This document shows, one piece after another, positions 1-64,000 of a stretch of DNA of 64,000 bases (within the stretch, counting starts at the first letter, position 1; every line of letters begins with the position of its first letter). Origin of the DNA: Candidatus Sulfopaludibacter sp. SbA3 (lineage in GTDB: Bacteria > Acidobacteriota > Vicinamibacteria > Vicinamibacterales > UBA2999); the NCBI GenBank assembly GCA_945903265.1, contig CAMDNQ010000014.1, positions 1-64,000 of the forward strand. Reading direction: 5' to 3'. The notes under the pieces were generated by a model that did no database searches, was not told the origin of the DNA, and saw only the letters and a program-made list of their open reading frames with translations. The translations under genes and the position numbers were made by a program.

Positions 1-2052
1 AACGCAGCCATCAACGCCTCCGCCCTCGCCACCTCCGCCGCTGCCCCCACCGCCGTCTCCACCTCCGCCGCCGGGCCCCCCGCCGCCGCCCACGCTGGCG
101 CGGACGCCCTGCGCACCGAGCGGCGACACGATGTCGTCGCGCACCTCGCCCATCACGGCGAACTGGTCCCGATCCCGCGCCTCGATGGGGACCAGCTTGA
201 CGAAGAGCGATGCGTTGTTCTGCGTGCCCGCGCCGTCGCCGGCGACCGTCACCAGCGTGTAGGCGACCTCTGGGACCTGCCGGATGGCGGTGGCGATGCG
301 GTTGGCCATCAGCTCCGTCGCCTCGAGGCTCATGCCCTCGGGGGCGCGGACGCTGACGTCGAATCCCGACTGGTCGTCCTGCGTGATGAACGTGACACTC
401 ACCAGCCTGAACAGCGGAATACTCGAGAGCAGCACGAGCACGGCGAGGGACGCGACGACCGCGCGATGCGCCATCGACCAGTCCAGCATGCGTGCGTACG
501 TCCGATCGATCGGTCCAAAGAACTTCGAGTGCTTCGAATCATGCGCGCCGGCCTCGTCTCCCGCCCGTCTCCGCGCCGGCTTCAGCCATCGGGCACACAT
601 CATCGGTGTGAGCGTAAAGCTGACGAGCAGCGAGACCATGATGGCGAACGCCATCGTCAGGCCGAAGCTCTGCATGAAGCGTCCGACCATGCCGCTCATG
701 AAGGCGACGGGGACGAAGATGGCGACGAGCGACAGCGTTGTCGCGAGCACCGCAAGACCGATCTCCTGCGTTGCCGCCACCGCCGCTTCGGCGGGCGCCA
801 TCCCTTTTTCTTCGATGAACCGGTAAATGTTCTCCAGCACCACGATCGCGTCGTCGATGACGATACCCACCGAGAGCGTGAGCGCCAGCATGGTCAGCAT
901 GTTGAGCGTGAAGTCCATGTACCAGATGAGGCCGAAGGTCGTGACGATCGATGTCGGAATGGAGATCGCGGCGATGAACGTCGATCGCAGGTTGCCCAGG
1001 AAGAGCAGCACGACCAGCGCCGCCAGGATGGAGCCGACGATCAGGTGCTCCTGGACGCTTTCGATCGACGCTTCGATGAACTCGCCCTGGTCACGCACGA
1101 TCCGCACGGCGTATCCGGGCGGAAGCGTCCGCTCGAGTTCCGCAAGGCGGTCTTTGACGCCGTTCACGATCGCGACCGTGTTCATGCCTGACTGCTTCCG
1201 GATCTGCAGCAGCACGGTCGGATCGCCGTTGACGCTGGCGAGCGTGCCGGCGTCGGCCATGCCGTCTTCGATGCGCGCGACATCGCCAAGCAGCACCGGG
1301 TGGCCCGCCACCTCGCGGACGACGACGTCGGCGAATTCGGCTGGAGACTCGATGCGGCCCCGCGTGCGCATCGTGATCGACTGCGCCCCCTGTTCGATCC
1401 GGCCGCCGGGCACGTCGCTGTTCTGCGCCTGAAGAGCGCGCGACACGTCGTTGACGGTCAGCGTGTGCGCGAACATCTGATCGGCGTCGAGCCACACATT
1501 CAGCTGGCGCTGCCGTCCGCCGACAACCAGCACCTGGCCGACCCCCTCGGAGCTTTCCAGCTGCCGCCGCAGGATCTTGTCCGCGTACTCGGTGATGTCG
1601 CGGAGCGGCTTGTCGGCGGTCAGCGCGATGGTGAGCACCGGCTGGGCGTCGGGATCCCGCTTCTCGACCGTCGGCTGAGTGATGGTGCGCGGGAGCAGTG
1701 GCAGGATGCGGTTGACCTTGTCGCGCACTTCCTGCGTGGCAATGTCCGCATCCTTGTCCAGATTGAAACTGACGACGACCAGCGAGACGCCTTCAGACGA
1801 TGTCGACGTGAGGGTGTCGATGCCGCTGATGGTGTTGACGGCCTCCTCGATCTTGTCGGTGACTTCGCTTTCGACCTGTTCCGGCGCGGCACCCGGCAGG
1901 CGCGTCGTGACGACGATCGCGGGGAAGTCGACCTTGGGGAACTGATCGATGCCGAGCTGCATGAACGAGAAACCGCCGATGACCGTCAGCGAGAGGATCA
2001 GGACCGATGCGAACACCGGCCGGCGGACGCAGAGCGCGGCAAGCCACTGCAT
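1..2052 (-). CDS. RND efflux transporter, AcrB/MexB type (3' end beyond window)
   Basis: Inner-membrane proton-driven pump of the hydrophobe/amphiphile efflux family; the N-terminal 684 residues are in the window and the rest lies beyond base 1. The protein starts MQWLAALCVRRPVFASVL, the usual first transmembrane helix. A TM4 motif with adjacent aspartates (about D400-D401, in GIVIDDAIVVLEN) matches the proton-relay pair of AcrB. The porter domain follows from about residue 560. From about residue 655 to the window edge the sequence is almost pure glycine (roughly 24 of 30 residues, bases 1-90), where AcrB has ordinary PC1/PC2 sequence. The start lies three bases after the stop of the adaptor gene, so the two are probably translationally coupled. 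Drug or solvent efflux is likely; the substrate cannot be told from sequence. Confidence 0.93.
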   Translation of the reverse strand, partial: MQWLAALCVRRPVFASVLILSLTVIGGFSFMQLGIDQFPKVDFPAIVVTTRLPGAAPEQVESEVTDKIEEAVNTISGIDTLTSTSSEGVSLVVVSFNLDKDADIATQEVRDKVNRILPLLPRTITQPTVEKRDPDAQPVLTIALTADKPLRDITEYADKILRRQLESSEGVGQVLVVGGRQRQLNVWLDADQMFAHTLTVNDVSRALQAQNSDVPGGRIEQGAQSITMRTRGRIESPAEFADVVVREVAGHPVLLGDVARIEDGMADAGTLASVNGDPTVLLQIRKQSGMNTVAIVNGVKDRLAELERTLPPGYAVRIVRDQGEFIEASIESVQEHLIVGSILAALVVLLFLGNLRSTFIAAISIPTSIVTTFGLIWYMDFTLNMLTMLALTLSVGIVIDDAIVVLENIYRFIEEKGMAPAEAAVAATQEIGLAVLATTLSLVAIFVPVAFMSGMVGRFMQSFGLTMAFAIMVSLLVSFTLTPMMCARWLKPARRRAGDEAGAHDSKHSKFFGPIDRTYARMLDWSMAHRAVVASLAVLVLLSSIPLFRLVSVTFITQDDQSGFDVSVRAPEGMSLEATELMANRIATAIRQVPEVAYTLVTVAGDGAGTQNNASLFVKLVPIEARDRDQFAVMGEVRDDIVSPLGAQGVRASVGGGGGPGGGGGDGGGGSGGGGEGGGVDGCV

Positions 2053-2055
2053 GCG

Positions 2056-3321
2056 TTATCTCGTTCCCGTCACGCGCACGCCATCGGCGAGCTGCGCGAC
2101 GTTGCTGGTGGCGACCGCCTCGCCAGCCTTCACGCCGGACGTGATCTCGATCAGGTCTCCAACCGTTTCACCGGTGGTGACGATGCGTTCTTCGGCCGAC
2201 CCGTCGGGAGACACGACATAGGCGCGTGCGGTGTCTGAGTCGCTGCGAAGCGCGCTGCGTGGCACGAGCACCGCGGGTGTCTGCGACGCCTGTTCGATGC
2301 GCGCCGTGGCGAACTGCCCGGGCTTCAGTTCACCCGATTCGTTGGGCACGACGGCCTCGATGATGAGCGCGCGCGAATCGGTCTGCACCGCAGGCGAGAC
2401 GTAGCGGATTCTGCCCGTGAAGGGCCGGCCCGGATACCCATCCACGTCGAGCGTCACCGAGCGGCCGACAGCGATGGTGGAGATGTACTGCCCGGGCACG
2501 GTGAGCTCCACGCGCAGGGGACTGATGCGCATCACGGAGGCGACCTTCGTGCCCCGGACGGCATAGTCACCCACTGACACGAGCCGCTGGTCGACGACAC
2601 CGTCGAACGGTGCGCGCACGATCGTATCGGCGAGCGCTTTACGTGCCAGCGCCATCCGCGCGCGAGAGGCGAGCAGGGACTGGTACTGCTGTTCCGCACT
2701 GTTGCGTGCGATGTCGAACTGGCGTCGCGTGACCTCCGCCTGCGCCCGGTTCCTGTCGAAGTCGGCCTGCGGAAGGAGCTGTTTGTCCACGAGCATCCGG
2801 GCGCGATCGAGCTCGAGCTGTGCGAGGTCGGACGAGGCGCGTGCGTTGACGACTTCCGGGACGCGGTCAATTTCAAACGTGGCGCCGCGCGCCAGTCCGA
2901 GCCGTGCCTCGATCTGCGCGACATTCGCCGCCGCCTCGTCAGCCTGCGCGCGAACCTCGGCATCGTCAATCTGGACGAGTGCGGTGCCGGCGCTGACGCG
3001 CGTGCCGCGCTCCACAGGAGTCGAGACGATGCGGCCCGCGATTTCCGCGGAGACATCTGCCTGTTCCTGCGCGGAGAGCGTTCCGCTGACGGCCACAAAT
3101 CTCGAGATCGGACGCTCGACCGCATCGGCGACGGACGCCTGCACCGTGCGCACGGCGGTGGCCGCGGCGGTCTCGACCTCGGGGTCCGCGGCGCTATCGC
3201 AGCCAGCTGCAAGAAGCGCCGGAGTGAGAAGAAGGCAGAGGAGGCGTGGAAAACGAGTCAAAGGGATGTGTCCAGTATGGTGGCTACAGTCTTTACGTGA
3301 GAACTCAGCCCAACGATTCAT
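2056..3321 (-). CDS. RND efflux periplasmic adaptor (membrane fusion lipoprotein)
   Basis: AcrA/MexA-type adaptor that links the RND pump to an outer-membrane channel. A lipobox (LLAAGC) marks it as a lipoprotein. After it come a biotinyl-lipoyl-like half (VSAEIAGRIVSTPVERGTR), a helical hairpin (about 100 residues rich in A, R, Q, E), the second lipoyl half (IVRAPFDGVVDQRLVSVGD) and the beta-barrel and membrane-proximal domains. ATG at 3321 gives 421 residues with a long N-tail before the signal peptide. A TTG at 3261 would give MTRFPRLLCLLL directly before the lipobox and is an attractive alternative, though neither has a strong Shine-Dalgarno site. It is transcribed away from the MarR gene and toward the pump gene. 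Confidence 0.92.
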   Translation of the reverse strand: MNRWAEFSRKDCSHHTGHIPLTRFPRLLCLLLTPALLAAGCDSAADPEVETAAATAVRTVQASVADAVERPISRFVAVSGTLSAQEQADVSAEIAGRIVSTPVERGTRVSAGTALVQIDDAEVRAQADEAAANVAQIEARLGLARGATFEIDRVPEVVNARASSDLAQLELDRARMLVDKQLLPQADFDRNRAQAEVTRRQFDIARNSAEQQYQSLLASRARMALARKALADTIVRAPFDGVVDQRLVSVGDYAVRGTKVASVMRISPLRVELTVPGQYISTIAVGRSVTLDVDGYPGRPFTGRIRYVSPAVQTDSRALIIEAVVPNESGELKPGQFATARIEQASQTPAVLVPRSALRSDSDTARAYVVSPDGSAEERIVTTGETVGDLIEITSGVKAGEAVATSNVAQLADGVRVTGTR

Positions 3322-3341
3322 GAGCCGTCTTCTCGACCGGC

Positions 3342-3369
3342 TTGTAAACGCCAGCCATGTATGTATAAT
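3342..3369 (+). promoter_or_regulatory. Promoter of the MarR gene (leaderless)
   Basis: A -35 TTGTAA (3342-3347), 16-base spacer and perfect -10 TATAAT (3364-3369) place the expected transcription start on the A of the ATG at 3376. This rules out the upstream in-frame ATG at 3361, which lies inside the promoter, and implies a leaderless mRNA. Confidence 0.7.
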
Positions 3370-3380
3370 GCATATATGCA
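3369..3380. promoter_or_regulatory. Palindromic operator candidate, MarR type
   Basis: TGCATATATGCA is a perfect 12-base palindrome covering the end of the -10 box, the transcription start and the start codon of the MarR gene. A bound dimer there would block RNA polymerase, so autorepression is likely (inference). The neighbouring CATGTATG (3356-3363) recurs at 3833-3840 before the DoxX-like gene. Confidence 0.55.
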
Positions 3381-3810
3381 CGATGTGCAACCGAATCCGC
3401 GAGGGCAGCTCACGGCCCTGCTTCATACGGCAGGCGCCATTCAGGCGCATGCCGAAATGAAGCTCGCGGGGATTGGCCTGTCCCTGGCCAAACTGGGTGC
3501 ACTGACCGCGCTCAGCGCGGCGGGGGAGTCGATGCCGCTCAGTCAACTGGCCGAGCGGTTGTCGTGCGTCAAGTCGAACATCACGCAGCTCGTCGATCGC
3601 CTGGAAGCCGACGGTCTGGTCGCGCGCGCGCCAGACCCGAATGACAGGCGCGGACGGCTCGCGGTGCTCACACCGGCCGGCCGCGACGCGTTCGAGAAGG
3701 GAACCCGCATCTATGTCGAAACCGAACGGGATCTTCTGTCGGGACTCGATCCGGCGGAAGCCCGCCAGCTCGCGGCGTTGATGGAGAAGCTCGAACGCCG
3801 GAGTTCGTAG
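3376..3810 (+). CDS. MarR family transcriptional regulator
   Basis: A 144-residue winged-helix regulator. The helix-turn-helix is LSQLAERLSCVKSNITQLVD and the wing contains DPNDRRGRLAVLTPAGR, the classical MarR D-x-R arrangement; the ends form the dimerisation helices. Its divergent position next to an RND pump and adaptor is the standard layout for a local repressor that is released by a toxic ligand. The start at 3376 is chosen from the promoter, which would begin transcription on this ATG. A palindrome overlapping the start suggests autoregulation, and a similar element lies before the downstream DoxX-like gene. Confidence 0.9.
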   Translation: MHDVQPNPRGQLTALLHTAGAIQAHAEMKLAGIGLSLAKLGALTALSAAGESMPLSQLAERLSCVKSNITQLVDRLEADGLVARAPDPNDRRGRLAVLTPAGRDAFEKGTRIYVETERDLLSGLDPAEARQLAALMEKLERRSS

Positions 3811-3818
3811 CTTTTTTT
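3787..3818 (+). terminator. Intrinsic terminator after the MarR gene
   Basis: Stem AAGCTCGAAC (3787-3796), loop GCCGGA, and returning strand GTTCG-T-AGCTT with one bulged base (3803-3813), followed by seven T (3812-3818). The stem overlaps the last codons and stop of the MarR gene, so termination is built into the coding end. Confidence 0.7.
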
Positions 3819-3832
3819 AAACGTATTTAGTT

Positions 3833-3844
3833 CATGTATGCATA
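3833..3844. promoter_or_regulatory. Second operator-like element before the DoxX gene
   Basis: CATGTATGCATA contains the palindrome TATGCATA (3837-3844) and repeats the CATGTATG seen at the MarR promoter. It lies after the terminator and before the Shine-Dalgarno of the DoxX-like gene, so the same regulator may control that gene. Inference from sequence similarity only. Confidence 0.4.
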
Positions 3845-3873
3845 GTCCATCGGTAAATCAGAGGAGAAGACAG

Positions 3874-4293
3874 ATGACCAAATCAACTTCAGTTATTCGA
3901 ACCGTCGCGGTGTGGATCGCTCAGATCGGAGTGGCGGGGATGTTCCTGCTCGCGGGCGGATCGAAGATCGCCGGCGCCGCCATGCACGTGCAGTTGTTCG
4001 ACGCCATTGGCATCGGGCAGTGGTTCCGCTACCTCACCGGCTCAATCGAGGTGACCGCCGCGGTGCTGCTGCTCATTCCGCAGCTCGCGATCGTGGGCGC
4101 GCTGCTGGCCATCCCCACGATGGTCGGCGCGATCGCCACACACCTGTTCATTGTCGGTGGATCCGCGCTGCTCCCCAGCGTCCTGCTCGCCGCCTCGCTG
4201 GGCATCGTGTGGGCTCGCCGGCGACAGCTCACAACGTTCATCCCTGGAATCACCGCCGGCGGTTCCGGTCTAGAATTCCGCACACATGCCTAA
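3874..4293 (+). CDS. DoxX-like family membrane protein
   Basis: A 139-residue protein with four hydrophobic segments; the first contains VAGMFLLAGGSKIAGA, typical of DoxX/DoxX-like proteins. These small inner-membrane proteins are linked in other bacteria to redox or stress functions, but most have no proven role. The start at 3874 is supported by GAGGAGA at 3861-3867; an upstream ATG at 3838 would overlap the probable operator. It overlaps the next gene by eight bases. Context suggests membership in the MarR regulon. Confidence 0.8.
   Translation: MTKSTSVIRTVAVWIAQIGVAGMFLLAGGSKIAGAAMHVQLFDAIGIGQWFRYLTGSIEVTAAVLLLIPQLAIVGALLAIPTMVGAIATHLFIVGGSALLPSVLLAASLGIVWARRRQLTTFIPGITAGGSGLEFRTHA
4271..4276 (+). 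promoter_or_regulatory. -10 box TAGAAT close to the start at 4286
   Basis: TAGAAT matches the -10 consensus at five of six positions. The predicted transcription start (about 4283) leaves a leader of about three bases before the ATG at 4286, which has no Shine-Dalgarno. It lies within the 3' end of the DoxX-like gene. Confidence 0.45.
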
Positions 4294-5062
4294 GACGTGC
4301 AAGGTGGTGAGGCTGGGCGGGCTCTGTGTCCTGGCAGTCATGTTGAGTCAGGTGTCCGCGGGTGCCCAGACGCCGGGCATTCCGCGCACGCCTGACGGCA
4401 AGCCCGATCTCTCAGGCATCTGGCAGGCGTTCGGCACGACAGCGAACGACAACCTCCTGTCGCATTCCGCCAGCAAGGATGGTCCCGCCGGGCTGGGCGT
4501 GGTCGACGGCGACGAGATCCCGTACCTGCCCGAGGCGCTCAAGAGGAAGCAGGAGAACGCCGCCAGCCGTGCGACTCGCGACACGGAGGGGAAGTGCTAT
4601 CTGCCCGGGATCCCTCGCATCACCTACATGCCGTTCCCGTTTCAGATCGTCCAGATGCCGGGCGTCACGACGATCCTGTACGAGTACCTCCACGCGGTTC
4701 GCCACATCCACACCAACGGGACATCGCATCCGAAAGGGCCGATCGAATGGTGGATGGGGGATTCGCGCGGGCGCTGGGAGGGGGACACGTTCGTCGTGGA
4801 CGTTGTCCATTTCACCGCCGACACCTGGTTCGATCGCGCCGGCAACCATCACAGCGAGGCGCTGCACGTCGTGGAGCGGTACACGCTCACCGATCGGGAT
4901 CACATCCGCTACGAGGTGACCGTCGAGGATCCGAAGGTGTTCACGCGTCCGTGGACGATGCGGATGACGCTGTACCGCCGGACCGAGCCGAATTTCCAGC
5001 TCCTCGATTACGACTGCTACACGTTCGAGTGGGAGCAGTACTATCCGTATCCGGGGTTATAG
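4286..5062 (+). CDS. Exported protein, unnamed paralogous family (member 1)
   Basis: A 258-residue protein with a signal peptide (VRLGGLCVLAVMLSQVSAGA). I do not recognise a named domain. It is clearly related to the products at 5092-5928 and 12969-13715. All three share a P-D-G/x-x-P-D-L/V-x-G-x-W start, a conserved cysteine followed by P-G-(I/V)-P-R, aromatic-rich P-F-x-I/V-V-x-P/Q, then WxGDxRGRWEGD-like and TRPWTMR-like stretches. The D-G/N-R-W-E/D-G-x-x-x-(I/V)-(V/E) core suggests a beta-rich fold. This family is, as far as I know, common in Acidobacteriota and uncharacterised. Two further genes follow on the same strand with short gaps. Confidence 0.75.
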   Translation: MPKTCKVVRLGGLCVLAVMLSQVSAGAQTPGIPRTPDGKPDLSGIWQAFGTTANDNLLSHSASKDGPAGLGVVDGDEIPYLPEALKRKQENAASRATRDTEGKCYLPGIPRITYMPFPFQIVQMPGVTTILYEYLHAVRHIHTNGTSHPKGPIEWWMGDSRGRWEGDTFVVDVVHFTADTWFDRAGNHHSEALHVVERYTLTDRDHIRYEVTVEDPKVFTRPWTMRMTLYRRTEPNFQLLDYDCYTFEWEQYYPYPGL

Positions 5063-5089
5063 GGAAAAGGGCAAAGGGAAAAGGGAAAA
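5062..5089 (+). repeat. Tandem heptamer array (GGGAAAA x4)
   Basis: Four adjacent seven-base units, GGGAAAA, GGGCAAA, GGGAAAA, GGGAAAA, fill the space between two paralogous genes. The last unit lies three to nine bases before the ATG at 5092 and can act as its Shine-Dalgarno (AAGGG). Two other heptamer arrays occur at 13719-13739 and 63724-63776. Confidence 0.85.
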
Positions 5090-5091
5090 CT

Positions 5092-5928
5092 ATGACGTTG
5101 CACAACGCCCTGATGGCTTCGGGGATTGGCGCGGCACTGTTCGCCGTGTCGCTTTCCGCGCAGGCCCCGCCACCGCAGATGCCCGCCAAGCCGTGGCCGC
5201 CCGCGCGGCTGGCGGATGGACAGCCGGACGTGCAGGGCTCCTGGCGCTCCATCAACGGCGGCACGCATTCGATCGATCCGGCCAAGAGCAGCAATACCGA
5301 CTTCGAAGAACGCCTGAGCGGAAAAGTCACGCCGACCGTCAGCCGGGTTGTGGATCCCGTCGACGGGCACATTCCGTATCAGCCGTGGGCGGCGGCGCTG
5401 CAGAAGGGTCTGCAGGCCGCGTACGAGAATCCCACGAAGCCCGAACACATCGATACGCAGACGCGCTGCTTCGTGCCCGGCGTGCCTCGGCTCTACTACT
5501 TCCCGACGTTCCGGATTCTTCAACCGCCAGGCAGCGTGATCATGGTGTGGGATGAGTACCACGCGTTCCGTGTGATTCCGCTCGACGGCCGTCCGCACGT
5601 CGGCTCCGGCGTCAAGCTGTGGGTGGGCGACGGGCGCGGCCGGTGGGAAGGGACTACGCTGATCGTCGAGACGACGAACGTCAAGGCGAAGTCGCGGCTC
5701 GACGTCGTCGGCGACTTTTTCAGCGACAAGGCGCGCATCACCGAGCGCTTCGTCTTGGTCGACGGCAATACCCTGAACTACGAGGCGACGATTACCGACC
5801 CGACGGTGTTCACCCGTCCCTGGACGATGCGCGTGACGCAGCGGCGGATGCCGGACGAAGAGTTCTGGGAGTGGGCGTGCCACGAAGGCGAGCGCGATGC
5901 CGCGGTCACAGCGGGCACCGACAAGTAA
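5092..5928 (+). CDS. Exported protein, unnamed paralogous family (member 2)
   Basis: A 278-residue protein with a signal peptide (ALMASGIGAALFAVSLSAQA). It is a paralogue of the preceding gene: QPDVQGSWRS, CFVPGVPRLYYFP, VWDEYHAF, WVGDGRGRWEGTTLIVE and FTRPWTMRVTQ line up with the equivalent motifs. It carries an N-terminal insertion of about 40 residues relative to member 3. The ATG at 5092 is preceded by the purine heptamer array that supplies the ribosome-binding site. Location is probably periplasmic. Function unknown; tandem duplication with the upstream gene is likely. Confidence 0.75.
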   Translation: MTLHNALMASGIGAALFAVSLSAQAPPPQMPAKPWPPARLADGQPDVQGSWRSINGGTHSIDPAKSSNTDFEERLSGKVTPTVSRVVDPVDGHIPYQPWAAALQKGLQAAYENPTKPEHIDTQTRCFVPGVPRLYYFPTFRILQPPGSVIMVWDEYHAFRVIPLDGRPHVGSGVKLWVGDGRGRWEGTTLIVETTNVKAKSRLDVVGDFFSDKARITERFVLVDGNTLNYEATITDPTVFTRPWTMRVTQRRMPDEEFWEWACHEGERDAAVTAGTDK

Positions 5929-5937
5929 CCGGCCCAG

Positions 5938-6324
5938 ATGAAATTTCTTTTCCGCGTCCTCGTGAACATGGCGGCCCTCTGGGTCGCCACCCGCGTCGTC
6001 CCTGGCGTGACGCACGACGGCAGCTGGCTGACGTTGATCGTGGTGGCCATCGTGTTTGGCGTCGTGAACACGATCGTCGGCGCCATCACCAAGGTGCTGA
6101 CGTTTCCGATTATCGTCGTCACACTCGGCCTCTTCCTGCTCGTCATCAACGGCGCGATGCTGTGGCTGACGAGCCGCATCGCCGACGCGCTGGATCTCGG
6201 CTTCTCCGTGAGCGGATTCTGGCCGGCGTTCTGGGGCGCGCTTGTCGTGAGCGTGGTGAGCGGCGTGCTGGGCTGGATGGTCGCGAGCTCCGACCGCGAG
6301 CGGACGTACCGGACGGGCCGGTAG
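5938..6324 (+). CDS. Phage holin family 4 / YvlD-like membrane protein
   Basis: A 128-residue protein with four hydrophobic helices. The KVLTFPIIVVTLGLFLLVIN stretch is the hallmark of Pfam Phage_Hol_4_2 (YvlD family), small chromosomal inner-membrane proteins of unknown function. Despite the name there are no phage genes nearby. The length is normal for the family and the gene follows the previous stop by nine bases, so co-transcription is likely. Confidence 0.88.
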   Translation: MKFLFRVLVNMAALWVATRVVPGVTHDGSWLTLIVVAIVFGVVNTIVGAITKVLTFPIIVVTLGLFLLVINGAMLWLTSRIADALDLGFSVSGFWPAFWGALVVSVVSGVLGWMVASSDRERTYRTGR

Positions 6325-6332
6325 GCGGGCCG

Positions 6333-7298
6333 TTAGTTTGTGGTCACGCCGCTCAACGTAGCGGCCAGGCGGCTCAGCTCCAGCGCGTACTCGGCCCACC
6401 AGCTCCCGGACTGAGGGCCACCGCCGCACGTCCCGTCGGATTCTCCGGGACGCTTCACCCACAGGAACGCGTCGACAAGCGGATGTCCCGTATTCGTCGT
6501 CGGCGTCACACCGAGCGCACGGCCGCGCGGGTTGCACCACTGCGCGGTGTCGGTGGGGGGTATCCCGTTCCGGCTCGTATCGATGATGAAGTGCTTGCCG
6601 CCCACCAGGCGCGACAGCTGCTCGCCATAGGCGATGTTCCCCGAGGTCGCCTGCACGTTCGAGACGTTGAGGGCGAAGCCATCCGCCATCGCGATGCCCG
6701 CCTGATTCAGCCGGGTCGCCATCGTGGCCGCCGACTGCCATTTCGCGTGGCCCGCATCGATATAGACGTTCGCGCCGGCCTCTTTCAGCTCCTCGACGGC
6801 CCCCCGAATCAGCATGACGCGCTCCCGCTGCCGAGCGGCGTCAAGACACCCCATCCCCGCCAGCGCGTCTGGCTCGAGAATGACGATCGCGCGGCGGCTC
6901 CTGATGCCGAGCGCCATGTCCTCGATCCACCGGCTGTACGCCGCCGAGGTGGTCAGGCCTCCGGCCGAATAGGATCCGCAGTCACGATGCGGAATGTTGT
7001 ACGCCACGAACACGGGAAGCGCGCCGGCGCCTGTGATCGTGGTGACGGCCTGGTTGACCTCGCGCTGCACGTTCGTCACCCAGCTGCCGAGCCAGACCGC
7101 CATCGGCTGATTGGCGATGCGCGCCACCAGCTCCGCGTCAGCCGGCCGTGAACGTCTCCACGTTTCGGCCTGTCGCTTCGCCAGTGAATTGGGATCGACG
7201 TACAGCGGCTGTCCCGCAAACGGATTCGTCGTCTGGGCGACGAGAAAGGTCTGGAGGAGCAGCGCGGTGGTGTACGAGCCGCGGTTAGTGCGTCTCAT
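6333..7298 (-). CDS. Glycoside hydrolase family 6 (endoglucanase/cellobiohydrolase)
   Basis: A 321-residue secreted enzyme that would hydrolyse beta-1,4-glucan with inversion. A short hydrophobic N-terminus (TTALLLQTFLVAQT) serves as signal peptide. GH6 landmarks are in order: PVFVAYNIPHRDCGSYSAGG with D106, VILEPDALAG with the general-acid D144, the D-A-G-H-x-x-W stretch near 181-187, and WVKRPGESDGTC with D288. The catalytic domain is complete with no cellulose-binding module or linker. The gene start overlaps the end of the upstream gene on the same strand by 14 bases, so the pair is probably one operon. Confidence 0.92.
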   Translation of the reverse strand: MRRTNRGSYTTALLLQTFLVAQTTNPFAGQPLYVDPNSLAKRQAETWRRSRPADAELVARIANQPMAVWLGSWVTNVQREVNQAVTTITGAGALPVFVAYNIPHRDCGSYSAGGLTTSAAYSRWIEDMALGIRSRRAIVILEPDALAGMGCLDAARQRERVMLIRGAVEELKEAGANVYIDAGHAKWQSAATMATRLNQAGIAMADGFALNVSNVQATSGNIAYGEQLSRLVGGKHFIIDTSRNGIPPTDTAQWCNPRGRALGVTPTTNTGHPLVDAFLWVKRPGESDGTCGGGPQSGSWWAEYALELSRLAATLSGVTTN

Positions 7299-7689
7299 CT
7301 CCCTGCCCGCGTTGCTCTACGAGATTCGTGAGCCGGCCGAGCAGGATTCGTGACGCGCGAAGATCGCGGTGGGACTTCACGAAGAGCTCGGAGAGGTCTC
7401 CGGCGCCCCAGAGGAGTCCCGCGAAGATGACGAGGCGGATCGCCTCGGCCGTCAGCACCCCGACCGAGATCTCGACGGTGCTCGTGATTCCGAGGAACAC
7501 CTGCATCGCCATGAGGAAGACGAGCAGTGCCGACAGCACCCGGAACAGCTTGGCGATCCAGTGAAGCCCCGTCACCTGCTCGATGTCCGACTCGCGGGCG
7601 GGTACGCCGGCAACGGCCGGCCCTTTTTTCAACCTGAAGATCCGGCGGTCGGGGTTCAACGGCGCCTCATAGCTCTGCGGGTCGGGCAT
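7285..7689 (-). CDS. Two-helix membrane protein of unknown function
   Basis: A 134-residue protein with a polar N-terminal third and two predicted transmembrane helices (LFRVLSALLVFLMAMQVFLG and VLTAEAIRLVIFAGLLWGAG), ending in a charged tail. I do not recognise the family. Start at 7689 (MPDPQSYEAPLNPDR). Its 3' end overlaps the GH6 gene by 14 bases. It is divergent from the M23 peptidase gene at 7799; the 109 bases between them show no clear promoter to me. Confidence 0.7.
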   Translation of the reverse strand: MPDPQSYEAPLNPDRRIFRLKKGPAVAGVPARESDIEQVTGLHWIAKLFRVLSALLVFLMAMQVFLGITSTVEISVGVLTAEAIRLVIFAGLLWGAGDLSELFVKSHRDLRASRILLGRLTNLVEQRGQGDETH

Positions 7690-7798
7690 GGTCCAGGTAC
7701 TCCTCGACCTCCACGACGACGCAAGCGGACTGCCAGTGTCTGCAGGCGCGGGCACTGGCGGGAGGCCGATGCGGATGCGACACTGAGTCATCCCGCCA

Positions 7799-8725
7799 AT
7801 GCAGTTCATCCGTTTCCTGAGAGTCGTGTGCGTGGCCGCGCTGGTCACGATGCCGATCGTCGCACTTCAATTCGGCACGACTCCTCTCACCGATCTCGTC
7901 CGTTTTGTGATGGGCAGCCCTCACGACCGGTATGCGGTCCGCCTGACGTGGGGACCCGAGGGAGGCTCCCACGCCGCGCGGGGGTGGCTGGAGGCCGCGC
8001 AGGCATCGGTCATGACGCCAGTGCGCTTGAAGCAGCCGCAGTACACCTTTCGATTCGCGAGGGAGGCGGCGTCGGCGGGAGCAATTGCCGTGACGCTGCG
8101 CCGCGGCCAACGCTACGTGGTTGAAACCGAGATTGACGGCGCGGGTGCGGAACCGCTCTTTATCGATGTCCTTCGAAACGAAGGAACGACCGCCACGTCA
8201 GTTGCCCATGCGCCAGAAGCGGGTGGTCCGATCAACGTCGAGATTGACGCGGACGGCGAGTACATCGTGCGCGTGCAACCGGGACTTCACGGCGACATGA
8301 CCGTCGCCCTGACGATGCGGATCGAGCCGACGCTGCGGCTGCCCGTGGACCAGGCAAGCCGGCGCAGCATCGGCAGCGTGTATGGCGACCCGCGTGATGG
8401 CGGCCGCCGCGATCATCATGGCGTCGATATCTTCGCGAAGCACGGCACGCCCGTGGTGGCCGCGGCGAGCGGCATCGTCACGAGGGTCGGCACCAACGGA
8501 CTGGGCGGCAATGTCGTCTGGATTGCGCGGCCGATGCGCGGCGAGACGCACTACTACGCGCATCTCGATCGCCAGCTGGTGACAGTGGGAACCCGGGTTG
8601 AGGCAGGCGACGTGATCGGGCTTGTGGGCAACACCGGGAACGCGCGATCCACCCCGCCGCACCTGCACTTCGGGATTTACACCCCTGGCGGCGCGGTGGA
8701 TCCGCTTCCGTATATCGCGTCCTAG
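7799..8725 (+). CDS. M23 family metallopeptidase (LytM domain)
   Basis: A 308-residue exported protein. An N-terminal signal anchor (VCVAALVTMPIVAL) precedes a beta-rich region of about 150 residues and a C-terminal peptidase M23 domain (about 185-305). Zinc ligands and catalytic residues are visible: H206 and D210 (HHGVD), H255 (HYYAH) and H288/H290 (HLHF). It would cut peptidoglycan cross-links or act on other glycine-rich peptides. All key residues are present, so this looks like an active enzyme rather than a degenerate NlpD/EnvC-like activator. Confidence 0.92.
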   Translation: MQFIRFLRVVCVAALVTMPIVALQFGTTPLTDLVRFVMGSPHDRYAVRLTWGPEGGSHAARGWLEAAQASVMTPVRLKQPQYTFRFAREAASAGAIAVTLRRGQRYVVETEIDGAGAEPLFIDVLRNEGTTATSVAHAPEAGGPINVEIDADGEYIVRVQPGLHGDMTVALTMRIEPTLRLPVDQASRRSIGSVYGDPRDGGRRDHHGVDIFAKHGTPVVAAASGIVTRVGTNGLGGNVVWIARPMRGETHYYAHLDRQLVTVGTRVEAGDVIGLVGNTGNARSTPPHLHFGIYTPGGAVDPLPYIAS

Positions 8726-8730
8726 AGCGT

Positions 8731-9459
8731 CTACTGACCCTGCGCTGCGCCGGCGCCCGCGGCTGGCGCGGCGGCGCCGCCCGTGCGGGTCGGCTGGGCG
8801 GGGAAGTCCTTCGGCCACTCGGCGTACAGGTTGTTGTAGACCGAGGCGTAACGCACGCCGCGCCCCATCGCGTCGACGTAGCCCATCGACTGCTGGAAGA
8901 GGCCGGGCGCCGGGTAATTGCCGGGCACCGTTCCCTCGGAGATGTAGAGGCGGTTCTGGTGCATCGAGATGTACGCGAACGTCCGCGACTTGTCGGCGTT
9001 GTTCGTGAGCTGCACTTCGATGCCTTCGATCAGGTCCTGCCACGCCCACGCCATGTGCGTGATCTTCGCGTCGCGCATGATGAAGGTGTTGAGGCCGTGG
9101 AGGAGTGCGCCGCCGAGCTCTTCCTTCCAGTAGCCGCGGCCGGCGTTCACCAGTCCGCAGGACCGCTCGTCGCCCTTCCCGCTCGGGCACATCTTCGCGG
9201 CCCGCTCGTCCGCCAGCTTCTTCACGTCCCGGTAATCGGCAATCAGGATCGAATAGCGATCGACCCCGCGGTTCACGGTATAGACCTTGGCCGGCAGGTC
9301 GATGCCGTACTCGGACTTGAACGTCGTGGTCTCAATCTTGGGCGGGACCGGGAAATTGACCCGGAAACCATCCTCTTTACTGATGTATTCAGTCCACTCC
9401 TGCGCAAACGCGGGCGCAGCTGAGAGCATGACGGCGATAACGAACGTAATGACACGCAT
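8731..9459 (-). CDS. Exported protein, second paralogous family (member A)
   Basis: A 242-residue protein with a cleavable signal peptide (MRVITFVIAVMLSAAPAFAQ) and an Ala/Gly-rich tail. No named domain recognised. It is paralogous to the product at 15366-16028: both have a D-x-F-x-V-x-F-P start, an Y-x-x-I/V-x-V/A-x-D-Y segment, A-D-K-S-R-T-F and P-G-L-F-Q-Q-S. Four cysteines are present. GGAGGAA before the ATG gives a good ribosome-binding site. Convergent with the M23 gene, five bases between stops. Probably periplasmic; function unknown. Confidence 0.75.
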   Translation of the reverse strand: MRVITFVIAVMLSAAPAFAQEWTEYISKEDGFRVNFPVPPKIETTTFKSEYGIDLPAKVYTVNRGVDRYSILIADYRDVKKLADERAAKMCPSGKGDERSCGLVNAGRGYWKEELGGALLHGLNTFIMRDAKITHMAWAWQDLIEGIEVQLTNNADKSRTFAYISMHQNRLYISEGTVPGNYPAPGLFQQSMGYVDAMGRGVRYASVYNNLYAEWPKDFPAQPTRTGGAAAPAAGAGAAQGQ

Positions 9460-9505
9460 CTAATTCCTCCGGCCGCGTAATAGTGCCAGAAAGCAGGACA
9501 CGGCG

Positions 9506-10987
9506 CTAGCGCGCGGTGGCGGCGACCGCCGACCAGAACTGGCACGGATCGGAAAGATGCGCGGCGTCCGGAGTGACATCGCGAGGCATTCGGACGACGG
9601 AGGTCGGCGAGAGATTGAACGCGGCGGTGGGAATCGCCCTGGCACAGTCGGAAAACAGGCCGCCGGGCGCACCCTGAACGGTGTTGCCGGAGACCGACAG
9701 GGGCGCGAGCCGCACGCCGGCGCCGTCGATGTTGATCCCGACGCGGGCACCGCGCACGTCGTTGTCGAAGAGCTCACCGCCGACGATGTTCCGCGTCGGA
9801 TACCAGGGGCTCGGTCCCACCTGGATGCCGAACAGACAGAGCTGCGGCCCGCAATCCACGAGGTTGTGCGCGATCGTGGCGCCGCGAAAGTCGCCGCGCC
9901 AGTGAAGGTCGTTCGAGTTGAAGTTGTCGAGCATCAGTCCCGCGAACGCGCCCTGCCGGCGCTGGATCACGGTGTTGCCTTCGATGCGGGAGCGCGCGGC
10001 ATGCCCGACAATCAGCCCGATGTCGGAGTTGTCAACGAAGCGGTTCCCCGCGATCGTGGAGTCAGGCGCATAGACGACCGTCAGGCCATCCGCCCACATA
10101 TGCGGCGTCCGCGCATCACCGTTGTCGCGAAACTCGCTCCGGCCGATGGTCGCCCGCGCGCCGCTCCAGACCAGTCCGGTCCCGCACAGCGCGTTCTTCG
10201 ACACCACGTCGTCCACCGAGCAGCCCTCGCAGTCGAGAACAGCCGCATTGAAGCCGGACGCGGTCCGTCCGCGTTCGCACCACCGTGCCGCCGTGGACGC
10301 CAGCCGTGCGCTGCGGTTTCCGTCGATCACCAGGTCCTGGAGCATCACCGAGCCCGTGTTCCGCACCAGCAGCACGCCATAGGGGTCGATGAAGTCGTGC
10401 GAGGCGAGGAGCGTGGCGCACGACGCAGACGACGCGACACACGAGATGTCCGTGCCTGCTGTGCCCGCGGTCCTGAGCGTCACGGGGCGTGAAATCACCA
10501 CGCGGCGATTGAGTGTGTAGGTGCCCGGCGGAATCTCGACGCTCGAGAAGGCCGGCGCCCGGTCGATGCACTCCTGAAGCAGTGTCGCGGCATGCCCGCC
10601 GGTATCGAGGTGGCAGTACATGACACGCGTGACGGAGTCTGAGGCGTCCGGAGCGGCCAGAGGGGGAGCGGCTGGGCGGGGAACCCCCCCTGCTATCGCA
10701 GAGGTCGCAAGGCCAGCGGCTGAGTGCCCGCCGGCCTCGAGCTCATGTCCGAATGCGTTGACGACACGGCCTCTGCTGCCAGTCTCTCGCACCGCGATGG
10801 CTGGTCGGCGCATAGCGGATACGGTGCGGGGAACATCGGCCGCACCCCGGATGAGAGGATCGGCCTGCGGCGAAGGGGCGCGCTCGTACACCGGGTCGCC
10901 AATCGGGCTGCGCAGCATGACGATGGCGAGCGAGCTTCCAGCCGTCAGGATGGCGGCCGCGGTGGTGGCAGACGCGAGCAGGCGCAC
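9506..10987 (-). CDS. Right-handed parallel beta-helix protein
   Basis: A 493-residue protein starting at GTG (10987) with a signal-like N-terminus (LLASATTAAAILTAGSSLAI), a low-complexity Pro/Ala linker to about residue 115, then a beta-helix with repeats such as DSTIAGNRFVDNSDIGLIVG and SRIEGNTVIQ. The pattern resembles Pfam Beta_helix (PF13229) and pectate-lyase-like folds. The segment VEIPPGTYTLNRRVVIS is the typical first coil. Several cysteines suggest disulfides in the periplasm or outside. Carbohydrate binding or lysis is plausible, but I see no catalytic signature. Confidence 0.82.
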   Translation of the reverse strand: MRLLASATTAAAILTAGSSLAIVMLRSPIGDPVYERAPSPQADPLIRGAADVPRTVSAMRRPAIAVRETGSRGRVVNAFGHELEAGGHSAAGLATSAIAGGVPRPAAPPLAAPDASDSVTRVMYCHLDTGGHAATLLQECIDRAPAFSSVEIPPGTYTLNRRVVISRPVTLRTAGTAGTDISCVASSASCATLLASHDFIDPYGVLLVRNTGSVMLQDLVIDGNRSARLASTAARWCERGRTASGFNAAVLDCEGCSVDDVVSKNALCGTGLVWSGARATIGRSEFRDNGDARTPHMWADGLTVVYAPDSTIAGNRFVDNSDIGLIVGHAARSRIEGNTVIQRRQGAFAGLMLDNFNSNDLHWRGDFRGATIAHNLVDCGPQLCLFGIQVGPSPWYPTRNIVGGELFDNDVRGARVGINIDGAGVRLAPLSVSGNTVQGAPGGLFSDCARAIPTAAFNLSPTSVVRMPRDVTPDAAHLSDPCQFWSAVAATAR

Positions 10988-11010
10988 TGATACCTAGCGT
11001 TGCTGGCGGA

Positions 11011-11039
11011 TTGCGCGGTGTCAAGCGGAGGACTAGACT
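11011..11039 (+). promoter_or_regulatory. Leaderless promoter before the TIM-barrel gene
   Basis: A -35 TTGCGC (11011-11016), exactly 17 bases of spacer and -10 TAGACT (11034-11039). Seven bases on is the A of the ATG at 11046, so the transcript should begin at the start codon. No Shine-Dalgarno precedes the ATG. Confidence 0.55.
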
Positions 11040-11045
11040 CCGCGC

Positions 11046-11966
11046 ATGATTTCCAGACGCAAGCTCCTTCTGACCCCGCTGCTGACCCCGCTGGCGCTCG
11101 TGCCGCTTCGAAAGTCGGCACAGGCGGCGGCGCAGGCTGTCCGCCTGCCGCTCGCCATTCATGGCAACACGACGCTCGCGGCCGGATACCGCCGGTCGAT
11201 GGAGGGCTGGGCGAAGGCCGGCATCACGCACGTCGAACTGGTCGCGGAGCATGTGGACGAGTTCCTCAAGACCGATTCGATCGCCGCGGCGCGTCGCGTG
11301 CTCACCGACAACGGGCTCACGCCGGTGTCGGTGGCGAGCCGCGTCAATACGCTGTGGGAGCCGCATCCCGACAACGCGAAGTCTCTCGAGGAGTTTCGGA
11401 AGCGCTGCGAGCAGTTCAAGGCGCTGGGCCTGACCAACATCTATTCGCCGACGGGAACCATGTCGAAGTTCACCGAGGAGGACCTCACGCGCGGCGCCGA
11501 GAACATGCGGGCGGTGGGCGAGGCGGCGCGGCAGTTCGAGATGGTGGCGATGGTCGAAGGCGTCCGCGCGTCGACGTTCATCAACACGTTCCCGACGCTG
11601 CTGCGCGTCACGCGCGCGGCGAATCACCCGAACCTCAAGCCGCTGCTCGACTTCTATCACTTCTGGTCCACGAACAATAAGCTCGAGGATCTGGATTTAA
11701 TTCGTCCCGGCGAAATCGGGCACGTGCACTTCCAGGACGTGCCCGATATGCCGCGCGAGTTCCTCGACAACAACACCCGGTTCATTCCGGGCGACGGCAT
11801 CTCACCGTTGAACGCGATGCTCAGGAAGATCGTCGAGAAGGGCTACCGCGGTGCGCTGTCGGTGGAGCTGTTCCTCGCGCGGCTGCGGCAGGGCGATCCG
11901 TACGAGGCGGCACGCGAGATCCGCCAGAAGGCGGAACCCGTCATGCGTGCCGCCGGCGTCCTGTAA
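11046..11966 (+). CDS. Sugar phosphate isomerase/epimerase-like TIM-barrel protein (Tat signal)
   Basis: A 306-residue protein of the xylose-isomerase-like TIM barrel superfamily (AP endonuclease 2 family, PF01261). The N-terminus MISRRKLLLTPLLTPLALVP is a probable twin-arginine signal, so the folded protein may be exported. Metal-binding features fit the family: E at THVELVAEHV, a glutamate in MVAMVEGVRAS, HVHFQDVPD and a C-terminal SVELF. The reaction could be isomerisation or epimerisation of a sugar or hydroxy-acid; the substrate is unknown. It is convergent with the next gene, abutting it directly. Confidence 0.82.
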   Translation: MISRRKLLLTPLLTPLALVPLRKSAQAAAQAVRLPLAIHGNTTLAAGYRRSMEGWAKAGITHVELVAEHVDEFLKTDSIAAARRVLTDNGLTPVSVASRVNTLWEPHPDNAKSLEEFRKRCEQFKALGLTNIYSPTGTMSKFTEEDLTRGAENMRAVGEAARQFEMVAMVEGVRASTFINTFPTLLRVTRAANHPNLKPLLDFYHFWSTNNKLEDLDLIRPGEIGHVHFQDVPDMPREFLDNNTRFIPGDGISPLNAMLRKIVEKGYRGALSVELFLARLRQGDPYEAAREIRQKAEPVMRAAGVL

Positions 11967-12500
11967 CTACGGAAGGCAGGGGCCGAGGACGTCCACGTCG
12001 TCCACGTCCACCTTGCGCTCGACGAAGTCGATGTCGACGTCGTCCCGGATGCCGCGGCCGAGGAACGCCATCGGAATGCGGAGCTCTTCTTCCTTCCCGT
12101 CGAACTCGAGCTTCACGTCGGCGTAGTCGCCGTCGCGGTCGATTTCGATTTCGCCCTTTTCAAAGTCGTCTACCTCGCCCCTGATTCGGACGTTCTTGCC
12201 GATGTGCCTGGCAAGGTCCTCCTCTTCGTCGAGCCAGTAGAACACCCGGCCGTCGACGCCCGTCGTGCCGACCGGGACAGCGACGTTGGCGCCAGCCGCA
12301 GCGGCGCCAGCGAGCATCAGGTCGCCTCGGCTCCAGACGAGCGACGTGGGCGCGATCGACGGACTGCCGGTGACGCGCGCGAGGCATCCGGTAATGGTGA
12401 TGTTGTCGCCGTCAACCACCACCATCTGCTGCTGCGCGGAGATCGGATATGCCACAGCTGTCGAGAGCAGTGCGGCTGCTGCGAACGTCCTGAAGCCCAT
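11967..12500 (-). CDS. Exported acidic protein of unknown function
   Basis: A 177-residue protein with a signal peptide (MGFRTFAAAALLSTAVAYPI). The middle part (NVRIRGEVDDFEKGEIEID) reads like an OB-fold strand pattern, and the C-terminal half is extremely acidic with alternating D/V residues. Start at 12500 is supported by GGAGGAA on the minus strand. I recognise no family with certainty. Divergent from the DUF6152 gene at 12588. The acid-rich tail could bind calcium or another cation, but this is speculation. Confidence 0.7.
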   Translation of the reverse strand: MGFRTFAAAALLSTAVAYPISAQQQMVVVDGDNITITGCLARVTGSPSIAPTSLVWSRGDLMLAGAAAAGANVAVPVGTTGVDGRVFYWLDEEEDLARHIGKNVRIRGEVDDFEKGEIEIDRDGDYADVKLEFDGKEEELRIPMAFLGRGIRDDVDIDFVERKVDVDDVDVLGPCLP

Positions 12501-12587
12501 GAGTTCCTCCACCATGGAATACGCAAACCCGGATCCGTTGACACGTGATCTCCGGAATGGGAGACTCAGCCGCATGAGAACAGCCTC

Positions 12588-12965
12588 GTGAGAACAACGT
12601 GGTGCGCAGGCGCGATCGTGGTCGGGATGGTCCTGTCGATGCCGCTGCAGGCCCATCACGGCGGTGCGGCGTATGACCAGACAAAGTCGGTGACATTCGA
12701 GGGCACCGTCACCGAGATGCAGTTTGCCAATCCCCACGTGCTCGTCTACTGGGATGTGAAGAGTGGGGAGGCGGCGGGCCAGAAATGGTCAGGCTGGCTC
12801 ACCGCGCCGAACAAGCTGGCGCGCGCCGGCTGGAGCCGCAAGACGCTCAACCCGGGCGACACGATTACCGTCTCGGGCACGCCGCACAAGGACGGGACGC
12901 ACGTGGTGCAGATTCGGAAACTGGTCGGCCCCGACGGGGCGGACCTGCCGCTCACGGAGAACTGA
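12588..12965 (+). CDS. DUF6152 family exported protein (copy 1)
   Basis: A 125-residue protein with a signal peptide and the DUF6152 signature: HHG near the mature N-terminus, VTFEGTVTEMQFANPHVLVY and PGDTITVSGTPHKDG. The fold is probably a small beta-barrel; function is unknown. Starts at GTG. A consensus-like -35 TTGACA lies at 12538-12543, but the -10 (GAGACT, 12561-12566) is poor. A five-codon ORF (ATG at 12574) ends in TGA overlapping the GTG, so translation could be coupled. A second copy lies at 38732-39130. The next gene follows after three bases. Confidence 0.85.
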   Translation: MRTTWCAGAIVVGMVLSMPLQAHHGGAAYDQTKSVTFEGTVTEMQFANPHVLVYWDVKSGEAAGQKWSGWLTAPNKLARAGWSRKTLNPGDTITVSGTPHKDGTHVVQIRKLVGPDGADLPLTEN

Positions 12966-12968
12966 GCC

Positions 12969-13715
12969 GTGCGGATTCTCGCCGTCCTCCTCCTGGCGTC
13001 CACCACGGTGGTGGCGCAGCAGCCGGCAGCTGCGCCGGCCCCGGCGCCGGCACCGACACGCGATCTCGGCGGCGTCTGGATGATGCGTAATCCGCCCGGC
13101 TCCAACCGGGCGTGGACCAATTTCACCTTTACCGATCCGAAGCTCGAGCCGCCCGCCCTGACCGCCTGGGGCGAAGCCAGGTTCAAGGAAGCCCGCGACT
13201 CGAACGGCGGCAATTACCGGCTGGACGAGACCAACGATCCTGTGCTGACGCGCTGTTATCCGCCCGGGGTGCCGCGTGTGTACTTCCATCCGTACCCGTT
13301 CGAAGTCGTGCACACGCCGAACGTGACATTCCTGATGTACGAGTACGACCACATGCTCCGGCGCGTGTATACCGACGGCCGGACGCTTGGCGCCGATCTC
13401 GATCCGCTCTGGATGGGACACTCGGTCGGCCGCTGGGACGGGAACGATTTCGTTGTGGAGTCGACAGGGTTCAACGATCGCACGTGGCTGGACCGGCTCG
13501 GCCACGCGCACAGCGATCAGCTGAAGGTGACCGAGCGCTTCCGGCGCCTCGATCGCGATCATCTGCATCTCGACATCACGATGGAAGATCCCATCGCGCT
13601 CGCGAAGCCCTGGAAGACGACGTTCTTCTACGAGAGGCGGCCAGGGTGGGAGCTCGGAGAGATTTCATGCTCGGGCGACTACCTCGAATGGTCGAAGGTC
13701 GAAGCCAGGAAATAG
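12969..13715 (+). CDS. Exported protein, unnamed paralogous family (member 3)
   Basis: A 248-residue protein starting at GTG with a short signal peptide (MRILAVLLLASTTVVAQQ) and an Ala/Pro linker. It shares the core of the family at 4286 and 5092: DLGGVWM, CYPPGVPRVYFHPYPFEVV, YEYDHMLRRVYTDGR, WMGHSVGRWDGNDFVVESTG, a W-L-D-R-x-G-x-x-H-S motif and ITMEDPIALAKPW. This copy keeps the H-S and E-R-F/Y motifs seen in member 1. Only three bases separate it from the DUF6152 gene, so the two are probably one transcript. Function unknown. Confidence 0.75.
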   Translation: MRILAVLLLASTTVVAQQPAAAPAPAPAPTRDLGGVWMMRNPPGSNRAWTNFTFTDPKLEPPALTAWGEARFKEARDSNGGNYRLDETNDPVLTRCYPPGVPRVYFHPYPFEVVHTPNVTFLMYEYDHMLRRVYTDGRTLGADLDPLWMGHSVGRWDGNDFVVESTGFNDRTWLDRLGHAHSDQLKVTERFRRLDRDHLHLDITMEDPIALAKPWKTTFFYERRPGWELGEISCSGDYLEWSKVEARK

Positions 13716-13718
13716 ATC

Positions 13719-13739
13719 GGATCCCGGATCCCGGATCCC
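13719..13739 (+). repeat. Tandem heptamer array (GGATCCC x3)
   Basis: Three perfect GGATCCC units in a row between the stop of member 3 of the exported family and the ribosome-binding site (AAGGAG) of the VOC gene. Each unit is itself nearly palindromic, so the array could form alternative hairpins. Confidence 0.85.
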
Positions 13740-13755
13740 CAAGGAGACACACACT

Positions 13756-14238
13756 ATGCGAGGACCAATGTTGTTCGCGGCGGGGCTGATGGTCGGCGCC
13801 GCTATCCAGGTGCCGCTGGCACAGACCCAGGGCGTGCGCATGATGAACCACGTCGCCATCGCCGTGCCGAATGTCAACGAGGCCGTGGCGTACTACACGC
13901 AGAAGATGGGCTACCGCGAGGCGTTCCGGGGGCCCGTCGATCCGCAGGGCCAGCCGGCGCTGGTGTACATGCACATCAGCCGAGACACGTTCCTCGAGAT
14001 TCAGCCCGTCAACGCGCAGCGGCCGGCCGGCTTCAATCATTACGGCCTGCATGTCGATAATGCCAACGCCGCCGTCGCGACGTTCAGGCAGCGCGGCGTG
14101 ACGGTGACCGACGCCAACAAGAGCGCCAACACCAACGCGATGCTGGCGAACATTACCGACCCCTACATGGGACGCATCGAGCTCGCCGAGCTCACGCCTG
14201 ATTCCTCCCACCGCAAGGCGATAGACAGCTTCAAGTGA
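13756..14238 (+). CDS. VOC family protein (glyoxalase/dioxygenase fold), exported
   Basis: A 160-residue vicinal-oxygen-chelate protein with a signal peptide (MRGPMLFAAGLMVGAAIQVP), unusual for this mostly cytoplasmic family. Metal-site candidates are the histidine in MNHVAIAVPNVNEAVAYY, the one in NHYGLHVDNANAAVATFRQ, and the glutamate in GRIELAEL. An AAGGAG precedes the ATG. It overlaps the start of the dihaem cytochrome gene by four bases (GTGA). It could be a glyoxalase, epimerase or dioxygenase; the sequence does not decide. Confidence 0.82.
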   Translation: MRGPMLFAAGLMVGAAIQVPLAQTQGVRMMNHVAIAVPNVNEAVAYYTQKMGYREAFRGPVDPQGQPALVYMHISRDTFLEIQPVNAQRPAGFNHYGLHVDNANAAVATFRQRGVTVTDANKSANTNAMLANITDPYMGRIELAELTPDSSHRKAIDSFK

Positions 14239-15362
14239 AGCCGGATCAACCACGAAGCACACGAAGGTCACGAAGCGCACTATTCGTCCTGTTCGTGTTC
14301 TTCGTGTCCTTCGTGGTTCACGCGGCGGTATCCGTCCGCGCGCAGTCGCCGGCCGAGCAGGTCTTCAAAAACATTCAGGTCCTCAAAGGCATTCCCGTTG
14401 ACCAGTTCATGGCGACGATGAATGTGTTTTCCGCCGCGACGGGATTGAACTGCACAGATTGCCATACGGAGGAGAGCGGCGGCGACTGGGCGAAGTACGC
14501 GGACGATAACGCACTCAAGCAGCGTGCCCGCGCCATGGTCGTGATGATGAACACGATCAACCGGACGAACTTCGGCGGACGCCAGGTCGTGACCTGTGTG
14601 ACCTGCCACCGCGGAGTCTCGCGTCCGACGGTGATGCCCAGCCTGGATCTGCTCTACAGCGAGCTGCCTCCCGAAGAACCCGGCGACATCATCGCGCAGG
14701 CGCCGCGGCAGCCCTCGGCCGATCAGATCTTCGATCGCTACACCGAGGCCGCGGGCGGCGTCTCGCGCCTCTCCGCAGTGACCAGCCTGACAGGCAACGG
14801 CACGTTCGTGGGTTTTGACGAGGCCGAGAAGACGCCGTTCGAGCTGGCGGCCCGCGCCCCTGGCCAGCGCAGGACGAGCGTGCGCGGACGATCGGGTGAC
14901 ACCGTCACCACGGTCGACGGCAGGTCCGCATGGATGGTGGCGCCGCTCAGCGATCGTCCCGTGCGGCTCACCGAGATCACCGGACAGGAGCTCGAGGGCG
15001 TGCTCGTCGAGTCGCGGGTGCTCTTCCCGTTACAGATGAAACAGGCGCTCACGTGGCGTGTCGGCTTTCCGACCGTCATTGGCGATCGCGACGTGCACGT
15101 CGTGCAGGGGACGACCGCCGGCGGGGCCGTCGTGACGCTCTGCTTCGATCAGGAGACGGGCCTGCTCGCGCGTCTCGTCAGGTTCTGGGATTCGCCGGTA
15201 GGCCGCGTCGTGACACGCGTGGACTATGACGACTACCGCGACGTTGATGGCATGAACGTCCCGTTCGCGTGGACCGTCACGTGGCTCGGCGGTCGATCGA
15301 TCTATCAGCTGTCGAGTCTCGAGCCGAACAGTCCTGTTCCGGCTGCCACCTTTACGCGCTAG
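14235..15362 (+). CDS. Dihaem c-type cytochrome, photosynthetic-reaction-centre cytochrome family
   Basis: A 375-residue exported protein. Residues 38-150 resemble the CytoC_RC family, with haem motifs CTDCH (C73, C76, H77) and CVTCH (C121, C124, H125) and methionines (FMATMNVF, MVVMMNTINR) placed as axial ligands. The C-terminal 200 residues form a beta-rich domain resembling outer-membrane lipoprotein-sorting proteins. In Acidobacteria such proteins are not linked to photosynthesis and probably carry electrons in the periplasm. GTG start overlaps the VOC stop. Remarkably, residues 5-30 (basic n-region and hydrophobic h-region of the signal peptide) are encoded by the inverted nonamer repeat listed next. 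Confidence 0.85.
   Translation: MKPDQPRSTRRSRSALFVLFVFFVSFVVHAAVSVRAQSPAEQVFKNIQVLKGIPVDQFMATMNVFSAATGLNCTDCHTEESGGDWAKYADDNALKQRARAMVVMMNTINRTNFGGRQVVTCVTCHRGVSRPTVMPSLDLLYSELPPEEPGDIIAQAPRQPSADQIFDRYTEAAGGVSRLSAVTSLTGNGTFVGFDEAEKTPFELAARAPGQRRTSVRGRSGDTVTTVDGRSAWMVAPLSDRPVRLTEITGQELEGVLVESRVLFPLQMKQALTWRVGFPTVIGDRDVHVVQGTTAGGAVVTLCFDQETGLLARLVRFWDSPVGRVVTRVDYDDYRDVDGMNVPFAWTVTWLGGRSIYQLSSLEPNSPVPAATFTR
14248..14318 (+). repeat. Inverted nonamer repeat encoding a signal peptide
   Basis: Left half: three nonamers of the type CACGAAGNN starting AACCACGAAG (14248-14257). Right half: four nonamers of the type TTCGTNNNN ending CTTCGTGGTT (14309-14318). The ends are perfect inverted repeats. The element is the dispersed repeat known for producing NHEGHEEH-like peptides when translated. 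Here it is in frame and encodes RSTRRSRS then the hydrophobic core LFVLFVFFVSFVVHA. A second copy is at 33887-33930. Confidence 0.85.
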
Positions 15363-15365
15363 GCG

Positions 15366-16028
15366 CTATCGGAGCCGGCCCGGGGCCGGCTGACCCACGA
15401 CATAGATCTGCGTGTAACGGATCGGCTTGCCGTCCCTGTCGAGGAACTGCAGCGACTGTTGAAAGAGGCCCGGCTCCGGCGCACCCGCCGGCACCGTGGC
15501 TTCGAGCGTGTACAGCCGTCCCTCGTGCATGTGGATGGCGACGAAGGTGCGGGACTTGTCGGCGTTCGTGAGATGGATCTGACGGCCAGGCACACGATCG
15601 ACAACGGCCCATGAAAAATGCGTCACCTTCGCGTCGAGCAGGAGGAAACCGCGGGCTGCCTGGTCCTGCGCCGACTGCACGTCGTAGCGCCAGGACCCGA
15701 TGCCGAAGATCGCCTGGTCGTCGCCCGCGCATTCACTCTGGGCGTCCGGCGGGCAGCTCTTGACCCGCTCGGTGTGAATGCGTTCGGCGTCGGTATAGTC
15801 GACCACCGTGACGGAAAAGCGGCCGCGCGGGCCCGCGAGACTGTAGACGCGGGTCGGGAACACGCCGTGGTACTCCGACATCTGCGTGGTCGTCTGGATC
15901 GCCGGGTCGCCCGGAAACGCGACGCTGAAGAAGTCCTGAGCGCTGTTGTAGGCGCGATATTCCTGCGCGGCCGCCGGCGGCATCCACAGCAGTGACGCAA
16001 TGGCCACAAGCGGAATCAGGTGCATCAT
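15366..16028 (-). CDS. Exported protein, second paralogous family (member B)
   Basis: A 220-residue protein with a signal peptide (MHLIPLVAIASLLWMPPAAA). Shares DFFSVAFPGDP, VTVVDYTDAERI, NADKSRTFVAIHMHEGRLY and PGLFQQSLQFLDRDG with the gene at 8731-9459. It lacks that paralogue's Ala/Gly-rich tail. Two adjacent ATG codons (16026-16028 and 16023-16025) can start it. A -10 box TATCAT on the minus strand puts transcription at 16029, one base before the start, so this is a leaderless candidate. Convergent with the cytochrome gene, three bases between stops. Function unknown. Confidence 0.75.
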   Translation of the reverse strand: MMHLIPLVAIASLLWMPPAAAQEYRAYNSAQDFFSVAFPGDPAIQTTTQMSEYHGVFPTRVYSLAGPRGRFSVTVVDYTDAERIHTERVKSCPPDAQSECAGDDQAIFGIGSWRYDVQSAQDQAARGFLLLDAKVTHFSWAVVDRVPGRQIHLTNADKSRTFVAIHMHEGRLYTLEATVPAGAPEPGLFQQSLQFLDRDGKPIRYTQIYVVGQPAPGRLR

Positions 16029-16035
16029 GGGGGGG

Positions 16036-16041
16036 ATGATA
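16036..16041 (-). promoter_or_regulatory. -10 box TATCAT for the gene ending at 15366
   Basis: On the minus strand TATCAT (five of six consensus bases) ends seven bases before 16029, next to the ATG at 16028. No Shine-Dalgarno is present. The box overlaps the ATG of the divergent transhydrogenase gene. Confidence 0.5.
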
Positions 16042-17325
16042 CAGGAAACCCCAAGAGATTCTGCCTTCGAGATGGCGGCATCAAGCATCCGGTTTGGCGT
16101 GGGCGTCACGCGCGAAGTCGGGATGGATCTGGCCGACATGGGCATGAAGCTCGTGCTCGTCGTGACGGACCCGCTGCTCGCACAGCTCCCGCCCGTGCAG
16201 GCCGTGATCGAGTCGCTCGAGGCGAGCACGGTGCCGTACATCCTGTACGACCGCGTGCGGGTGGAGCCGACGGACGAATCGTTCCAGGACGCCATCGCCT
16301 TCGCACGCCAGCGTCCGTTCGATGCCATCGTCGCAGTGGGCGGAGGGTCCGTCATCGACACCGCGAAGGCCGTCAACCTCTACACCACGTATCCGCCGGC
16401 GGACTTTCTGGATTACGTGAACCCTCCGATTGGTAAAGGCATGCCGGTGCCCGGCGCGCTCAAGCCGCTGATGGCGATTCCGACGACCGCCGGCACCGGC
16501 AGCGAGACGACGGGGGTCTCGATTTTCGATCTCACGCGGATGCACGCGAAGACAGGCATCGCGAGCCGGCGCCTCAAGCCGACGCTCGGCTATCTCGATC
16601 CGGACAATACGCGCACGCTGCCGCCGGCGGTCGCCGCCTCGGCCGGCCTCGATATTCTGAGTCACGCCGTCGAGTCGTTCACGGCGGCGCCGTTCACGTC
16701 GCGCCCTCATCCCAGCCGGCCGGCACTGCGGCCCGCGTACCAGGGCTCAAACCCGATCAGCGACATCTGGGCGCTCGAAGCGATGCGGATTGTGGCGCGA
16801 TATCTGGTGCGTGCCGTTGACGATCCCTCAGACGAGGAGGCGCGTGCGCAGATGCTGCTGGCCGCCTCGTATGCGGGGCTGGGATTCGGAAGCGCCGGCG
16901 TTCACCTGCCGCACGGCATGTCGTACGCCGTCTCCGGCAACGTCCGGAGCTTCACGCCGGCGGGCTATCCGACCGCGCATCCAATGGTCCCGCACGGGAT
17001 GTCGGTCGTCCTGAACGCGCCGGCGGTGTTCCGGTTTACCGCTCCGTCGAATCCGGAGCGTCACCTCACGGCTGCCGCCGCCCTCGGGGCACCGGCGACC
17101 TCGGCCCGCGACGGCGCGGGCCCGGTGCTCGCGGATCGCATCACGTGGTTCATGGAGCGGCTGAAGATGCCGAACGGACTCCGCGCGATTGGCTACTCGG
17201 TGTCCGACATCCCGGCGCTGGTAGAAGGGACGCTGCCACAGCATCGCGTCACGAAGCTGTCGCCGCGTCCCGCAGGGCCAGACGAACTCGCGTCCCTCTT
17301 CGAGGACGCGATGGTCGCCTACTGA
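16036..17325 (+). CDS. Hydroxyacid-oxoacid transhydrogenase (iron-containing ADH, ADHFE1 type)
   Basis: A 429-residue member of the Fe-alcohol dehydrogenase superfamily. From memory it aligns along its whole length with the mitochondrial ADHFE1 enzyme, including FEMAASSIRFGVGVTREVGM, VRVEPTDESFQDAI, PADFLDYVNPPIGKG and RPAYQGSNPISDIWALEAM, which distinguish it from ordinary Fe-ADHs. The cofactor loop is GGGS (102-105); metal ligands are D206, H210 and the histidines in GVHLPHGMSY and PHGMSV. It would oxidise 4-hydroxybutyrate (or a similar hydroxy acid) while reducing 2-oxoglutarate to 2-hydroxyglutarate without free cofactor. Start chosen at MIQETPRDSAFEM; ATG 16027 is an alternative. Confidence 0.9.
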   Translation: MIQETPRDSAFEMAASSIRFGVGVTREVGMDLADMGMKLVLVVTDPLLAQLPPVQAVIESLEASTVPYILYDRVRVEPTDESFQDAIAFARQRPFDAIVAVGGGSVIDTAKAVNLYTTYPPADFLDYVNPPIGKGMPVPGALKPLMAIPTTAGTGSETTGVSIFDLTRMHAKTGIASRRLKPTLGYLDPDNTRTLPPAVAASAGLDILSHAVESFTAAPFTSRPHPSRPALRPAYQGSNPISDIWALEAMRIVARYLVRAVDDPSDEEARAQMLLAASYAGLGFGSAGVHLPHGMSYAVSGNVRSFTPAGYPTAHPMVPHGMSVVLNAPAVFRFTAPSNPERHLTAAAALGAPATSARDGAGPVLADRITWFMERLKMPNGLRAIGYSVSDIPALVEGTLPQHRVTKLSPRPAGPDELASLFEDAMVAY

Positions 17326-17846
17326 ACGCGCTGCAACTGGCCGCGCGCGAAGCCGCCGGTGTTCGCCGGCGAGTGGATATTGAAATAGAACGCCGACGGA
17401 TTCGCGACAACCGCCGCCGCATTGGCCGCGCTCATCACGATGCCCGACTCGCGGTATTCCACCATCCCGTTGCTCAACGGCGTCCGGTTGGTCCCGGTGA
17501 TGGCCGCGCCGATGATCACCGGGCCGTTCACGCCCGCGGCGCCAGGATGGATATGCGCGCCCTGGACAGCCGTGTCGCCAGGGAAGCCGCTCGCCTGGAA
17601 ATAGAAGTCGGCGGTGCCTCCCGTGATGGCGCCCGCGGCGTCCCGCGTCAGGTTGAATGTGATCTGCGCCGCGCCGACACCGGTCGATTCGGCGTTGGAC
17701 ACGGGGGGTACTTCATTTGCCGGGCGCAGCACGGCGCTGAAGATCACCGGCAGATTCGAAGGTGACGTCGCGGTGTCGTTGTCGCTGCATGCCGAAGCCG
17801 TTGCCGCGGCGCAGACGATGAGAGCGAGAAGAGCCAGTCGGTGCAT
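17319..17846 (-). CDS. CHRD domain lipoprotein
   Basis: A 175-residue protein with a lipoprotein-type signal (LLALIVCAAATASAC) and one CHRD domain (about 35-172). Recognisable stretches are VFSAVLRPANEVPPV, AQITFNL, GAHIHPGAAGVNGPVI and FYFNIHSPANTGGFARGQL; the two histidine motifs (HIH and NIHS) are typical. CHRD domains occur in chordin and in many bacterial surface proteins; their bacterial role is unknown. A GGAGGAA site precedes the ATG. It overlaps the transhydrogenase stop by seven bases on the opposite strand. Confidence 0.88.
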   Translation of the reverse strand: MHRLALLALIVCAAATASACSDNDTATSPSNLPVIFSAVLRPANEVPPVSNAESTGVGAAQITFNLTRDAAGAITGGTADFYFQASGFPGDTAVQGAHIHPGAAGVNGPVIIGAAITGTNRTPLSNGMVEYRESGIVMSAANAAAVVANPSAFYFNIHSPANTGGFARGQLQRVQ

Positions 17847-17917
17847 CGTGTTCCTCCAGGGACGATCGGTCCCGCCCCATTCTAGGTCACGATGCACCGC
17901 GGCTAGCTCGGCCGTGG

Positions 17918-18496
17918 CTACTTTAACTCGCGGACCTGCACGTTGCGGAAACGCACGACCCCGAGTCCCGCCTGCAGGGCGAACGGTCCACGCGCGAACT
18001 TCTTGTCCTCCACGTTGACCGTCTCGACGCCGTTCATCCGCACGATCAGCCGCGGACCGCGGGCGGTGATCTGCAGCGTGTTCCACTTGTTGCCGCTGTC
18101 GATCATCGCCGTCGGCTTCGCCAGATCGACGATGCCGCCGGTGCGATAGGTCTGATCCGGCCGCGTGTCGTACACGTTTACTTCGTAGCAGGTGGCGGCG
18201 CCAACCTTGTTCGCATCCATGCAGCGGATGAAGATGCCGCTGTTGGCGTCGGGCGACACCCAGATGTCCGCGCGAATCTCGTGATCGCCGTACGACTGCT
18301 TCGTCACCAGGAAGCCGGCGCCATCGGTCGACCAGAGCTCGTTGCCCCGCACCTGCCAATTGGCCCGCCCGGCAGGCGTCCAGATCTTCTCGTTCACGCT
18401 GCCGCCGTTGAACAGCGTGACCCAGCCACCCTGCGCCGTCATCGTCGCGCCCACGAGCAGTAGCAGCGCACACGTCGTTGTAAGTGTTCGTTTCAT
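17918..18496 (-). CDS. DUF1080 (3-keto-disaccharide hydrolase) domain protein
   Basis: A 192-residue exported protein with a signal peptide (TTCALLLLVGATMTAQGG) and one concanavalin-like DUF1080 domain: WVTLFNGGSVNEKIWTPAG, GFLVTKQSYGDHEIRADIWV, NSGIFIRC, CYEVNVYD and a final FRNVQVRELK. The family is named after 3-keto-glycoside hydrolases, and most members probably act on or bind sugars in the periplasm. GAGGAG lies before the ATG and TATAAC at 18515-18520 is a possible -10 box. It is divergent from the TTT transporter binding protein. Confidence 0.9.
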   Translation of the reverse strand: MKRTLTTTCALLLLVGATMTAQGGWVTLFNGGSVNEKIWTPAGRANWQVRGNELWSTDGAGFLVTKQSYGDHEIRADIWVSPDANSGIFIRCMDANKVGAATCYEVNVYDTRPDQTYRTGGIVDLAKPTAMIDSGNKWNTLQITARGPRLIVRMNGVETVNVEDKKFARGPFALQAGLGVVRFRNVQVRELK

Positions 18497-18556
18497 CGTC
18501 GCTCCTCGCCCGTGGTTATACCTCAGCTTGGCGGTTTCTGAGGTACGCTAACCGGC

Positions 18557-19612
18557 GTGTTTCCAGTGAAATGGCGCGCATTCGGCGTGCTGTGCGCGAT
18601 AACGGCAGCCAGTGTCACCGTCTCCTGTGGCCAGACCGGCTCCGCGGGCGACGCGGGTAGCGTGTCGGAGTTCTATCGCGGAAAGACGCTGAGCATCATC
18701 GTCGGATCGGGCGCGGGTGGCGGATTCGACACGACGGCGAGGCTCGTCTCGCGCCATATCGGGCGGCATATCCTCGGCAATCCCACCGTCATCGTCGTCA
18801 ACATGCCCGGCGGCGGCGGCCTCGTGGCGGCCAATCACGTGTTCAGCGCCGCGCCCAGGGACGGGACGGCCATCGGCCTCTTTCACGAGGCGCAGATGAT
18901 GAACCAGCTCACGGGCGGCGAAGGGGTGAACTTCGATCTCCGCCAGTTCAACTGGCTGGGGAGTTCCTACGACGACCCGAACGTCTGCATCGTACGCACC
19001 GATGCGGGTATCGGAACGTTCACGGATCTGATCGGCGGTGCGAAGGCGATCGCGGTGGGCGGCACCGGGCCAGGATCCAACACGTACGACGCGCCCCGTG
19101 TGATGGCTGCGGCGACCGGCGCCAGCATGAAGGCCGTCGCGGGGTATCCGACGACGAACGATGTGCGGATCGGCGTCGAGCGCGGCGAGATTCAGGGCAT
19201 GTGCCTCGGGTGGGAATCGGTCAAGTCGGCGTCCGGGCAGTGGCTGCAGGACGGCTACGCCAAGGTCATCGTGCAGAACGGCGTCGAACGGAATGCCGAT
19301 TTGAAGGATGTGCCGCTGGCCATGGACTTCGCGAAAGACGATCAGAGCAGAATGCTGCTGCGGCTTGTCGATGCGCCCGGCGCGATGGCGAAACCGTTTA
19401 CGATGCCTCCGGGAGTCGAGAGCAGCCGCGTCGAGCTGATGCGGAAGGCGCTGGCCGACACGTATCGTGATTCGGCATTCCTCGAAGAAGCGCGCGCGAT
19501 GAAGCTGGAATTCCAGCCGAAGGACGCCGCGCAGATTCAGCAGATTCTCAACGACGTGCTCGCCACGCCGCCGGATGTGGCGGCGAAGTACCGCGAGATT
19601 ATTCAACCCTAA
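18557..19612 (+). CDS. tctC: Tripartite tricarboxylate transporter substrate-binding protein (TctC/Bug type)
   Basis: A 351-residue solute-binding lipoprotein (signal ending SVTVSC). The mature part begins with FYRGKTLSIIVGSGAGGGFD, the Bug-family ligand-binding loop, and continues with VVNMPGGGGLVAANHVF and PGSNTYDAPRVMAAATG. Such proteins capture carboxylates, including aromatic ones, in the periplasm. The GTG start has no Shine-Dalgarno; TACGCT at 18544-18549 may be a weak -10 box of a leaderless transcript. The next gene begins directly at the base after this stop, and the permease follows it, so this is the first gene of a likely operon. Confidence 0.9.
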   Translation: MFPVKWRAFGVLCAITAASVTVSCGQTGSAGDAGSVSEFYRGKTLSIIVGSGAGGGFDTTARLVSRHIGRHILGNPTVIVVNMPGGGGLVAANHVFSAAPRDGTAIGLFHEAQMMNQLTGGEGVNFDLRQFNWLGSSYDDPNVCIVRTDAGIGTFTDLIGGAKAIAVGGTGPGSNTYDAPRVMAAATGASMKAVAGYPTTNDVRIGVERGEIQGMCLGWESVKSASGQWLQDGYAKVIVQNGVERNADLKDVPLAMDFAKDDQSRMLLRLVDAPGAMAKPFTMPPGVESSRVELMRKALADTYRDSAFLEEARAMKLEFQPKDAAQIQQILNDVLATPPDVAAKYREIIQP

Positions 19613-21091
19613 ATGGATCCTGCCGACCTGCGCGAGTGGATCGCGCAAATCGAACGGCTCGGCGAGCTGCAGCACGTCTCCGGGGCCCACTGGGATCTCG
19701 AGATCGGCACGATTTCGGAGATCAACTACCGCCGGAAGCCGCCCGCGGCGCTCCTCTTCGACGACATCGTCGGCTACCCGAAAGGCTACCGCGTGCTCAC
19801 GGGCGCTCTGAGTAACGCGCGCCGCATGGGGGTCACGCTGGGGCTCGGAGCCGATCTGGATAACGCCCATCTCGTCCAGGCGCTGCGCGGCAAGCCGCTC
19901 CAGTGGGAAGCGGCAGCGCCGCAGTTCAGGCCGGAGGTCGTCACGAAGGGCCCGGTCCTCGAGAACGTCGTCAAGGCCGGGGACGTCGACCTGTCGCGAT
20001 TCCCGGCGCCGCGCTGGCACGAGCATGACGGCGGCCGCTACATCGGTACCGGCGTCGCGGTCGTGACGAGCGACGCCGACACGGGGCGCATCAACGTCGG
20101 CGCGTATCGCATGATGCTGACCGAGGATGGCCGGTCTGCCAGCATCAATGCGGAGGCAGGGAAGCAGGGACGCGCGCAGTACGACCGCTGGTTCGAGAAG
20201 CACGGCAAGGCGCCTGTCCTTGCATCATTCGGTCACCATCCTCTGCTCCTGATGGTCGCGGGGACCGAAGTCCCGAACACGATCGATGAGTACGCCTACG
20301 CCGGCGCGATGATCGGGCAGAAGCTCCAGGTCATCAAAGGTGAAGTGACGGGACTCCCGATGCCCGCCGCCGCCGAGATCGTCGTCGAGGGGTGGATTCG
20401 TCCCGATCGCGTCGTGCGCGAAGGGCCGTTCGGCGAGTGGACCGGGTACTACTCGGCGTCGCTGCGGCCGGTTCCGACGATGGACATCGAGCGCGTGTAT
20501 TTCAGGAACAATCCGATCATCCTCGGCACGCCGCCAGGCAAGCCGCCGAACGACTATTCCTACATGCGCGCGCTGCTCAAGTCCGCGATGATTCAGGACG
20601 AGCTCGTGAAGATCGGCGTACGCGACGTCAAGGGCGTCTGGGCGCATGAAGTCGCCGGCGGCCGCCTGCTGGTCGTCGTCGCCATCAGGCAGCGCTTCTG
20701 CGGACACTCGCGCCAGGCGGGCTACATTGCGGCGCAGTGTCCCGCCGCCGCCTACATGAACCGCTTCGTCATCGTCGTGGACGACGACATCGACCCGATG
20801 AATCTCGAGGAAGTGATCTGGGCGATGAGCACCAGGTGCGATCCGGCGGAGGACATCGAGATCCTGCGCAAGTCGTGGGGCAGCAAGGTCGATCCGATGC
20901 TCGACGATCCCACGGCGCCCTATATGACGCGGGCGGTGATCGACGCCTGCCGTCCGTTCGAAAAGCTCGCGACGTTCCCGCAGGTCGCCGAGTCCACCCC
21001 CGCGCAGATGCGCGAGACCGTCGCCAAGTGGAAAGATCTCTTCGCCGATCCGCGTTTCCCGCTGCCCGACACCGTCATCCGGAAGGATTAG
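19613..21091 (+). CDS. UbiD family decarboxylase
   Basis: A 492-residue prenylated-FMN-dependent (de)carboxylase. UbiD features visible are the N-terminal LREWIAQIERLGELQHV, the catalytic segment MPAAAEIVVEGWI with conserved glutamates, EGPFGEWTGYYS, and the C-terminal VIVVDDDIDPMNLEEVIWAM. Members remove carboxylate from aromatic or alpha,beta-unsaturated acids. A UbiX flavin prenyltransferase is needed but none is in this window. It sits between the binding protein and the permease of a TTT transporter, which suggests that the transported acid is its substrate (inference). Confidence 0.92.
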   Translation: MDPADLREWIAQIERLGELQHVSGAHWDLEIGTISEINYRRKPPAALLFDDIVGYPKGYRVLTGALSNARRMGVTLGLGADLDNAHLVQALRGKPLQWEAAAPQFRPEVVTKGPVLENVVKAGDVDLSRFPAPRWHEHDGGRYIGTGVAVVTSDADTGRINVGAYRMMLTEDGRSASINAEAGKQGRAQYDRWFEKHGKAPVLASFGHHPLLLMVAGTEVPNTIDEYAYAGAMIGQKLQVIKGEVTGLPMPAAAEIVVEGWIRPDRVVREGPFGEWTGYYSASLRPVPTMDIERVYFRNNPIILGTPPGKPPNDYSYMRALLKSAMIQDELVKIGVRDVKGVWAHEVAGGRLLVVVAIRQRFCGHSRQAGYIAAQCPAAAYMNRFVIVVDDDIDPMNLEEVIWAMSTRCDPAEDIEILRKSWGSKVDPMLDDPTAPYMTRAVIDACRPFEKLATFPQVAESTPAQMRETVAKWKDLFADPRFPLPDTVIRKD

Positions 21092-21094
21092 GCG

Positions 21095-23098
21095 CTGGAC
21101 GTCTTCTTTTCGGCACTCCTGCAGGTGCTGGCGCCCCATACATTCGGGATCATGCTCCTCGGGATCGGCGTCGGCCTGATCGTGGGGATTCTGCCTGGGC
21201 TCGGCGGGGCGGCGACGCTGGCGATGATGCTGCCGTTCGTCTATCCGATGGATGCGATCTCGGCGTTCGCGTTCCTGCTCGGCATGCACGCGGTGACGGC
21301 GACGACCGGCGACATCACGTCGGTGCTCTTCGGCATTCCCGGGGAAGCAACATCGGCGGCCACGGTGCTCGATGGCTATCCGATGACGCGGCGTGGAGAA
21401 GGGGGGCGCGCGCTCGGAGCGGTGCTGTTCAGTTCGCTGATCGGCGCGCTGGTTGGCGCGGTGGTGCTGGCGATATCGGTGCCGATCATCCGGCCTGTCG
21501 TCCTGCAGCTGGGCCCGCCGGAGTTCCTGATGCTGACGGTCCTCGGATTGAGCTTCATCGTGTCGCTCGCCGGCAGGAATCTGATCAAGGGCTTCATCAT
21601 GGCAGCGCTCGGCTTTCTCCTCGCCATGGTGGGACTGGATCCGCAAAGCAGCATCCAGCGGTTCACGTTCGGGCAGCTCTATCTGTGGGAGGGGCTGAAC
21701 GTCGTGCCGGTGGTGGTCGGGCTCTTCGGCGGGGCGGAGGTGCTGCAGCTGATGATGACGAAGCACAGCATCGCGCAGCGGCGGGGCGATGAGCGGCTAT
21801 CGGGCGTGATGCAGGGCGTCCGCGACACGTGCACGCACTGGGGGTTGACGCTGCGGGCGAGTGCGATCGGACTCGGGATTGGCGTGATTCCCGGCATGGG
21901 TGGCGCGGTCTCGCAGTTCATCGCGTACGCGCACGCGCAGCACACGTCGAAGCACCCGGAAACATTCGGGAAGGGGAACGTCGAGGGCGTGATTGCGACA
22001 GGGGCTGTCAATAACTCGCGCGAGGGCGGCAACCTGATTCCAACCGTGGCGTTCGGCATTCCTGGCAGCATTTCCATGGCGATTCTGCTGAGCGTGTTCC
22101 TGCTCAAGGGGCTCGTACCTGGGCCGGCCATGCTGACCCGGAATCTCGATGTCACCTACGCGATGGTCTGGGTAATCGTGCTCTCGAACATCATTGCCGT
22201 GGCGATCTCGTTTATGTTCCTGAATCAGCTCGTCCGTCTGACCTATGTCAAAGCGGTGCTGCTCGTGCCGTTCCTGATGGTGCTGACCGCATTCGGCGCG
22301 TACACGGCGCACAACTCCTTCAACGACATCCTGGTGATGCTCGTCGCGACGGTCGTCGGCGTGGCGGCGATCCGGTGGGACTGGCCCCGTGCGCCATTGC
22401 TGCTCGCGCTCGTGCTCGGCGACATCGCGGAACGCTACCTGTTCCTGTCGTATTCGCTCTTCGAGTGGCAGTGGGTGTGGCGGCCGCTCGTCATCGCGTT
22501 TGCCCTCGTCACCGTCGCCGGTCTCCTCTGGCCGCTGATTCGAGGCCGGCGTCATGGCGCCAGGCCCGTGAGGCACCGCGCCGACCTGCCGATCACGATC
22601 GGTCTGCTGCTGGTGGCCGCCTGGGTCCTGATGCAGGCGGCTGACTGGCCGTTCCGCACGTCCGTGTTTCCGCTGGCGACCGGCGGCCTCTTGCTGGTGT
22701 TGACCATTGCGAAACTCCTTGGGTACGTGAGGCGAGCTCTTGGGTCCTTGGGAGGGAGCTCTCGAGCGGACACACATTCGTACGTGGGGCGGAGTCCGCG
22801 AGCGGGCAGCGAAGACATCGCGAGCGGCTCCGCCGACGATCTCCCCGACGTCTTCGCCACCGCCTCAGGCGCCGACTGGCGGTCGGCTATCGCCTGGATG
22901 GCGGCGTTCTTCCTGCTCCTCTGGCTGGTTGGCGCTCTGATCGCGGTGCCGCTGTTCGCGGTGGCGTATCTCCTGAGGGTGGCGCGGCAATCTGTCCCGA
23001 TGGCGGGCACGTATGCGGCGGTGTCGTGGCTGTTCATCTACGGTCTGTTCGATCGCGCCCTGCGCATTCCGCTTCCCGCCGGAGTCCTGTTCTCATGA
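21095..23098 (+). CDS. tctA: TctA-TctB fusion permease of a tripartite tricarboxylate transporter
   Basis: A 667-residue membrane protein in which the large permease TctA (about 1-500; GVGLIVGILPGLGGAATLAM, GIPGEATSAATVLDGYPMTR, PGMGGAVSQFIAYAHAQ) is joined to the small four-helix subunit TctB (about 515-667), normally separate. I chose CTG 21095 because GGAAGGA lies seven bases before it and the product LDVFFSALLQVLAPHTFGIM matches the family's usual N-terminus; GTG 21125 is the alternative and cuts into it. Within the TctB part, residues about 563-581 are encoded by a repeat (22781-22834) and probably form a loop. The stop overlaps the next ATG (ATGA). Confidence 0.88.
   Translation: MDVFFSALLQVLAPHTFGIMLLGIGVGLIVGILPGLGGAATLAMMLPFVYPMDAISAFAFLLGMHAVTATTGDITSVLFGIPGEATSAATVLDGYPMTRRGEGGRALGAVLFSSLIGALVGAVVLAISVPIIRPVVLQLGPPEFLMLTVLGLSFIVSLAGRNLIKGFIMAALGFLLAMVGLDPQSSIQRFTFGQLYLWEGLNVVPVVVGLFGGAEVLQLMMTKHSIAQRRGDERLSGVMQGVRDTCTHWGLTLRASAIGLGIGVIPGMGGAVSQFIAYAHAQHTSKHPETFGKGNVEGVIATGAVNNSREGGNLIPTVAFGIPGSISMAILLSVFLLKGLVPGPAMLTRNLDVTYAMVWVIVLSNIIAVAISFMFLNQLVRLTYVKAVLLVPFLMVLTAFGAYTAHNSFNDILVMLVATVVGVAAIRWDWPRAPLLLALVLGDIAERYLFLSYSLFEWQWVWRPLVIAFALVTVAGLLWPLIRGRRHGARPVRHRADLPITIGLLLVAAWVLMQAADWPFRTSVFPLATGGLLLVLTIAKLLGYVRRALGSLGGSSRADTHSYVGRSPRAGSEDIASGSADDLPDVFATASGADWRSAIAWMAAFFLLLWLVGALIAVPLFAVAYLLRVARQSVPMAGTYAAVSWLFIYGLFDRALRIPLPAGVLFS
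22781..22834 (+). repeat. In-frame repeat inside the TctB part of the fusion
   Basis: Begins TACGTGGGGCGGAGTCCGCG and contains GCGAGCGG(C/A)TCCGCC near its end. It resembles the element at 25377-25430 (about two thirds of positions match by eye) and is read in the same frame: both encode Y-V-G-R at the start and A-S-G near the end. Confidence 0.7.
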
Positions 23099-23583
23099 CG
23101 CGCGCGATTGCCCTGACGGTCAACGGCGAGCAGTGCGGCGGCGACGTCGAGCCGCGCACGCTCCTCGTCCACTTCCTGCGCGATCAGCTCGGTCTCACCG
23201 GCACCCACGTCGGCTGCGTGGTGGGAGAGTGCGGCGCCTGCTCCATCCTGGTCGACGGAGCGCTGGTGAAGTCCTGCCTGATGCTGGCAGTGCAGGCCGA
23301 CGGATGCGCAGTCACCACAATTGAGGGCCTGAGCACACCTGGTGCTCTCCACCCCGTCCAGGAAGCCTTCGTCAACCGGTTCGGGCTGCAGTGCGGTTTC
23401 TGCACGCCGGGATTCGTCATGGCCAGTCACGCGCTGCTCATGCGGAATCCGAACCCGACGGAAGAAGAGATTCGGCGCGACCTGTCCAGCAACCTGTGCA
23501 TGTGCACCGGGTACGTGCAGATTGTGGAAGCGGTCAAGGAAGCGGCAGTGACACTCGAGCAATGGCGGACATCACGCACATAG
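23095..23583 (+). CDS. Molybdenum hydroxylase [2Fe-2S] subunit (CoxS/XdhC-like)
   Basis: A 162-residue small subunit of a xanthine-dehydrogenase-family enzyme. The N-terminal plant-type ferredoxin domain has C41, C46, C49 and C61 (GCVVGECGACS), and the C-terminal helical domain has C100, C103, C135 and C137 (QCGFCTPG and NLCMCTGY). It passes electrons from the Mo centre to the FAD subunit. ATG overlaps the permease stop (ATGA), and the gene overlaps the large subunit by 22 bases, so translation of permease, small and large subunit is coupled. Confidence 0.95.
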   Translation: MTRAIALTVNGEQCGGDVEPRTLLVHFLRDQLGLTGTHVGCVVGECGACSILVDGALVKSCLMLAVQADGCAVTTIEGLSTPGALHPVQEAFVNRFGLQCGFCTPGFVMASHALLMRNPNPTEEEIRRDLSSNLCMCTGYVQIVEAVKEAAVTLEQWRTSRT

Positions 23584-26036
23584 GCAGCCGCGCGCGAAGC
23601 AAGGAGGCGCCGCGCCACGTCAGTGGCCGCGGCCAGTACGTCGACGATCTGTCGCGTCCGCGGATGCTGCACGCCTGCATCCTGCGCAGTCCGTATGCGC
23701 ACGCCCGGATCATTTCCGTGAGGGCAGACGCGGCGATGAAGCTGCCAGGCGTTCGCGCGGTGCTGACGCCCGCCGACATCAAGGCACTGTCACAACCGTT
23801 CAAGCCAGGCCGCTATGCCGCGGGCCTGCGCGTGCCAATCGCGGAGTATGCCAGCGCGATCGAGAAGGTGCGGTATGCCGGGGAGCCGATCGCGATTGTC
23901 GCGGCTGACACCCGGGCGATTGCCGAGGATGCGATCGAGCTGATCGACGTCGACTACGAACCGCTGCCCGCGGCCGCATCCATCGAGGATGCCGTTGCGG
24001 ATGGTGCGACACCGCTGTACGAGGAACTGGGGAGCAACGTCGGCTGGCAGGGCAAGGTGTCCTACGGCGACGTGGACGCCGCGTTCGCGCGGGCCGATCG
24101 CATCGTTCGTGAGAGCCTGAAGATTCATCGCTACAGTTCCACGCCGCTCGAGCCGTTTGCCTGTCTCGCCGAACACTCGCCCGAGCGCATGACGATCACG
24201 TGCAATTCGCAGTCACCAGACGTGATTTACGAGGCGCTCTCGGAGGCGCTGGGGCTCGACGCCGTCCGCGTCCGCGTGCCGGACGTAGGCGGCGGGTTTG
24301 GCCAGAAGATTCACCTGATTCGCAAGTACGCGGTCCTCACGGCGCTCCTGGCGGTGAAGACGCGGCGGCCGGTGAAATGGATCGAGGACCGCAGCGAGCA
24401 CATGATGGCCGGCGGCCACTCGTGCGAGCAGGAGTTCGACGTCGAGGCGGCGGTCAAGGCGGACGGGGAAGTCATCGGCATGAAGATCCGCGACACCGAC
24501 GACGTGGGCGGGTCGGTGAGCACGCTGACGATTCATTTCACGAACAAGCTGAACAACCTCTTCAACACCTATACGGTGCAGCACCTGACGCTCGAAGGAC
24601 GATCGGTGCTGACGAACAAATGTCCGGTGGTGCCGAATCGGGGCATCGGGAAGCCCGGCATGTGTTTCGTGTGGGAACGGATGATGGACCGCATTGCGCA
24701 GGAGCTGGGACTCGACGCGATTGCCGTCAGACGCCGGAATCTGATTCCGCCCAGCGCCTTTCCGTACACGACCCCGAACGGCAATATCTACGGCAGCGGC
24801 GAGTACGACACGCTCCTGGACAAGGCGCTGAAGAACGTCGATTACGACGGCGTGCGGCAGCGGCAGGCGACGCAGCGTGGTCTTGTGGCGCGAACCCTGT
24901 CGGGTTCGCGTGGCGAGCCTGACAAGGCTCGCCCCACATTGTTGGGTATCGGCGTCGTCATCGGCGTCGAGCCTGGCGGTCGAAACGCGGCGCGCGACAT
25001 GGCGATCTTCCCCAAGTCGAAGCAGATGCCTGGCGCGGGTGGCGTCGAAGGTGCGACCGTCAAGATTGAGAAGAACGGGTCGGTCGTCTTCACCCTCGGC
25101 TCGCCCAGCTGCGGCCAGTCGCACGAGACGACCGCCGCGCAGATCATCGCCGACGTTCTTGGCGTCTCTCCCGATCGCATCTCGCTGGCGACGACCTATG
25201 ACAGCGCCCTGTCCCCGTGGGGCGTGTCCTCGTCGAACAGCGGCAATAACTTCCATCTCTACGATGTCGGCGCCGTGCATGGCGCGGCGACGCGGCTTCG
25301 CGAGAAGCTCCTCACCCTTGCGGCGCACGTCTTGAAAGAAGACATGGGTCGGCTGACGATTGAGGACGGAATGGTGTACGTAGGGCGGCTCCGCGAAGCG
25401 GGCGCGAAGTCAGCCGCGAGCGGACCCGCCGTCTCATTCGCCGAGCTCGGGAAGATCGCCTATTCGAACCAGGCGCAGATGCCGCCAGGCTTCGAGGGCG
25501 GCCTGCAGGTCACCTACTTCCACAGTCACCCGCACGCCGACCCGCTGATGCTGCCCGACAGCGAAGGGCGCGTGCGCGCGCAATACACCTTTTCCTCCGC
25601 TGCCCACGCCGCCGTCGTCGAAGTGGATGTCGAAACCGGCCGCGTTCGCGTCGTCCGCTACGTCATCGTCAGCGACAACGGCACGTTGATTAATCCCGCG
25701 GTCGTCGATGGCCAGATCTATGGCTCCGCGGCGCACGGCATCTCCGTGGCGCTGGGCGAGGGCTTCGTGTACGGGTCGGACGGCCAGCTGCTGACGCTGA
25801 CGCTGCTGGACTACGGGAAGTCGACGACCCTCGAGACGCCGCACATCGAGATCGAGCACCACCCGGTGCCGGACCCGTTCACGACGCTCGGGCAGAAGGC
25901 TGCGGGTGAGGGTGCGGCGATTCCGTCACCTGCCGCGATTGCCAGCGCCGTCGAAGATGCCCTGTCGCCGTTCGGTGTAAAAGTGCGCGACCTGCCGCTG
26001 TCGCCTGAGCGCGTCTGGCGCCTGATTAATGGGTAA
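23562..26036 (+). CDS. Molybdenum hydroxylase catalytic subunit (xanthine dehydrogenase family)
   Basis: An 824-residue molybdopterin-binding subunit. It starts MADITHIGSRARSKEAPRHV. Family signatures include GGGFGQKIHLIRKYAVLTAL, NRGIGKPGMCFVWERMMDRI, CGQSHETTAAQIIADVLG and the C-terminal GEGAAIPSP with the catalytic base E783. The AYRCSFR motif of form I CO dehydrogenase is absent, so the substrate is more likely an aldehyde, purine or N-heterocycle. Two stretches look foreign: residues about 443-458 (double hairpin, 24889-24933) and about 606-623 (repeat, 25377-25430), both in frame in loops. The end overlaps the convergent amidohydrolase by 11 bases. The FAD subunit lies beyond that gene. 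Confidence 0.93.
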   Translation: MADITHIGSRARSKEAPRHVSGRGQYVDDLSRPRMLHACILRSPYAHARIISVRADAAMKLPGVRAVLTPADIKALSQPFKPGRYAAGLRVPIAEYASAIEKVRYAGEPIAIVAADTRAIAEDAIELIDVDYEPLPAAASIEDAVADGATPLYEELGSNVGWQGKVSYGDVDAAFARADRIVRESLKIHRYSSTPLEPFACLAEHSPERMTITCNSQSPDVIYEALSEALGLDAVRVRVPDVGGGFGQKIHLIRKYAVLTALLAVKTRRPVKWIEDRSEHMMAGGHSCEQEFDVEAAVKADGEVIGMKIRDTDDVGGSVSTLTIHFTNKLNNLFNTYTVQHLTLEGRSVLTNKCPVVPNRGIGKPGMCFVWERMMDRIAQELGLDAIAVRRRNLIPPSAFPYTTPNGNIYGSGEYDTLLDKALKNVDYDGVRQRQATQRGLVARTLSGSRGEPDKARPTLLGIGVVIGVEPGGRNAARDMAIFPKSKQMPGAGGVEGATVKIEKNGSVVFTLGSPSCGQSHETTAAQIIADVLGVSPDRISLATTYDSALSPWGVSSSNSGNNFHLYDVGAVHGAATRLREKLLTLAAHVLKEDMGRLTIEDGMVYVGRLREAGAKSAASGPAVSFAELGKIAYSNQAQMPPGFEGGLQVTYFHSHPHADPLMLPDSEGRVRAQYTFSSAAHAAVVEVDVETGRVRVVRYVIVSDNGTLINPAVVDGQIYGSAAHGISVALGEGFVYGSDGQLLTLTLLDYGKSTTLETPHIEIEHHPVPDPFTTLGQKAAGEGAAIPSPAAIASAVEDALSPFGVKVRDLPLSPERVWRLING
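24889..24933 (+). repeat. Double-hairpin repeat inside the Mo-hydroxylase gene
   Basis: Two adjacent stem-loops with nine-base arms: CGCGAACCC / GGGTTCGCG (24889-24897, 24902-24910) and GGCGAGCCT / AGGCTCGCC (24912-24920, 24925-24933), each with a four-base loop. This is a REP-like structure. It is translated as ARTLSGSRGEPDKARP, an insertion just before the conserved GIGVVIGVEPGG strand. Confidence 0.8.
25377..25430 (+). repeat. In-frame repeat inside the Mo-hydroxylase gene
   Basis: Begins TACGTAGGGCGGCTCCGCGA and ends GAGCGGACCCGCC; translated YVGRLREAGAKSAASGPAV. Matches the element at 22781-22834 in sequence, orientation and reading frame. The preceding and following residues are normal family sequence. 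Confidence 0.7.
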
Positions 26037-27021
26037 GCCGGAATACGCGGCGGGCGTTGGCGTCGAAGATCTTCTGCTTGTCGGCGGCCGGGAGGTCGAT
26101 CTGCTCCATCGCGGCAAGCGCGACTTCGATGTACTTCCGGCCGCCCTGCGTGTCGAACGGCATGTCGGTGGCGAACATGACGCGGTCGGTGCCGAAGAAG
26201 TCGAGGCCGCAGCGGAGCGCGGGCACCGAACCGATGGTGATCGTGTCGGCGTAGAACATGGGGAAGTATTCGTGGGGATGCCGCTTCAGCGGGACCGGCT
26301 CGGTGCGCGCCTGCGCGGCCTTGAGGAGCTTGTCGTACCCCTCGCGGATCCGCTCGGATGCGAACGGCACGAATCCGCCGAGATGATGGGTGACGATTCT
26401 GATGTCCGGGTGCCGGTCGAACACGCCCGAGAAGACCAGCCGCATCATCGCGCCGACGCTGTCGTACAGCCAGCCGACAATGCGCCACGTATCGAACCGG
26501 CTGGCGTCCTCGGTCGGGTAGTCGGGGCGGTCCGGACCTCGGACCGGATGGAGCAGTACCGGTACGTCGAGGGCGGCGACGGCGTCGAAGAATGGCGCGA
26601 ACTGAGGGGCGTCGAGCGGCTGGCCTTTGACGTCCGTGTAAATCTGGACCGCGCAGAGTCCGAGATCGCGAACGGCCCGCTGCAGTTCGCCGATGGCGGC
26701 GTCCACGTCGTGCATCGGCACGCAGGCGGCGGCGCCGGCGAAACGCGCGGGGTGACGCGAGACCAGATCCGCCATCTCGTCGTTGGCGATGCGCGACAGC
26801 TCGAGGGCGTCGGCGGGGCTGGCGATCGCCTCCACCGGCGGGTTGGCCGTGTTGATGATCTGCACGTAGCCGTCGCCGGCGATATCCATCACGCGGAACC
26901 GCGCCTCGAGATCGAACAGGGTGGGCATGAAACGCTCCTGTTCCTGGAGTCGGGGCGCGAGCTTCAGGCGCGCGTCGCGATACTTCGGCGTCACGATGTG
27001 GTTGAACACGTCGATTTTCAT
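26026..27021 (-). CDS. ACMSD-like amidohydrolase (decarboxylase superfamily)
   Basis: A 331-residue amidohydrolase-2 family protein (PF04909), the group containing aminocarboxymuconate-semialdehyde decarboxylase and related zinc decarboxylases. The N-terminus MKIDVFNHIVTPKY keeps one metal-site histidine but has Phe where classical HxH proteins have the first His. Further landmarks are VPVLLHPVRG, IVTHHLGGFVPF and ATDMPFDTQGG with the conserved Asp. It lies on the opposite strand between the Mo-hydroxylase L and M subunits, overlapping L by 11 bases. TACACT (27035-27040, minus) could be its -10 box. A role in ring-cleavage product metabolism is plausible. Confidence 0.85.
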   Translation of the reverse strand: MKIDVFNHIVTPKYRDARLKLAPRLQEQERFMPTLFDLEARFRVMDIAGDGYVQIINTANPPVEAIASPADALELSRIANDEMADLVSRHPARFAGAAACVPMHDVDAAIGELQRAVRDLGLCAVQIYTDVKGQPLDAPQFAPFFDAVAALDVPVLLHPVRGPDRPDYPTEDASRFDTWRIVGWLYDSVGAMMRLVFSGVFDRHPDIRIVTHHLGGFVPFASERIREGYDKLLKAAQARTEPVPLKRHPHEYFPMFYADTITIGSVPALRCGLDFFGTDRVMFATDMPFDTQGGRKYIEVALAAMEQIDLPAADKQKIFDANARRVFRLTH

Positions 27022-27034
27022 GTGAGGCTTCCGA

Positions 27035-27925
27035 GTGTATCCCAGCGAATTTGAGTACTTCGCGCCGCAGACGGTCGCTGAGGCGATCGCGCTGCTGGCA
27101 CGCTACGGCGACGACGCCAAGGTGCTGGCCGGCGGGCAGAGTCTCGTGCCGATGATGAAGCTGCGCATTGCGAGTCCGCGGTACCTCATCGACATCAACC
27201 GCATCGAGGGATTGAGCGATCTGCGGCGCGACGGCGACCGCCTCGTGATTGGCGCGTTGTGCCGGCATGCGGACGTCGGAGCGTCGGCCCTCGTGCGCGA
27301 GGTGCTGCCGATCATGACCGACGCGGCGGGCCTCACCGCCGATATCCAGGTTCGGAATCGGGGGACGGTGGCGGGGAGCATTGCCCACGCCGATCCGGCC
27401 GGCGACTGGCCCGCGGTACTGGCGGCGCTGGATACCGACGTCACCATCGCCGCTACGTCCGGCGTGCGCACCGTACCGCTCTCGGCCTTCATCGTTGACG
27501 GCTATACGACACAGCTCGAGCCGGGTGAAATCGTGACTGGTCTTTCCGTGGGCATTCCTCCCGCCCATGCGGGCGGTGCCTATGTGAAGTTCGAGAAGCG
27601 CGCCGGCGACTTCGCGGTCGCCAGCGTGGCCGTACAAATCGCCCTGGACGGGACGACGCTGCGCAGCGTCGCAATCAGTCTCGGCGCGGTTGGACCGGCA
27701 GCGATACGGGCTACAGCGGCTGAACAGGTGTTGCAGGGGCGCGAGGCCTCTGAGTCGCTGTTGATGGACGGAGAGCGCCTCGTCCGCGAGGCCGCGCAGC
27801 CGTTTGCCGACACGCGCGGCTCGGTCGAGTACAAGCGCCATCTCGCCGGCGTCCTGTTCCGCCGCGCCTTCGCAGGTGCCCTCGACCGCGCCAACGGCCG
27901 CGAGATTTCCACGATTCACATGTAG
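27035..27925 (+). CDS. Molybdenum hydroxylase FAD subunit (CoxM-like)
   Basis: A 296-residue FAD-binding subunit. It starts (GTG) MYPSEFEYFAPQTVAEAIAL, has the FAD loop VLAGGQSLVPMMKLR and the second site RNRGTVAGSIAHADPAGDWP, and ends with the CO-dehydrogenase flavoprotein C-terminal domain. It completes the three-subunit enzyme with the genes at 23095 and 23562, although an opposite-strand gene separates it from them. It therefore needs its own promoter, which must lie in or near the divergent start of the amidohydrolase. A stable hairpin follows the stop. Confidence 0.93.
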   Translation: MYPSEFEYFAPQTVAEAIALLARYGDDAKVLAGGQSLVPMMKLRIASPRYLIDINRIEGLSDLRRDGDRLVIGALCRHADVGASALVREVLPIMTDAAGLTADIQVRNRGTVAGSIAHADPAGDWPAVLAALDTDVTIAATSGVRTVPLSAFIVDGYTTQLEPGEIVTGLSVGIPPAHAGGAYVKFEKRAGDFAVASVAVQIALDGTTLRSVAISLGAVGPAAIRATAAEQVLQGREASESLLMDGERLVREAAQPFADTRGSVEYKRHLAGVLFRRAFAGALDRANGREISTIHM

Positions 27926-27946
27926 GCCGGGTCCTTCGGACCCGGC
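27926..27946 (+). repeat. Hairpin with UUCG tetraloop between two genes
   Basis: GCCGGGTCC-TTC-GGACCCGGC: nine-base perfect arms closing a C(UUCG)G tetraloop in RNA, one of the most stable loops known. It starts at the base after the FAD-subunit stop. No T-run follows, so it is more likely an RNA-stabilising or REP-type element than a terminator. The GGAG at 27947-27950 serves the next gene. Confidence 0.75.
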
Positions 27947-27955
27947 GGAGCATTC

Positions 27956-28402
27956 ATGCACCTCGAAGGACAGTTCACCGCCGCGGCACCCCAGGCCGAC
28001 GTCTACGCCTTTCTCACCGACCCCGCGAAAGTCAGCCGCTACATGCCTGACGTCAAGGACGTGGTGATCGAGGACGCGGATCATTTCACCGTCACCGCCC
28101 GCGTCGGCATCTCGCATATCAAGGGGCCGATGGTGATGAAGCTGGAGATTCGCGACCGCCAGCCGCCGACGAGCACGACGGTCATCGGGAAGGGCACCGG
28201 CCTCGGCAGCGTTGTCGATATGGTGACGGGGTTTACCCTGGAACCCGATGGAAGTCAGACGCTCGTGACGTGGAAGGGCGACGTGACGATCTCGGGAAAG
28301 CTCGCGGCGTTCGGGCCGCAGGGGCTGCTGGACCGCATCGCGCGGAAGAACATCGACACGTTTATCGATGGAATAGTGCGCGGGTTAGCGAGCGCAGGCT
28401 GA
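27956..28402 (+). CDS. CoxG-like SRPBCC family protein
   Basis: A 148-residue START/SRPBCC-fold protein of the carbon monoxide dehydrogenase subunit G family (PF06240): MHLEGQFTAAAPQADVYAFL, DVKDVVIEDADHFTVTARVG, GPMVMKLEI and LLDRIARKNIDTFIDGIV. CoxG-type proteins are thought to help anchor or mature the Mo-hydroxylase at the membrane. Ribosome site GGAG lies a few bases before the ATG. The last two codons and the stop (GCA GGC TGA) belong to a palindromic repeat that also ends the thiolase gene at 49606. Confidence 0.9.
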   Translation: MHLEGQFTAAAPQADVYAFLTDPAKVSRYMPDVKDVVIEDADHFTVTARVGISHIKGPMVMKLEIRDRQPPTSTTVIGKGTGLGSVVDMVTGFTLEPDGSQTLVTWKGDVTISGKLAAFGPQGLLDRIARKNIDTFIDGIVRGLASAG

Positions 28403-28411
28403 AGCCTGCGC
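28392..28411. repeat. REP palindrome GCGCAGGCT-GA-AGCCTGCGC
   Basis: A 20-base palindrome with perfect nine-base arms. It supplies the stop codon of the CoxG-like gene and ends one base before the convergent cytochrome stop, so it may terminate or protect both transcripts. The identical 20-mer occurs at 49596-49615, and related ones at 30750-30828 and 49644-49663. Confidence 0.85.
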
Positions 28412-28412
28412 C

Positions 28413-28787
28413 CTACTTCAGAAGCGCGGGAACCGTTTGCGGTGGCGCCGGGCGCGACTGCAGATACGCGAAGATGTGCGCGAGGTCGGCGTTCGGGACG
28501 ACCTTCTCCGTATACGGCGGCATCTGGTTCGTCGGTCTCCGCACGTAGGCTGAGAAGCCCGCAAACGGCAGGTTGCGCGCCGAGAGCCGCGGTCCCGCTG
28601 CGCCGCCCTGGCCTTCGTAGCCGTGGCACTGCCAGCAGCCGACGCTGACCCAGAGTTTCTTGCCCGTCTCGATGTTGCCGGCGGGTGCCGCGGCTGCGGC
28701 GGGTGCCGGCTTCTGTGCCGGTTCCTGCGCCCCCAGAGCGGCAGTCATCAACGCCGCGGTCGCGATTCCAAGAAATATTTTCGTCAT
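28413..28787 (-). CDS. Monohaem c-type cytochrome
   Basis: A 124-residue exported cytochrome c with signal peptide (FLGIATAALMTAALGAQ), an Ala/Pro linker, the haem motif CWQCH (C51, C54, H55) and an axial methionine candidate M89 (NQMPPY). It is the only cytochrome in this part of the window. It lies four bases downstream of a Tat-exported ThDP enzyme on the same strand, so the two are likely co-transcribed and may share an electron path in the periplasm (inference). Confidence 0.88.
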   Translation of the reverse strand: MTKIFLGIATAALMTAALGAQEPAQKPAPAAAAAPAGNIETGKKLWVSVGCWQCHGYEGQGGAAGPRLSARNLPFAGFSAYVRRPTNQMPPYTEKVVPNADLAHIFAYLQSRPAPPQTVPALLK

Positions 28788-28791
28788 GCGG

Positions 28792-30738
28792 TTACCGGGG
28801 CTGCGTGACTACGTCCACCAGCGCCGGCTCGCCCTTCTTGACGATGGCGAGGGCGCGCTGGATGGCGGGACCGAGATCGTTCGGGTTCGTGATCGGCCCT
28901 TCGGCATAGACGCCCATCCCCTGGGCGATCTTGGCGAAGTCGACGTTCGGGTTGTCGATCATCGTGCCGATGTGCCAGTTCGTAATGCCGCGCTGATGGC
29001 GGTTCGCCATCCGCTGGATGTGCATCACTTCCTGGTGATACCCGCGGTTGTTGTGCATCACGGTGAGGAGCGGAATCTTGTGGTGCGCGGCGGTCCAGAG
29101 AACGCCCGGCGCGTAGAGCATGTCGCCGTCACCCTGGATGTTGACCGAGATGCGCCCGTACTTCTTGTTGGCGAGCGCTGCGCCGACCGCTGCCGGCGCG
29201 CCGTAGCCGACACCCGCGCCGCCCGAGTCGCCGAGGTGCTGGTAGTGCTTGTCGAAGTCCCACAGGCGGAACACCCAGCCGCTGCTGTTGCCGCTCTCGG
29301 AGACGAGTGACCAGTCTTCAGTCTTGATCTGCGCCCAGATCTCGGCGGCCATCCGCGCCGTGCTGATCGGCGACGCGTCCCACGCATGCATCGCCTCGTT
29401 GCGCGCCGCCTCGCGGCCGCGGGCGTGCGCCTGCTCGAGACGCGTGCGGCGCGCCTGGAAGGCCGTCGTGCGGTCCGCCGTCACGAGCTTGCGCACCGCT
29501 TCGGTCAGCTGCGGCAGCGTCGCCTCTGCGTCCGCCGCCATGGCGACGTCGACTTCCGGATAGCGCTGGAAGTCCTGGAAGTTGCTCTTGGTGGCGAGGT
29601 CGACCGACGTGATGCTGATCAACTTGGTGCCCGTCCGGATGCGCGACCGTGACGAGCGGTGCAGCGAATCACGGAACGCGTTGACCGTGCCCCAGAAGTC
29701 GGTGAGCTCGAGGCCGAGAATCACGTCGGCGCCGGCAATCAGCGGCCCGCCATTCTCGGTCTGGTTGAGCGGGTGCTTCGACGGGAAGTTCATGCGCCCG
29801 TGCTGGTCGATGACCGGCGCCTGCAGCGCTTCGGCAAGCTCCACGAGCTTGGCGATGCCGGCGGGCGTCCGCGCCAGGCGGTCGGCCACGATGACCGGGT
29901 TCTGCGCGTTGACGAGCAGCTGCGCGGCGGCGGCGACGGCGCCTGCGTCACCCTGCGGCGGCGTCGCGGTCGTGAGCCTCGGCACGCGAAGCTTGGAGGC
30001 GACTTCCGGCTGAATCGGATCTTCCTGGAGACCGCCGTCGAGGACGATGACCACGGGACTCATGGGCGGCGTCATCGCAATCTTGTACGCGCGGACCGCG
30101 GATTCGGCGAAGTGAGGGAGCGAGTACGGGTTGTCGTCCCACTTCGTATAGTCGCGCACCATGGCCGCCGCGTCCTGCACGCTGTGCGCCCATTCCACGC
30201 CCGGCCGCCGCATCGTCGCATCGAGCGAGTTGCCGGCGAGGATGTAGACCGGGACGCGGTCGCAGTAGGCGTTGTAGATCGCCATCGACGCGTGCTGCAG
30301 GCCGACCGTGCCGTGCGCGAGGACCGCCATCGGCTTGCCCTCGACCTTGAAGTAGCCGTGCGCCATCGCCACAGACGACTCTTCGTGCAGGCAGGTGATG
30401 AACTCCGGCATCTTGTTGCCGCCGTAGTTGATGATCGATTCGTGGATGCCGCGGAAACTCGAGCCGGGATTCGAGGCCACGTACTCGATGTTGAGCGACT
30501 TGAGGACGTCGACCATGAAGTCGCCGCCGGACCGGTCGAGGACGAGCGACTCCGGGTCGAGTCCCGGGTCGAGCTCGCGTGCCGGCGTCGGGGCCGCGCC
30601 CGCGCGGGGCCCCTGAGCCGCCGGAGCCGGCGTAGCCGGCGAAGGCGCCTGGGCCGCCATGGCGTCCGGTACGAGCGCGGCGGCGCCCGTGACGGCGGCA
30701 CCCTTCAGAAAGTCGCGACGATCGACGGATTTTTTCAT
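28792..30738 (-). CDS. Thiamine-diphosphate-dependent enzyme with Tat signal peptide
   Basis: A 648-residue enzyme of the acetolactate synthase/benzoylformate decarboxylase superfamily. The N-terminus KKSVDRRDFLKGAAVTGAAA is a clear twin-arginine signal, followed by an Ala/Pro linker to about residue 65. The Pyr domain has the catalytic glutamate in CLHEESSVAMAHGYF. The central domain follows, and the PP domain carries the GDG...NN ThDP motif (IQGDGDMLYAPG then MHNNRG). Export of a ThDP enzyme is unusual and would need cofactor loading in the cytoplasm before Tat transport. Ribosome site GAGGAG precedes the ATG. Substrate unknown, a 2-oxo acid being most likely; the neighbouring cytochrome hints at oxidative chemistry. 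Confidence 0.87.
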   Translation of the reverse strand: MKKSVDRRDFLKGAAVTGAAALVPDAMAAQAPSPATPAPAAQGPRAGAAPTPARELDPGLDPESLVLDRSGGDFMVDVLKSLNIEYVASNPGSSFRGIHESIINYGGNKMPEFITCLHEESSVAMAHGYFKVEGKPMAVLAHGTVGLQHASMAIYNAYCDRVPVYILAGNSLDATMRRPGVEWAHSVQDAAAMVRDYTKWDDNPYSLPHFAESAVRAYKIAMTPPMSPVVIVLDGGLQEDPIQPEVASKLRVPRLTTATPPQGDAGAVAAAAQLLVNAQNPVIVADRLARTPAGIAKLVELAEALQAPVIDQHGRMNFPSKHPLNQTENGGPLIAGADVILGLELTDFWGTVNAFRDSLHRSSRSRIRTGTKLISITSVDLATKSNFQDFQRYPEVDVAMAADAEATLPQLTEAVRKLVTADRTTAFQARRTRLEQAHARGREAARNEAMHAWDASPISTARMAAEIWAQIKTEDWSLVSESGNSSGWVFRLWDFDKHYQHLGDSGGAGVGYGAPAAVGAALANKKYGRISVNIQGDGDMLYAPGVLWTAAHHKIPLLTVMHNNRGYHQEVMHIQRMANRHQRGITNWHIGTMIDNPNVDFAKIAQGMGVYAEGPITNPNDLGPAIQRALAIVKKGEPALVDVVTQPR

Positions 30739-30749
30739 GGGATCTCCTC

Positions 30750-30828
30750 GCGCACGCTGAAGCATGCGCTCTACGTACCATGCCGCCCGTGCGCTCTACG
30801 TACGTAGCGCGCACGCTTCAGCGTGCGC
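30750..30828. repeat. Inverted pair of REP palindromes
   Basis: Two palindromes of the GCGCANGCT-NN-AGCNTGCGC type (30750-30769, one arm mismatch, and 30809-30828) in opposite orientation, each flanked inward by TACGTA-type sequence (CTCTACGTA and TACGTAG). The dimer fills the gap between the ThDP gene and the alpha/beta hydrolase, like BIMEs of enterobacteria. Confidence 0.8.
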
Positions 30829-30847
30829 GGTACAGGCGCGCAGTTTA

Positions 30848-31690
30848 CTACCGTTTCAGCAGATCGCGCAGCACGTCTACGATGGCGTCCGGACGCTCGA
30901 TCGGGGTCAGGTGGCGGGCCTTCGGGAGGACCGTCAACGTGGACTTGGGGATCGCGTCGTGGAGCCGGCGCGCCATCTCGACCGGGGTGGCGTAGTCTTC
31001 CTCGCCCACGACGATGGCGACCGGCATCCGCAGGGTCGGCAGGAATCTCCGGAGGTCCGCGTCTCCCAGCAGCGCGCAGCTGGCCGCGTAGCAGTCGAAG
31101 TCGTTGTCCATGAACACCTCGCCGGTGTGCTTCAGCACGTCCGGGTGTGAGGCGCGGAACTCGTCGGAGAACCAGCGCGTCACCTGGAAGTCGATCATCC
31201 CCTGCATCCCCTTCGCGCGCGCGGCTTCCGCGCGTTCCCGGAACTTGGCCGGGGCATCGTCTCCGTACCACGCCGTCGTGTCGATGAGCCCGAGCGCGGA
31301 GGTGCTGGCCGGATAGAGTCCACCGAACGCGAGCGCGACGCATCCCCCCATCGAACACCCGGCAATCGCGGCGCGTCCCCACCTGACGTGATCGAGCAGC
31401 TCTGCCAGATCGCGCGCAAAGAGTTCCGCCGTGAAGTCAGCGGCCTTGCGCTCCGACCGTCCATGGCCGCGGCAGTCGACCGTCAGCATCTCCGCATCGG
31501 TCCGAAGGGCGAGCACCACTTCGTCCCAGACGCTGCGGTCGAGGGCGAGGGAGTGAATGAGCACGAGGCGGGGCGCGCCCGGTCGAGGCGCCGGGTACTG
31601 CGTGTAGCCGAGCCTGGCGCCATCGGACAGGGTGAGCGTGCCGTCGTGGTGAGCATCGTGGTGAGCGCCGTGTTGAGACGAGGTGGCCAT
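30848..31690 (-). CDS. Alpha/beta hydrolase, 3-oxoadipate enol-lactonase-like
   Basis: A 280-residue alpha/beta-fold hydrolase. Nucleophile elbow GCSMGG (S113), oxyanion region LVLIHSLALDRSVWDEV, acid region GEEDYATP and histidine H260 (ARHLTPIE) form the triad. Overall pattern (VDCRGHGRSE, LIDTTAWYGDD) is closest to PcaD-type lactonases of the beta-ketoadipate pathway, which fits the thiolase and CoA-transferase genes at 48-52 kb. The first 16 residues contain five histidines, an odd extension. ATG at 31690 is exactly seven bases past a minus-strand TACTCT -10 box, so a leaderless transcript is likely. Divergent from the tannase gene. Confidence 0.85.
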   Translation of the reverse strand: MATSSQHGAHHDAHHDGTLTLSDGARLGYTQYPAPRPGAPRLVLIHSLALDRSVWDEVVLALRTDAEMLTVDCRGHGRSERKAADFTAELFARDLAELLDHVRWGRAAIAGCSMGGCVALAFGGLYPASTSALGLIDTTAWYGDDAPAKFRERAEAARAKGMQGMIDFQVTRWFSDEFRASHPDVLKHTGEVFMDNDFDCYAASCALLGDADLRRFLPTLRMPVAIVVGEEDYATPVEMARRLHDAIPKSTLTVLPKARHLTPIERPDAIVDVLRDLLKR

Positions 31691-31695
31691 CGGCG

Positions 31696-31702
31696 TAGAG
31701 TA
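31696..31702. promoter_or_regulatory. Symmetric -10 element serving both strands
   Basis: TAGAGTA reads as a -10 box TAGAGT (31696-31701) on the plus strand and TACTCT (31702-31697) on the minus strand. Plus-strand start would be about 31708, ten bases before the tannase ATG and just at its GGAGG; minus-strand start would be 31690, the A of the hydrolase ATG. Confidence 0.5.
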
Positions 31703-31717
31703 TCGCGTGGAGGCAAT

Positions 31718-33277
31718 ATGACTCGATACATCGCGGCCGCGGCGGTCTGGATCCTGATGGGAACGCCACTGCCGGCTGCGGCGCAGGCGTCGTGCGAATC
31801 GCTGGCGAGCCTGGCGCTGCCCAACGCGAAAATTCTGTCGGCGCAGGTTGTCGCGGCTGGTGCATTCACCCCGGCGCAGGGCGGCGGCGGACGCGGCGGG
31901 CGTGGCGGCGCTCCAGCCGTCAACCCATACGCGAAGCTGCCGGAGTTCTGCCGCGTCGCGGCGGCGCTGACGCCCAGCAGCGATTCCGACATCCGCATCG
32001 AAGTCTGGCTCCCCGCGGCCGGATGGAACGGCAAGTTTCAGGCGGTCGGCAACGGCGGCCTGGCCGGCACGATCGCGTATCCCGCCATGGCGGGGGCGCT
32101 CGCGCAGGGCTACGCGACCGCGAGCACCGACACGGGCCACGTCGGCAACAACGCCGACTTCGCGATCGGCCATCCCGAGAAGATGGTCGATTTCAGTCAC
32201 CGCGCGATCCATGAAATGGCGGTGAAGGCAAAAGCGGTCATTCAGGCGACGTACGGAACCGCGCCGCGGCGCTCGTACTTCAACGGCTGCTCGCAGGGCG
32301 GACGTCAGGGCATCACGTCCGCGCAGCGGTATCCGGCAGACTTCGACGGCATCGTCGCGGGCGCGCCGGCGTGGGGCGGCATGCGTCTGTACGCCGGCCG
32401 CATGACGCTCAATCACACCGTGAACAAATCGCCGGACGCGGTGATTCCAGCCGCCAAGTACCCGGTCATTCACAAGGCGGTGATGAACGCCTGCGACGCG
32501 CGCGACGGCGTCACGGATGGCGTCATCGAGAATCCGACCGCGTGCCGCTTCGATCCGCAGGTGCTGGCGTGCAAGGGCGAGGATACGTCCGCGTGCCTGA
32601 CCGCCGGGCAGATCGCCTCCGCCCGCGCGATGCTGTCGCCGATCAAGCACCCGGTCACCGGCCAGACGGTGTACGACGGACACCTGTGGCCGGGAGCCGA
32701 GCTCGAATGGGATGTGCTGGGCGGGCCGCAGCCGAACGGAAATGTCGTCACGGTCTTCCGGAACCTGGTGATCAGGGACGCGAAGTGGGACCCCAAGGCG
32801 TTCAACCCGGCAACGGATATCGACACGGCCATGAAGTCCGAAGGGCATGAGTGGCTGCTCTCGGATAACCCGAACTTGAAGCCGTTCTTCGATCGCGGCG
32901 GAAAGCTGCTCATGTATCACGGCTGGGCGGATCCGCAGGTGCCGTCCCACACCGCGATGACCTACTACAACAACGTGCTCAAGACCGTCGGCCAGCCGGC
33001 AGCCAACTCGATGGCGCTCTTCATGGTGCCGGGCATGCTGCACTGCAACGGCGGATTGGGGACCGATACGTTCGACAAGGTGGGAACGCTCGAAGCCTGG
33101 GTCGAACGCGGCCAGAAGCCGGCGCGCATCGTCGCGTCGCACCTGACGGACGGGAAGGTCGACAAGACGCGCCCGCTTTGCCCGTTCGGTCAGGTTGCGA
33201 AATGGAACGGCAAGGGCGATACGAATGACGCCGCGAACTTTGCCTGCGTTGCCGAGACGATGACCCTGTCTAGGTAG
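31718..33277 (+). CDS. Tannase/feruloyl esterase family hydrolase
   Basis: A 519-residue exported esterase (PF07519) with signal peptide (YIAAAAVWILMGTPLPAAAQ). The nucleophile is S192 in NGCSQGGRQG, with C191 forming the disulfide partner of the C in GMLHCNGG, the CS-D-HC arrangement typical of the family. A calcium-site-like loop DARDGVTDGVIENPTAC is present. A glycine-rich stretch (residues 55-64) precedes the catalytic domain. It would release phenolic acids such as gallate or ferulate from plant esters, fitting the aromatic genes around it. GGAGG precedes the ATG. The end overlaps the convergent MFS gene by eight bases. Confidence 0.92.
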   Translation: MTRYIAAAAVWILMGTPLPAAAQASCESLASLALPNAKILSAQVVAAGAFTPAQGGGGRGGRGGAPAVNPYAKLPEFCRVAAALTPSSDSDIRIEVWLPAAGWNGKFQAVGNGGLAGTIAYPAMAGALAQGYATASTDTGHVGNNADFAIGHPEKMVDFSHRAIHEMAVKAKAVIQATYGTAPRRSYFNGCSQGGRQGITSAQRYPADFDGIVAGAPAWGGMRLYAGRMTLNHTVNKSPDAVIPAAKYPVIHKAVMNACDARDGVTDGVIENPTACRFDPQVLACKGEDTSACLTAGQIASARAMLSPIKHPVTGQTVYDGHLWPGAELEWDVLGGPQPNGNVVTVFRNLVIRDAKWDPKAFNPATDIDTAMKSEGHEWLLSDNPNLKPFFDRGGKLLMYHGWADPQVPSHTAMTYYNNVLKTVGQPAANSMALFMVPGMLHCNGGLGTDTFDKVGTLEAWVERGQKPARIVASHLTDGKVDKTRPLCPFGQVAKWNGKGDTNDAANFACVAETMTLSR

Positions 33278-34670
33278 CGATTTCCTCGAGACGCTTGTTG
33301 CGCGTTTCGACCATCCACGCGGCGGCCAGCGCTCCGATGACGCCGGCCGCCGCGAACATCAGGAACACCGCGCCGGTCCCGCCCGCGGCCACGAGATAGC
33401 CGACGAGCAGCGGCGCGGCCGCCGACGCCAGCCGCAGCCAGCAGGTGGCGGCGCCCGTCGCAATCGCGCGCATCCGGGTTGGGTAGATTTCTGGCGTGTA
33501 GAGATACAGCACCGCGTTGGCCGACCCCACGATCCCGTAACTGATCGTCACCAGCGCGATCACCGCGCCGACCGACCCCGACGCGAACGTCCCCAGCACC
33601 GCCAGCAGCAGCGCGCCCGCGACGAAACAGACGGTCATCCAGCGGCGGCGGCCCACGCGATCGATGACGAACGCGCAGACGAGCAGCAGGGCCACCTGCG
33701 CGATGTTGTTCAGTGTGCCCGCACGCAGCGACTCCTGGAGACTGAGGCCGTACACCCGGTTGTAGAGCGTCGGCATCCAGTTGTTCAGGCCGTTGGTGAT
33801 GAAGTACGCACAGGCCCAGAGCACCCAGACAGCCAGCGTACGCGCCCGGTATGCGGGTGACAGCAGCTCGAACCAGCGTGTCTGTGAACCACGAAGGTCA
33901 CGAGGAGTCTCCTTCGTGTCCTTCGTGGTTTCGGTGTTCATCCCCGCTGCGGCTTCCATTTCTTCGATGATGGCCTCTGCTTGTGCCAGTCGTCCACGTT
34001 GAATCAGCCACCGCGGCGACTCGCGCAGGCGGAGCAGCAGCACGGCGATCACCAGGCCGGGGATTCCGCCGATGAGGAACATCGACTGCCAGCCGAGCGT
34101 CGGCACGACGATCGCGCCAATCTGGCCGGTCATCATCAGGCCGATCGGAAAAATCATCTCGTAGAGCAGGAAGAACTTTCCGCGGCCATGTGCTTTCGAG
34201 AGCTCGTTGATATAGACGGCGGCTACCGGCATCTCGCCGCCGACGCCAATGCCCTGAATCAGCCGCAGGACGAGGAGCGCAGGGAAGTTCCCGGCGAGCG
34301 CACAGGCCACGCTCATCACCGACATCACGGCTGTGGCCCCGGCCGCGCTGCGGATGCGTCCGTACCGCTCGGCAAGCGCGCCGAAGATCAGCGCGCCGGC
34401 GAACTGTCCGAGATACCCGGCCGCGATCAGCCAGCCGATCTGGACCGGCGTGATCCCCCAGAGCCGCACCAGCACCGGCAGCACGAATGCCAGCGACAGG
34501 GCGTCGAACGCGTCGAAGAACGTGGCGCTGCCCATGATGAGGCGCGCGCGCAGGTGCCAGCGCGTGAATGGAATGCGCTCGAGCCGTGCGATCAGCGCCG
34601 CGCTGGAGACGGTCTCAGGCAGAGGGGACCTGCTCGTGGTCGAGGGGGACGTTCCACGCGTCGTAGCCAT
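33270..34670 (-). CDS. MFS transporter, aromatic acid/H+ symporter-like
   Basis: A 466-residue, 12-helix major-facilitator protein of the sugar/aromatic-acid type. Signatures: GALAERYGRIRSAAG after TM2, RLIQGIGVGGEMPVAAVYI in TM4, ESPRWLIQRGRLAQAEAI after TM6, DRVGRRRWMT after TM8 and YTPEIYPTRMRAIATG. Residues 246-264 (ETTKDTKETPRDLRGSQ) in the central cytoplasmic loop are encoded by a nonamer inverted repeat and are not family sequence. The ATG lies 56 bases inside the end of the upstream monooxygenase gene, so the two are probably coupled and the monooxygenase substrate is the likely cargo. Confidence 0.9.
   Translation of the reverse strand: MATTRGTSPSTTSRSPLPETVSSAALIARLERIPFTRWHLRARLIMGSATFFDAFDALSLAFVLPVLVRLWGITPVQIGWLIAAGYLGQFAGALIFGALAERYGRIRSAAGATAVMSVMSVACALAGNFPALLVLRLIQGIGVGGEMPVAAVYINELSKAHGRGKFFLLYEMIFPIGLMMTGQIGAIVVPTLGWQSMFLIGGIPGLVIAVLLLRLRESPRWLIQRGRLAQAEAIIEEMEAAAGMNTETTKDTKETPRDLRGSQTRWFELLSPAYRARTLAVWVLWACAYFITNGLNNWMPTLYNRVYGLSLQESLRAGTLNNIAQVALLLVCAFVIDRVGRRRWMTVCFVAGALLLAVLGTFASGSVGAVIALVTISYGIVGSANAVLYLYTPEIYPTRMRAIATGAATCWLRLASAAAPLLVGYLVAAGGTGAVFLMFAAAGVIGALAAAWMVETRNKRLEEIAT
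33887..33930 (-). repeat. Nonamer inverted repeat inside the MFS gene
   Basis: AACCACGAAGG (33887-33897) and CCTTCGTGGTT (33920-33930) are perfect inverted arms around degenerate nonamers. It is the same family as 14248-14318. Read on the minus strand it encodes the T-T-K-D-T-K type peptide in the loop between helices 6 and 7, without disturbing the frame. Confidence 0.85.
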
Positions 34671-35778
34671 ACAGCCACGACGTATCGTCGCTGCCGCCCT
34701 TCATCCAGGTGTTCGCGCTCGAAATGGCCTGGATGCGCGCGGTCCGGGGTTTGCGGTGCGCCTCGTAGCGTGCGAACGCCGCGCGATAGTCATCGCCCTC
34801 CACGTCGACGAGACACCGTGTGAGCACGGCGGCATCTTCCATCGCCGTGGCCGCGCCCTGCGCCATGTACGGCGTCATCGGATGACACGAGTCGCCGAGC
34901 AGAACGACGCGCCCCTGGCTCCATGACGGCAGCGGCTCGCGCTCGAGGATCGCCCATTTATGGCAGCTGGGGCAGCCTTCCACGACCGCGCGCACGTCCG
35001 GATGAAAGCCCTCGTACGCCGCGCGCAGCTCCTCCACGTCGCCGGTCGTCGACCACGACTCGCGCGTCAGCCACTCGGCCGGCTCGGGCACGCTTGTGAT
35101 CAGGTAAATCTCGCTGCGATCCGGTTTCGTGTAGTAGATGACGATGTGCCGATCGACGCCCCACCACTTGGTGCGGGACGGACCGACGTCAACGCCGCCC
35201 ATGCGCGCGGACGGAAAGATCCCGCGATAGGCGATGCGCCCCTTGTGAATGGGTTCGTCGGGCCCGACGATGAGGTCGCGGACGATGGAATGGACGCCGT
35301 CCGCGCCGATCACCAGATCCGCCTCCGCCTTCGTCCCGTCGTCAAAGGAGAGCGTGACGTGGGACCGGCTCTCGTCAAGGCCGACCAGCTTCTTGTGCAG
35401 AGCGATCGCGTCGGAGGGGACGGCCGCCAGCAGTGCCTCATGCAGATCCCCGCGGTGCATGCAGAGATACGGCGCGCCGAAGAGATCTTCCGGCATCGGC
35501 AGCTCACGAAGCACCTCGCCGGTATCCCACACGCGGTTCAGATGGGAGTACGGCTGAAAGGCGCTGTGCCGGACGCGCTCTTCGATGCCGATCTTCCGCA
35601 GGACCTTCATCGAGTTCGGCATCATCTGGATGCCGGCGCCCACACGCGCGAAACGGCTGGCCTGTTCGTAAATGCGAACGTCAAAGCCGGCCTGACGCAG
35701 CGTGGCGGCAACCGTGAGTCCGCCCAGTCCGGCGCCCACGATCGCGATCAGGGGTTTCCGTCGAGACATCGCTGGCAT
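34615..35778 (-). CDS. FAD-dependent monooxygenase, 6-hydroxynicotinate 3-monooxygenase (NicC)-like
   Basis: A 387-residue flavoprotein monooxygenase. It has the Rossmann GxGxxG (IVGAGLGGLTVAATLRQAGF), the DG motif (DLVIGADGVHSIVRD) and the GD motif (GRVVLLGDSCHPMTPYMAQG). Segments such as CMHRGDLHEALL, KWWGVDRHIVIYYTKPDR, AAYEGFHPDV and ANTWMKGGSDDTSWLYGYDAW resemble, from memory, Pseudomonas NicC, which decarboxylates and hydroxylates 6-hydroxynicotinate to 2,5-dihydroxypyridine. A salicylate-hydroxylase-type substrate is also possible. It overlaps the MFS gene at its end. Start at 35778; MSRRKPLIAIVG three codons in is an alternative. Confidence 0.85.
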   Translation of the reverse strand: MPAMSRRKPLIAIVGAGLGGLTVAATLRQAGFDVRIYEQASRFARVGAGIQMMPNSMKVLRKIGIEERVRHSAFQPYSHLNRVWDTGEVLRELPMPEDLFGAPYLCMHRGDLHEALLAAVPSDAIALHKKLVGLDESRSHVTLSFDDGTKAEADLVIGADGVHSIVRDLIVGPDEPIHKGRIAYRGIFPSARMGGVDVGPSRTKWWGVDRHIVIYYTKPDRSEIYLITSVPEPAEWLTRESWSTTGDVEELRAAYEGFHPDVRAVVEGCPSCHKWAILEREPLPSWSQGRVVLLGDSCHPMTPYMAQGAATAMEDAAVLTRCLVDVEGDDYRAAFARYEAHRKPRTARIQAISSANTWMKGGSDDTSWLYGYDAWNVPLDHEQVPSA

Positions 35779-36402
35779 GATACTTTTTACAAACGTGGGT
35801 GTGCAGGTGGAACCGGAGATCGGCGCGCTGATCGCGAGGCTTGACGCGGCCGTGGACCCTTCGACGATGCTCGGGGCAGGCGGAAGCGATCCCGAGGCCG
35901 TCGTTCACCGCGTGAAGGCCGCGTTGCAGGCGGCGCTGCGCGCGAACGACCTCGAGCTTCCGGCGCGGTTCCGGCGAACCCGGCCGGACACGTATGCGCG
36001 GCGGCTGCTGCACCGCGATCCCGAGGGCCGGTATACGGCGGTGGTGATGACGTGGGGAGCTGGCCAGGGCACGTCGCTCCACGATCATTCCGGTCTCTGG
36101 TGCGTCGACTGCGTCGTCGATGGCGAGATCGCGGTCACGCAGTACGACCTGATATCGGGCGACGGTGAAGGCGAGGGCGGTGCGTATGCCTTGCGCCGCA
36201 GACCTACGTGACCGCCTCGCGCGGCGAAGCCGGCTGTCTCATCCCGCCGTTCGAGTACCACACGCTCGCGAACGCCAGTCCCGGCCGCACATCCCTCACC
36301 CTGCACGTCTACGGCGGCGAGATGTCGCAGTGCCACGTCTTCGAGCCGGCGGGTGACGGTATGTTTCGGCGCGTCACCCACGACCTCTCCTACGACGAGT
36401 AA
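35777..36402 (+). pseudogene. Cysteine dioxygenase family gene with a one-base frameshift
   Basis: The first frame encodes MILFTNVGVQVEPEIGALIA through YTAVVMTWGAGQGTSLHDHSG (first two metal histidines) to YALRRR and stops at TGA 36209-36211. The second frame continues with PQTYVTASRGEAGCLIPPFE, then YHTLANASPG (third histidine) to the TAG-free end at TAA 36402. Adding one C in the CC at about 36196 (making CGC CCG CAG) joins the two halves into a normal 208-residue CDO-type protein. Without it the third iron ligand is lost. Either a recent pseudogene or a sequencing error in a short C run. Its start overlaps that of the divergent NicC-like gene. Confidence 0.8.
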
Positions 36403-36448
36403 TCCGCGAGGTTCCCGCCGCGGCCAGCGCGATGCCGTTCTGGCTGGG

Positions 36449-36454
36449 TATAAT
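36449..36454 (+). promoter_or_regulatory. -10 box TATAAT before the DUF5916 gene
   Basis: Perfect TATAAT with TGG upstream (TGGGTATAAT). Expected transcription start is about 36461, giving a 19-base leader before ATG 36480. No convincing -35 was found. It shows that the upstream in-frame ATG at 36432 is not the start. Confidence 0.6.
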
Positions 36455-36479
36455 TGCCCCTGCCCGCGCCCTTATCCCT

Positions 36480-38735
36480 ATGTTCCATAAAGGTTTCCCA
36501 GTTTTCCTGCTCGTGTCCCTGTGTGTGGTGTCAGCCGCGGCCGGGCAATCGCCTGGCCTCTCGGAATTGCCGTTCGAGATCGACGGTCCGCCGGCGCCGA
36601 CGCCTCCAGCGGTCTTCACGCGCGACGCCGAAGGGCGGACGACCATCCGCGCCACGCGGCTTGCGCAGCCGTTGCGGCTCGACGGTGCCCTCGATGAGTC
36701 GCTGTACACGGACGTGCAGGCGGTCGGTGGTTTCGTGCAGGTGGAGCCACGGCACGGAGACGCGGCCACCGAACAGACCGAGGTGTGGGTGTCGTTTGAC
36801 GACGAGAACTTCTACATCACCCTGCGCTGCTGGGACAGCGCGCCCGAACGGCGGGTCTCCACGGAACTTCGCCGCGATGTGACGAACTACATCAACGGCA
36901 ACGACATCGTGAACCTGTTCCTCGACCCGTTCTACGACCGGCGCAACGGGCTGTCGTTCACGTTGAACGCGATTGGCGCGCGCAACGACGGGCAGCAGAT
37001 CGGCAACCAGTACAACGCCGACTGGAACCCGATCTGGGACCACGCGGTCGGCCAGTTCGAGGGTGGCTGGACCATCGAGATGGCGCTGCCGTTCCGATCG
37101 CTGCGCTACCGTCCAGGCCGTGCGCAGATCTGGGGCCTCAACGTCCTGCGCGTCATCCGATGGAAGAACGAATTGTCGGTGATGTCGCAGGTGCCGCCCG
37201 GGCGCGCCATGAACAGCGCGCAGTACTCCCCCATGACTGCGACGATCGTCGGCATCGAGGCGCCCGTAGCGTCGTTCAATCTTGACGTGAAGCCCTTTGC
37301 GGTCTCGTCAGCCACCACGGACCGCGCTAACGCGATCTCGAACGACCTCGACGGCGACGCGGGCCTCGACGTGAAGTATGCGACGCAGAACATGGTTGCC
37401 GATTTCACGTATAACACCGACTTCGCGCAGGTCGAAGCCGACGAGCAGCAGGTCAACCTGACGCGTTTCAGTCTGTTCTTTCCGGAGAAGCGCGAGTTCT
37501 TCCTCGAGAACCGGGACACGTTTTCATTTGGCGGCGTGGGGAACCAGGGCGAGGTCCCGGTGATGTTCTACAGCCGCCGGATTGGCCTCGACGGCGGACG
37601 GCCCATACCGGTCCAGGGCGGCGGCCGATTGACGGGCCGGATCGGCAATTTCAACGTCGGCGTGCTGAGCATGCAGACCGACGACGTCCCGGCCACGGCG
37701 ACGCAGGGAACGAACTTCTCCGTGGTCCGCCTGAAGCGCGACATCTTCCGGCAGAGCAGCGTCGGCGCAATCGCCACGCGGCGGTCGGTTGGCGCGATCG
37801 GCGCGGGCGAAAATCTCTCGTACGGCGTCGACGGCACGTTCAATTTCTTCAACGATCTGGCGGTCAACACCTACTGGGCGCGGACGCAGAGTGATCGCCG
37901 TGCCCGTGGTGACGACGTCAGCTACCGCGCGCAACTCGATCTCCGCGGCGATCGCTATGGCGCGCAGCTCGAACGGATGTTGATCGGCCCGAACTTCAAT
38001 CCCGAGATGGGGTTCGTGCGCCGCGTCGACGCGAAGCGCACGCTTGCCGAGTTCCGGTTCAGCCCGAGGCCGCTGTCGATGGAGTCGGTGCGCCGCTTCT
38101 GGTGGCTGGGGAACGTCGATTATTACGAGAGCGCCGGGGGGCAGCTCGAATCCCGCGAGCAGAGCGGGGAGTTCGCGATCGAGTTTTCGAACGCCGACCG
38201 CTTCAGCCTCACGCTGACCGACGTGTACGAGTTCGTGCCGCGCCCGTTCCGGATCGGCGGCGGTGTCACGCTGCCGGTGGGCGGGTACGACTGGCAGAAC
38301 CTCCGCGTTGGGTACAACATCAGCCCGCAGCGCCGCGCGGCCTCGAACCTGGCGGTCGAGTACGGCACGTTTTACAACGGGCATCGCACAGCGTTCTCGG
38401 GAAGCCGCGGCCGGATCGCGCTGGGACCGCACTTCGCGATTGAGCCGAATTATTCGTGGAACCGCATCGAGCTCGCGCAGGGCGATTTCACCGCGCATCT
38501 CCTCGGGTCCCGGTTCGTGACGACCATCACGCCGCGCATGTTCGTCAGCGCGCTCATGCAGTACAACTCGAGCAATCACGCCGCCTCGGCGAACGTCAGA
38601 CTGCGGTGGGAGTATCGGCCCGGGAGCGAGTTGTTCGTCGTCTATAACGACGATCGGAACACGCTGGTCCGCGGATTCCCGCAGCTCTCCACGCGCGCGT
38701 TCGTCGTCAAGGTGAACCGCCTGCTTCGGTTCTAG
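36480..38735 (+). CDS. DUF5916 protein with N-terminal CBM9-like domain
   Basis: A 751-residue protein with signal peptide (FPVFLLVSLCVVSAAAGQS). Residues about 45-235 are a carbohydrate-binding family 9-like domain (ATRLAQPLRLDGALDESLY, VWVSFDDENFYITLRCWD, GGWTIEMALPFRSLRY). Residues about 255-751 are DUF5916, with EKREFFLENRDTFSFG and many amphipathic strands ending LLRF, the pattern of an outer-membrane barrel. Such proteins are frequent in Acidobacteriota and Bacteroidota and are thought to act in surface carbohydrate binding or uptake, without proof. The TAG stop shares a CTAG with the convergent gene's stop. Confidence 0.87.
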   Translation: MFHKGFPVFLLVSLCVVSAAAGQSPGLSELPFEIDGPPAPTPPAVFTRDAEGRTTIRATRLAQPLRLDGALDESLYTDVQAVGGFVQVEPRHGDAATEQTEVWVSFDDENFYITLRCWDSAPERRVSTELRRDVTNYINGNDIVNLFLDPFYDRRNGLSFTLNAIGARNDGQQIGNQYNADWNPIWDHAVGQFEGGWTIEMALPFRSLRYRPGRAQIWGLNVLRVIRWKNELSVMSQVPPGRAMNSAQYSPMTATIVGIEAPVASFNLDVKPFAVSSATTDRANAISNDLDGDAGLDVKYATQNMVADFTYNTDFAQVEADEQQVNLTRFSLFFPEKREFFLENRDTFSFGGVGNQGEVPVMFYSRRIGLDGGRPIPVQGGGRLTGRIGNFNVGVLSMQTDDVPATATQGTNFSVVRLKRDIFRQSSVGAIATRRSVGAIGAGENLSYGVDGTFNFFNDLAVNTYWARTQSDRRARGDDVSYRAQLDLRGDRYGAQLERMLIGPNFNPEMGFVRRVDAKRTLAEFRFSPRPLSMESVRRFWWLGNVDYYESAGGQLESREQSGEFAIEFSNADRFSLTLTDVYEFVPRPFRIGGGVTLPVGGYDWQNLRVGYNISPQRRAASNLAVEYGTFYNGHRTAFSGSRGRIALGPHFAIEPNYSWNRIELAQGDFTAHLLGSRFVTTITPRMFVSALMQYNSSNHAASANVRLRWEYRPGSELFVVYNDDRNTLVRGFPQLSTRAFVVKVNRLLRF

Positions 38736-39130
38736 TCGACCGTCTCGCCGGCTTTATCGCCCCACGAGAAACCGTCGGACGCTCGCTTCAGCGTGAGCAT
38801 GCGGACGCGGCGGTCGGCCGGGTTCCGTCCGGGGTTGCCCAGAATCCACACCACGTCGCCGACTTTCAGCGTGTCGCGGCTGACGCCCTGACCTCCGAGC
38901 TGGCCGGCGGCGCCCCATTCAACCGACCATCGCTGTTCCTGGCCCTTCGCGTCGGGCACCATCACATGCACGAAGGAATGCGGGTTCCGGAACTGGAACT
39001 GGATCAGCTTGCCCTCGACCGTCACCATCTTGCTTTCGTCGTAGGTCGCGGCAAATGAGTGATGGGCGTGAATGCCAGCGGCCGAGGCCGCAATGGCAAG
39101 TGCGAGCGCGACGAAAACCCTCGAGTTCAT
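38732..39130 (-). CDS. DUF6152 family exported protein (copy 2)
   Basis: A 132-residue protein with signal peptide (VFVALALAIAASAAGIHA), mature start HHSFAATYDESKMVTVEGKL, then FQFRNPHSFVHVMVPDAKGQ and VGDVVWILGNPGRNP. It is a paralogue of the product at 12588-12965. A GGAGGCAGGA ribosome site lies before the ATG. Convergent with DUF5916 (stops share CTAG) and divergent from the amidohydrolase at 39170. Function unknown. Confidence 0.87.
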   Translation of the reverse strand: MNSRVFVALALAIAASAAGIHAHHSFAATYDESKMVTVEGKLIQFQFRNPHSFVHVMVPDAKGQEQRWSVEWGAAGQLGGQGVSRDTLKVGDVVWILGNPGRNPADRRVRMLTLKRASDGFSWGDKAGETVD

Positions 39131-39169
39131 TCCTGCCTCCGGACGATTTGCAGGATAATCCCACCTCTG

Positions 39170-40363
39170 ATGCGTATGCAACGAGTCATTCTCCTCGTCG
39201 TCCTCCTCCTGGCTGGCATCGCGGCGGATACCGCGGCGCAGGACCTCGTCATCACCAACGCGCGAATTATCGTCGGCACCGGCCAGGTGATCGATCGCGG
39301 ATCGGTCGTCGTCCGGGGCGGCCGGATCGCGTCGGTCGGAGCGGCTGCGGCCCCCGCCGGCGCCACCACAATCGATGCGCGCGGCATGACGGTGATGCCC
39401 GGCTTCATCGATGCGCATCGCCACATCATTCAGGGAAACGCCGATGAGTGGTTCGCGACTCAGGCGGCCGCGCGCATGCAGGAGTTTCTCGAGGCGGGGT
39501 ACACCACGCTCATGTCCGGCGGCGGCCCCGTGCCGGGTATCGTGCAGCTGAAGGAGCGTGTCGACAGAGGCGAGCTGAAGGGGCCGCGCATCATCACCTC
39601 GGGCCGGGCCGATCCCGCGAATTTCAAAACGCCCGCGGCCGCCCGTGCGCAGGTGCAGGCGCTCGCGAAGGCGCGCGTCGAGATCATCAAGGCGGCCATC
39701 AGCCCGGCGGCGGAGGCGTGGGAAACCGAGGTGCTCGCGGCGATCGTGGACGAAGGCAGCAAGCACAAGCTGGACGTGATGGTCCACGCGGTCAGCCCGA
39801 AGGCCACGGTCGCTGCGGTGAAGGCCGGGGCACAGAAGCTGGTGCACACCCCGCATTTCGGATGGCTGACGGACGCTGAGGCGCGCATGATCCGCGACGC
39901 AGGCGTCGAGGTGCTGTCCTGTGCCGGGTTCGGCGTGCCGGTGTTCGGGGTGTTCAATCAGAACAACGTGCCGACGTTCCGTGACGGCAAGCCATGGCCC
40001 GACGCAATCCTCGACGGCCAGGGCCGAGGGCGCGAAGCGGGAGAGAAGATCGTCAACGCGCGCACGCTCTGGGATGCCGGCGTGACCTACGGGTTCGGCA
40101 CCGATACCGGCTATCACCCGCGCGAGGGGCTCGCCCACGAGCTCCGCACGCTCAACGTGATGTTCTCCCCGCAGGATCTCATCAGGCTCATGGGGCCGAG
40201 CACGGCCGCGTTCATCGAGAAGAGCGCGGAGCTCGGGACACTCGAAGCCGGCAAGTTCGCCGACATCGTGATGCTCGAGGGCAACCCGCTCGAGGGGTAC
40301 TGGCATCTGCTGAATCCGAAGGTCGTCATCAAGGGCGGCGTGGTCATGGTGGACAAACGGTGA
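39170..40363 (+). CDS. Exported amidohydrolase (imidazolonepropionase/prolidase-like)
   Basis: A 397-residue amidohydrolase-1 family protein with signal peptide (RVILLVVLLLAGIAADTAAQ). Metal-site features: FIDAHRHIIQG (HxH), EIIKAAISP with the lysine expected to be carboxylated, MVHAVSP, VHTPHFG and GFGTDTGYHPREG with the conserved aspartate. The C-terminus (LEAGKFADIVMLEGNPLE) closes the beta-sandwich. Probably hydrolyses cyclic amides or peptides in the periplasm. GATAAT at 39154-39159 may be its -10 box, leaving a leader of about four bases. It overlaps the next gene (GTGA). Confidence 0.87.
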   Translation: MRMQRVILLVVLLLAGIAADTAAQDLVITNARIIVGTGQVIDRGSVVVRGGRIASVGAAAAPAGATTIDARGMTVMPGFIDAHRHIIQGNADEWFATQAAARMQEFLEAGYTTLMSGGGPVPGIVQLKERVDRGELKGPRIITSGRADPANFKTPAAARAQVQALAKARVEIIKAAISPAAEAWETEVLAAIVDEGSKHKLDVMVHAVSPKATVAAVKAGAQKLVHTPHFGWLTDAEARMIRDAGVEVLSCAGFGVPVFGVFNQNNVPTFRDGKPWPDAILDGQGRGREAGEKIVNARTLWDAGVTYGFGTDTGYHPREGLAHELRTLNVMFSPQDLIRLMGPSTAAFIEKSAELGTLEAGKFADIVMLEGNPLEGYWHLLNPKVVIKGGVVMVDKR

Positions 40364-41118
40364 CGGTGCGCCGGGCCGCGGCCTTCTTCGTTGTCCTGTT
40401 CGTCGCGCTCGCGATCCCGGCGCAGGCAGCCGAGCTCAAGGTGCTGAGTGGCAACGGTGCCCGGTCCGCCATTGCGGAGCTGTGCGCGGAATTTGAACGC
40501 GTCACGGGGCATAAGGTCACGGTCGACTTCGCGGTCAATCCGGAGGTCCAGCGGAGAATCGAGGGCGGCGAACAGTTCGACGTCGCGATCCTGAACCCGC
40601 CAGTGCTGGACGCCCTGATCGCGCAGGGCAGGATCGTCCGCGGCACGCGGTCTGTGATCGGCCGGGCGGGGATTGGCGTGGCTGCGCGAGCCGGCGTTCC
40701 ACCGCCGGATATTTCCACGGTCGCCGCGTTTACCCGCACCCTTCTGAATGCACGCTCCGTGGCGTATCCGGGCGAGGGCGCGAGCGGTAAATACTTCGTG
40801 ACGGTCGTCGACCGGCTGGGCATCACGTCGCAGATGGCGCCGAAGATGCGGCCCATGCCGGCGGAGTACAACGTCGAGGTCGTCGGCACCGGTGAAGTGG
40901 AACTGGTCGTGGTCGTGGCGTCGCGCATCGCGGGCGTGCCCGGCGTGCAGCTGGTCGGCCTGATTCCGCAGGAGCTCCAGACATGGATCGGGTTCACCGG
41001 AGGGATGAGCGCCGCCGTGCGCGAGCCGGATGCGGCACGGGCGCTACTCCGGTTCCTGACGTCGCCGGTGGCTGTATCCGCGCTGGAGAAGGCCGGTATC
41101 CAGCCGTTCAAGGAGTGA
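40360..41118 (+). CDS. Periplasmic substrate-binding protein, ModA-like superfamily
   Basis: A 252-residue type II periplasmic binding protein (SBP_bac_11/ModA-like) with signal peptide (RRAAAFFVVLFVALAIPAQA). Mature start AELKVLSGNGARSAIAELCA, then FDVAILNPPVLDALIAQGRI, YPGEGASGKYFVTVVDRLG and a C-terminal ALLRFLTSPVAVSALEKAGI. No ABC permease or ATPase is adjacent, so a molybdate-transport role cannot be claimed; members of this group also bind other anions. GTG start overlaps the amidohydrolase stop by four bases. Confidence 0.82.
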   Translation: MTVRRAAAFFVVLFVALAIPAQAAELKVLSGNGARSAIAELCAEFERVTGHKVTVDFAVNPEVQRRIEGGEQFDVAILNPPVLDALIAQGRIVRGTRSVIGRAGIGVAARAGVPPPDISTVAAFTRTLLNARSVAYPGEGASGKYFVTVVDRLGITSQMAPKMRPMPAEYNVEVVGTGEVELVVVVASRIAGVPGVQLVGLIPQELQTWIGFTGGMSAAVREPDAARALLRFLTSPVAVSALEKAGIQPFKE

Positions 41119-41124
41119 TATAAC
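41119..41124 (+). promoter_or_regulatory. -10 box TATAAC for a leaderless amidohydrolase mRNA
   Basis: TATAAC ends seven to eight bases before the A of ATG 41132, and no Shine-Dalgarno lies between. It begins right after the stop of the preceding gene. Confidence 0.5.
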
Positions 41125-41131
41125 GTCGCCC

Positions 41132-42742
41132 ATGCCACAGCGCTGGATTGCGGCGGCGCTCGCCGCGGGACTGCTTGCAGCGCCGGCCCTCCTCGCGCAG
41201 GGGACCGCCCCGGACCTCATTCTGACCAACGGCAAAGTCGTCACGGTCGACGAACGCTTCACGATCGCGCAGGCGATCGCCGTACGTGGCGATCGCGTCA
41301 TGGCGGTCGGTTCGAACCAGGAGATCGGCCGCCTTGCCGGGCCGGCGACGCGCCGCATCGATCTTCGCGGGCGGACGGTCCTCCCGGGGCTCATCGACAA
41401 CCACATGCACCTGCTCCGGTACGGCACCACGTGGAAATACGAGGTGCGGCTGGACGGGGTCGGGACGCGCCGCGAGGCGTTGGCGCTGTTACGCGCACGG
41501 GCACAGACGCTGAAGCCGGGCGAGTGGATCTACACACTCGGCGGCTGGGCGCTCGAGCAGTTTGCGGACGATCCGAAGCCGTTTACGCGGCAGGAGCTCG
41601 ACGCCGCCGTGCCGGACAATCCCGTGTTCCTGCAGGCGTCTTACTACGAAGCGTTTCTCAATACGCCAGCGATTGCGCAAATGGGTGTGCAGTCGTCGAC
41701 CGGGCATGTGGACGAGAACGGCTTCAGGCCGCTCGTCGAGAAGCTTCCAGTGGCGACCGGACCCGAGCTGGAGGCGAGCACGCTCGGCATGATCCGCGAG
41801 CTGAATCAGTCAGGCCTGACGGCATTCGGCAGCGCCGGCTGCGAGACCGACCTGCTCGATCGCTATCGCGGGTGGGCTGATCGTCAGCAGCTGAACATCC
41901 GCGTGTTCTGCATCACGACGCCCGCGGGCGGCGGCAATGTCGACCAGTTCCTGCCGCGCATCGCGCAGATGAAAGTCTTTCAGGGCGATGCGTGGGTGGA
42001 TCACATTGCCTTCGGCGAAAATTTCGGCGCGCTGTCGGATCCGATGTTCCGTCACCGCCCCCCGGCGACAGCGCAGGATCTGGCGGCGTGGCGCCGCATC
42101 GTGACCGAGGTGGCGAAAGCCGGCCTGCCGCTCCACGTTCACACGAACTTCACTGAGACGATCGACGCATACCTCGACCAGATTGAGGCGGTGAACAAGG
42201 AGTACCCGATCCGCAACCTGCGCTGGGTGCTCGCGCACTTCAATCAGCCGAACGCCGCGCAGCTCGAGCGCATGAAGCGCCTCGGCATGTACGCAGCGGT
42301 ACACCCGTGGGCGGTCATTAACGGCGGCATCAACATCCGGCAGTTCGGCGAGGCGGCGTACGAAATGGCGCCGCTCGCCACCATCCAGAAGAGCGGGGTG
42401 ACCTGGGGCTTCGGCAGCGATGGCAGCCGCGCCAATCAGATCCTGCCGTTCGAGACATTGAGCTGGGCCGTCACGGGGAAGATGGTCGGGGGGCGAACTG
42501 TCCTGCGGCAGCCGATCAGCCGCGAAGACGCGCTGATCGCACACACGCGGAAGAATGCGTACTTCGTCTTCCGCGAAAACGATCTCGGCTCCATCGAGCC
42601 AGGCAAGCTGGCGGATCTCATCGTGATCGACCGCGATTACCTGACGATCCCGGCCGATCACATCAAGGACATCAAGGTACTGATGACAGTCGTCGGCGGG
42701 CGTGTCGTGCATGACGCGGCGGCGCCTGCGGGAACACGCTAG
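41132..42742 (+). CDS. Exported amidohydrolase, YtcJ-like (amidohydrolase 3 family)
   Basis: A 536-residue metal-dependent hydrolase (PF07969) with signal peptide (RWIAAALAAGLLAAPALLAQ). Ligand motifs in order: PGLIDNHMHL (HxH), LPLHVHTNFTE, RWVLAHFNQP and TWGFGSDGSRAN with the catalytic aspartate. The C-terminal LGSIEPGKLADLIVIDRDYL is typical. Function in the YtcJ group ranges from amide to carbamate hydrolysis; the substrate is unknown. It is followed after nine bases by the PQQ dehydrogenase gene. Confidence 0.88.
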   Translation: MPQRWIAAALAAGLLAAPALLAQGTAPDLILTNGKVVTVDERFTIAQAIAVRGDRVMAVGSNQEIGRLAGPATRRIDLRGRTVLPGLIDNHMHLLRYGTTWKYEVRLDGVGTRREALALLRARAQTLKPGEWIYTLGGWALEQFADDPKPFTRQELDAAVPDNPVFLQASYYEAFLNTPAIAQMGVQSSTGHVDENGFRPLVEKLPVATGPELEASTLGMIRELNQSGLTAFGSAGCETDLLDRYRGWADRQQLNIRVFCITTPAGGGNVDQFLPRIAQMKVFQGDAWVDHIAFGENFGALSDPMFRHRPPATAQDLAAWRRIVTEVAKAGLPLHVHTNFTETIDAYLDQIEAVNKEYPIRNLRWVLAHFNQPNAAQLERMKRLGMYAAVHPWAVINGGINIRQFGEAAYEMAPLATIQKSGVTWGFGSDGSRANQILPFETLSWAVTGKMVGGRTVLRQPISREDALIAHTRKNAYFVFRENDLGSIEPGKLADLIVIDRDYLTIPADHIKDIKVLMTVVGGRVVHDAAAPAGTR

Positions 42743-42751
42743 GAGAGACAT

Positions 42752-44278
42752 ATGCGCGTCCGGTTCTTCTTTCTCACATTGTTCGCCCTCGTCGCCGCCG
42801 GCAGCGTTGCCGCTCAGATCACCATCAATCCGCTGTCGACCCCGATTCCGAAACGGGGGTTGAGCGTTCAGATTCAGGACTACACGCGGCTGCCAGATTC
42901 CCGTGAGATTCGGCCGAAGAGCGAAGACGTGCAGCAGTCCGGGTACGCGCGCGTCAGCTTCGTGAAGGACCTGCCGGACGGCCGCCGGTTCGTCAACGAT
43001 TCGCGCGGGGTGATGTACCTGATCGGCGGCGACCGCAAGCCGCAGGTCTACTGGGAGTTCCACAAAGAAGTGCCGTTCGGGGTGTACAACCGGCTGGAAA
43101 GCGGCTTCATCAGCTTCGAGTTCCATCCCGAGTTTGCGAAAAACGGGCTGATCTACACGGTACACAGCGAGCGGGCGTCAGGAAACCCGGCGAAGCCGAC
43201 GTTCATCCCCCCCGGGTTCGGCCCGGAAGAAGTCACGTATCACAACGTGATCACGGAGTGGCGCACGGCCAACCCGGCGGCGAACACGTTTGCTGGCACC
43301 CGGCGCGAGCTGCTGCGCGTCGGCCACATCGTGGATAGCCTGACGCATCCGATGGGATTCGCCGCGTTCAATCCGACGGCGAAGCCGGGGAGCGAAGACT
43401 ACGGTCTGATCTATACGAGCGGCAGCGATCTCGGATTCAGCAACGGCGTCGGTCCGAAAGCCAACAACCCGACCACCACGCAGCGGCTCGACTCGGTGAT
43501 CGGCGCGATCCTACGCTTCGATCCGCGTTCTCCCTCAGTCTCCGGCGGGATGAAAGGGCTCGGCGACTACACGATTCCGCCGGCCAACAAGTTTGCGGCC
43601 GACGGCGACCCGAAGACGCTGGGCGAGATTTACGCCTATGGTTTCCGCAACGCGCACCGGCTGTCGTGGGATCCGACGGACGGGACGATGTTCGCCACCG
43701 ATATCGGCTCGAGCCAGATCGAAGAGGTCAACATCGTTCGCAATGGGGGCAACTACGGCTGGATGAAACGTGAGGGATTCTACGAGAACGGCATCCAGCG
43801 TCAGGGCGGGGCACTCAACCAGCTGTATCCGCTGCCGGCCGAAGTGCTCGACGGGCGTCAGAAGGACGAGTTCCTCTATCCCGTCGCGATCTACGACCAC
43901 GACGAAGGGCTTGCCATCACCGCCGGCTTCCCGTACTACGGCCGCATCGAGGCGCTGAAAGGGAAGTTCGTGTTCGGCGACATCGCCCGGGGGCGGCTCT
44001 TCGCCTCTGACCTCGCGGCCATGAAGAAGGCCGACGACGGCATTCCGCAGACGGTGGCGCCGGTCGAGGAGGTGCAGTTGTACCTGCGCGACGATGCGAA
44101 TAATCGGGAATTCGTGACGCTGATGCAGCTGGTGGGAACCACGATCGGCGCGCCGGTCGTGCGCGCCGACCTGCACTTGAGCATGAGCCGCGAAGGCGAA
44201 CTGTTCGTCACGTCGCGGCAGGACGGGACCATCCGGGTGCTCGTGCCAGATGGCGAAGGACTGTTTCGCGCCAATTAA
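42752..44278 (+). CDS. PQQ-dependent sugar dehydrogenase (glucose/sorbosone dehydrogenase family)
   Basis: A 508-residue exported six-bladed propeller of the GSDH family (PF07995) with signal peptide (VRFFFLTLFALVAAGSVAAQ). Recognisable blades include SHPMGF-like LTHPMGFAAFNP, DYGLIYTSGSDLG, IYAYGFRNAHRLSWDPTDG and NYGWMKREGFYENG. The A-Y-G-x-R-N-x-x-R-x-x-x-D stretch is the PQQ/Ca-binding part. It would oxidise aldoses or similar alcohols in the periplasm. An AGGAGAG ribosome site precedes the ATG, nine bases after the previous stop. Confidence 0.87.
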   Translation: MRVRFFFLTLFALVAAGSVAAQITINPLSTPIPKRGLSVQIQDYTRLPDSREIRPKSEDVQQSGYARVSFVKDLPDGRRFVNDSRGVMYLIGGDRKPQVYWEFHKEVPFGVYNRLESGFISFEFHPEFAKNGLIYTVHSERASGNPAKPTFIPPGFGPEEVTYHNVITEWRTANPAANTFAGTRRELLRVGHIVDSLTHPMGFAAFNPTAKPGSEDYGLIYTSGSDLGFSNGVGPKANNPTTTQRLDSVIGAILRFDPRSPSVSGGMKGLGDYTIPPANKFAADGDPKTLGEIYAYGFRNAHRLSWDPTDGTMFATDIGSSQIEEVNIVRNGGNYGWMKREGFYENGIQRQGGALNQLYPLPAEVLDGRQKDEFLYPVAIYDHDEGLAITAGFPYYGRIEALKGKFVFGDIARGRLFASDLAAMKKADDGIPQTVAPVEEVQLYLRDDANNREFVTLMQLVGTTIGAPVVRADLHLSMSREGELFVTSRQDGTIRVLVPDGEGLFRAN

Positions 44279-44325
44279 ATGGGGTCGGGGGTCATGTAAA
44301 GAGGACGCCCCTTTCAGGAGGATTC

Positions 44326-47208
44326 ATGGTCAGGTTCGTTCGGGTTCTGCTGGCACTCGTGATCCTGGCGCTGCCTGCTGCGTCGTACGCGCAGGAGGCG
44401 GTACTTACCGGCACCATCACGGATTCGACGGGCGGCGTGTTGCCCGGCGTCACCGTGACCGCCACGCATGAAGCCACCGGAAACACCTTTCTGGCGGTCA
44501 GCGACGAGCGGGGAATCTACCGAATCCCGGCACGCGTTGGCGCGCTGCAAATGGTCGCCGAGCTCCCGGGCTTCTCGACGGTCACGCGCGGCGGCGTTCA
44601 GCTGCTCGTGGGTCAGACGGTGACGGTGGACCTTCGGATGTCGCCGTCGACGGTACAGGAGACGGTGACGGTCACCGGAGAGGCGCCGCTGCTCAACGTC
44701 GCGACGTCCAGCCTTGGCGGCAACGTCGACCCGCGCCAGGTGCAGGAGCTGCCGGTACAGGGACGCAACTGGATGTCGCTGGCGATGCTGGCGCCCGGCA
44801 GCCGCATGACCACGCCGACAGGCACGACGCCGCTGCCGGACCGTAACCAGGGCGAGCAGCGCGAGTTTCAGCTGAGTCTCGACGGCCAGAGCGTCGCCGG
44901 CGAGCTTGGCTACGGCGGACAGCCGCGCTACTCGCAGGATTCGATCGCCGAGTTCCAGTTCATCTCCAACCGGTTCGACGCGACGCAGGGACGGTCTTCC
45001 GGCGTGCAGGTGCGCGCGATTACCAGGTCGGGGACCAATGCGTTGTCCGGTTCTGTGCGCGGCAACTTCCGCGACAGCCGGTTCAACGCCGAGAATCCGG
45101 TGCTGAACCGCGTCGTCCCGATCGACAACCAGCAGCTGGCATTCACCGCGGGCGGGCCGATACGACGCGACCGGCTCCATTTCTTCGGGCACTTCGAATA
45201 CGAGCGGGAGCCGCGATCGAGCGTCTGGAACACGCCGTTTGCCGCGTTTAACGTGGAACTGACCGGCAAGCAGACCGTCAAGATGGGCGGTGTGCGGCTC
45301 GACTACCAGCTCACCCCGCAGGCCCGCATGATGGGCAAGTTCTCCGAGGCGCGCGTCTTTCAGCCGTTCGGACAGGGCAACCAGAATCACCCGGCCGAAA
45401 CGGGCGCGCACAGCGACCTGAATCGCGAATACCTCGGCCAGTTCACGCAGGTCATTGGCAACCGCGCGGCCAACGAGATCAAGGGCGGGAAGACGCGCTA
45501 CATCTTCACCGACGCGAATCTCACGACGTGGAGCAACCACTGGCAGAAGGGGATTGGCGTCACGACGGGCTCGCCGCGCATCACGTTCACCGGCTTCACC
45601 ATTGGCGGCAACCGGTTCTTCCCGCGCCACGGCGCGCAGGACATCTGGATGATCCGCGACGACTTCACCTTCTCGTACGAGATGCGGGGGCGTCACGATT
45701 TGCGCGCCGGCGGCGAATTCCAGCAGTACATCGACGACGGCAACAACTGTCAGTCGTGCATGGGAATCATCGACGCACGCAACGGTCCGCTGCCGTCGGC
45801 CGCGCAGCTGCAGGCCTGGTTTCCGGATCCCTTCAATGCCGACACATGGAACATGGCCGCAATCTCGCCGCTGGTCCGGACGTATGACATCGGGATCGGC
45901 GACTACACCACGCATGACGAGCGGCCGCAGATTGCCGCGTGGCTGCAGGACGACTGGCGCGTGTCAAACGCGCTGACACTGAACGTCGGCGTGCGGTATG
46001 ACCTCAGCAAAAACGCGAGCGGGAACGAATACGACATTCCGAACCTGCATCCCGGCGGCCAGCCTGACGACACCAACAACATGCAGCCGCGCGTGGGGTT
46101 CGCGTATCAGGTGAATGAGCGGACGGTGGTCCGCGCCGGGTCCGGGCTCTATTACGGCGTGCCGCTGTCGGTGGAGACGTTCTGGATGGCGCAGATCAAC
46201 AGACTGCGCGTCCTGCAGTTCACCAACGATGGGCGGGCGAACTTCGCGGCCGATCCACTCAACGGCCAGCCCCTGCCGACGCTGGCGCAGGCCGAGGAGC
46301 GCTTCTGCCATGCGCGCAACGTGCCCGGATGCCTGCGGCTGGCCATTGGCGAGCTGATCGCCCCGGACGAATACAGCCGCAACCTCGCACGCAGCTGGCA
46401 GAACTCCATTGGCGTCCAGCGTCAGTTCGGCAGCACGGTGGCTGTCGAAGCTGATTACGTCTACACGCAGGGACGCAATGAAAAGGACATCCTCGAGAAC
46501 GTCAATCTCACGTTCGACCCCGCGACAGGCGCGAACTTCCCGTTCTCCAACATCGCCCGCCGCGCGCTACCCGAGTACGGGCTGATCTCGATGTCGGCGC
46601 GCACGGGACGATCGAGCTATCACGCGCTGCAGACCGCGTTCACGAAGCGGATGGCGAACCGGTGGCAGGCGGCGGCGACGTACACGCTGTCGGGGTTGTG
46701 GGACGCCGAGTCACGGCCGTTCACGGGACTGCAGATGGTGCCGTTCGAGACGGCACGGGATATGGGCGGCGAGTTCACGCTCGGGCAGACCGACCAGCGT
46801 CATCGCGCCGTCTTCAACGGTATCTGGCAGGTCGGGCGCGGCTTCCAGGTGAGCGGGCTGTATTACCTGGGCGTCGGCGAACGCGCCAATCACGTCTACA
46901 GCGGCGACCTGCGCGGGGTGGGCGGCGGCGGTGGCGGTCAGGCGCTTCGTCGTCAGCGGCTGCGTCCGGATGGCACCATCATCGACCGCAACAGTTTCAC
47001 GCAGCCCCGGAGGCAGCGCGTCGACCTGCGCGCGCAGCAGCGGATTCCGCTGCGTGGGCGCATCGCGATCGACGGCATCGTCGAGGTGTTTAACGTGTTC
47101 AGCTCGCCGAACTGGACGCTGAACAGCGACCAGGCGAACCGGCTGTACAACACGCGGATTTCCGGCGAGAACCGGACCGCGCAATTCGGGTTCAGAGTGG
47201 GGTTCTAG
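44326..47208 (+). CDS. TonB-dependent receptor with carboxypeptidase-regulatory-like domain
   Basis: A 960-residue outer-membrane receptor of the Oar-like type abundant in Acidobacteriota. Signal peptide (VRVLLALVILALPAASYAQE), residues 22-105 a carboxypeptidase-D regulatory-like domain (LTGTITDSTGGVLPGVTVTA), then plug (about 110-230, with AEFQFISNRFDATQGRSSG) and a barrel ending GFRVGF with a C-terminal Phe. No obvious TonB box. It imports a large ligand with TonB energy; the ligand is unknown. AGGAGG precedes the ATG. Neighbouring periplasmic amidohydrolases and PQQ dehydrogenase could process what it brings in. Stop shares CTAG with the convergent gene. Confidence 0.93.
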   Translation: MVRFVRVLLALVILALPAASYAQEAVLTGTITDSTGGVLPGVTVTATHEATGNTFLAVSDERGIYRIPARVGALQMVAELPGFSTVTRGGVQLLVGQTVTVDLRMSPSTVQETVTVTGEAPLLNVATSSLGGNVDPRQVQELPVQGRNWMSLAMLAPGSRMTTPTGTTPLPDRNQGEQREFQLSLDGQSVAGELGYGGQPRYSQDSIAEFQFISNRFDATQGRSSGVQVRAITRSGTNALSGSVRGNFRDSRFNAENPVLNRVVPIDNQQLAFTAGGPIRRDRLHFFGHFEYEREPRSSVWNTPFAAFNVELTGKQTVKMGGVRLDYQLTPQARMMGKFSEARVFQPFGQGNQNHPAETGAHSDLNREYLGQFTQVIGNRAANEIKGGKTRYIFTDANLTTWSNHWQKGIGVTTGSPRITFTGFTIGGNRFFPRHGAQDIWMIRDDFTFSYEMRGRHDLRAGGEFQQYIDDGNNCQSCMGIIDARNGPLPSAAQLQAWFPDPFNADTWNMAAISPLVRTYDIGIGDYTTHDERPQIAAWLQDDWRVSNALTLNVGVRYDLSKNASGNEYDIPNLHPGGQPDDTNNMQPRVGFAYQVNERTVVRAGSGLYYGVPLSVETFWMAQINRLRVLQFTNDGRANFAADPLNGQPLPTLAQAEERFCHARNVPGCLRLAIGELIAPDEYSRNLARSWQNSIGVQRQFGSTVAVEADYVYTQGRNEKDILENVNLTFDPATGANFPFSNIARRALPEYGLISMSARTGRSSYHALQTAFTKRMANRWQAAATYTLSGLWDAESRPFTGLQMVPFETARDMGGEFTLGQTDQRHRAVFNGIWQVGRGFQVSGLYYLGVGERANHVYSGDLRGVGGGGGGQALRRQRLRPDGTIIDRNSFTQPRRQRVDLRAQQRIPLRGRIAIDGIVEVFNVFSSPNWTLNSDQANRLYNTRISGENRTAQFGFRVGF

Positions 47209-48323
47209 CGCGCCAGAAACCGCTGGACCCGATTGTTCGGGTCCACCTCGCCCGTGTAGAGATTGCCGTCCGAGTCGGTCGCCACCATGTGCAGCGCGTT
47301 GAAGCCGCCGCCGTTGCGACCGAGGTAGCCGATTCGGGCGGTGACCTTGTCGGTGCTTCGATCCACCAGCCACACCACGTTGTTCATGTGGTCGCCTACG
47401 AAGAGTGAGCGGCTGTCCTTCGTGAGCGCGAGGCCCACCGCCGAGCCGTCGCCGAGCGTCTGAGGCGCCACCGAGTACTCGCGCACGAACTTGCCCGGCT
47501 TCGTGAACACCTGGATCCGGTTCGCCTGCCGGTCCGCGACGTACACGTCATTGCCGGCGACGAAGATCGTCACGTGGCCGAGGAAATCCTTGTAGGTCGA
47601 GAGCGGCACCTTCGCGTCGTAGTCAGGACGCGGCATCGGGCCGATCTCGCTCAACGGCTTGCCGTACGCGCCCCAGCCCCGCTTGAACTTGTAGGTGTCC
47701 ATGTCGAACACCAGCACGCGTCCGGCCAGGTAGTTGTCGATCAGATAGACCTCGCGCGCCTTCTCGTCGAACGACGCGCCCTCGACGCCGACGACCAGCG
47801 CTTCGGTGCCGGCCGGAACGACGACGGCCGGGGGCCCGCCCGGCTTCGCCGGCACGGGCCTCTGCGGATGGCGCGGGAACTCGGCGACCAGCTTGCCCGG
47901 CTTCGTGTAAATCCGGAACGTGTCCGATCCCACCCACACCTGATCCTTCGAGTCGATCATCAGCATGTGGCCCTGCGGCGTGTCCCACGAGTGCACCAGG
48001 TTGCCCTGGCGATCGAACGCCAGCACCGCCGGCGCCTTCACGCAGCATTCGGCCTGCGGGGGAGTCACCGCGGCAAAGTTCTCGGTGTCGTTCAGGTCAT
48101 TGGGCCGATGCAGGACCCAGATGATGTCGTCGTTGTCGACGCCAAGGCCGGTCACGCCGCCGAACGTCCATTTGTTCGGGAGTGGGAGCTTCGGCCATGA
48201 GCCATCGAACGTGAACTTGGCGACGGTCTGTGTTTCCTGCGCGGCGGGCTGTGCGCCCGCGCCGGCGAGCAGCGCCACGGTTACCGCCGCGAATACGAGC
48301 CTGGTGAAGCGAACTGTTCTCAT
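47205..48323 (-). CDS. Exported NHL-repeat propeller protein (copy 1)
   Basis: A 372-residue protein with signal peptide (FTRLVFAAVTVALLAGAGAQ) and NHL/six-bladed propeller repeats, for example GVTGLGVDNDDIIWVLHRP, VLAFDRQGNLVHSWDTP and VYVADRQANRIQVFTKPGKF. The arrangement resembles peptidyl-alpha-hydroxyglycine amidating-lyase-type propellers, but enzymatic residues cannot be confirmed by eye. GAGGAA lies before the ATG. It is related to the product at 52369-53514. Probably periplasmic ligand binding; role unknown. Confidence 0.85.
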   Translation of the reverse strand: MRTVRFTRLVFAAVTVALLAGAGAQPAAQETQTVAKFTFDGSWPKLPLPNKWTFGGVTGLGVDNDDIIWVLHRPNDLNDTENFAAVTPPQAECCVKAPAVLAFDRQGNLVHSWDTPQGHMLMIDSKDQVWVGSDTFRIYTKPGKLVAEFPRHPQRPVPAKPGGPPAVVVPAGTEALVVGVEGASFDEKAREVYLIDNYLAGRVLVFDMDTYKFKRGWGAYGKPLSEIGPMPRPDYDAKVPLSTYKDFLGHVTIFVAGNDVYVADRQANRIQVFTKPGKFVREYSVAPQTLGDGSAVGLALTKDSRSLFVGDHMNNVVWLVDRSTDKVTARIGYLGRNGGGFNALHMVATDSDGNLYTGEVDPNNRVQRFLAR

Positions 48324-48394
48324 ATGTGTGTTCCTCGACCTGTATGTACCTCGGCCTGTGGTCCCTTGGCACGGGGAACATACACCACTTCGGC

Positions 48395-48400
48395 TACGAT
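48395..48400 (+). promoter_or_regulatory. -10 box TACGAT for the thiolase gene
   Basis: TACGAT ends seven bases before the G of the GTG at 48407, so transcription would begin at the start codon. No Shine-Dalgarno is present upstream of the GTG. Confidence 0.45.
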
Positions 48401-48406
48401 CGTCGC

Positions 48407-49606
48407 GTGCCCGACGCGCTCATCGTCTCCGCGGTTCGCACACCAGTTGGCCGGGCCGGCGGCAGCCTTGCCGGTGTTCGTGCCGACGATCTCGCCGCGC
48501 TGGTCGTCCGGGCCGCTGTCGAGCGCGCGGGTCTCGACCCTGCCCGAATCGACGATGTGATTCTCGGCTGCGCGAATCAGGCGGGAGAGGACAACAGAAA
48601 CGTGGCCCGCATGGCCGCGCTGCTTGCCGGATTGCCAGTGGACGTTCCAGGCCAGACGGTCAACCGGCTGTGCGGCTCTGGCCTGCAGGCGGTGGCGAGC
48701 GCGGCGCAAGCCATCAAGGCGGGCGAAGGCGAGGTGTTCATTGCGGGCGGCGTGGAGAGCATGACCCGGGCGCCGTACGTGACGCTGAAGTCGGGTGTTC
48801 CCTGGAGCCGCGAGACTCCGGCGACGGCGGATTCGACGGTCGGCTGGCGCTTCGTCAATCCACGCATGTCCGAGGCGTGGACGATCTCGCTCGGGATGAC
48901 CGCCGAAATGGTCGCCGAGCGTTACGGGATTTCCCGCCACGATCAGGACGCCTTTGCCGCCGCGAGCCAGCAGCGGGCAGCCGCGGCCATGCGGGACGGG
49001 GCGTTTGCGGACGAAATCGTGCCGGTAGACGCGCCAGGCGCCGGCGGACAGATCGTGCGGGTGGACAGTGACGAACATCCGCGCCCGGGTACTTCTGCCG
49101 ACAAGCTTTCCAGTCTTGCTCCCGCGTTCAAGACGGGCGGCAGCGTGACGGCCGGCAATTCGAGCGGCATCAACGACGGCGCGTCGGCGCTGGCGGTCGT
49201 CAGCTCGGCCCACGGAACGATGAGGCCGCTGGCGCGCATCATCACCACCGCGGTGGCGGGTGTCGACCCCGCCTGCATGGGCATCGGTCCGGTCCCCGCG
49301 GTGCGCAAGGCGCTGGCGCGCGCGGGACTGACCATCGATCAGATCGATCTCGTCGAGCTGAACGAAGCGTTTGCCGCCCAGACGCTCGCGTGTATGCGCG
49401 AGCTCGAGATCGATCCGGCCCGCGTCAATGTCTACGGCGGCGCCATTGCGCTTGGCCACGCGCTCGGGTCGTCCGGCGCGCGCATCCTCACGACGCTCAC
49501 GCACGCCCTCCATCGCCGCAAGGCGCGCTACGGCCTGGCCGCGATGTGTATCGGCGTTGGGCAGGGGATTGCGATGATCGTGGAGCGCGTCGAACGCGCA
49601 GGCTGA
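48407..49606 (+). CDS. pcaF: 3-oxoadipyl-CoA thiolase-like acetyl-CoA acyltransferase
   Basis: A 399-residue thiolase. Catalytic C89 (NRLCGSGLQAV), H351 (GHALGSSG) and C381 (CIGVGQG) are present. The block GCANQAGEDNRNVARMAALL and later TVGWRFVNPRM are characteristic of PcaF-type thiolases, which cleave 3-oxoadipyl-CoA to succinyl-CoA and acetyl-CoA. The GTG start (VPDALIVSAVRTPVGRAGGS) is set by homology and by a -10 box exactly seven bases upstream. The final residues ERAG and the stop codon come from a REP palindrome. The CoA-transferase genes at 51017-52332 supply the preceding step. Confidence 0.87.
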   Translation: MPDALIVSAVRTPVGRAGGSLAGVRADDLAALVVRAAVERAGLDPARIDDVILGCANQAGEDNRNVARMAALLAGLPVDVPGQTVNRLCGSGLQAVASAAQAIKAGEGEVFIAGGVESMTRAPYVTLKSGVPWSRETPATADSTVGWRFVNPRMSEAWTISLGMTAEMVAERYGISRHDQDAFAAASQQRAAAAMRDGAFADEIVPVDAPGAGGQIVRVDSDEHPRPGTSADKLSSLAPAFKTGGSVTAGNSSGINDGASALAVVSSAHGTMRPLARIITTAVAGVDPACMGIGPVPAVRKALARAGLTIDQIDLVELNEAFAAQTLACMRELEIDPARVNVYGGAIALGHALGSSGARILTTLTHALHRRKARYGLAAMCIGVGQGIAMIVERVERAG

Positions 49607-49663
49607 AGCCTGCGCTCTACCTGCGAGTCCTGCGTAATGTAGAGCGCACGCTTTAGCGTGCGC
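49596..49663. repeat. Inverted pair of REP palindromes at the thiolase 3' end
   Basis: GCGCAGGCT-GA-AGCCTGCGC (49596-49615) is identical to the palindrome at 28392-28411 and includes the thiolase stop codon. The second, GCGCACGCT-TT-AGCGTGCGC (49644-49663), lies in reverse orientation. CTCTAC and GTAGAG face each other inside. It ends six bases before the stop of the convergent MFS gene. Confidence 0.85.
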
Positions 49664-49668
49664 GATCG

Positions 49669-50964
49669 TCAGGCGCGATCGAGAGTTCCTGCGTTCTCGC
49701 GCAGCCAGGGCAGCGTCGCCAGCGTCACGATCGTTGTCGCGAGCGCAAACAGGGCAATCGCCGTGGAGCTCTGGTACACGAGGAAGAGATACGCCGCGAT
49801 CGCGGGAGCGGGACCGCCGGCAGTGATCGCGGCGAGGTGATAGCCGAGCCCGGAGCCGGTATAGCGGCGCGACGCCGGAAAGTTCTCGGCAATCACGGCC
49901 GCCTGCGGCCCGTACTGCAGGTCCTGCAGCATGCCGTCAATGAGCAGGCCGAGGATCACGAAGGGCATCGCGCGGGTATTCAGCAGCGCGAACAGCGCGA
50001 ACACCCATAACCCGGTGCCGACTGCGCCGATGCCGATAATCCGGCGGCGGCCGTAGCGGTCCGCCAGATAGCCCGCCACGGGCAGCACCGCGAGCGAGCC
50101 TATCGCCCGTATGGACACGGCGTTGAGCAGGTCGGCGCGGTCCAGGCCGAGGACCTGTGTTCCGTAGGTCAGCACGTAGGTCGTCGTGATGTAAAACGGC
50201 GCGAGCTGGCCCGTCCGAAGGAGCATCGTCAGCACGACCTGGCGCCAGTTGAATCGGAGGACCTCCGCGATCGGGACGCGCACGATCTTCCGCTCCGCCT
50301 TGAGTGCCGTGAAGACGGGCGACTCCAGCGTCCCGATGCGGATCCAGAGCCCGATCACAATGAGGACGACGCTCGCCAGGAAGGGCACCCGCCATCCCCA
50401 CTCGAGGAACGCCTGGTCGTCGAGCGTCGTGCTCATGATGGCGAGCGCCGAGTTCGCCATGATGGCGCCGAGCGGGGATCCCATCTGCGGAAAGCTCATG
50501 GCGAGCCCTCGGCGGCCGGGCGCGGCCCATTCGCCCGCCATCAGGACCGAGCCGCTCCATTCGCCGCCGACCGCAATGCCCTGGCATGCCCGCAGAATCG
50601 TCAGGAGGACCGCGCCCCAGATTCCGATCCGCTCGTATGAAGGAACCAGCCCGACGCATACGGTCGCGACGCCCATGATGAGCATCGTCGTGACGAGGAG
50701 TGTCTTCCGGCCGATGCGGTCGCCAAAATGGCCGAAGATCGCGGCGCCGAAGGGCCGCGCGGCAAAGCCGGCGAAGAACGTCACGTAGGAAAGGAGGCTG
50801 CCGAGCGCGGGATCGAGATTCGAGAAGAACAGCTTCGGAAAGACGAGGGCTGCCGCCGCGCCGTACAGGTAGAAGTCGTACCACTCGACGGTCGTGCCGA
50901 TTGTGGACGCGGCGACGGCGCGACGCAGGTGCCGCCGGCGGGTCTGTTCGTCGAAGTCCGGCAC
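49669..50964 (-). CDS. MFS transporter, metabolite:H+ symporter type
   Basis: A 431-residue, 12-helix permease of the metabolite:H+ symporter group (ProP/ShiA/KgtP-like): AASTIGTTVEWYDFYLYG in TM1, HFGDRIGRKTLLVTTM, ACQGIAVGGEWSGSVLMAGE in TM4, EWGWRVPFLASV and DRYGRRRIIGIG. These proteins carry organic acids such as dicarboxylates, shikimate or aromatic acids. The GTG start (VPDFDEQTRRRHLRRAVAAS) is chosen because TM1 follows directly and because TGTGATAAT on the minus strand is an extended -10 box six bases of leader away. Its position among pca genes suggests uptake of a beta-ketoadipate pathway substrate. Confidence 0.9.
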   Translation of the reverse strand: MPDFDEQTRRRHLRRAVAASTIGTTVEWYDFYLYGAAAALVFPKLFFSNLDPALGSLLSYVTFFAGFAARPFGAAIFGHFGDRIGRKTLLVTTMLIMGVATVCVGLVPSYERIGIWGAVLLTILRACQGIAVGGEWSGSVLMAGEWAAPGRRGLAMSFPQMGSPLGAIMANSALAIMSTTLDDQAFLEWGWRVPFLASVVLIVIGLWIRIGTLESPVFTALKAERKIVRVPIAEVLRFNWRQVVLTMLLRTGQLAPFYITTTYVLTYGTQVLGLDRADLLNAVSIRAIGSLAVLPVAGYLADRYGRRRIIGIGAVGTGLWVFALFALLNTRAMPFVILGLLIDGMLQDLQYGPQAAVIAENFPASRRYTGSGLGYHLAAITAGGPAPAIAAYLFLVYQSSTAIALFALATTIVTLATLPWLRENAGTLDRA

Positions 50965-50976
50965 GTGGAGGCGGCG

Positions 50977-51001
50977 ATTATCACACGCTCGGACGTATGA
51001 T
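50977..51001. promoter_or_regulatory. Divergent -10 boxes between MFS and CoA-transferase genes
   Basis: Minus strand: GATAAT (50982-50977) preceded by TGT, an extended -10, with start about 50970 and GTG at 50964. Plus strand: TATGAT (50996-51001) with start about 51008 and ATG at 51017. Both leaders are under ten bases and neither start codon has a Shine-Dalgarno. Confidence 0.5.
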
Positions 51002-51016
51002 GGTCGCCCAGTCGCG

Positions 51017-51706
51017 ATGAACAAGGTGGTGACGAGCGCGGCGGCCGCGGTGGCCGACATTCCCGACGGCGCGCGCATCATGGTTGGCGGCTTCGGCGTC
51101 TGCGGCGTGCCCGAGGATCTGATTCGTGCCCTGCATGCCCTGGGGAGCCGCCAACTCACCATCATCAGCAACAATGCCGGGGTGGGCGGCGCCGGAGTGG
51201 GACGGCTTCTGGCCGCGAAGCAGATCGCGCGCCTGATCGGTACCTACGTTGGCGACAACGATGAATTCGAGCGGCAGGTGCGCAGTGGCGATCTCGAAGC
51301 GGAGCTGATTCCGCAGGGGACGTTCGCGGAGCGGATGCGCGCCGCCGGAGCGGGCCTCGGCGGATTCTTCACGCCGACAGGCGCGGGCACGATCGTCGCC
51401 GAAGGGAAGGAACAGCGCACCATCGACGGGCGCGAGTTCCTCCTCGAGCTGCCGCTGCACGCCGACTTCGCGCTGGTGAAGGCGTTTCGCGGCGATCGGC
51501 TCGGGAATCTCGTCTATCGGAAAACCGCGCGCAACTTTAACCCGGTGATGGCGATGGCCGCCGCGGTCACGATCGCGGAAGTCGAGGAGCTCGTCGAGCC
51601 CGGCGGGATCGATCCCGAGGCCGTTGTCACCCCCGGCATTTTCGTCAATCGCGTCGTCCAGGGAACCGGCTACGAAAAGCCGATTGAGCGGCGGACGACC
51701 CGATGA
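51017..51706 (+). CDS. 3-oxoacid (3-oxoadipate-like) CoA-transferase subunit A
   Basis: A 229-residue alpha subunit of a family I CoA-transferase. [20 protein letters not shown] holds the CoA-binding glycine loop; [36 protein letters not shown] and [16 protein letters not shown] follow. The sequence mixes features of PcaI and ScoA, so 3-oxoadipate or acetoacetate are both possible; the adjacent PcaF-type thiolase favours 3-oxoadipate. It transfers CoA from succinyl-CoA. The stop overlaps the beta-subunit ATG (ATGA), as is usual for this heterodimer. Confidence 0.92.
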
Positions 51707-52332
51707 ACGCCCGTGAGCGCATCGTGCTGCGCGTTGCCCGCGAGCTGCGCGACGGCGACTACGTCAATCTCGGCATCGGCCTGCCGACGCTGGTCGCCAA
51801 CTACGTTCCTCCTGGTATTCACGTCATCATTCATTCGGAAAACGGCATGCTTGGCGTGGGCCCGTACCCGGCGGACGATCAGGTTGACGCCGATCTGATC
51901 AACGCGGGGAAAGAGACCGTCACCGAGGAGCCGGGTGCGTCATATTTCGACGGCGCGACGTCGTTTGCGATGGTGCGCGGCGGTCACATCGACCTCACGG
52001 TGCTCGGGGCGATGCAGGTTGATGCCGAGGGGAGCCTTGCCAACTGGATGATTCCAGGGACGATCATGCGCGGGATGGGCGGAGCCATGGACCTGGTGGC
52101 CGGCGCTCGACGCGTCATCGTGGCCATGGAGCATACGACCCGGGCCGGGGCGCACAAGATCGTGGAACGCTGCACCCTGCCACTGACCGGCGCGCGGGTC
52201 GTTCATCGAATCATCACCGAGCTGGGGGTCATCGACGTGACGCCCCGGGGGCTGGTCCTGACCGAACGGGCCGAGGGGATCACGGTCGAGGCCGTGCAGG
52301 CGGCCACCGGGGCCCAGCTGATCGCGGTTTGA
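51703..52332 (+). CDS. 3-oxoacid (3-oxoadipate-like) CoA-transferase subunit B
   Basis: A 209-residue beta subunit. The catalytic glutamate E46 is in [10 protein letters not shown], preceded by [36 protein letters not shown] and [19 protein letters not shown] are also typical. The glutamate forms the covalent CoA thioester intermediate. It overlaps subunit A by four bases, so the two are made in equal amounts. Followed after 36 bases by an unrelated exported propeller gene with its own -10 box (TACAAT, 52335-52340). Confidence 0.93.
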
Positions 52333-52368
52333 TTTACAATCGCGCCTTGCCAACAAGGGGGCAGTGAC

Positions 52369-53514
52369 ATGAAAAAGATTGGTCTTACCGTAGCAGCCGT
52401 CTCGGCTGTGATCGTCGCCGGCGCCTATGCACAGTCGCAGCAGCAGAAGGGCGGCAGCGACCTGACCGGACCGTACGAGGTGGTCGCCAACTGGCCCCAG
52501 AACTGGTGCGGTCCCGGGCATGTGATCGGATCGACGTCTGGCATCTGGGCGGAATCGCCCGACCGCGTGTTCATTTTCAGCCGCGGCTGCCTGCCCGAAG
52601 TCGACCAGCCGCAGGGCACGGCGGACAGCTTCATTCCAGTGCGGAATGCATCGAGTTACGACCTGTCGGGCAAGGATCCGAAGTTCCACCCGCGCTGGGA
52701 TCACATCGTGAATATCGTCGACCGTAACGGACGGCTCGTCCAGTCGTGGGAGCAGCACAACAAGCTCTTCGTGCGGCCGCACCGGGTGCTGGTCAATCCG
52801 TATGACGCGGAACGGCACGTCTGGCTCGTCGACGACGGCGCGCAGTCGATCTACAAGTTCACGCGGGACGGCAAACTGGTGATGACCCTCGGCGAGTTCA
52901 GGGTCCCCGGCAACGACGGCACGCACTTCGATCGGCCCACCGACATCGCGTGGCTGCCCGACGGCACGTTCTTCATCAGCGACGGTTACAACAACACGCG
53001 GGTCGCGAAGTTCGATGCCAACGGGAAGTTCCTTCTGGCCTGGGGCATGAAGGGCACTCCGCCCAACGAGACGCGTCCCGGGTACATGAACACCGTCCAC
53101 GCCATCGTGATCGACAAACAGCGCCGGCTCTATGTCAGCGACCGCGCCAATTCGCGGGTGCAGATCTTTGACGAGAACGGCAAAGTCCTCGACATCTGGC
53201 CGAACATGCCACGTCCCTACTCCCTGCTGATGACCGACGACGGATATCTCTGGTCCGCGGACGGATGGACGCAGAAGTTCACGAAGCACGACCGGAATGG
53301 CCGCCTGCTGTCATCGTGGGGCACGTTCGGGAACTTCCCGGGCGCCAACTGGGGCGTCCATCAGTTCCACGTCGATACCGAGAACAACCTCTACACCGCC
53401 GATGTCCACGTCGGGCGCGCCCAGAAGTACCGCCCGCGTCCGGGCGTCGATCGTGACCTGCTGATTGGACCGCCGCACCGGGCCGTTCGCGCGGTCAATA
53501 CGTCGAGCAACTGA
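52369..53514 (+). CDS. Exported NHL-repeat propeller protein (copy 2)
   Basis: A 381-residue protein with signal peptide (KKIGLTVAAVSAVIVAGAYA) and six NHL-type blades, for example HFDRPTDIAWLPDGTFFISD, YNNTRVAKFDANGKFLLAWG and LYVSDRANSRVQIFDENGKV. These match the peptidyl-alpha-hydroxyglycine amidating-lyase-like propellers annotated in many Acidobacteriota. Related to the gene at 47205-48323. AAGGGGG precedes the ATG and TACAAT at 52335-52340 is a likely -10 box. Function unverified. Confidence 0.87.
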   Translation: MKKIGLTVAAVSAVIVAGAYAQSQQQKGGSDLTGPYEVVANWPQNWCGPGHVIGSTSGIWAESPDRVFIFSRGCLPEVDQPQGTADSFIPVRNASSYDLSGKDPKFHPRWDHIVNIVDRNGRLVQSWEQHNKLFVRPHRVLVNPYDAERHVWLVDDGAQSIYKFTRDGKLVMTLGEFRVPGNDGTHFDRPTDIAWLPDGTFFISDGYNNTRVAKFDANGKFLLAWGMKGTPPNETRPGYMNTVHAIVIDKQRRLYVSDRANSRVQIFDENGKVLDIWPNMPRPYSLLMTDDGYLWSADGWTQKFTKHDRNGRLLSSWGTFGNFPGANWGVHQFHVDTENNLYTADVHVGRAQKYRPRPGVDRDLLIGPPHRAVRAVNTSSN

Positions 53515-53534
53515 CGGCGCAACGAGCCCCCCTG

Positions 53535-54914
53535 TTGTTCCGTCGAGTCGCCGCCATCGTCTGCGCCTGCGCCACCGTGGCGGCGACTGTTTACGCCCAG
53601 TCGCCGTCCCGCCCGTCGTGGCTCGATCCATACCGTGAAACGGCCGCGAAGCTGATTCACGAGTCGAGCCGCGACGACTTCGCGTGGAGGCGTCTGGCGG
53701 AGCTGACCGACACATTCGGCCATCGCCTCAGCGGGTCCGAGAATCTCGAACGCGCCATCACATGGGCCGAAGCCACGATGAAGCGTGACGGCCTGCAGAA
53801 CGTCCGCACCGAGCCGGTCATGGTTCCCAAGTGGGTGCGCGGACGCGAGAGCGCGGAGATCCTCAACCCTCCACACCATCCGATGGCGATGCTGGGCCTT
53901 GGCGGGTCCGTCGGCACGCCGGCCGGCGGCATCGAGGCGGACGTGCTCACCGTCTCGTCGTTCGACGAGGTACGGTCCAGGGCGGCCGACGCCCGCGGCC
54001 GGATCGTCCTCTTCAACGCACCCTTCACGACCTACAGCGATACGGTGACCTACCGGACCAATGGCGCGCGCGTCGCGTCGCAGCTGGGCGCCCTCGCCGT
54101 GCTCGTGCGAGGTGTGGGTCCCGCGGGTCTTCGCACGCCTCACACCGGCAGCGTCCAGTACGGGCAGGGGATTCCGCCCATTCCGGCCGCGTCGATTTCC
54201 ACTGAAGATGCGGACCGCATCGCGCGGCTCTCAGCCGCCGGGACCAGGGTGCGGGTCCGGCTGGCGATGGAGGCGCGAACCGAACCGGACGTCGAGTCCG
54301 CGAACGTCGTCGGAGAAATCCGGGGCCGCGAGCGCCCCGACGAAATCGTGCTGCTCGGCGGTCACATCGATTCCTGGGATGTCGGCACCGGCGCCTCTGA
54401 TGATGGGGTCGGCTGCATCGTGACGTGGGAGGCCGCACGACTGATGGCGAAGCTGGGCATCGCGCCTCGCCGCACCATCCGCATCGTGCTCTGGACCAAC
54501 GAGGAAAACGGGCTGCGCGGCGCGACGGCGTACGCGGCTCGCCATGCCGCGCACGCGTCCAATCATGTCTTCGCGCTTGAATCGGATTCCGGTGTCTTCG
54601 ACCCGGCCAGCCTCGGGTTTTCAGGGAGCGCCGCGGCCCGAAGCATCGTCCGCGACATCGGGTCGCTGCTCACGCAGCTCGGGCTCTCCGACATCGTGGC
54701 AGGCGGCGGGGGAGCGGACATCGGGCCGATCGCCCAGGCCGGCAACGCGCCGATGATGGCGTATCTCGGGAATCCGACGCGCTACTTCGCGATTCACCAT
54801 ACGCCGGCCGACACCGTGGAGCGGATCACGTCGCAGGAAGTGTCCAAAGCCGCCGCGGCCATCGCCGTGATGGCCTACGTCATCGCGGACATACCGGAGC
54901 GGCTGCCGCGCTAG
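53535..54914 (+). CDS. M28 family metallopeptidase (carboxypeptidase Q-like)
   Basis: A 459-residue exported dizinc peptidase with signal peptide (RRVAAIVCACATVAATVYAQ). A protease-associated domain (about 115-250) precedes the peptidase part. Zinc and catalytic residues: H277 and D279 (GGHIDSWDVG), D289 (GASDDG), the glutamates in WTNEENGLRG (E323/E324), D351 (ALESDSG) and the histidine in FAIHHTPADT. The pattern is that of plasma glutamate carboxypeptidase/carboxypeptidase Q. Start at TTG 53535 is the only one that gives a full signal peptide. Stop shares CTAG with the convergent gene. Confidence 0.9.
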   Translation: MFRRVAAIVCACATVAATVYAQSPSRPSWLDPYRETAAKLIHESSRDDFAWRRLAELTDTFGHRLSGSENLERAITWAEATMKRDGLQNVRTEPVMVPKWVRGRESAEILNPPHHPMAMLGLGGSVGTPAGGIEADVLTVSSFDEVRSRAADARGRIVLFNAPFTTYSDTVTYRTNGARVASQLGALAVLVRGVGPAGLRTPHTGSVQYGQGIPPIPAASISTEDADRIARLSAAGTRVRVRLAMEARTEPDVESANVVGEIRGRERPDEIVLLGGHIDSWDVGTGASDDGVGCIVTWEAARLMAKLGIAPRRTIRIVLWTNEENGLRGATAYAARHAAHASNHVFALESDSGVFDPASLGFSGSAAARSIVRDIGSLLTQLGLSDIVAGGGGADIGPIAQAGNAPMMAYLGNPTRYFAIHHTPADTVERITSQEVSKAAAAIAVMAYVIADIPERLPR

Positions 54915-55981
54915 CGCAATTCTGAGAGTGTGACGTCGAGCAGGCGGGTCTGGCGCTGGGCGCGCGCCCACTGCACCAGGATCGGGCTCTGGTAAGTCCC
55001 CTCAATCAGCCCGTTCGTTCCATCGGGCCGTTCCGAGACAAGCAGACTCACTGACCGGCGCATGCGGAAGAAGCGCGCCGCCGGGACAGCGAGCGTGCGC
55101 GCGAGCAGGCGCTCGACGATGGAGCCGCGCAGGCCGAGCGTGTCGAGGCTCTTGTTGAGGACGCGGACGAAGTCGTACTTCGCGTAGCCGAGCGTCTTCG
55201 CCGGCACCGCGCGCGGATTGGCCCACGCGTGGCCTGCCTTCTCGGCGAAGAAGCGCATCGGGTTGCGCAGCACTTCCGCCAGATCGTGCCTCATCAGCAG
55301 CGTTTCAAACTCGTTGATCGTCAGCGCGGAATGGCGCTCCGCCGGATCGAGCATGATGCGCAGCCGGCCCTTGCCAATGCCCGCCTTCGTGACGAATTCG
55401 GACAGCTGCTCGTAGACGCCAAGGCGCTTGTCCTTCAAGTTGATTGAATCGATGGGATGGGTGGAAACCGGTACTTCGATGCGCGTCGTCCCGACCACGC
55501 GTTCATTGTGAAACCCGATCAGGCGCGTCAGGCGGCGGCGGGGCCGGCCTTCGACCACGCCATCCAGGTCGACAAAGAACACCGATTCGTCTGGCCGGTT
55601 CGGGTGCGTGACGCACGGCCGCAACCCGCCGGCGATGAACGCCAGATGCGAATCGGCGTTACGTGGTTCAACGGCGCGCTGTTCCGGGCAGAGGTCGTCG
55701 CGGCGCTCCAGCCGATCGTGCTCGTAGCCGGCGCCTTCGGGAAATATCGTGCGGAACGCCTCGAGGTAACTGGGGATGCCATTCGGGCTGAGGCGCGCGG
55801 CCAGGCTCCGGTCCAGGAATCCGGCGGTCGTATGCGACGACCAATAGAGGCAGTTCGGGTACTGCGCGAACGCTTCGTGCTCCGCTGCGAAATGGGATCG
55901 CAATTCGACGACGTCGAATCGCGCCTTGGGAACGAGCTCGAGTGTTAAGTCGAGCGGTTGTGATGTTCTCTGCTGGGGCAC
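54911..55981 (-). CDS. YjbQ/UPF0047-domain protein with long C-terminal extension
   Basis: A 356-residue protein starting at GTG. Residues about 10-165 match the YjbQ (UPF0047) family: LYWSSHTTAGFLDRSLAARL, YEHDRLERRDDL, NADSHLAFIAGG and VFFVDLDGVVEGRPRRRL. YjbQ proteins are usually about 130-140 residues and have been linked to thiamine-phosphate synthase-like activity. The remaining 190 residues (RRIMLDPAERHSALTINEFE-type region, then several charged helices) are not family sequence and I do not recognise them. TAATTT (minus, 55997-55992) may be a -10 box giving a leader of about four bases. Confidence 0.7.
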   Translation of the reverse strand: MPQQRTSQPLDLTLELVPKARFDVVELRSHFAAEHEAFAQYPNCLYWSSHTTAGFLDRSLAARLSPNGIPSYLEAFRTIFPEGAGYEHDRLERRDDLCPEQRAVEPRNADSHLAFIAGGLRPCVTHPNRPDESVFFVDLDGVVEGRPRRRLTRLIGFHNERVVGTTRIEVPVSTHPIDSINLKDKRLGVYEQLSEFVTKAGIGKGRLRIMLDPAERHSALTINEFETLLMRHDLAEVLRNPMRFFAEKAGHAWANPRAVPAKTLGYAKYDFVRVLNKSLDTLGLRGSIVERLLARTLAVPAARFFRMRRSVSLLVSERPDGTNGLIEGTYQSPILVQWARAQRQTRLLDVTLSELR

Positions 55982-56036
55982 GCTGGGACGAAAATTAGGT
56001 TAACACAGCATTTACACGGGGGCGACCCTTGCATAT

Positions 56037-57167
56037 ATGGTCCAGCAGATGGAATGGGACTCCCCGGTCGCCGTCTTCCTGTGGTCGCTCCTCGGAGCCT
56101 ACGTCGTCTATCGGTTCGTCTATCTGGTCTGGCGACTTGACGGCATCCGCCGCATCCGGCGCGCGGGGCCCCGCCGCATCCTGGCGACGACGCACCGTGT
56201 CTGGCGCGAGCCGACCGGCCCCGAACTGTCGGACCTCCGGTTCGGCCCTGGCGGCGAGGGCAGCCGCCCGGTGCCGCCGTTCCGTTTTGTGGAAGAACAC
56301 ACCGCAGGTTCCTGGCCGTGTGTGGCGGTTCGCGACGCCGCCGGCCGGCTCTGGCGCGTGAAGTGGGGCGATGAGGCGAAGCCGGAGTCGTTCGCCGCCC
56401 GGTTCGCGTGGGCGCTTGGATACTTCGCCGAAGTCACGCACTACGTTGCGGAGGGGCAGATTGAAGGCATCACCGCGCTGAATCGCGCGAAAGGCTGCGT
56501 GACGGAAGACGGCAGTTTCGAGAACAGCCGCTTCGAGCTCGAGGACCGATCGGTGCGGATGCTGTTCGACGAGCACAGCTGGGCGTGGGACGACAACCCG
56601 TTCCTCGGCACCCCCCAGTTGAACGGTCTGAAGATCGTGAACATGCTGCTGTCCAACTGGGACACCAAGGATCGCCGCGATGTCTCGAGGGGCTCCAACA
56701 CCGCGATCTTCGAGCACCGCGTGTCGCGCTGGCGCTACGAGGCGCGGTATCTGATCACCGATTGGGGGGGCGCGATGGGACGGTGGGGCGCGACGGTCGT
56801 CTCGCGCGGGCGCTGGGACATCGACGGCTTCGAGGCGCAGACCCCGGGGTTTGTGACAGGCGTTGTCGACGGCTTCGTGGGATTCGCGTACCAGGGCCAG
56901 AGGACGCCCGAAATCGTGCGGGGCATCACAGTAGAGGATGCCGCCTGGTTCTACCGATACGCCGGCCGCCTGACGGAACAGGCGATGCGCGACGGCCTTA
57001 CGGCCTGCGGCGCGACCGATGACGAGGCGGGACGCTTTGCGCGGGCATTACGGGATCGGATCCAGCAGATCGGCCACGCGGCGGGGTGCGTGCCGGAGGA
57101 GGCTCGACGTACGATGAAGGCGGATGAACGAGCAGCCGCCGCCGGCGGCACCACGGGCGCGTTATAG
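56037..57167 (+). CDS. Membrane-anchored protein of unknown function, possible kinase-like fold
   Basis: A 376-residue protein with one N-terminal transmembrane helix (VFLWSLLGAYVVYRFVYLVW) and a soluble domain. I know similar Acidobacteriota proteins only as hypothetical. The order WRVKWGD (lysine), E-containing helix (AWALGYFAEVTHYV), LKIVNMLLSNWDTKDRRDV and YLITDWGGAMGRWG resembles the Lys, Glu, catalytic loop and DxG elements of atypical kinases; this is inference. Promoter TTTACA (56011-56016) and TATATG would put transcription near 56046, so ATG 56049 may be the true start. It overlaps the start of the TamB-BamA fusion by 44 bases, tying the two together. Confidence 0.65.
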   Translation: MVQQMEWDSPVAVFLWSLLGAYVVYRFVYLVWRLDGIRRIRRAGPRRILATTHRVWREPTGPELSDLRFGPGGEGSRPVPPFRFVEEHTAGSWPCVAVRDAAGRLWRVKWGDEAKPESFAARFAWALGYFAEVTHYVAEGQIEGITALNRAKGCVTEDGSFENSRFELEDRSVRMLFDEHSWAWDDNPFLGTPQLNGLKIVNMLLSNWDTKDRRDVSRGSNTAIFEHRVSRWRYEARYLITDWGGAMGRWGATVVSRGRWDIDGFEAQTPGFVTGVVDGFVGFAYQGQRTPEIVRGITVEDAAWFYRYAGRLTEQAMRDGLTACGATDDEAGRFARALRDRIQQIGHAAGCVPEEARRTMKADERAAAAGGTTGAL

Positions 57168-60100
57168 ACGCCTTCTCATCGCCCTCGCGGGTCTCGCGGG
57201 CGCCGCGATGCTGTTTGCCCTGCTTCTCCACGCGGCGTTCGCGCGGCGCGCCGTGCTCGGATACATCCTTCCAAGAATCGAACGCGAATATCAGCTTCAA
57301 CTGACGGCTTCGCGGCTGGATTACAACCTCGCGGCCATGCGTGTCGGGCTCGCCGGCGTCGCGCTCGCGTCGCCCCGAACGCCGACCGCGCCGTTTTTCA
57401 CGGCGGATTACGTCCAGGTCGACGTGCCCTGGAGCATTCTGCGCGGCGCCGTGGTATTCGACGACATCAGCGTGACGAACGGGGTGGTCGCCATCAGGCG
57501 GTACGGCGACGGCACTACCAACCTGCCGGCGGGTTCCGCCGAACCTGGTGGTGAGCCCGCGGCGCTGCGAATCGGCAGGCTGGATATCAACCGGCTCACC
57601 ATCGATCTGGTCGACGAGCAGGCGATTACGAGCCTGCTGTTGCCGGCCGTGGCAATACAGCTAACGCCGTCCAGTGGTTTTATCCGCCTGGCGGAAGAAG
57701 GCTTTCTTCGGACGGAAACTCAGGAAACCCGGATTCAGCAGCTCAGTGGCGGCGCGAGCTTCGATGGACGTGCCCTCCACCTGTCGGGCCTCGAGGTGCG
57801 CACCGGTGAGGGCACCGCGCGCGTGGACGGCGCGCTGACCCTGATTGCGCGCGACCAGCGCGCCGACGTGCGCATCATCGGATCGATCGACGCGACGCGC
57901 GCGTCGCGATGGTTCGTGGCGAACGGCACCCTGCCCGAAGGAACAGTCGCGTTCGACGCGGAGGTTGAAGGGCCGTTCACGGACATCACGACAGTGGCCA
58001 GCGTCACGTCAGACCGCCTTGCGATGGGGGAGGTTGCGTTGACCGCGTTGAACGGGCGTGTACGCGTCACGTCTGTCGCGGCCGACATCGAGACTCTTGG
58101 GTTCGACTTCGCGGGCGGGAGCGCATCTGCGATGGGTGTGCTGCCGCTCGATGACGCGGGCAGCGGCCGCCTCACGGCGTCGTGGAAGGGCGTCGACGTG
58201 GCGGAAGCCACGCGAGCGTTCGCGCCTGACGCTGAACTGACGCCGTCCGGTCAGTTCTCCGGCGAGATCAACGTCGAGGGCCGCGGGCTGGCGATCGAGC
58301 GCTGGAGAGGACTGATGCGCCTGGCGCTGGCCGGCGGCACGACGCGGAATGGGCAGATCGCTGCGCCGGGAAACTCGATGGTGCGGCTCAACGAGGGAAC
58401 GTGGCGCCTCGAAGGCCGTCATGCGATCGGCGGCGTCGCGCCCGCGGCGGTCGTCCTGAGCGGGACAACCGGCGAGAGCATCGTGACCGGCGACATCAGT
58501 GTGTCCCCGGCGAACCTCGTCGCGCTCGCGGACATGTTGCGTGCATCCGGCCTTGCCGACATCAGCCGCCTCGTCATCACGGGCGGATTTATCGAGGGGC
58601 AGTTTCACCTCGCTGGGCAGTTGGCCGATCCGGTGCTCAAGGGCGAGATCGTCGTGCGGGATCTGCTTGCCCCGGAAGTCACGATCCCCCTCATCAACGC
58701 CAGTCTCAGCGGTCGGCCCGCGCTGCCGGAACTGACGTTCCGCGCTGATGCGCCGGCTGGCGAGATTGCCGGCGAGGCGGTCGCGAATCTGCGCGCGGCC
58801 GGGCGCCTCGTCGAGTCGATGGTGCTTCTGCACGACCTGACGGCATCACAGCCGTCCACTGCCGGCATGCTCAGCGCGCGCGGCACGTACGACCTCGAGA
58901 CAGGTCGCTATGACGCGGCGATCGAGGGGGCAAGCTGGCGCGTCTCCCCGACAGCGGACCGGCCCGCGGCTGCTGACATTGACCTGACCTTCAAGGGGAC
59001 GGGCACGATGGACGACCCCGCGGGCGTCGGCAATGTGACGCTCCGCGGCGTTGAATGGGACACGAGGCGGCTTGGCGATGTCACGGCTTCGATCGAGCTT
59101 GCCCGGCGCGGCGCGGTCATCGAGGCCGAGGCTCCGGAGTTTGCGGCGACTGCCAGCCTCGAGGTCGCGCTCGACGCGCCGTACGCGGCTACCGTCGACG
59201 CGCGTGCGACGGGACTCGACCTGGCCCGGGTGCTTCAGGGCATCGAGACCCCCGTGCCCATTTCAGGGACGACGAGCCTGGCGATTCGTGCCGAAGGGCC
59301 GCTGGAATCATGGCGCGCGGGTACGGCATCCATCGAAGTGACGTCACTCGATGCCCGTGCCGGCGATCTCGACGTGAGCCTGGCCGAGACCGCGCGTGCG
59401 CGCTATGCGTCGGAGCGCGTGTTTATCGACCGACTGGAAGTCGATGCGGAAGACCTCCGGCTGTCGGCCTCCGGTGACATCGACGCGTTTGCGGGGAACA
59501 GCGGGGCCTCCGGCGTCCTCGTGACGATGACGGGCGACGTGGACCAGGTCGTGCGCGCCGCGGCGGCTGCGGGACTGACCGATCTGCCCGTTACCGGCGG
59601 CAGCGGCCCGGTCGCATTGCTCGCACGCATCACCGGCGTCATCGAAGAGCCGGTCATCGCCGCCGACCTCGAGGCCGGACCGGGGTCGGTGACCCTGCGA
59701 GACCTGCCGCCGGCGACGAATGTTCGTCTGCGCGCGCACGCCGAAGAAGGGTGGGTCGAACTCCGCGAGGCCCAGGTGAGTTACGAAGGGGCCGAAATCA
59801 CGGCCACTGGCAAGGCGCCTCTATCGCTCGTGGGTGCCGCCGGGCCATTCGGCGCAGGCGCCTCCGGAGCAGCGGAGCTCCATGCGCGCGCCACGAACCT
59901 GGGTGCCGGCGTGCTCCGTCCATTCGTTGAGTCTGGCGCTGTGGACGAGATCGAGGGCTCCATCGACGCCTCGCTCGACCTCTCAACGCCAACGCTCGAA
60001 CTCTCTAGCCTGACGGGCGAGCTCCGCATCGATCGCCTCGATGTGCGGGTGGCCGACCTCCCGGTCACGCAGCGCGTTCCGACTCGCATCGTTGCGCGCG

Positions 60101-63100
60101 ACGGGTTTGCCCGCGTCGAGGCGTGGGAGTGGGTGGGGCAGGGGGCGACGCTCGACGTCCGCGGCCAGGTGCGTCTCGAGGATCGTCAGGCCGCCATACT
60201 CGCGAACGGCGTCATCGACCTGCGCATGCTCACGCCGTTCGTGCGTGACGCCGGCATGACCACCGCCGGACGCATGGAACCTCGTCTCTCCATCACCGGC
60301 CCGATCGACAGCCCCCGCATCGACGGGGATGTGCTCGTGACCGACGGTGAGGTGCGGCTCGTGGACCCGCGAGTCATCGTCTCGGGCCTGACGGTTCGAA
60401 CGGTGCTGTCGCGCATGTCCGGCCGCATCACCGAGCTCACTGGCACGATCAACGGCGGCACGCTCACCGGCGAAGGGACGATCGACTACAACGACGACGG
60501 GCAGCTCGACCTGCAGCTGACGAGCGACATCCGCGGCATGGCGCTCGAGTTTCCAGAAGGCCTTCGCAGCGAGATCGACGCTGCGCTCGGACTCTCCTTT
60601 GTCGCGCCCGATCCGATGTCCGGACTGCTGTCCGGGACGGTCACGGTCGTCCGTGGCTCGTATCGCGAACCGCTGGCCGTGGTCACCGGTCTGCTCGCCG
60701 CGTCGCGCGCGCGGCAGCTTGCGGCAGCGGCCGAGCCGTCGCCGCTTCTCGATGCCCTCGCGCTGGACGTGCGTGTGACGACCGACGAAGACATCTTCGT
60801 GGACAACAACTACGGCCGCTTCCAGCTGGGAGGCGACTTCCGTCTGATCGGGACGGGCTCGGCGCCGGGGATGTCGGGACGTGCCGAGCTGCGCGAGGGC
60901 GGCCAGCTGTTCGTCGGGCGCAACGTGTACACGGTGAACTTCGGAACGATCGATTTTGCGAGTGCCGCTGCCATCGAGCCCAACCTGAATGTCGAGGCGG
61001 CCACGCGCGCCGGTGGGGAAGACATCGAGGTCACGATCGCCGGTCCTGCGGAAGCGCCGACTGTGACACTCACGTCGCCGAGCAACCCGGACCTTGGCCA
61101 GGCGGAGCTCGCGTCGTTGCTGCTGACCGGGCGGCGGCTGGAGGATCTGGCGCCGGGCGATGCGGCGTTCGTCGGCACACAAGTGCTGGGGAATTTCTCC
61201 GCCGAAGTGCTTGGCTTCGCCAGCCGCGCCGTGGGTCTCGACACGCTGCGTCTCGGCGGCGTCGACAACCCGGCGCTGCGACGCGACCCGAACGCCGTGG
61301 CGACGGAGCTCGATCCGACGACCCGTGTCACGTTCGGCAAAAGCCTCGGATCCGACGTCGATGTGACGTTCTCGCAGAGTCTGCGCGAGGGCGATGCTCA
61401 AACGTGGATCGTGGACTATCTCCCAGCCCGCGGGCTGGAACTCCGTCTCGTGTCTGATGACGAGGATCTGCGGTCCTATGCCTTCCGCCACGACGTGGCG
61501 TTCGGGGGCGCGGCCCGCGCGGGTCAACCCGCCGCATCCGCGCGCGCCGAGGTCCGCGTGGCTCGAATCGACATCGCGGGAAACGTCGCGCTCGCGGACG
61601 CACGCGTGCGGGACACGCTGGGCCTGGAGCCTGGAGAGCGGTTCGACTTCGCGAGCTGGCAGGAGGATCGCGATCGGCTCGAAGCGCTGTATCGCGACGA
61701 GGGGTATCTGACGGCGCGGATCACGGCGCGAAGGATGGACGAGACGGATGGGGTCGTCCTGATCTACGGGATCGAGGCAGGCCCCATTACCTCGATCGAC
61801 ATCGCCGGCATGCCGGTGCCGTCCGCGTTGCGCGAACGCCTCGAGACGGCATGGGCCGCGTCGGTGTTCGATGACTTCCTGATTGACGAAGCCGCCGGCA
61901 TCATCCGGGCGGAACTCGGCGCGGACGGCTATCTGCAGCCGACGGTCGACGTCAGCGTCCGCGAGATGCCCGGGCGCAAGGTGCTGGCGATTGCCGTCGA
62001 GCCCGGTTCGAGTACGACCCGCACCGTGATTCGAGTCGAGGGGGTGGACGAGGCGCTCGGCGAGGAGATCCAGGCCAACCTCCGCGCGCAGGGCGTCGAC
62101 GACGTGGTGTCCGAGGCGGGTCGGGTCGAGGCGGAGACGACGGCGTTCCTGCGCCGCCGTGGCTATCTCCGCGCGAATGTCACCGTCGGGGCGCCCCGCT
62201 TCCAGGACGACACCGCGACCCTTCCGCTCACCGTGGACGCCGGCGATATCTTCGTCATTTCCGACGTCTCATTTTCTGGTTCTGGCGGTCTCGACATCGA
62301 CATGCGTGGCGTCGCGGGAGTCGACCCAGGCGAACCGTACGCGCCGGCCGCCATCGAAGAAGCCCGCCAGCGCCTTGTGGCGGTCTATCGCCGGGAAGGG
62401 TTTGCCGCAGCGGCGGTCGCGGCGCGTCCTGTCGTCAACGAGACGCGGCCGGAAGTTGCGGTGGCCTTCGACGTGACGGAAGGCCCTCGTCAGGTGGTCA
62501 ATGAGATTGCCATCACAGGCAATCGCCGGGTTGACACCGATGTCATCCGACGGACGCTCGAGATGTCCGAAGGGGATCCGCTCCGGGCAGACGAGGTGCT
62601 GCAGGCGCGCACGCGGGTGTTCAATACCGGTCTCTTCCGCCGTATCGACGTGTCGTCGGAACAGGTCTCGACATCAGACGCCGCCGCCATGCGGCTGCGC
62701 GTGACGGTCGAGGAGTGGCCGGCTGTGCGCCTGCGGTACGGCCTCGTGGTGGCCGAAGAGCGGCCTGAAGACAAGATCGACGGCCGCGAGCTGGTGCCTG
62801 GCGTGTCGGCGGACGTCACGCGCCGCATGCTGTTCGGCGGGCCGATCGGGATCGGCACCGCCGTGTCGCTGCAGCGCCGGGACCAGCGCGCGCGTGTCTT
62901 TGTGAATACCCCGACGCTCTTCAGCCTGCCCGTCGAATCGTCACTGATCGGCGAAAAATCGCGTGAGCAGTTCCAGGCGGTCAGCCTCGTGACACATCGG
63001 GACAGCATGACGTGGGAGCAGCGCGCGCGGATCGCGCGCAACCTGACGCTGTCGTACGCCTACACGTTCGAGCGTAACCACACCTTCGACACCAATCCGA

Positions 63101-63723
63101 ACGAAGGGGACGAGTTCGCGTTCGACATCACCGTCAACATCGCGCGGCTCAACACCGCCCTCGCCTGGGACACCCGAGACGACCCCACGGACACCACGCG
63201 TGGTCTCTTTGCCTCCATGACCTCCGAGTTCGCGCCCGAGGCGGTGGGATCGGACATCAGGTTCATCCGGCAGCTGCAGCAGGGCTACTACTTCCGGCCG
63301 TGGCGCGGGATGGTCTTTGCCTCCGCGGCCAGAGCCGGTGTCGTCGTGCCGCTTGGCGGACAGGACCTGATCGTGTCGGAGCGATTCTTTGCCGGTGGGT
63401 CGCGAACGGTCCGCGGCGTCGCGGAGGAGGGGCTGGGTGGCCGCGATTTCTTCGGCCCTACGGGCGGTCAGCTGATGGTGGTGCTGAACCAGGAAGTGCG
63501 CGTGCCGATTTACGGCTGGGTGGGGGGCGTCGGATTCGTCGACGCCGGCAATGTCTTCACGAAGCCGCGCGACGCGAGCCTGCGCGATCTGGTGGGGTCG
63601 GTTGGCGTGGGGGTGCGGCTGGTGACGCCGTTTGCGCTGCTGCGGGTCGATTTCGCAAAAACGGCCTGGGGCGCGCCGGCGACCTCAGGCCGTTGGACGT
63701 TTGGAATTGGTCAGGCTTTTTAG
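57124..63723 (+). CDS. TamB-BamA fusion: envelope-spanning bridge joined to an Omp85 barrel
   Basis: A 2199-residue single reading frame. Residues 17-40 are a transmembrane anchor (RRLLIALAGLAGAAMLFALL). From there to about 1470 runs the beta-rich TamB/AsmA-like part, ending in a DUF490 domain with NLNVEAATRAGGEDIEVTIA, PSNPDLGQAELASLLLTGRR and TRVTFGKSLGSDVDVTF (about 1287-1415). Five POTRA domains follow, at about 1477, 1555, 1633, 1710 and 1791 (each with a x-I-x-x-x-G start and a Y-x-x-x-G-Y/F helix), then a barrel from about 1868 with the L6 motif VRGV (2096-2099) and a terminal Phe. TamB and TamA/BamA are normally separate inner- and outer-membrane proteins. The predicted product would span the whole envelope and could move lipids or insert proteins. 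Confidence 0.9.
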   Translation: MNEQPPPAAPRARYRRLLIALAGLAGAAMLFALLLHAAFARRAVLGYILPRIEREYQLQLTASRLDYNLAAMRVGLAGVALASPRTPTAPFFTADYVQVDVPWSILRGAVVFDDISVTNGVVAIRRYGDGTTNLPAGSAEPGGEPAALRIGRLDINRLTIDLVDEQAITSLLLPAVAIQLTPSSGFIRLAEEGFLRTETQETRIQQLSGGASFDGRALHLSGLEVRTGEGTARVDGALTLIARDQRADVRIIGSIDATRASRWFVANGTLPEGTVAFDAEVEGPFTDITTVASVTSDRLAMGEVALTALNGRVRVTSVAADIETLGFDFAGGSASAMGVLPLDDAGSGRLTASWKGVDVAEATRAFAPDAELTPSGQFSGEINVEGRGLAIERWRGLMRLALAGGTTRNGQIAAPGNSMVRLNEGTWRLEGRHAIGGVAPAAVVLSGTTGESIVTGDISVSPANLVALADMLRASGLADISRLVITGGFIEGQFHLAGQLADPVLKGEIVVRDLLAPEVTIPLINASLSGRPALPELTFRADAPAGEIAGEAVANLRAAGRLVESMVLLHDLTASQPSTAGMLSARGTYDLETGRYDAAIEGASWRVSPTADRPAAADIDLTFKGTGTMDDPAGVGNVTLRGVEWDTRRLGDVTASIELARRGAVIEAEAPEFAATASLEVALDAPYAATVDARATGLDLARVLQGIETPVPISGTTSLAIRAEGPLESWRAGTASIEVTSLDARAGDLDVSLAETARARYASERVFIDRLEVDAEDLRLSASGDIDAFAGNSGASGVLVTMTGDVDQVVRAAAAAGLTDLPVTGGSGPVALLARITGVIEEPVIAADLEAGPGSVTLRDLPPATNVRLRAHAEEGWVELREAQVSYEGAEITATGKAPLSLVGAAGPFGAGASGAAELHARATNLGAGVLRPFVESGAVDEIEGSIDASLDLSTPTLELSSLTGELRIDRLDVRVADLPVTQRVPTRIVARDGFARVEAWEWVGQGATLDVRGQVRLEDRQAAILANGVIDLRMLTPFVRDAGMTTAGRMEPRLSITGPIDSPRIDGDVLVTDGEVRLVDPRVIVSGLTVRTVLSRMSGRITELTGTINGGTLTGEGTIDYNDDGQLDLQLTSDIRGMALEFPEGLRSEIDAALGLSFVAPDPMSGLLSGTVTVVRGSYREPLAVVTGLLAASRARQLAAAAEPSPLLDALALDVRVTTDEDIFVDNNYGRFQLGGDFRLIGTGSAPGMSGRAELREGGQLFVGRNVYTVNFGTIDFASAAAIEPNLNVEAATRAGGEDIEVTIAGPAEAPTVTLTSPSNPDLGQAELASLLLTGRRLEDLAPGDAAFVGTQVLGNFSAEVLGFASRAVGLDTLRLGGVDNPALRRDPNAVATELDPTTRVTFGKSLGSDVDVTFSQSLREGDAQTWIVDYLPARGLELRLVSDDEDLRSYAFRHDVAFGGAARAGQPAASARAEVRVARIDIAGNVALADARVRDTLGLEPGERFDFASWQEDRDRLEALYRDEGYLTARITARRMDETDGVVLIYGIEAGPITSIDIAGMPVPSALRERLETAWAASVFDDFLIDEAAGIIRAELGADGYLQPTVDVSVREMPGRKVLAIAVEPGSSTTRTVIRVEGVDEALGEEIQANLRAQGVDDVVSEAGRVEAETTAFLRRRGYLRANVTVGAPRFQDDTATLPLTVDAGDIFVISDVSFSGSGGLDIDMRGVAGVDPGEPYAPAAIEEARQRLVAVYRREGFAAAAVAARPVVNETRPEVAVAFDVTEGPRQVVNEIAITGNRRVDTDVIRRTLEMSEGDPLRADEVLQARTRVFNTGLFRRIDVSSEQVSTSDAAAMRLRVTVEEWPAVRLRYGLVVAEERPEDKIDGRELVPGVSADVTRRMLFGGPIGIGTAVSLQRRDQRARVFVNTPTLFSLPVESSLIGEKSREQFQAVSLVTHRDSMTWEQRARIARNLTLSYAYTFERNHTFDTNPNEGDEFAFDITVNIARLNTALAWDTRDDPTDTTRGLFASMTSEFAPEAVGSDIRFIRQLQQGYYFRPWRGMVFASAARAGVVVPLGGQDLIVSERFFAGGSRTVRGVAEEGLGGRDFFGPTGGQLMVVLNQEVRVPIYGWVGGVGFVDAGNVFTKPRDASLRDLVGSVGVGVRLVTPFALLRVDFAKTAWGAPATSGRWTFGIGQAF

Positions 63724-63776
63724 TGCTTGGTGCCTTGTGCCGAGTGCCTGGTGCGTGCCTGGTATTTGGTGCTTGG
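63724..63776 (+). repeat. Tandem heptamer array (TGCCTGG type, seven units)
   Basis: Units TGCTTGG, TGCCTTG, TGCCGAG, TGCCTGG, a four-base TGCG, then TGCCTGG, TATTTGG, TGCTTGG. It starts at the base after the fusion gene's stop and fills the space to the convergent TPR gene. The seven-base period is the same as at 5062-5089 and 13719-13739. Confidence 0.85.
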
Positions 63777-63779
63777 TGA

Positions 63780-64000
63780 CTATCTTCCTCGGACAGTTCG
63801 CATGATCTGGATCACTTCGGGGCGCTCCGGGGCTTCCGGGGCCAGCCGCAGGAAGGCTTCGAAGTGGTTGGCCATCCGGTCGGGGCGTCCGGCCCGGTAC
63901 TCCATCAGCCCGCCATAGTAATGCGCATACGCGAGCGCCGGATTCAGGTCCGACGCGCGGTCGAACGCAGCGGCGGCTCCGCGCCAGTCTTCGCGCTTCG
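63780..64000 (-). CDS. TPR-repeat protein, C-terminal end (5' part beyond window)
   Basis: The last 72 residues of a minus-strand gene that enters from the right edge. The stretch DWRGAAAAFDRASDLNPALA followed by YAHYYGGLMEYRAGRPDRMA and HFEAFLRLAPEAPERPEV is a typical pair of tetratricopeptide repeats. Stop TAG at 63780-63782. Nothing can be said about the rest of the protein or its partner. Confidence 0.8.
   Translation of the reverse strand, partial: KREDWRGAAAAFDRASDLNPALAYAHYYGGLMEYRAGRPDRMANHFEAFLRLAPEAPERPEVIQIMRTVRGR

Follow-up and report, generated by a model that had tools for sequence, protein, structure and literature searches.

TamB and an Omp85 barrel encoded as a single polypeptide in many Acidobacteriota

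Elsewhere, the translocation and assembly module (TAM) consists of two separate proteins, an inner-membrane lipid bridge and an outer-membrane barrel. In E. coli, the last strand of TamB pairs with barrel strand 1 of TamA, phospholipids are carried in the hydrophobic cavity of TamB, and TamAB adopts hybrid as well as non-hybrid states (PMC12800296). Docking of TamB on BamA has been modelled for Borrelia (PMC13382580), and Heinz et al. described acidobacterial BamA-TamB operons and duplicated BamA (PMC4494059); the words “fusion” and “fused” are absent from the text of that study. Ten Omp85 architectures were distinguished by Heinz and Lithgow (PMC4104836). No prior report of a TamB-Omp85 fusion was found in a search confined to the open-access literature.

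Many Acidobacteriota encode both TAM halves as one giant protein. In the window (the whole stretch of DNA analysed here, 64,000 nucleotides of contig C14 of a 45-contig draft assembly that is 98.9% complete), one intact forward-strand frame runs from ATG at 57124 to TAG at 63723 without internal stop and encodes, in order from the N-terminus, the anchor helix for the inner membrane, the TamB rod with its full PF04357 end, a linker of 14 residues and, behind it, five POTRAs and the Omp85 barrel (Table 1). The initial annotation had read here one uninterrupted 6.6-kb frame for a covalent TamB-Omp85 polypeptide with an N-terminal membrane anchor, about 1,400 residues of TamB/AsmA-type beta sequence, a full DUF490 end, five POTRA-like repeats and a barrel that has a VRG motif and ends in Phe; Pfam and AlphaFold bear this out in every part save the length of the TamB-type portion, which is nearer 1,460 residues. 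A 376-aa gene without Pfam or NCBIfam match (56037–57167) shares its last 44 nt with the start of the fusion; despite this overlap it was rejected as an operon partner, as no homologue was seen next to other fusions. About 10 kb downstream of the fusion, at contig ~74.1 kb, a gene for an MlaE-like permease was recognised by eye from its translation (L019, 18070–18849).

Table 1. Positions of the fusion gene, the parts of its product and the convergent gene in the window
Feature	Position (nt)	Strand	Basis
tamB-omp85 fusion gene, 2199 aa	57124–63723	+	Frame translation; single-frame homologues at 39 further loci
N-terminal inner-membrane anchor helix, residues 12–35	57157–57228	+	AlphaFold helix; hydropathy 2.61 at residue 17
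TamB/AsmA-type beta rod, residues 59–1317, ~80 strands, alternating hydropathy	57298–61074	+	AlphaFold models and hydropathy
PF04357 TamB (DUF490) domain, residues 1105–1444	60436–61455	+	Pfam, 101.9 bits (cut-off 22.4)
TamB C-terminal strands, residues 1401–1460, ending RHDVAF, most conserved stretch	61324–61503	+	Model, alignment, codon conservation
Linker, residues 1463–1476, without signal sequence, weakly conserved	61510–61551	+	Junction hydropathy, codon conservation
POTRA 1, residues 1478–1551	61555–61776	+	Pfam, AlphaFold
POTRA 2, residues 1555–1626	61786–62001	+	AlphaFold
POTRA 3, residues 1633–1705, weak POTRA_TamA_1 match	62020–62238	+	Pfam, AlphaFold
POTRA 4, residues 1711–1785	62254–62478	+	AlphaFold and profile matches
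POTRA 5, residues 1790–1864	62491–62715	+	AlphaFold and profile matches
16-strand Omp85 barrel, residues 1868–2199; VRG 2096–2098; terminal Phe 2199	62725–63720	+	Pfam, AlphaFold, structural comparison
3′ part of convergent gene for secreted 200-aa TPR protein	63780–64000	−	Runs on to contig position 64382, beyond the window

The first 1,110 residues, modelled by AlphaFold on a 21-row alignment, form the one transmembrane helix followed by 67 strands (mean pLDDT 87.6), to which the C-terminal model adds 13 strands of the rod. These strands are amphipathic, with a mean odd-even hydropathy difference of 2.41 against 1.51 (sd 0.14) after shuffling within strands; in the models, such strong alternation is as expected of a groove lined by hydrophobic side chains. 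Pfam places a sub-threshold DUF748/YhdP match at the N-terminus, and the DUF490 match, whose presence ahead of the POTRA array had been put up for checking, covers positions 3–365 of the 381 in the profile. The protein falls below the NCBIfam equivalog for autotransporter-assembly TamB (NF047952; 41.7 bits vs. 825); the beta-signal-like strand with final F or Y at which TamB proteins end is present as RHDVAFG but internal, being followed by the linker and the POTRAs. Foldseek gave only weak matches for the rod, the best being ApoB100, and no kinship was concluded from them.

The C-terminal half has the features of the Omp85 superfamily, that is, POTRAs and a barrel of 16 strands that contains a VRG motif and closes with an aromatic residue. 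PF07244 (POTRA) scores 131 bits, with three stretches passing the cut-off on their own, and PF01103 (Omp85) matches residues 1910–2199 with 126 bits. The AlphaFold model of residues 1080–2199 (mean pLDDT 77, pTM 0.47) contains the rest of the TamB domain with its helix-plus-strands end, five POTRAs of beta-alpha-alpha-beta-beta fold, and the 16 barrel strands. Model positions 398–1118 align with BamA (Z 24.1), at an rmsd of 16.2 over 681 residues, so that the fit is domain by domain and not rigid; positions 553–1120 align with TamA (Z 23.7, rmsd 6.6, 516 residues). A few structural alignments begin in the TamB end strands (model position 333/334) and from there run to the barrel, in a model whose pTM is 0.47.

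At the junction, the fused TamB ends at the same place as unfused TamB; in the alignment, ...RSYAFRHDVAFGG of the fused protein stands opposite ...RTYALDVRVRHAF and a stop codon in the unfused one. Of 40 sequences, 22 show a clear RHDxxFG-like end motif; in distant ones the motif is degenerate. The spacing from the TamB end to POTRA 1 is 14 residues in the window protein and about 9–47 in other fusions, and the linker is short and rich in Ala and Pro. Among eight close orthologues, amino acid differences per pair amount to 0.21 in the TamB end strands (0.044 at codon position 2), 0.79 in the linker, 0.43 in POTRA 1 and 0.31 in the barrel, which makes the end strands the most and the linker the least constrained stretch; the putative docking strands are thus strongly constrained, and the linker is a tolerant in-frame spacer. 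No hydrophobic segment is found at the junction in 40 sequences (maximum 1.55; window protein 0.75), in contrast to the N-termini of the fusions, which mostly reach hydropathies of 2.2–3.3. Since unfused Omp85 partners start with signal peptides and the Omp85 half of the fusion has no signal sequence of its own, the barrel half would rely on the TamB anchor for export.

The best explanation, and to our judgement a fairly probable one, is a one-piece TAM that docks in cis and provides a lipid path beside a separate BAM. The chain would be exported by its single N-terminal signal anchor, which stays in the inner membrane; residues ~60–1320 would span the periplasm as a TamB rod whose inner face is hydrophobic, and the TamB C-terminal strands may dock, in cis, to strand 1 of the chain's own Omp85 barrel. 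A flexible linker would then lead into the five POTRAs and these to the outer-membrane barrel, such that a single molecule, presumably intact when mature, probably ties the two membranes together. A strand that runs antiparallel to barrel strand 1 ends on the periplasmic side, and the linker into POTRA 1 is therefore topologically possible; the array of five POTRAs would need to turn back towards the barrel. It counts against the model that such a chain would have to be exported and have its barrel inserted with the N-terminus still held, a process for which we know of no studied precedent. By analogy with known TAMs, the main job is most likely a fixed 1:1 path for phospholipids from the inner to the outer membrane, beside the separate BAM, and some outer-membrane proteins may be carried along it too; in many Vicinamibacterales, a secreted TPR protein (see below) would act together with the fusion.

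A more far-reaching picture, of a polypeptide in both membranes whose permanent TamB-Omp85 hybrid barrel holds the POTRAs in a covalent loop, and which would be a one-component lipid conduit, old in Acidobacteriota and with its own TPR partner, is put forward tentatively, as a possibility that we would sooner doubt than accept. Taken by itself, a permanent cis hybrid barrel serving as a lipid conduit without protein insertion would be a special case of the one-piece TAM; the TamB end strands are the most conserved stretch and cannot diffuse away, and E. coli TamAB does form such a barrel. However, the E. coli complex has hybrid and non-hybrid states (PMC12800296), permanence is thus not needed, and we consider it rather unlikely.

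Cleavage of the chain in the linker after export would yield an ordinary two-protein TAM from one precursor. The short, unconserved, Ala/Pro-rich linker and the equivalent end of unfused TamB would suit such a cut, but the 40 sequences contain neither a conserved cleavage motif in the linker nor a second signal sequence. Moreover, an unfused pair already exists in the same genome: on contig C37 (L021, 2590–9671), tamB (1365 aa) overlaps omp85 (994 aa, six POTRA matches, signal peptide) stop to start and in the gene order of the fusion. A precursor would be without evident advantage there, and cleavage appears unlikely.

The one-piece TAM would not be the general BAM of the organism, to judge from the kinship of its barrel half. 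The initial annotation had called that half BamA-like, which holds for the POTRA number (five as in BamA, not three as in TamA) and fails for descent. The fusion scores below the BamA equivalog cut-off (TIGR03303; 229.7 vs. 297.15 bits, a canonical relative reaching 459.7) and below that for TamA (NF047950; 96.4 vs. 625 bits), and in a tree built from the C-termini of Omp85 proteins all 40 fused sequences, that of the window among them, lie on one side of a branch (support 81/67), with BamA, tamA-like proteins and unfused partners as separate 100/100 clades; in sequence terms, the barrel half is an Omp85 lineage of its own, neither BamA nor TamA. In the TamB tree, unfused partners and TamBs of tamA operons also form clean clades. 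The free tree requires two changes for the fused rows, and several independent fusions were considered on that account; they were rejected, as a tree holding the fused rows together scores equally well (p-AU 0.506). Both trees are compatible with one early joining in Acidobacteriota and later duplication and loss.

On the question whether carriers of the fusion also keep separate tamB, tamA and bamA genes, the same genome and its relatives are informative. On contig C12, a tamA-like gene for a protein of 632 aa with three POTRAs precedes a tamB of 1454 aa, and fusion-bearing relatives have retained a canonical bamA of ~900 aa scoring near 450 bits. The N-terminus of the tamA-like protein (L020, 8962–10860) contains LSIAATGC, which resembles a lipobox and recalls TamL of Bacteroidota. 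Canonical bamA was not found in the 98.9% complete assembly of the window genome (G000); skp and the fabZ-lpxA gene, its neighbours in a relative, are missing as well, which makes a gap likelier than a loss, and the absence of all three is probably one gap. That the fusion might be the main BAM, a BamA joined to TamB for general insertion of outer-membrane proteins, could draw on the five POTRAs, on BamA giving the best structural matches and on the missing bamA, yet it is highly improbable given that gap, the canonical bamA of fusion-bearing relatives, and a barrel that branches apart from BamA and fails its cut-off. As canonical bamA, the tamA-like/tamB pair and the unfused tamB-omp85 pair coexist in the group, the fusion is most likely a dedicated one-piece TAM and not a general BAM. 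The combination of lipid transport with protein insertion, as initially proposed, is not indicated, the relatives having kept their bamA.

The fusion is not confined to the window. A BamA-profile search turned up frames close to 2200 residues long in many of 40 relatives, and in the alignment of 20 order-level loci (25–58% identical to the window protein) with the window, TamB, junction, POTRAs and barrel lie in one frame throughout. The same holds for 19 of 20 loci fetched from distant families, which gives 39 homologues across the phylum that read as single frames, none with a stop; one of the distant-family fusions (L092) sits on a single 5.99-Mb contig. Matches that cross the junction in one frame (profile of residues 1105–1640) occur in at least about 68 of 297 Acidobacteriota genomes, under at least 27 family labels, a lower bound counted by hand with four candidates scored per genome. 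Within that sample, all ten genomes of the same family have the fusion (one broken off at a contig edge), as do at least roughly one in four of the remaining genomes of the order; a narrow pattern scan of the genome collection gave 20 loci, nearly all in records whose titles give Acidobacteria or an Acidobacteria subgroup. A sequencing or assembly error joining two genes, which a 45-contig draft might harbour and which had been suggested for checking between residues 1415 and 1477, is negligibly probable and refuted for the family, the same fusion being present in independently assembled genomes at 25–58% identity, in distant families and on the 5.99-Mb contig. One fusion gene (L055, 5291–11006, on contig C387 of G021) is interrupted by an apparent frameshift, which seems to fall within the POTRAs and not at the junction, and two relatives, G024 (L029, L037) and G020 (L033, L040), each carry two divergent fusion paralogues.

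Right behind the fusion and tail to tail with it lies a gene whose 200-residue product carries TPR repeats and a signal sequence that looks cleavable. It stands beside the fusion, always convergent, at 17 of the 21 order-level loci (window included), the adjacent copies being 34–74% identical to that of the window, and it also adjoins fusions in genomes that had no part in building the profile (G309, G317, G239, G278, G207 and G250). It is missing at fusions of some families (f40, f4, f38). While adjacent copies of the order score 199–286 bits, 15 genomes of the order without the fusion gave only background TPR matches of at most about 56 bits. As the gene adjoins the fusion at most loci of the order and is missing from these related genomes without one, the linkage suggests that the TPR protein works with the fusion machine.

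Covalent linkage fixes points that are debated for the TAM, namely its stoichiometry and the question whether the end of TamB leaves the barrel during lipid transport, which is stated to be unclear (PMC11341756). A natural one-piece TAM would offer a 1:1 complex for structural work and a clean test of cis docking, and for an envelope protein that seems to be held by both membranes, the way in which it is exported and its barrel inserted becomes a question in its own right. With both trees fitting one early joining and later duplication, models of BamA and TamA evolution gain a further Omp85 lineage, separate from the others.

Among known systems, the TAM of Proteobacteria (TamA and TamB; PMC12800296) shares with the fusion the inner-membrane-anchored beta rod with hydrophobic groove and the PF04357 end; the docking of the last TamB strands on an Omp85 barrel and the POTRA contacts are presumably common to both. 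It differs in being two proteins, with three POTRAs in TamA, whereas the fusion is one chain with five and its Omp85 half lies outside the tamA-like clade. Omp85 proteins preceded by patatin, WD40-like or metallophosphatase domains likewise carry an extra N-terminal domain before the barrel; TamB or DUF490, however, is unmentioned among the ten architectures (PMC4104836). TamL-TamB of Bacteroidota (PMC12045153) resembles the fusion in that the partner of TamB is an Omp85 protein other than TamA, although TamL is a protein of its own, a lipoprotein that has three POTRAs (PMC4104836). In the BamA-TamB pairs of Borrelia (PMC13382580) and Acidobacteriota (PMC4494059), TamB goes together with an Omp85 protein of at least five POTRAs, and its end strands are modelled as completing the BamA barrel; there, the two proteins are separate, and in Borrelia the partner is the sole BamA, whereas relatives of the fusion keep a canonical one. 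The unfused tamB-omp85 pair of the same genome has the gene order and the domain types of the fusion, but its Omp85 begins with a signal peptide and has six POTRA matches, and both halves of the pair belong to clades apart from the fused ones.
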